A stretch of 13,557 nucleotides of DNA from Bordetella parapertussis (GTDB lineage Bacteria > Pseudomonadota > Gammaproteobacteria > Burkholderiales > Burkholderiaceae_B), in contig CAMBPA010000005.1 of the NCBI GenBank assembly GCA_945869355.1, positions 1 to 13,557 on the forward strand, read 5' to 3'. Under the pieces are notes generated by a model, which ran no database searches, was not told where the DNA came from, and saw only the letters and a program-made list of their open reading frames with translations. Positions 1 to 13,557 of the stretch are shown here, one piece after another. The translations under genes and the position numbers were made by a program. How positions within the stretch are numbered: the stretch's first letter is position 1; every line of letters starts with the position of its first letter.

Positions 1-340
1 GATTCAAGGCGATCAGCACGGTGGCGGCATCACTGGACCCGCCCCCAAGACCGGCGCCTGAAGGAATGCGCTTACGCACACGCATCTGCGCGCCAAGCTT
101 GGTGCCCGTGTGCTGTTGCAAGGCTTTCGCTGCCCGAACTACTAGATCATCGTCGTGGGCAACCCCCGCCATATCGGTTTCGCGAACAATTTGCCCATCG
201 CTACGTGTATCAATATCCAGCAGATCACACAAATCGATCAACCGAAACACAGTTTGCAGCAGGTGGTAGCCGTCTGGGCGACGGCCAATAACATGCAGAA
301 AAAGATTCAGCTTAGCGGGCGCGGCAAGGTCATACAGCAT
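1..340 (-). CDS. ispE: IspE, 4-diphosphocytidyl-2-C-methyl-D-erythritol kinase (N-terminal part, cut by left edge)
   Basis: Cytoplasmic GHMP-family kinase of the non-mevalonate (MEP) isoprenoid pathway; it phosphorylates CDP-methylerythritol with ATP. I translated the 113 visible codons directly. They begin [17 protein letters not shown], where the PAKLN lysine (Lys10) is the conserved substrate/catalytic lysine, followed by GRRPDGYH. Residues 92-105 are the glycine/serine-rich ATP-binding loop, with core [13 protein letters not shown]. The full family length is about 280-300 aa, so roughly 60% of the gene lies beyond position 1. The ATG at 338-340 is chosen because it places the AKLN motif at the usual distance from the N-terminus. 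Only 24 bp separate it from the lolB stop, so it is probably cotranscribed with lolB and the TPR gene; its Shine-Dalgarno is weak. Identity is very secure. Confidence 0.96.
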
Positions 341-364
341 AGTCGGTCAGGCCTTCACAGCAGT

Positions 365-940
365 TCACGTGCCGTCAATCACCAAACGGATCACAATTTT
401 TTTTGAGCCATCCTGTCGCGACAAAATCAACAACCTCGGGCCCATGCCATCAAACCGCGACAGTTCGACTCTCCAGCCTGCCTGCTCAAAACCCGTGACC
501 CGCCTCTGATCGTCACGACTCACACGCACCATCGCGGGCTCAGCCACCGTTTGGCTGCGCAACCAAGTCCGCAAGCCCTGGACGGGGATCGCCTCACCAA
601 CAGCGATTTTCACAAGCTCTTCGGGCGTAGCGGCCTCTAACTTGCCGCCATTACTTTGTGTGAGGATCGCACTTTTACCCGTCACCTCGATGCGGGCCAA
701 AATATTTCCAAAGGGATTTGTCAGGTCTAGCTCAAGCCGACCTTGCGCATCGCGCCAGGTAAAGCCGCCCTGCACCGCTTGTGCAGGCGCAAGAGGCTCC
801 TCCACCCGCACAGCAAAGCGCCCTACCCGTGCAAACGCCTCAGGGATTTGTAAGGGCGGCACGCTTTGCTGTGTCGTACAACCAGCAAGCGCAAGCAAGG
901 CCAACCCACACACAACTCTCGCACAAGCCCACAAACGCAT
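365..940 (-). CDS. lolB: LolB, outer-membrane lipoprotein insertion receptor
   Basis: LolB is itself an outer-membrane lipoprotein. It accepts lipoproteins from the periplasmic chaperone LolA and inserts them into the inner leaflet of the outer membrane. From the ATG at 938-940 the product is 191 aa, typical of the family. It has a short signal peptide and a clear lipobox, LALAGC, with lipidated Cys21 followed by TTQQ. The +2 residue is not Asp, consistent with outer-membrane sorting. The remainder (for example GGFTWRDAQGRLELDLTNPFG and VQGLRTWL) fits the LolA/LolB half-barrel fold. A TTG at 947-949 in the same frame would add three residues and overlap the upstream TPR stop by 4 bp. I prefer the ATG because it gives a standard lipoprotein signal, although its GAAGG is very close to the start. 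Position between a TPR gene and ispE supports the call. Confidence 0.93.
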   Translation of the reverse strand: MRLWACARVVCGLALLALAGCTTQQSVPPLQIPEAFARVGRFAVRVEEPLAPAQAVQGGFTWRDAQGRLELDLTNPFGNILARIEVTGKSAILTQSNGGKLEAATPEELVKIAVGEAIPVQGLRTWLRSQTVAEPAMVRVSRDDQRRVTGFEQAGWRVELSRFDGMGPRLLILSRQDGSKKIVIRLVIDGT

Positions 941-945
941 GGCCT

Positions 946-2781
946 TCAAAGGCGAACCCCAAGACGCTTGGCCGTGTCGATTAAGGTTTGATTTTTAGGC
1001 TCGCGTTGCACACCCTCTTTGAGATATTTTTGAGCCTCCTCGCGACGTCCAAGACGCCAGAGAACCTCAGCAAGATGGGCGGCAATATCGGCCTCAGGGC
1101 GCTTGGCGTAGGCTTGTTCAAGATATTCAAGCGCTGCTTGGTTATCACCCATACGAAACTTCACCCAGCCCATACTATCAAGAATGAACGGGTCCTTCGG
1201 CGCGAGCGACAGCGCCCGCGTAATAAGTTCGAGCGCCTCTGGCAAACGTTGATTTCGATCCGCTAGTGAATAACCCAACGCATTGTGCGCATGCGCGTGT
1301 CCGGGATCAATCGCGATGACCTCACGCAGAAGTCGCTCCGCATCGCGCATTTTATTGTCGCGTTCATAAAGCATCGCAAGCTCGTATTTAATCTCTACCG
1401 TTTCGGGCAACGCCTTATCTGCGGCATTCAAGCGCTTAATCGCATCACCTAGCCGATCAGCGTCACGCAAAATCTGTGCCCCAGCGGAAAAACCGAGAAT
1501 CCTCTCATCATCGCTCTGCGGGCTGCCAGAATCGATCAGTGCTATCGCTTCATCCACACGATTTTGGCGCGCACGAATCATCGCCTGCTTAATCCGGGCC
1601 GAGTAACGCGTCGAGGGATCTTCGATTTTCGCGAGTAGGCTCACCGCTTCGTCAAGCTTGCCTTGCTCGTCCGCTATCTGAGCAAAGAGCTGATAGGCTT
1701 CGGCCAGTGCAGAGGGCGCGTCGGTCGCACCGGCTGCCGACCCACGTTGACGCTGCGTCTGCACATTGATGAATTGCTCAAGAAAAGCGCGCGCCTGATC
1801 CAAGTTCTTGGCACGATAGGCAACCTGGGATTGAATAAACAACAAATCAAAATCTTCCGGCGCCCGTTTCGCCATCGACTGCAATTCATTCATCGCGGCG
1901 TCGTACTGCCGCAAATCCGTCATGTGGCTCACCATCATTAAGCGCAAACGACGCGCCTGGGGATGCGCAGCGGCAAAACCTGTCGCATCACGTAGCGCTG
2001 CCGCGGGGTCCACGCCTAAGCCGTACTCAAAGACGCGCATCGCTGCATCTTCAGAACGTGGCGCCACGCCAAGTGCACGACGCGCCTCTTGAAGCGCACG
2101 CTCACGATCCGCAGCGGCAGTGGCCATATCGGCGAGCGCCAAGTGTGCGGCCAGCGTGTTGCTAGCCGTGCTTTCAGCAATTGCCGTCGATAGAATGCTT
2201 AGCGCATTACGCTTGTCAGGCATGCGACTCAAGACATGTACCGCTTGTGCAATGCCGGCGTTCTTGTCTTTAGCGGCATCAATTTGCTTGCGCAACGCCG
2301 TGGCCAGACCGCTAGTCTGTCCTGACGCAGCCGCTAGCGCCATTTCGGTCGTGGCTGCCTCCGCATCATCCGGAGTAATCCTCAACCAGGTGCGAGCAGA
2401 ATCCAGCGCGCCCGGCAAGTTACCGCCCCCGAGATAAAACTCAAGCGCTCTGCGTGCTAAGCGATAGTCACCCACCTCACGCGCCAGATCAAGCATCGTT
2501 TTACCAGCGGAGAGAAACGAGCCGCGTTGAGCCGCGATCTCCGCAGCCAAGATTCGATAAATGAGCGAGGATGTGAGTGTGACTTCAGGCAGCTGCCCGG
2601 CGCGCAAGTGAATCTCTGCGGACTCAGACACGCGCGGCCGCACCTCGAGTGGTGTATGTTGAGAGGTCTCTTTACTTTGGCCCAACTGCGCCCACGCGTG
2701 CGCTACAAAAAGCGACATCGAGACCGCCACGGGCACTGTGGCAAGCCAATGAGAAAAACGAAATTTAAACGACGACTTCAC
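946..2781 (-). CDS. Periplasmic TPR-repeat protein, LbcA-like (lolB neighbour)
   Basis: A 611-aa exported tetratricopeptide-repeat scaffold. The start is GTG at 2779-2781: an in-frame TAG lies 12 bp upstream, and no other start would keep the signal peptide. The N-terminus has basic residues, a hydrophobic core and an AWA|Q signal-peptidase I site near residue 31. The rest is helical TPR-type sequence; the clearest repeats are in the C-terminal third (around residues 470-590), for example AHNALGYSLADRNQRLPEAL and DSMGWVKFRMGDNQAALEYL. In Pseudomonas aeruginosa the TPR gene directly upstream of lolB and ispE encodes LbcA, a lipoprotein that partners the protease CtpA in degrading cell-wall hydrolases. 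That is established for Pseudomonas; equivalence here is inference from synteny and repeat type. Unlike LbcA, no lipobox cysteine is visible, so this form looks soluble in the periplasm. lolB starts within a few bases of its stop, indicating translational coupling. Confidence 0.85.
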   Translation of the reverse strand: MKSSFKFRFSHWLATVPVAVSMSLFVAHAWAQLGQSKETSQHTPLEVRPRVSESAEIHLRAGQLPEVTLTSSLIYRILAAEIAAQRGSFLSAGKTMLDLAREVGDYRLARRALEFYLGGGNLPGALDSARTWLRITPDDAEAATTEMALAAASGQTSGLATALRKQIDAAKDKNAGIAQAVHVLSRMPDKRNALSILSTAIAESTASNTLAAHLALADMATAAADRERALQEARRALGVAPRSEDAAMRVFEYGLGVDPAAALRDATGFAAAHPQARRLRLMMVSHMTDLRQYDAAMNELQSMAKRAPEDFDLLFIQSQVAYRAKNLDQARAFLEQFINVQTQRQRGSAAGATDAPSALAEAYQLFAQIADEQGKLDEAVSLLAKIEDPSTRYSARIKQAMIRARQNRVDEAIALIDSGSPQSDDERILGFSAGAQILRDADRLGDAIKRLNAADKALPETVEIKYELAMLYERDNKMRDAERLLREVIAIDPGHAHAHNALGYSLADRNQRLPEALELITRALSLAPKDPFILDSMGWVKFRMGDNQAALEYLEQAYAKRPEADIAAHLAEVLWRLGRREEAQKYLKEGVQREPKNQTLIDTAKRLGVRL

Positions 2782-2842
2782 GCGAAACGCCTAGTTGGTG
2801 GCACAATCAACGAACTCATTGACAAGATGTTAGCACTCACCC

Positions 2843-3670
2843 ATGCCAGAACTGCCAGAAGTTGAGACAACTCGCAAAGGAATTGACGTCGTTGCAACAG
2901 GGCGGGTGCTCCAACGCATGGTGGTACATGACTCTCGCATGCGCTGGCCCATCCCGTCCGGACTACCAGAATGGGTGAGGGGGCAACGGGTGAAGGCCTG
3001 CCGCCGCCGAGGGAAATACTTGTTGTTGGAGTTCGATCGGGGCACTCAACTCATTCATTTGGGGATGTCCGGCTCGTTACGCAGCGTCCAAACGGGCGAA
3101 ATACTACGTAAACACGATCATGTTGAATGGCATTTTGAGCACCTTACGCTGCGACTACACGATCCCAGACGCTTTGGTGCTGTGCTTTGGCATCCAGCCG
3201 AAGACGGTCCCGCCGAGCAGCACCCCTTGCTACAAAAGCTCGGTATCGAGCCTTTTGATGTAGCGTTCGACGCGGAGCACTTGCGCAAAGGCTTCAGGGG
3301 CCGCCAAATGGCCATCAAACAAGCTTTATTGGCGGGCGATGTCGTCGTGGGCGCTGGAAATATTTATGCCTCAGAGTGCCTATTTCGCGCCAAAATCCAC
3401 CCGGCTACTCCTGCCGCACGGCTGTCGCTTGAGCGCTGCGCGCGGCTCGTCGAGAGCTTACGCAACACGCTGAAAGATGCACTTGAGTCCGGCGGCAGCA
3501 CCTTGCGAGACTACGTCAATGCCACGGGTGAGGCGGGCGCCTACTTCACGATGTATGCGGCCGTCTATGAACAAGATGGCAAGCCTTGCAAAGCATGCTC
3601 TCGTCCGATTAAACGCATCGTGCAAGGGCAGCGAGCCACCTATTACTGCCCAAACTGCCAGAAACGCTGA
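2843..3670 (+). CDS. mutM: MutM/Fpg, formamidopyrimidine-DNA glycosylase
   Basis: Bifunctional DNA glycosylase/AP lyase of base-excision repair that removes 8-oxoguanine and formamidopyrimidines. The product is 275 aa, the normal length. The start is fixed by the N-terminus MPELPEVETTRKG: after Met removal the proline is the Schiff-base nucleophile and the adjacent Glu3 is the catalytic acid. Lys58 in RRRGKYLL corresponds to the conserved active-site lysine. The helix-two-turn-helix motif GAGNIYASE and the C-terminal zinc finger (Cys249, Cys252, Cys269, Cys272) are intact, with Arg264 in the finger. No strong Shine-Dalgarno is visible before the ATG. The gene is divergent from the TPR gene across 61 bp and convergent with the FAD dehydrogenase, so it is probably a single-gene transcript. 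Confidence 0.98.
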   Translation: MPELPEVETTRKGIDVVATGRVLQRMVVHDSRMRWPIPSGLPEWVRGQRVKACRRRGKYLLLEFDRGTQLIHLGMSGSLRSVQTGEILRKHDHVEWHFEHLTLRLHDPRRFGAVLWHPAEDGPAEQHPLLQKLGIEPFDVAFDAEHLRKGFRGRQMAIKQALLAGDVVVGAGNIYASECLFRAKIHPATPAARLSLERCARLVESLRNTLKDALESGGSTLRDYVNATGEAGAYFTMYAAVYEQDGKPCKACSRPIKRIVQGQRATYYCPNCQKR

Positions 3671-3693
3671 GGCTCACCCCAACGAGCGCTCAG
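3667..3693. terminator. Hairpin spanning both stop codons of convergent mutM and FAD dehydrogenase
   Basis: CTGAGGCTC (3667-3675) can pair with GAGC plus CTCAG (3684-3687 and 3689-3693), giving 9 bp with a single bulged G and an 8-nt loop. The stem contains the end of mutM (TGA 3668-3670) and, on the other strand, the end of the dehydrogenase (3690-3692). There is no proper T-tract on either side, so it is at best a weak or Rho-assisted bidirectional terminator. Confidence 0.35.
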
Positions 3694-5105
3694 GCCTGCA
3701 AAACTTTGCCCGGGTTCATCAGTCCATGAGGGTCAAGCGCTGTTTTGATCTGCTTCATCAGCTTAAGCTCTAGTGCGCTTTTATACCGAGTCAGTTCGTC
3801 ACGTTTGAGTTGCCCCACTCCGTGCTCAGCGCTGATCGAGCCCGCGTGCGCATGCACGCTGTCATGCACCAACTGATAGACATCGTATTGGGATGCCAAG
3901 AGTTCTTGTTCTGTTTGATTCGGCGCCCGCGCGACGTTGTAGTGTAAGTTGCCATCGCCGAGGTGCCCGAACACGATATGCTGAATCCCCGGAAAGCGCT
4001 GCTGTAACGCCGCGTTGGTCACGTTGACGAACGTCCCGATTAAAGAAATCGGGATCGACACATCATGCTTGATGCTTTTGCCTAACTCGGCCTCCGCCAA
4101 AGGAATGCTCTCACGCAGATGCCACATGGCCTTGCTCTGTGCGATGTTCTCAGCAATCGCTGCGTCAGTGACCAGCCCATCCTCAATCGCTGCGCCCAGA
4201 ACCGCTTCAAAGCGCGCCTGCGCATGCTCGGCGCTTTCGCTGTCCGAAAGTTCCAGCAAAGCAAACCAGGGGGATTGCGCAGACGAACCCTCAAACGGTA
4301 GGCGTTGCTGTGGGAATAGTTTTACCACCGCCTGTAGCACTGGCCCCATCATCACTTCAAAACCCGTCAAGGAGGCGCCGAAGCCCGCGCGAGCGCGCGA
4401 CAGTACGGTGATCGCATCTTCTAAAGTGTTTAAGGCCAACATCGCCGTGCGCTGGGCAACGGGCACTGGATATAACTTCAGCGTAGCTGCCGTGATGATG
4501 CCAAGTGTGCCTTCGCTCCCGATGAATAGGTCCCGCAAATCGTAGCCCGTGTTGTCCTTACGCAAACCACGTAAGCCGTTCCAAATCTCCCCCTCGGCCG
4601 TCACGACTTCCAAGCCTAGGGCGAGATCACGCGTATTACCGTAGCGAAGCACCTGCGTGCCACCCGCGTTCGTCGCTAAATTACCGCCAATCGTGCAACT
4701 ACCCTCGGCCGCCAAACTCAGGGGAAACAATCTGTCGGCCCCCCGAGCCGCCTCTTGGACGGACTGCAAGATGCATCCAGCTTCGACCGTCATCGTATCG
4801 TTGTCGGTGTCAATCGATCGCACTTTGTTCAAGCGCGCCAGACAAATCACCACCGCGTGTCCGCTCTCGTCAGGCGTGGCGCCGCCGCACATACTGGTAT
4901 TACCGCCAGAGGGAACAATTGGGGTTTTGGTCGACACACACACTTTGACAACGGCGGCCACTTCCTGGGTCGAGGCGGGTCGCAGAACAGCCAGCGCTTG
5001 ACCGCGGTAGCGCCCCCGCCAGTCCACAAGATAGGGAGTCATCGCCTCGCCTGTCAACACTTGCTCGGCGCCAATGATGTCTTGCAGCTGTTTCAGTACG
5101 CTCAT
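3690..5105 (-). CDS. FAD-linked D-2-hydroxyacid dehydrogenase (D-lactate / D-2-hydroxyglutarate dehydrogenase family)
   Basis: Flavoenzyme of the VAO/PCMH superfamily that oxidises a D-2-hydroxyacid to the 2-oxoacid. The 471-aa length matches GlcD, cytochrome-type D-lactate dehydrogenase and D-2-hydroxyglutarate dehydrogenase (D2HGDH). The FAD-binding domain is N-terminal: PSGGNTSMCGG around residues 65-75, then AAEGSCTIGGNLATNAGG (132-149) and LFIGSEGTLGI (193-203). The FAD-oxidase C-terminal domain has KHDVS (346-350), GHLGDGNLHYN (380-390), SAEHG (425-429) and a final DPHGLMNPGKVL. By analogy with D2HGDH, His381, His388 and Glu427 would bind the metal at the substrate site. No signal peptide or iron-sulfur motif is present. 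The ATG at 5103-5105 is preceded by AAGAGA at a good distance. No glcE/glcF or lactate permease neighbours it, so the substrate cannot be decided from context. Confidence 0.9.
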   Translation of the reverse strand: MSVLKQLQDIIGAEQVLTGEAMTPYLVDWRGRYRGQALAVLRPASTQEVAAVVKVCVSTKTPIVPSGGNTSMCGGATPDESGHAVVICLARLNKVRSIDTDNDTMTVEAGCILQSVQEAARGADRLFPLSLAAEGSCTIGGNLATNAGGTQVLRYGNTRDLALGLEVVTAEGEIWNGLRGLRKDNTGYDLRDLFIGSEGTLGIITAATLKLYPVPVAQRTAMLALNTLEDAITVLSRARAGFGASLTGFEVMMGPVLQAVVKLFPQQRLPFEGSSAQSPWFALLELSDSESAEHAQARFEAVLGAAIEDGLVTDAAIAENIAQSKAMWHLRESIPLAEAELGKSIKHDVSIPISLIGTFVNVTNAALQQRFPGIQHIVFGHLGDGNLHYNVARAPNQTEQELLASQYDVYQLVHDSVHAHAGSISAEHGVGQLKRDELTRYKSALELKLMKQIKTALDPHGLMNPGKVLQA

Positions 5106-5162
5106 TCCATTCTCTTTTTAACGTTGCACCCGACGGGCAATCTTCTAGCAAATATTTAACAA

Positions 5163-5192
5163 ATTGTAGGGTAGTTCGCAGGCAACCGTCAC
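5163..5192 (-). promoter_or_regulatory. Candidate sigma70 promoter for the FAD dehydrogenase gene
   Basis: Read leftward, GTGACG (5187-5192, 4/6 to the -35 consensus) and TACAAT (5163-5168, 5/6 to the -10 consensus) are 18 bp apart. They would start RNA about 50 nt upstream of the ATG. The match is by eye only. Confidence 0.4.
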
Positions 5193-5309
5193 CAATTAAG
5201 GGGCCCCCATCCCGCTCGTCGCTAGTCAAATGGGCGATAATACGGGATTGATTTTCCGCCTTGGGCCTGCCCTCATTCTGGCGTACCCACCGAACCCGGA
5301 GCCGTACTC

Positions 5310-6698
5310 GTGTCTGCATCACATCCATTTCCCTACTCCAGCTTTAAAGCCTACGATATTCGCGGTGTTGTCCCGACCGCACTGAATCCCGACTTCGCGC
5401 GGGAGCTCGGGCGCGGTCTGGCCGCACGCGCCCATGCTGCGGGCGTGACCACAATGGTCGTGGGGCGCGATGGGCGCTTAAGCAGCCCCGAACTAGCTGG
5501 CGCGCTGCAAGAAGGCATGCGTCAGGGTGGCATTGACACCATCGACGTGGGTCAAGTGCCCACACCCCTCGTCTATTTCGCCGCTTACACACTAAAAACT
5601 GGCTCAGGCGTTGCCGTCACAGGCAGCCATAACCCTCCCGAGTACAACGGCTTCAAAATGATGATGGGTGGTAGCACGCTGCACGGCGACGCTATCCTAG
5701 CACTACGCGACGAAGTCGCTGCCAGCCCTAAGCATGCCGCTACACCCGGCAAGGCGACGAGTGTCGATATCCTCACCCCCTACTTGGCGAGGGTGCTCGG
5801 CGATATCAAGCTCACACGTCCTATGAAAATCGCGATCGACTCCGGCAATGGTGTCGCCGGCGCGGTAGCGCCGAAACTTTTTCGAGGGTTAGGTTGCGAA
5901 GTCACTGAGCTTTTTTGCGAAGTGGATGGCACATTTCCCAATCACCATCCGGATCCCGCAGAGCCGCATAATCTTGAAGATCTCATTGACTGCGTCAAAA
6001 CAACCGATTGTGAAATCGGCCTGGCGTTTGACGGAGATGGCGATCGACTAGGTGTGGTGACAAAATCCGGACAAATTATCTGGCCCGATCGTCAGCTCAT
6101 CTTGTATGCCCGCGATGTACTTGAGCGCTGCCCTGGCGAGACGATCATTTACGACGTGAAGTGCAGCCGGCATGTCGCCGTGCAAATCCGCGCTGCGGGC
6201 GGCAAGCCCTTGATGTGGCAAACCGGACATTCACTCATCAAAGCAAAACTCGCCGAAACCGGCGCACCGCTGGCCGGCGAAATGAGCGGTCATGTATTTT
6301 TTAAAGAGCGCTGGTTTGGCTTCGATGACGGGCTCTACACTGGCGCACGCTTGCTTGAGATCCTCTCGCGCTCGGCCGACCCCTCTGCCGTCCTTGAGGC
6401 CTTACCTCAAGGCGTTTCAACACCAGAACTGAAACTCGAGATGCGCGAGGGCGAGCCTCACGCACTCATCAAGCGTCTGCAAAATGAAGGCGTGTTTGAA
6501 GGCGCAAGTGAAATCGTAAAAATTGATGGACTGCGCGCCGACTATCCAGATGGTTTCGGTTTGGCACGTGCCTCCAACACAACGCCGGTCGTGGTGCTCC
6601 GTTTTGAGGGCGACACGACTGAGGCGCTTGCCCATATCCAAGAGACCTTCCGCAAGCAGCTGCTTGCGCTCGCGCCGCACGTCAAGCTGCCCTTCTGA
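5310..6698 (+). CDS. algC: Phosphomannomutase/phosphoglucomutase, AlgC type
   Basis: Cytoplasmic alpha-D-phosphohexomutase interconverting mannose-6-P/mannose-1-P and glucose-6-P/glucose-1-P, feeding GDP-mannose and UDP-glucose for LPS, exopolysaccharide and O-antigen. The 462-aa product is almost the same length as Pseudomonas AlgC, and key residues fall one position earlier. The phosphoserine loop is TGSHNPPEYNGFK with Ser106; the Mg site is DGDGDR with Asp241, Asp243 and Asp245; the sugar-selectivity loop is GEMSGH (323-328); the phosphate-binding loop is RASNTTP (420-426). The start is GTG at 5310-5312, preceded by GGAG with 8-nt spacing, and places FKAYDIRG near the N-terminus as in homologues. 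A GATAAT (5236-5241) lies in the leader without a convincing -35. pgi follows after 36 bp, so the two probably form an operon controlling hexose-phosphate supply. Confidence 0.95.
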   Translation: MSASHPFPYSSFKAYDIRGVVPTALNPDFARELGRGLAARAHAAGVTTMVVGRDGRLSSPELAGALQEGMRQGGIDTIDVGQVPTPLVYFAAYTLKTGSGVAVTGSHNPPEYNGFKMMMGGSTLHGDAILALRDEVAASPKHAATPGKATSVDILTPYLARVLGDIKLTRPMKIAIDSGNGVAGAVAPKLFRGLGCEVTELFCEVDGTFPNHHPDPAEPHNLEDLIDCVKTTDCEIGLAFDGDGDRLGVVTKSGQIIWPDRQLILYARDVLERCPGETIIYDVKCSRHVAVQIRAAGGKPLMWQTGHSLIKAKLAETGAPLAGEMSGHVFFKERWFGFDDGLYTGARLLEILSRSADPSAVLEALPQGVSTPELKLEMREGEPHALIKRLQNEGVFEGASEIVKIDGLRADYPDGFGLARASNTTPVVVLRFEGDTTEALAHIQETFRKQLLALAPHVKLPF

Positions 6699-6734
6699 TC
6701 ATCGCCCCTCCATTGTGACTTTAAGCCCACCCCT

Positions 6735-8300
6735 ATGAGCGCTCTATCGCAAACCACCGCCTGGAAATCGTTTTCGCAAGCGGTATCCACCAGTCCGACC
6801 AAGCCCGACGCGCTGCGCATCATTCGCGCAGCCGAACTCGAGGTCGACCTCAGCACACAGCGGCATAGCCCCGCGCTGGCTAAAGCCGGTCAGGCGCTGC
6901 TCAAGCAACAAGGCTTTGAACAAGCACGCAAGGATTTGTTTAGCGGAGCCCCCATTAACTGGACAGAAAATCGTGCGGCTTGGCACACGGCATTACGGGC
7001 CCCAACACCTCCTGCAAGTGTGGCGCAAGCGGTGCAGGCCGAGCAAGCCAAGCTCGCTGGTTTTGTCGAACGGGTCAATGCACAAAATCTGTACCGAAAT
7101 GTCGTGCACCTAGGCATCGGTGGAAGCGACTGGGGGCCCCGCCTCGCGGTGGAGTCGCTGGCCGGACACGCAGGCAGACGTACGATTCGCTTCGCGTCAA
7201 ACGTCGACGCGCATGCAATCACCGCTGCACTAGACGGGCTCGATCCATCTGACACGCTCATCATTATTTCGTCCAAGTCCTTCACGACCATTGAATCTCT
7301 CGCTAATGCGGCCTGCGCAATCGATTGGTTCCGTGCTAGCGGAATCCAACAACCGCTTGATCACTTTGTTGCGGTCACAGCGAATGTGCAAGCCGCACGC
7401 GAATTCGGTATTCGTGATGAGCACATCTTTGAGTTCTGGGATTGGGTTGGAGGACGATATTCGATTTGGTCCTCTATTGGCTTGCCTATCGCACTCGGTC
7501 TAGGCATGGACACGCTCAATGACTTGCGCGCGGGTGCTGCGGCGATGGACGATCACTTCTTAAACGCGCCACTAGAACACAATGCATCCGTGCAGATGGC
7601 GCTAAGCGCCGTTGCGAACTGCAGTGTCTTAGGCTATGCCTCATTTGCGTTATGTCCCTACGACGCACGCCTGCGACACTTAGTGCCGTGGCTGCAACAG
7701 CTCGAGATGGAATCCCTCGGCAAATCAACGCAACGCGACGGCACGACTTTAGATGTCGCAAGCAGCCCAGCAGTGTGGGGAATGCCTGGCACTGATAGTC
7801 AGCATACTTTTTTCCAATGGCTGCATCAGGATGGTAAAGGCGCGCCGGTCGACTTTATTCTTTGCGCAAAGCCAGATCATCGGCATACGCGTCATCACCG
7901 GCTGCTGATCGCAAACTGCTTAGCGCAACGGGCAGCTCTCCTCGAAGGGAAATCCTTTGAGCAAGCACTTGCTGCTGTGTCAGTTAAAGAAAAAGATCCG
8001 CAAGCCGCAGCACTGTTAGCCAAACATCGGGTGCATCCAGGTGGTCGGCCTTCTACACTTATTGTCCTGCCACAGCTAGACGCCAAGCAGCTTGGCGCTT
8101 TGCTTGCGCTGTATGAACACAAAGTTTTTACCGAAGGCGTGCTGTGGGGGATTAACCCCTTTGATCAATGGGGCGTAGAGTTTGGCAAACGCTTAGCCGG
8201 CGACATTGAAAGACGGCTCGATGCGCTGGGCAGCGACCCGGCCGTCAGCCCTTACGATCCATCTACTGCGCACTGGGTGCGCAAGCTCGCCAGTGGTTAA
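6735..8300 (+). CDS. pgi: Glucose-6-phosphate isomerase
   Basis: Interconverts glucose-6-P and fructose-6-P in the cytoplasm, linking glycolysis/gluconeogenesis to the AlgC reaction next door. The 521-aa product is somewhat shorter than the about 549 aa of the E. coli enzyme. Visible elements in order: LGIGGSDWGPRL (126-137), the phosphate loop SSKSFTT (179-185), GGRYSIWSSIGLPIA (239-253), the catalytic base Glu326 in QQLEMESLGK, His357 in PGTDSQH, and the C-terminal signature ending FDQWGVEFGK with catalytic Lys485. The Glu-to-His spacing of 31 residues is the same as I recall for rabbit PGI (Glu357/His388). One variation is WGMPGTDSQH where most family members have WGEPGTNGQH; the recognised catalytic residues are all kept. 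ATG at 6735 has no clear Shine-Dalgarno, and translation may depend on readout from algC, 36 bp upstream. Confidence 0.96.
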   Translation: MSALSQTTAWKSFSQAVSTSPTKPDALRIIRAAELEVDLSTQRHSPALAKAGQALLKQQGFEQARKDLFSGAPINWTENRAAWHTALRAPTPPASVAQAVQAEQAKLAGFVERVNAQNLYRNVVHLGIGGSDWGPRLAVESLAGHAGRRTIRFASNVDAHAITAALDGLDPSDTLIIISSKSFTTIESLANAACAIDWFRASGIQQPLDHFVAVTANVQAAREFGIRDEHIFEFWDWVGGRYSIWSSIGLPIALGLGMDTLNDLRAGAAAMDDHFLNAPLEHNASVQMALSAVANCSVLGYASFALCPYDARLRHLVPWLQQLEMESLGKSTQRDGTTLDVASSPAVWGMPGTDSQHTFFQWLHQDGKGAPVDFILCAKPDHRHTRHHRLLIANCLAQRAALLEGKSFEQALAAVSVKEKDPQAAALLAKHRVHPGGRPSTLIVLPQLDAKQLGALLALYEHKVFTEGVLWGINPFDQWGVEFGKRLAGDIERRLDALGSDPAVSPYDPSTAHWVRKLASG

Positions 8301-8330
8301 CGCGCGGTGTAGTGAAGCACTGCGTCCTTA

Positions 8331-9359
8331 CTAACCCAAGAACTTGACGTACCAGGGCATCGCGACTTCCAGGCCCTGTGCGATCGTATGCGTGGGGGCA
8401 TAACCTAAGAGCGTGCGGGCCTTGCTGATGTCAGCCTGCGAATGCCGCACATCGCCCGCCCTAAAGTCTTGGTACACAGCATCTTTATCGTATTGCACGC
8501 CTTGTCGGGCCAAAGCATGCGTCAATAAATTAAACAGCTCATTCAGACTAGTGCGTGCATTGACTGCCACGTTATAGACCTGATTCCTGCCCTCGGGTGC
8601 GGCAACCGCAGCAAGAATATTGGCCTGCACCGCATTCTCAACAAAACAAAAATCACGACTGGTGTCACCGTCTCCGTTGACGAGCACATTGTCACCGCGA
8701 ATCATTGCTGCAATCCACTTCGGTATCACCGCCGCGTAAGCGCCTTCGGGATCTTGCCGCTTGCCAAACACATTGAAGTAACGCAGCCCTACACTCGCAA
8801 AACCATACGACCGCGCGAATACGTCGGCATACAACTCGTTGACATACTTCGTCACCGCATACGGGGATAGGGGCTTACCAATTCGATCTTCAACTTTAGG
8901 CAAACCTGGATGATCCCCATAGGTTGAGCTTGAGGCTGCGTACACAAACGCCGACACCGCCGCATCGCGAGCGGCGATCAACAGATTGAGGTAGCCTGAA
9001 ATATTCACATCGTTCGTCGTCGCGGGATCTTTCAGTGATCTCGGTACAGAGCCCAGCGCGGCTTGATGCAGCACATAATCTGCGCCCGACACCGCATGGG
9101 CACACATTGCGGGATCACGAATATCCCCTTCGTGAAAAACGAACCGCGACCACTGCGCCCCCGATATAGATGCCTGAATCTCGTCTAGGTTATGCCGATA
9201 TCCCGTTGCAAAATTATCGAGCCCCACTACCCGCTGATCGAGCGCGAGCAAGGTCTCCACCAGATTAGATCCGATGAAGCCGGCACACCCCGTCACAAGC
9301 CATTTCCTTGGCTTGGCGCGCAGCGAAGCCTGAACTTCATGATAGCGACTGGTAGTCAT
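8331..9359 (-). CDS. wbpP: UDP-N-acetylglucosamine / UDP-N-acetylglucosaminuronic acid 4-epimerase (WbpP/TviC type)
   Basis: Short-chain dehydrogenase-type NAD-dependent C4 epimerase acting on UDP-N-acetyl-hexoses. The 342-aa sequence closely resembles remembered WbpP of P. aeruginosa O6 and TviC of Salmonella Typhi, including [31 protein letters not shown] and [12 protein letters not shown]. The Rossmann motif is TGCAGFIGS (23-31), the catalytic triad is in the SSST stretch (143-146) plus Tyr167 and Lys171 of YAVTK, and [12 protein letters not shown] is near the C-terminus. It lies 30 bp downstream of the matching dehydrogenase gene on the same strand, so they form a two-step pathway to UDP-GalNAcA. 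Whether epimerisation precedes (Wbp route) or follows (Tvi route) oxidation is not decidable from sequence. It converges on pgi with 30 bp between stops. The ATG at 9357-9359 has a poor Shine-Dalgarno. Confidence 0.93.
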
Positions 9360-9389
9360 GTCAGATATTGATGCGCTTAAGGTGTGACG

Positions 9390-10679
9390 TTATAGACGTA
9401 GGTCCGACTGCTCGGCGGTGAATATATATTTCAAGTCGTACAGAATGTGCTTGGGTTTCCCTAACGCGCGAATCGCCTCGATACCGAATTCAGCAAACTG
9501 CCGATGAGCGACCGCCATAATCACTGCGTCGTACCGTCCAGTTTCAAGAGTCTGCACAGGATGGATGTCATACTCGTGCACAGCCTCTTTGGGATCGACC
9601 CAAGGATCATACACATCCACATTCACGTTGTACTCACCAAGCTCTTTGATGATGTCGATCACGCGCGTATTGCGTAAGTCCGGGCAGTTTTCCTTAAACG
9701 CCAGCCCCATCACCAACACGCGCGCGCCCTCTACGTAAATACGTTCACGCGTCATCGCCTTGACGAGCTGCGACACCACATAGCCACCCATGCTGTCATT
9801 GATTCGCCGGCCTGCCAGAATGATCTCTGGGTGATAACCAATAGATTGCGCTTTGTGTGTCAAGTAATACGGGTCGACGCCAATGCAATGCCCTCCCACC
9901 AGACCTGGCCTAAACGGAAGAAAATTCCATTTCGTTCCCGCGGCTTGCAGCACCGCCTCGGTGTCGATGCCGAGTTTGTTAAAAATCAGCGCTAATTCAT
10001 TGATCAACGCGATATTGACATCGCGCTGCGTATTCTCAATGACCTTGGCTGCTTCCGCTACGCGTATGCTCGGCGCCAAATGCGTGCCCGCCACGACGAT
10101 CTGGCGGTATAGCGCATCAACTAAACCAGCCACCTCGGGTGTCGACCCTGACGTGACTTTTTTAATCGTACTGACACGATGCTCTTTATCGCCAGGATTG
10201 ATTCGTTCTGGGCTGTACCCTGCAAAAAAATCGATGTTATAGCGCAAGCCAGACACGCGCTCGAGCACAGGCACGCAAACCTCTTCAGTCGCGCCCGGAT
10301 AGACAGTAGACTCATAAATGACGATATCGCCGGCTTTGAGCACCTGAGCGATTGTTTCACTGGCTTTAACCAGAGGCGCCAGATCAGGCTGCTTGTACTC
10401 ATCAATGGGCGTGGGTACCGTCACGATAAAGACATTCGCCTGCGCGAGATCCGCGCGCTGGTCGGTATATCGCAAATGTTTCGCAGCGGCGAGCTCGACA
10501 GCATCCACCTCTAGCGTGTGATCATGTCCATTCTTGAGCGCGTCAACGCGTGCTGTATTGATATCAAAGCCCACGACACTGCGTTGCTTACCGAACTCAA
10601 CCGCTAGGGGTAAGCCAACGTAACCGAGCCCCACAATCGCAAGTTTGACATCCTGAATGTGCAAAATATTCTCCGGCAA
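9390..10679 (-). CDS. wbpO: UDP-N-acetylhexosamine C6 dehydrogenase (WbpO/TviB type)
   Basis: NAD-dependent four-electron dehydrogenase of the UDP-glucose/GDP-mannose dehydrogenase family, oxidising the C6 hydroxyl of UDP-GlcNAc or UDP-GalNAc to the carboxylate. The 429-aa product has the N-terminal Rossmann motif [15 protein letters not shown] (16-30), VTVPTPID (87-93), YESTVYPG (122-129), Lys212 in [12 protein letters not shown], and the catalytic thiol Cys265 in [12 protein letters not shown]. It ends [15 protein letters not shown], much like TviB as I remember it. The start is TTG at 10677-10679: an in-frame stop lies just upstream, no ATG precedes the nucleotide-binding motif, and a GAGG (10687-10690 on the + strand as cctc) sits 7 nt away. 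It heads the wbpO-wbpP pair for UDP-GalNAcA, a precursor of O-antigen or capsule; no glycosyltransferase or transporter genes are nearby. Confidence 0.94.
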
Positions 10680-10761
10680 AAAGGCACCTCAGTGAGATGC
10701 GCAATCGCTGTCTATCGGTAACCCGCTCAAACCAAGATGATACGGGAGAGTAGGTCGATAT

Positions 10762-10793
10762 AAAAAAAAGCCCAAGACTTTGCAGTCTTGGGC
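10762..10793 (-). terminator. Strong Rho-independent terminator of the small RNA / coq7 transcript
   Basis: GCCCAAGACT (10784-10793 read leftward) pairs perfectly over 10 bp with AGTCTTGGGC (10770-10779), closed by a GCAA tetraloop and followed by eight Ts (10762-10769). It is oriented leftward, so it ends RNA coming from coq7 or from the intergenic region, and it separates that transcript from wbpO. Confidence 0.92.
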
Positions 10794-10857
10794 TAAATCC
10801 ACCTATAGAGGAGGGTGGAGGAGACAACCATGACAAGTTAAGGAGGGGACACATTTG
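10762..10857 (-). ncRNA. Candidate trans-acting small RNA with anti-Shine-Dalgarno motifs, downstream of coq7 (NcS27-like)
   Basis: Read leftward, the RNA would carry three C/U-rich stretches complementary to ribosome-binding sites: CCCCUCCUUAA (10838-10848), UCUCCUCC (10817-10824) and CCCUCCUCU (10807-10815). The last lies in the 10-nt loop of a hairpin with stem UCCACC/GGUGGA (10814-10819 with 10798-10803). The RNA ends in a strong intrinsic terminator. CCUCCUUA matches the 3' end of 16S rRNA, so the RNA could mask Shine-Dalgarno sequences of many mRNAs. From memory, NcS27 of Burkholderia cenocepacia is a small RNA located directly downstream of coq7; the same neighbourhood here suggests a homologue. 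The 5' end is uncertain: about 90-95 nt if processed or started near 10850-10857, about 170 nt if started from the promoter-like element at 10939-10967, or it may be cut from the coq7 3' UTR. Confidence 0.7.
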
Positions 10858-10884
10858 GTACGCCTCAGTTGCTTTAACCTTCAG

Positions 10885-10899
10885 GTCGCTTCCAGCGAC
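10885..10899 (-). other. Small hairpin upstream of the small-RNA candidate
   Basis: A perfect 6-bp inverted repeat, GTCGCT/AGCGAC, has a 3-nt spacer. If transcription starts at the promoter-like element at 10939-10967, this would be a 5' hairpin of the longer RNA. It may instead be a processing or structural element, or chance. Confidence 0.35.
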
Positions 10900-10938
10900 G
10901 AGCGATTAACCAACTTGTTACTTAACTTCCATAGATGA

Positions 10939-10967
10939 ATGGTAGGCTATTTTTTTGTGCGTTGCAA
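10939..10967 (-). promoter_or_regulatory. Candidate promoter for the small RNA
   Basis: Read leftward, TTGCAA (10962-10967, 4/6 to -35) and TACCAT (10939-10944, 4/6 to -10) are separated by exactly 17 bp with an A-rich spacer. The predicted start is near 10931, and nothing is encoded between it and the terminator. The -35 lies within one of the two direct repeats, which suggests regulated activity. Confidence 0.42.
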
Positions 10968-10970
10968 GAA
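10952..10970 (+). repeat. Direct repeat copy 1, TTTTTGTGC-N3-GCAA type, over the candidate -35
   Basis: TTTTTGTGCGTTGCAAGAA matches copy 2 at 11009-11027 in 16 of 19 positions. The core TGC(N3)GCA is dyad-like, as expected for a regulator operator. It overlaps the candidate -35 of the small-RNA promoter. Confidence 0.5.
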
Positions 10971-11008
10971 TATTTGATTTTCGCTATGAAAAAATTGGGA
11001 ATTCGTTG

Positions 11009-11027
11009 TTTTTGTGCATCGCAACAA
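11009..11027 (+). repeat. Direct repeat copy 2, upstream of the candidate small-RNA promoter
   Basis: TTTTTGTGCATCGCAACAA is the second copy, centred 57 bp from copy 1 and just 28 bp after the coq7 stop. Its arms TTGTGC and GCAACAA are close to a palindrome. TGC/GCA-rich operators of this kind recall the sites of PhaR-type regulators near phasin genes in betaproteobacteria; that resemblance is from memory only. Confidence 0.48.
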
Positions 11028-11054
11028 CATTTATAAAAGGCAAATATACGCCGC

Positions 11055-11732
11055 CTAGACGCGATAGGCCGTCGTTGTCATCAGGCGTGAAATGGCCTGC
11101 ATGACCCCTTTTACCGGTGCCGGTAGCGGCAATGCCCCATGGTTTTCCGCTGTTTCCCGATGTTTGGTCTCATCATTTTTTATTTGAAGCACGATGGCGC
11201 GAGAACGACTGTCTTGCGCGGGCAAGCGCTCGAGGTGACTATCCAAGTGCGCCTCGACCTGCCGCTCTGTTTCCGCCATGAACCCAAGATTATGGGGCAC
11301 GCCCGAGCGACCTGCCAGGGAACCGAGGACAAAGGACCCGAGATACCAGATGGGGTTTAAGACGCTTGGACGCGCATCAAGCTCGGATAAGCGCTGTCCA
11401 CACCAGGCCAAGTGGTCCACCTCTTCTGCAGCCGCCTCGAGCAGAACCTGGGTACAAGCAGGATCCTTGCAAGCAACGGACTGACCCCGATAAAGCGCCT
11501 GCGCACAGATTTCGCCGACGTGATTCACACGCATCAGCCCCGCGACATGCCTCTTTTGTGCCATATCCAGCTCTTGAGGTTCGGGTGCCAACATAGCAGC
11601 CGGATTCGGGCGCTTAGACCGGACGGCCCCCGAAAGCACCTGCAAGGCCATGTCAGCCTCTGCGATCAACGCATCAAACATGCCATGGCGACGCACAAAG
11701 CCCGACGCCAATTTTGGCAAAGAATCCTGCAT
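11055..11732 (-). CDS. coq7: Coq7, 3-demethoxyubiquinol 3-hydroxylase (di-iron)
   Basis: Membrane-associated di-iron monooxygenase for a late ring hydroxylation in ubiquinone synthesis. The 225-aa product has the four-helix ferritin-like ligands in order: RVNHVGEICAQALY with Glu74, EEVDHLAW with Glu104 and His107, ETERQVEAHLDSHL around Glu154-Glu160, and DETKH with Glu188 and His191. The hydrophobic segment WYLGSFVLGSLAG (129-141) fits the membrane-contacting region. The ATG at 11730-11732 is chosen because GGAG sits 6 nt upstream. An internal ATG (Met18, 11679-11681) would match where many homologues begin but has no Shine-Dalgarno. A -10-like TAAAAT (11760-11765 on the complementary strand) lies upstream. 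The gene is divergent from the OsmC gene and is followed by the small-RNA candidate. Confidence 0.96.
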   Translation of the reverse strand: MQDSLPKLASGFVRRHGMFDALIAEADMALQVLSGAVRSKRPNPAAMLAPEPQELDMAQKRHVAGLMRVNHVGEICAQALYRGQSVACKDPACTQVLLEAAAEEVDHLAWCGQRLSELDARPSVLNPIWYLGSFVLGSLAGRSGVPHNLGFMAETERQVEAHLDSHLERLPAQDSRSRAIVLQIKNDETKHRETAENHGALPLPAPVKGVMQAISRLMTTTAYRV

Positions 11733-11791
11733 GACTCACTCCACAATCGATTTATCGCTATTTTAGCTCGTCCTGTTGGGCCGAAAACTCG

Positions 11792-11814
11792 ATCCTTTCT
11801 AGGCCTGAAAGGAT
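11792..11814. promoter_or_regulatory. Perfect inverted repeat in the coq7/osmC divergent region, probable operator
   Basis: ATCCTTTC (11792-11799) and GAAAGGAT (11807-11814) are perfect 8-bp inverted arms around TAGGCCT. The right arm abuts a -10-like TATCAT (11815-11820) reading toward the OsmC gene, so the palindrome occupies the -35 region, where no good -35 is seen. This fits a dimeric regulator site. No T-tract follows, so it is not a terminator. Confidence 0.5.
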
Positions 11815-11846
11815 TATCATTCTTGCTTCAACGCTAAGGATCAGAT

Positions 11847-12293
11847 ATGGAAGTCAACATTGACTGGGGCGGGCCGCAAGGCATGCTGTTCGTCGCAAAA
11901 ACAGGGACTGGGCACATTGCAGCCATGGACGGCGCACCAGAGGGTGGCGGTCACAACCTAGCCCCTCGCCCGATGGAACTGCTGCTTGCGGGAACTGGCG
12001 GCTGTACGGCCTACGATGTCGTGCTGATTCTAAAACGCGGGCGTCACGTCATCACAGGTTGCTCAGTCAAGCTGCAAGCCGAGCGCGCCGACGTCGACCC
12101 AAAGGTTTTCACCAAGATCCATTTTGTATTTACGGTCGCCGGCGACAATCTCCCGCGCGCAGCGGTGGAGCGCGCGATTGCCTTGTCCCACGAAAAATAT
12201 TGTTCGGCCTCAGCCATGCTGGCGCACACCGCAGCCATTACTTGGTCAGCCGAAATCGTTCAAACAGGCGCCGCTGCGCAGCCAACCGCTTAA
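11847..12293 (+). CDS. OsmC/Ohr-family protein (YhfA-like)
   Basis: Small cytoplasmic OsmC-fold protein of 148 aa; relatives reduce organic hydroperoxides through a reactive cysteine pair. The two conserved cysteines are present: Cys53 in [12 protein letters not shown] at the start of the central helix and Cys119 in [20 protein letters not shown] (41-49) precedes the first cysteine as in the family. It resembles the YhfA branch more than Ohr or OsmC proper, so peroxidase activity and substrate are not certain. ATG at 11847 follows AAGGA at 7 nt. thyA starts 17 bp after its stop, so it may head an osmC-thyA-folA transcript, with control through the inverted repeat at 11792-11814. Confidence 0.9.
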
Positions 12294-12310
12294 CGCAACA
12301 CCCAACCAAG

Positions 12311-13108
12311 ATGATAAACCAGTACGAAACCTTTATGCGCCACGTGTACACCACGGGCGTTAACAAGACGGACCGCACAGGTACCGGCACGCGCTCGGTC
12401 TTTGGCTATCAAATGCGCTTCGATCTGTCCAAGGGCTTCCCTATGGTCACCACAAAGAAACTGCACACGCGCAGCATCTTTGTGGAGTTGTTGTGGTTCT
12501 TAAGAGGCGATTCCAATGTGCGGTGGCTACAAGAAAACGGCTGCACAATCTGGGACGAATGGGCCAGCCCGACCGGTGACCTAGGGCCCGTCTACGGTGT
12601 GCAGTGGCGTTCTTGGCCCACACCAGACGGCCAGCATATTGATCAAATTACTCAGGTGCTGGATCAAATCAAAAAAACGCCTCACTCACGCCGCCTAATC
12701 GTGTCGGCATGGAATGTCGGTGAAATTAAGAACATGGCCTTACCGCCCTGTCATGCGTTTTTTCAGTTTTACGTGGCTGACGGAAAACTCTCGTGCCAGC
12801 TGTACCAGCGTAGTGCTGATATTTTTCTTGGTGTGCCCTTCAATATCGCGAGCTACGCGCTTCTGACGCACATGGTGGCGCAACAGTGCGGGCTTGAAGT
12901 CGGTGATTTTGTGTGGACGGGCGGTGACTGTCATATATACAGTAACCATTTTGATCAAGTCGAGCTGCAGCTTTCACGCGAACCCCACCCTTACCCGCAG
13001 CTCGTCATTCAACGTAAACCGGGCTCACTATTCGATTATCGCTACGAAGACTTTGTCATCGAAAACTACAACCATCATCCGCATATCAAAGCCCCGGTAG
13101 CGGTGTAA
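12311..13108 (+). CDS. thyA: Thymidylate synthase
   Basis: Methylates dUMP to dTMP using methylene-tetrahydrofolate, giving dihydrofolate. The 265-aa product aligns with E. coli ThyA (264 aa) offset by one: Arg22 in DRTGTGT, Arg127-Arg128 of the partner subunit phosphate site, nucleophile Cys147 in [13 protein letters not shown], Asp170 in [15 protein letters not shown], Asn178, His208 and Tyr210. It ends IKAPVAV, the normal C-terminus. The ATG at 12311 ([12 protein letters not shown]) is the family start; the open frame continues upstream into the OsmC gene but that extension has no homology. The Shine-Dalgarno is weak, consistent with coupling to the upstream gene. folA follows after 21 bp. 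Confidence 0.98.
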
Positions 13109-13129
13109 TACGTTGAGACTGAGCAAGCT

Positions 13130-13557
13130 ATGTCCCTAAGCCTGATTGTCGCCTACGCGCAGAACCGCACGATCGGCCGTGACAACACGCTGCCATGGAA
13201 GCTCGCAGGCGACCTCGCCCACTTTAAGCGCACCACGCTCGGTCACCCCATCATCATGGGACGCAAAACATGGGACTCCTTGGGTCGTCCCCTGCCCGGC
13301 CGTCGCAATATCGTCATTAGTCGCGACACGAACAAGGCCGCTGCGGGTGCTGAGTTCGTTGCAAGCATCGATGAAGCGCTCGGGCGTTTGGCACCTAATG
13401 AGGATGCCTACATTATCGGCGGCGCACAAATCTACCAGCAGGCACTCCCGCATGCCGATCATGTCGTCGCCACAGAAGTTCAGGCAGTGGTCGAGGGCGA
13501 TGCATTTTTTACTTTACTAGACCCGAAAGAATGGAAAGAGGTCTCGCGCCTCAGCCA
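13130..13557 (+). CDS. folA: Dihydrofolate reductase (partial, cut by right edge)
   Basis: NADPH-dependent reduction of dihydrofolate to tetrahydrofolate, regenerating the cofactor consumed by ThyA just upstream. The 142 visible codons start MSLSLIVAYAQNRTIGRDN and contain LPWKLAGDLAHFKR (with the catalytic Asp in the GDL segment), PIIMGRKTWDSLGRPLPGR with the NADPH-binding arginines, NIVISR, and AYIIGGAQIYQQALP (the GG cofactor loop). The family is about 160-170 aa, so only about 20-30 residues are missing on the right. No stop or frameshift is seen in the visible part. The ATG at 13130-13132 lies 21 bp after the thyA stop with only a weak Shine-Dalgarno, typical of the thyA-folA operon. Confidence 0.96.
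   Translation, partial: MSLSLIVAYAQNRTIGRDNTLPWKLAGDLAHFKRTTLGHPIIMGRKTWDSLGRPLPGRRNIVISRDTNKAAAGAEFVASIDEALGRLAPNEDAYIIGGAQIYQQALPHADHVVATEVQAVVEGDAFFTLLDPKEWKEVSRLS

Follow-up and report, generated by a model that had tools for sequence, protein, structure and literature searches.

A small RNA of family RF02278 downstream of coq7 and its putative control by PhaR

Downstream of coq7, in the 13,557-nucleotide stretch of DNA that was analysed (the window), lies a short minus-strand element whose C/U-rich segments and terminator raise the question of what kind of gene it is and what controls it. The element is a genuine sRNA gene, a member of family RF02278 and the positional homologue of S17 of B. 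pertussis. The family's name, 'toxic sRNA', refers to growth inhibition on overexpression. That this RF02278 member and S17 homologue stands under the control of PhaR is the reading favoured here, with a probability of about three in four. In the view taken here, nothing at the locus says more about it than the paired PhaR boxes predicted at its promoter, which the original prediction did not mention. The family itself is known; the paired boxes at an RF02278 promoter are new here, and no link of PhaR or PhbF to RF02278, S17 or NcS27 was found among the open-licence papers listed by the literature searches.

An RF02278 small RNA beside coq7

The cmscan match to RF02278 at 10826-10762 (minus strand) scores 68.1 bits against a gathering cut-off of 50 (E 2.8e-12). 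The 179 nucleotides from 10940 to 10762 are predicted to fold with -61.7 kcal/mol (z-score -4.7), a stability equalled by 0 of 200 shuffles. The E-value and the fold z-score, together with matches across many related genomes, place the element beyond chance. Matches to RF02877 (NmsRb; 32.6 bits, cut-off 52) and RF02837 stayed below their own cut-offs in cmscan, and the identities Neisseria NmsRb and anti-hemB were dropped on these scores. The features of the locus are collected in Table 1.

Table 1. Features of the coq7-sRNA locus, in window coordinates.
Feature	Position	Strand	Sequence	Basis or remark
coq7, upstream neighbour	11055..11732	-		same strand as the sRNA; PF03232, E 1.1e-42
Distal PhaR box (predicted)	11011..11027	-	TTGTTGCGATGCACAAA	0 mismatches to YTKNTGCRNYGCANMAR (PMC12849132)
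Proximal PhaR box (predicted)	10954..10970	-	TTCTTGCAACGCACAAA	1 mismatch; covers the -35
Promoter	10939..10967	-	-35 TTGCAA (10967-10962), 17-bp spacer, -10 TACCAT (10944-10939)	by eye
Predicted full-length sRNA	10762..10932	-		about 171 nt, like the S17 long form; start by S17 rule
Leader stem, 5' arm	10921..10930	-	GGAAGUUAAG	partner of 10842-10832; relatives show two-sided changes
Leader stem, 3' arm	10832..10842	-	CUUAACUUGUC	one bulged G; overlaps CCUCCUUA
Mature double-hairpin sRNA, RF02278	10762..10826	-		cmscan; predicted
Site 1, anti-Shine-Dalgarno	10817..10824	-	UCUCCUCC	largely single-stranded in predicted fold
Site 2, hairpin-1 loop	10804..10813	-	CUCCUCUAUA	lineage variant of CUCCUCCUUU
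Intrinsic terminator (loop GCAA, T run of eight)	10762..10794	-		read directly and by terminator scan

The terminator described in the original prediction holds in its GCAA loop and eight Ts, and its stem, given there as 10 bp, has 11 pairs in the terminator scan, which returned 1 terminator-like site against a shuffle mean of 0.5. The RNA end placed there at 10940 gives way to a likely start at about 10932, 7 bp past the -10 by the rule that applies to S17. The statement that the element has no ORF does not hold in the strict sense, as an 85-codon open frame (10854-10597, minus strand) crosses it. By its position and length alone nothing was found in favour of this frame as a gene; it runs past the terminator, and the frame from the leader's first ATG is by eye 4 codons long, so that a small protein was dropped as a candidate.

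The sRNA follows coq7 directly on the same strand, between the end of that gene (11055) and the start of a UDP-sugar dehydrogenase gene (10679). Immediately downstream of the sRNA are this dehydrogenase gene and a nucleotide-sugar epimerase gene (8331-10679), and more distant phosphomannomutase-type and glucose-6-phosphate isomerase genes (5310-8300) complete a sugar-nucleotide cluster. The proposal that an sRNA downstream of coq7 is conserved in Burkholderiales was borne out. Within 1200 bp downstream of coq7 an sRNA is present at 76 of 80 coq7 loci from titled records; in the other four, two contigs end after 95-104 bp and two loci show no sRNA. In an initial set of 50 fetched loci, a coq7 match is present in 39, of which 36 show the sRNA pattern downstream of it. 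At E <= 0.001, RF02278 matches 48 of 61 genomes including that of the window (41 over the cut-off) and, order-wide, 192 of 300 (116 of them over the cut-off), and none of the 14 control genomes in either survey. For the coq7 of the window the nearest named isolate is Zwartia hollandica (81% identity), and metagenome-assembled genomes (MAGs) reach 94-95%, from which the organism is probably a freshwater member of the Alcaligenaceae related to it. One of them, a MAG titled Bordetella parapertussis (CAMBFI010000015.1), has a coq7 95% identical and a similar variant of the sRNA loop; its title is probably misassigned, and a record titled Candidatus Methylopumilus (L074) may be another such case.

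S17 is described as lying between coq7 and a glycosyltransferase gene, with a promoter of the form TTGCAT-17-TACTAT, and as a 190-nt RNA processed to 67 nt with RNase E implicated; it coprecipitates with Hfq and represses a target via Sites 1 and 3, in the region of the ribosome-binding site (RBS) (PMC11722255). The window shares with this description the adjacency to coq7, a promoter with a 17-bp spacer, a long leader, the double hairpin and the terminator, although its other flank carries the UDP-sugar dehydrogenase gene in place of the glycosyltransferase gene. The S17-like promoter of its own, the spacing and the leader are here features of sequence only. The 27-nt stretch reported as fully conserved in S17 is not identical in the window, which has three substitutions in the Site 2 loop relative to the core of Bordetella loci, a variant partly common to its nearest relatives; the letters of this core were taken from the fetched Bordetella loci, and it is exact in 71 of 76 loci.

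The original prediction had instead named NcS27 of B. cenocepacia as the RNA that follows coq7. In Table 3 of PMC4603805 the genes on either side of NcS27 are listed on the strand opposite to it, an orientation that rules it out as a coq7-positional orthologue; the published coq7-linked relative is S17 (PMC11722255). NcS27 nevertheless belongs with NcS03, NcS05 and NcS62 to RF02278, and these RNAs of B. cenocepacia are described as resembling the window in having two hairpins, C/U-rich single strands directed against the RBS and a terminator (PMC5688073). In H. seropedicae SmR1, four RF02278 sRNAs are reported (PMC7011215).

All three C/U segments noted earlier are present in the minus-strand sequence. 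In the predicted full-length fold Site 1 has a mean unpaired probability of 0.65, with at least 0.94 for each of its first five bases, and Site 2 has a mean of 0.83, so modelled that the double-hairpin body would expose two anti-Shine-Dalgarno segments. That the RNA is of a kind that covers ribosome-binding sites, as had been suggested, agrees with the RF02278 match and with the precedent of S17. The third segment, CCUCCUUA at 10846-10839 (minus strand), is almost wholly paired in the same fold (mean unpaired 0.06) and is lineage-specific, as only 5 of 77 loci have CCTCC in this stretch of the leader; on these two grounds it was rejected as a working anti-Shine-Dalgarno site, and the earlier count of three working motifs falls to two.

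Instead, it is the stem and not the C/U motif that is conserved in the leader, as pairing is kept across loci and CCTCC in only those five. The survey covered the 76 coq7-linked loci and the window, of which 72 have a readable 5' arm beginning with GGA and the five without a recognised arm were left out. Pairs 1-8 are formed in 62 to 72 of the 72 loci, and pairs 9 and 10 in 24 and 26. Two-sided changes occur at pair 4 (T-A to A-T), pair 7 (C-G to T-A) and pair 8 (G-C to A-T). In all, 601 of 720 cells are paired, whereas 500 re-dealings of the 3' arms gave 534 on average (sd 5, maximum 548), a comparison in which each 3' arm is the best-pairing placement near the leader end, which favours the stem, and in which the shuffles ignore relatedness.

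The promoter and its predicted PhaR boxes

Both hexamers of the promoter agree with the consensus at 4 of 6 positions (by eye). The pair falls below the 9-of-12 threshold of the promoter scan and is unlisted there, and the -10 of the window is weak. With hexamers of this kind the support for the promoter comes from conservation and not from consensus: at 75 of 76 coq7 loci TTGCNNNGCA stands as the -35 and is followed by TANNNT after 16-18 bp, and the same pattern appears anywhere in about 4% of Markov-resampled 300-bp sequences. The promoter-like element with 17-bp spacing that had been put forward as the RNA's own is therefore conserved, and has its counterpart in S17. The sole locus of the 76 that lacks the -35 box is that of Sheuella amnicola, where the distal box is kept.

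PhaR is a repressor that senses polyhydroxybutyrate (PHB) granules and has phasin genes as its classic targets. It is described as binding cooperative sites, being sequestered by granules and later rebinding DNA (PMC12849132). The consensus given there for R. eutropha is YTKNTGCRNYGCANMAR. Two predicted boxes in the window, 57 bp apart, match it (Table 1), and they also resemble the motif TG[N]TGC[N]3GCAA of PhbF, which was footprinted in H. seropedicae (PMC3206438). An upstream motif common to three double-hairpin RNAs is reported in Fig. S3 of PMC5688073 and may be the same PhaR box.

The assembly to which the window belongs (1.8 Mb) contains 49 sites within one mismatch of the PhaR consensus, against 20 for a reversed control. 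Five sites are perfect, one of them the distal box of the window; the neighbour genes of the other four have, by eye, no clear PHB role. The sequence TTGCNNNGCACAAAA has two copies in the assembly, both at this locus. A PhaR gene is present on contig C156 (TIGR01848, 163 bits), next to the gene for an acetoacetyl-CoA reductase and the terminal part of one for a PHA synthase. A phasin gene was not found in this assembly, which is 66% complete.

The arrangement of the boxes was compared with that at phasin loci of relatives. At phaP1 of R. eutropha, paired boxes are described as flanking the promoter (PMC12849132). Two boxes 55-58 bp apart, each with at most two mismatches and lying anywhere in the fetched locus, were found at 27 of 30 phasin loci, one per genome, with distances of 55 (1 locus), 56 (18), 57 (7) and 58 bp (1); the three loci without such a pair are L194, L197 and L208. 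At 17 of 18 phasin loci examined by eye the pair lies upstream of the gene and flanks a TTGAC-type promoter. A box pair is likewise present at 29 of 36 sRNA loci of the first set, 55-57 bp apart in 25 and 77-78 bp apart in four. The proximal box sits on the -35 at the sRNA, yet the spacing is the same as at the phasin genes. The longer distance would amount to roughly two more helical turns, as might be expected of proteins in contact along a single side of the double helix.

In the titled-record set, which shares some genomes with the first sRNA set, a second box 40-90 bp away occurs at only 21 of 76 coq7 loci, as compared with 75 of 76 for the box at the -35, and it is thus bound to lineages. 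Three Bordetella loci (L086, L088 and L102) have a second PhaR-like box 211-212 bp upstream of the one at the -35, with one or two mismatches.

PhaR gene and box across the order

The idea of the box arose on the first-fetched loci, and the wider tests were made afterwards. Of 300 order genomes, 209 contain PhaR (PF07879). A chosen set of 58 genomes has it in 56; this set was made up of titled-record genomes (50 of 50) and eight others, two of which were already known to lack it. For the order-wide comparison one RF02278 locus was taken from each of 100 of the 116 genomes over the cut-off, the genome of the window, eight G-genomes and 7 others being left out; 75 of these genomes have PhaR and 25 do not.

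Of the 75 loci from PhaR genomes, 58 have a box no more than 150 bp upstream of the RNA, as do 2 of the 25 from genomes without PhaR (Fisher 7e-10, a test blind to phylogeny). Within 300 bp the core TGCNNNGCA is found in 60 of 75 and 5 of 25, and its reversed control in 4 of 75 and 1 of 25. In PhaR loci the box is less frequent farther upstream. Between -300 and -150 a box occurs in 16 of 75 loci with PhaR and 3 of 25 without, and in four successive 300-bp blocks from -300 to -1500 the counts are 24/74, 17/73, 11/73 and 12/70 with PhaR, and 3, 1, 8 and 2 of 25 without, the 8 of 25 in one farther block indicating the background of the core. As a -35, with TANNNT 16-18 bp on, the box is present in 35 of 75 and 0 of 25. 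At Site 1, TCTCCTCC is exact in 71 of 75 loci with PhaR and 25 of 25 without.

Genomes with and without PhaR belong mostly to different families, and the comparison was repeated by family group: most members have a near box in 13 of 18 groups with PhaR and in 0 of 8 without (hypergeometric 0.0008, with groups taken as independent and f1 and f43 on both sides). The near box is missing from 17 of the 75 loci with PhaR, with two families as exceptions (f21, 4 of 5 loci; f48, 2 of 2). The mixed family f43, with a near box in 1 of 3 loci with PhaR and 1 of 5 without, does not discriminate. One genus in the family of the window contains both states: PhaR and the box are present together in G247 and both absent from G358, whose sRNA body is intact. 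As to linkage, coq7 lies within the 1500 bp of upstream sequence fetched at 34 of the PhaR loci, 32 of which have the near box; of the 41 PhaR loci without coq7 there, 26 have it.

Among the genomes left out of the set, G034 and G036 carry the box. Of those with PhaR, G038 and G045 have a box within 150 bp, G042 has one in 2 of 7 copies read, and G056 has none; of those without PhaR, G044 has no box and G049 has the TGCAAAGCA core. G042 contains nine RF02278 matches, eight of them over the cut-off and two about 380 bp apart, an expansion of the family, and six of its seven stretches (L042-L048) have no coq7 match.

A possible storage circuit and its alternatives

Control by PhaR is inferred from the boxes, their spacing, the likeness to phasin loci and the association with the PhaR gene, all of which are shown at the level of sequence together with the family, the synteny and the conserved promoter and stem. 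The circuit would run as follows. When PHB is low, PhaR would occupy the two boxes, at the -35 and 57 bp upstream, and repress transcription of the sRNA. With carbon in excess PhaR would move to PHB granules and the sRNA would be derepressed together with phasin. Cleavage of the transcript of about 171 nt shortly before Site 1, for which RNase E is the probable enzyme, would leave a stable double hairpin of about 65 nt. Its two C/U segments, probably with Hfq, would then pair with the Shine-Dalgarno regions of mRNAs for uptake and catabolism and block translation. Carbon would thus be taken up more slowly after storage has begun. Use of the promoter, cleavage by RNase E, Hfq and blocking of the RBS are taken by analogy from S17.

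A different account keeps the sRNA but gives it a constitutive promoter, or one served by another factor, with TTGCNNNGCA an inherited -35 that has no role for PhaR. The promoter is indeed conserved along with the coq7 linkage; the likeness of the loci may be one of descent; TTGC by itself is ordinary, as the general -35 of B. cenocepacia is reported to be TTGCC (PMC4603805); and the level of S17 in vivo is described as dependent on BvgAS (PMC11722255). Against this, the GCA half of the box lies outside the -35 hexamer and is nevertheless kept in 75 of 76 loci, the distal copy is outside the promoter altogether, similar boxes with similar spacing occur at unlinked phasin loci, and genomes without PhaR seldom have the box close to the RNA. 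This account is consequently judged unlikely, though it is the strongest of the alternatives. The sign of control could also be reversed, the boxes binding PhaR as an activator and the sRNA being made when granules are absent. PhaR is known to activate phaP3 in R. eutropha (PMC12849132), but a box over the -35 is in a repressing position, and NcS27, ncS03 and ncS05 are up 4.3-, 8.0- and 6.9-fold in glucose medium, where PHB would be expected; activation thus appears improbable.

It is hardly credible that the RNA is a 3'-UTR fragment cut from coq7 mRNA, or degraded read-through. The RNA is on the same strand as coq7 and its predicted start is about 120 nt past the coq7 stop, in keeping with such an origin, but a conserved promoter lies between the two, the long form of S17 is described as starting at its own promoter and resisting TEX (PMC11722255), and the box is still present at 26 of the 41 PhaR loci that have no coq7 in the sequence fetched upstream.

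The preferred reading, repression by PhaR, has a parallel in MmgR of Sinorhizobium meliloti, an sRNA described as tied to PHB and repressed by PhaR (AniA), as proposed here (PMC12542648). MmgR is alphaproteobacterial and is described there as a likely repressor of phasin mRNA, and the likeness is drawn from its description. The NmsR/RcoF siblings of Neisseria are likewise metabolic sRNAs for which anti-Shine-Dalgarno action is discussed, but are reported to be controlled by RelA (PMC5362039). It also seems probable, if less firmly so than control at the window, that the RF02278/S17 family is an RNA arm of the PhaR regulon in much of Burkholderiales and that PhaR is the repressor of S17. The authors of the S17 report speculate on an unidentified repressor of its promoter (PMC11722255), and the discoverers of NcS27 leave open why sRNA accumulates; PhaR is now a named candidate for the control of these sRNAs. 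If this is true, granule formation would simultaneously free PhaR from the paired, helically phased boxes of phasin and sRNA promoters, and carbon storage would directly switch off translation of carbon-uptake genes, linking storage, throughout a bacterial order, to a post-transcriptional block on uptake. It would also be the second case, beside MmgR, of PhaR acting via an sRNA.

Possible targets were sought in the genome of the window, where GGAGGAGA followed by ATG 3-11 bases on occurs in 8 places (2 for a reversed control). The opposite strand of the sRNA locus accounts for one of these, and among the remaining seven only L367 (C328:2740-2757) resembles, by eye, the start of a gene. The 89-residue piece encoded there has no Pfam or NCBIfam match; by eye it is an exported protein resembling tricarboxylate-transporter receptors. 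Its start region contains GGAGGAGACA, a ten-base complement of the mature sRNA's 5' end, and the duplex with the sRNA is predicted at -23.9 kcal/mol, a value without a control. L367 may accordingly be taken as a candidate target, as a lead.
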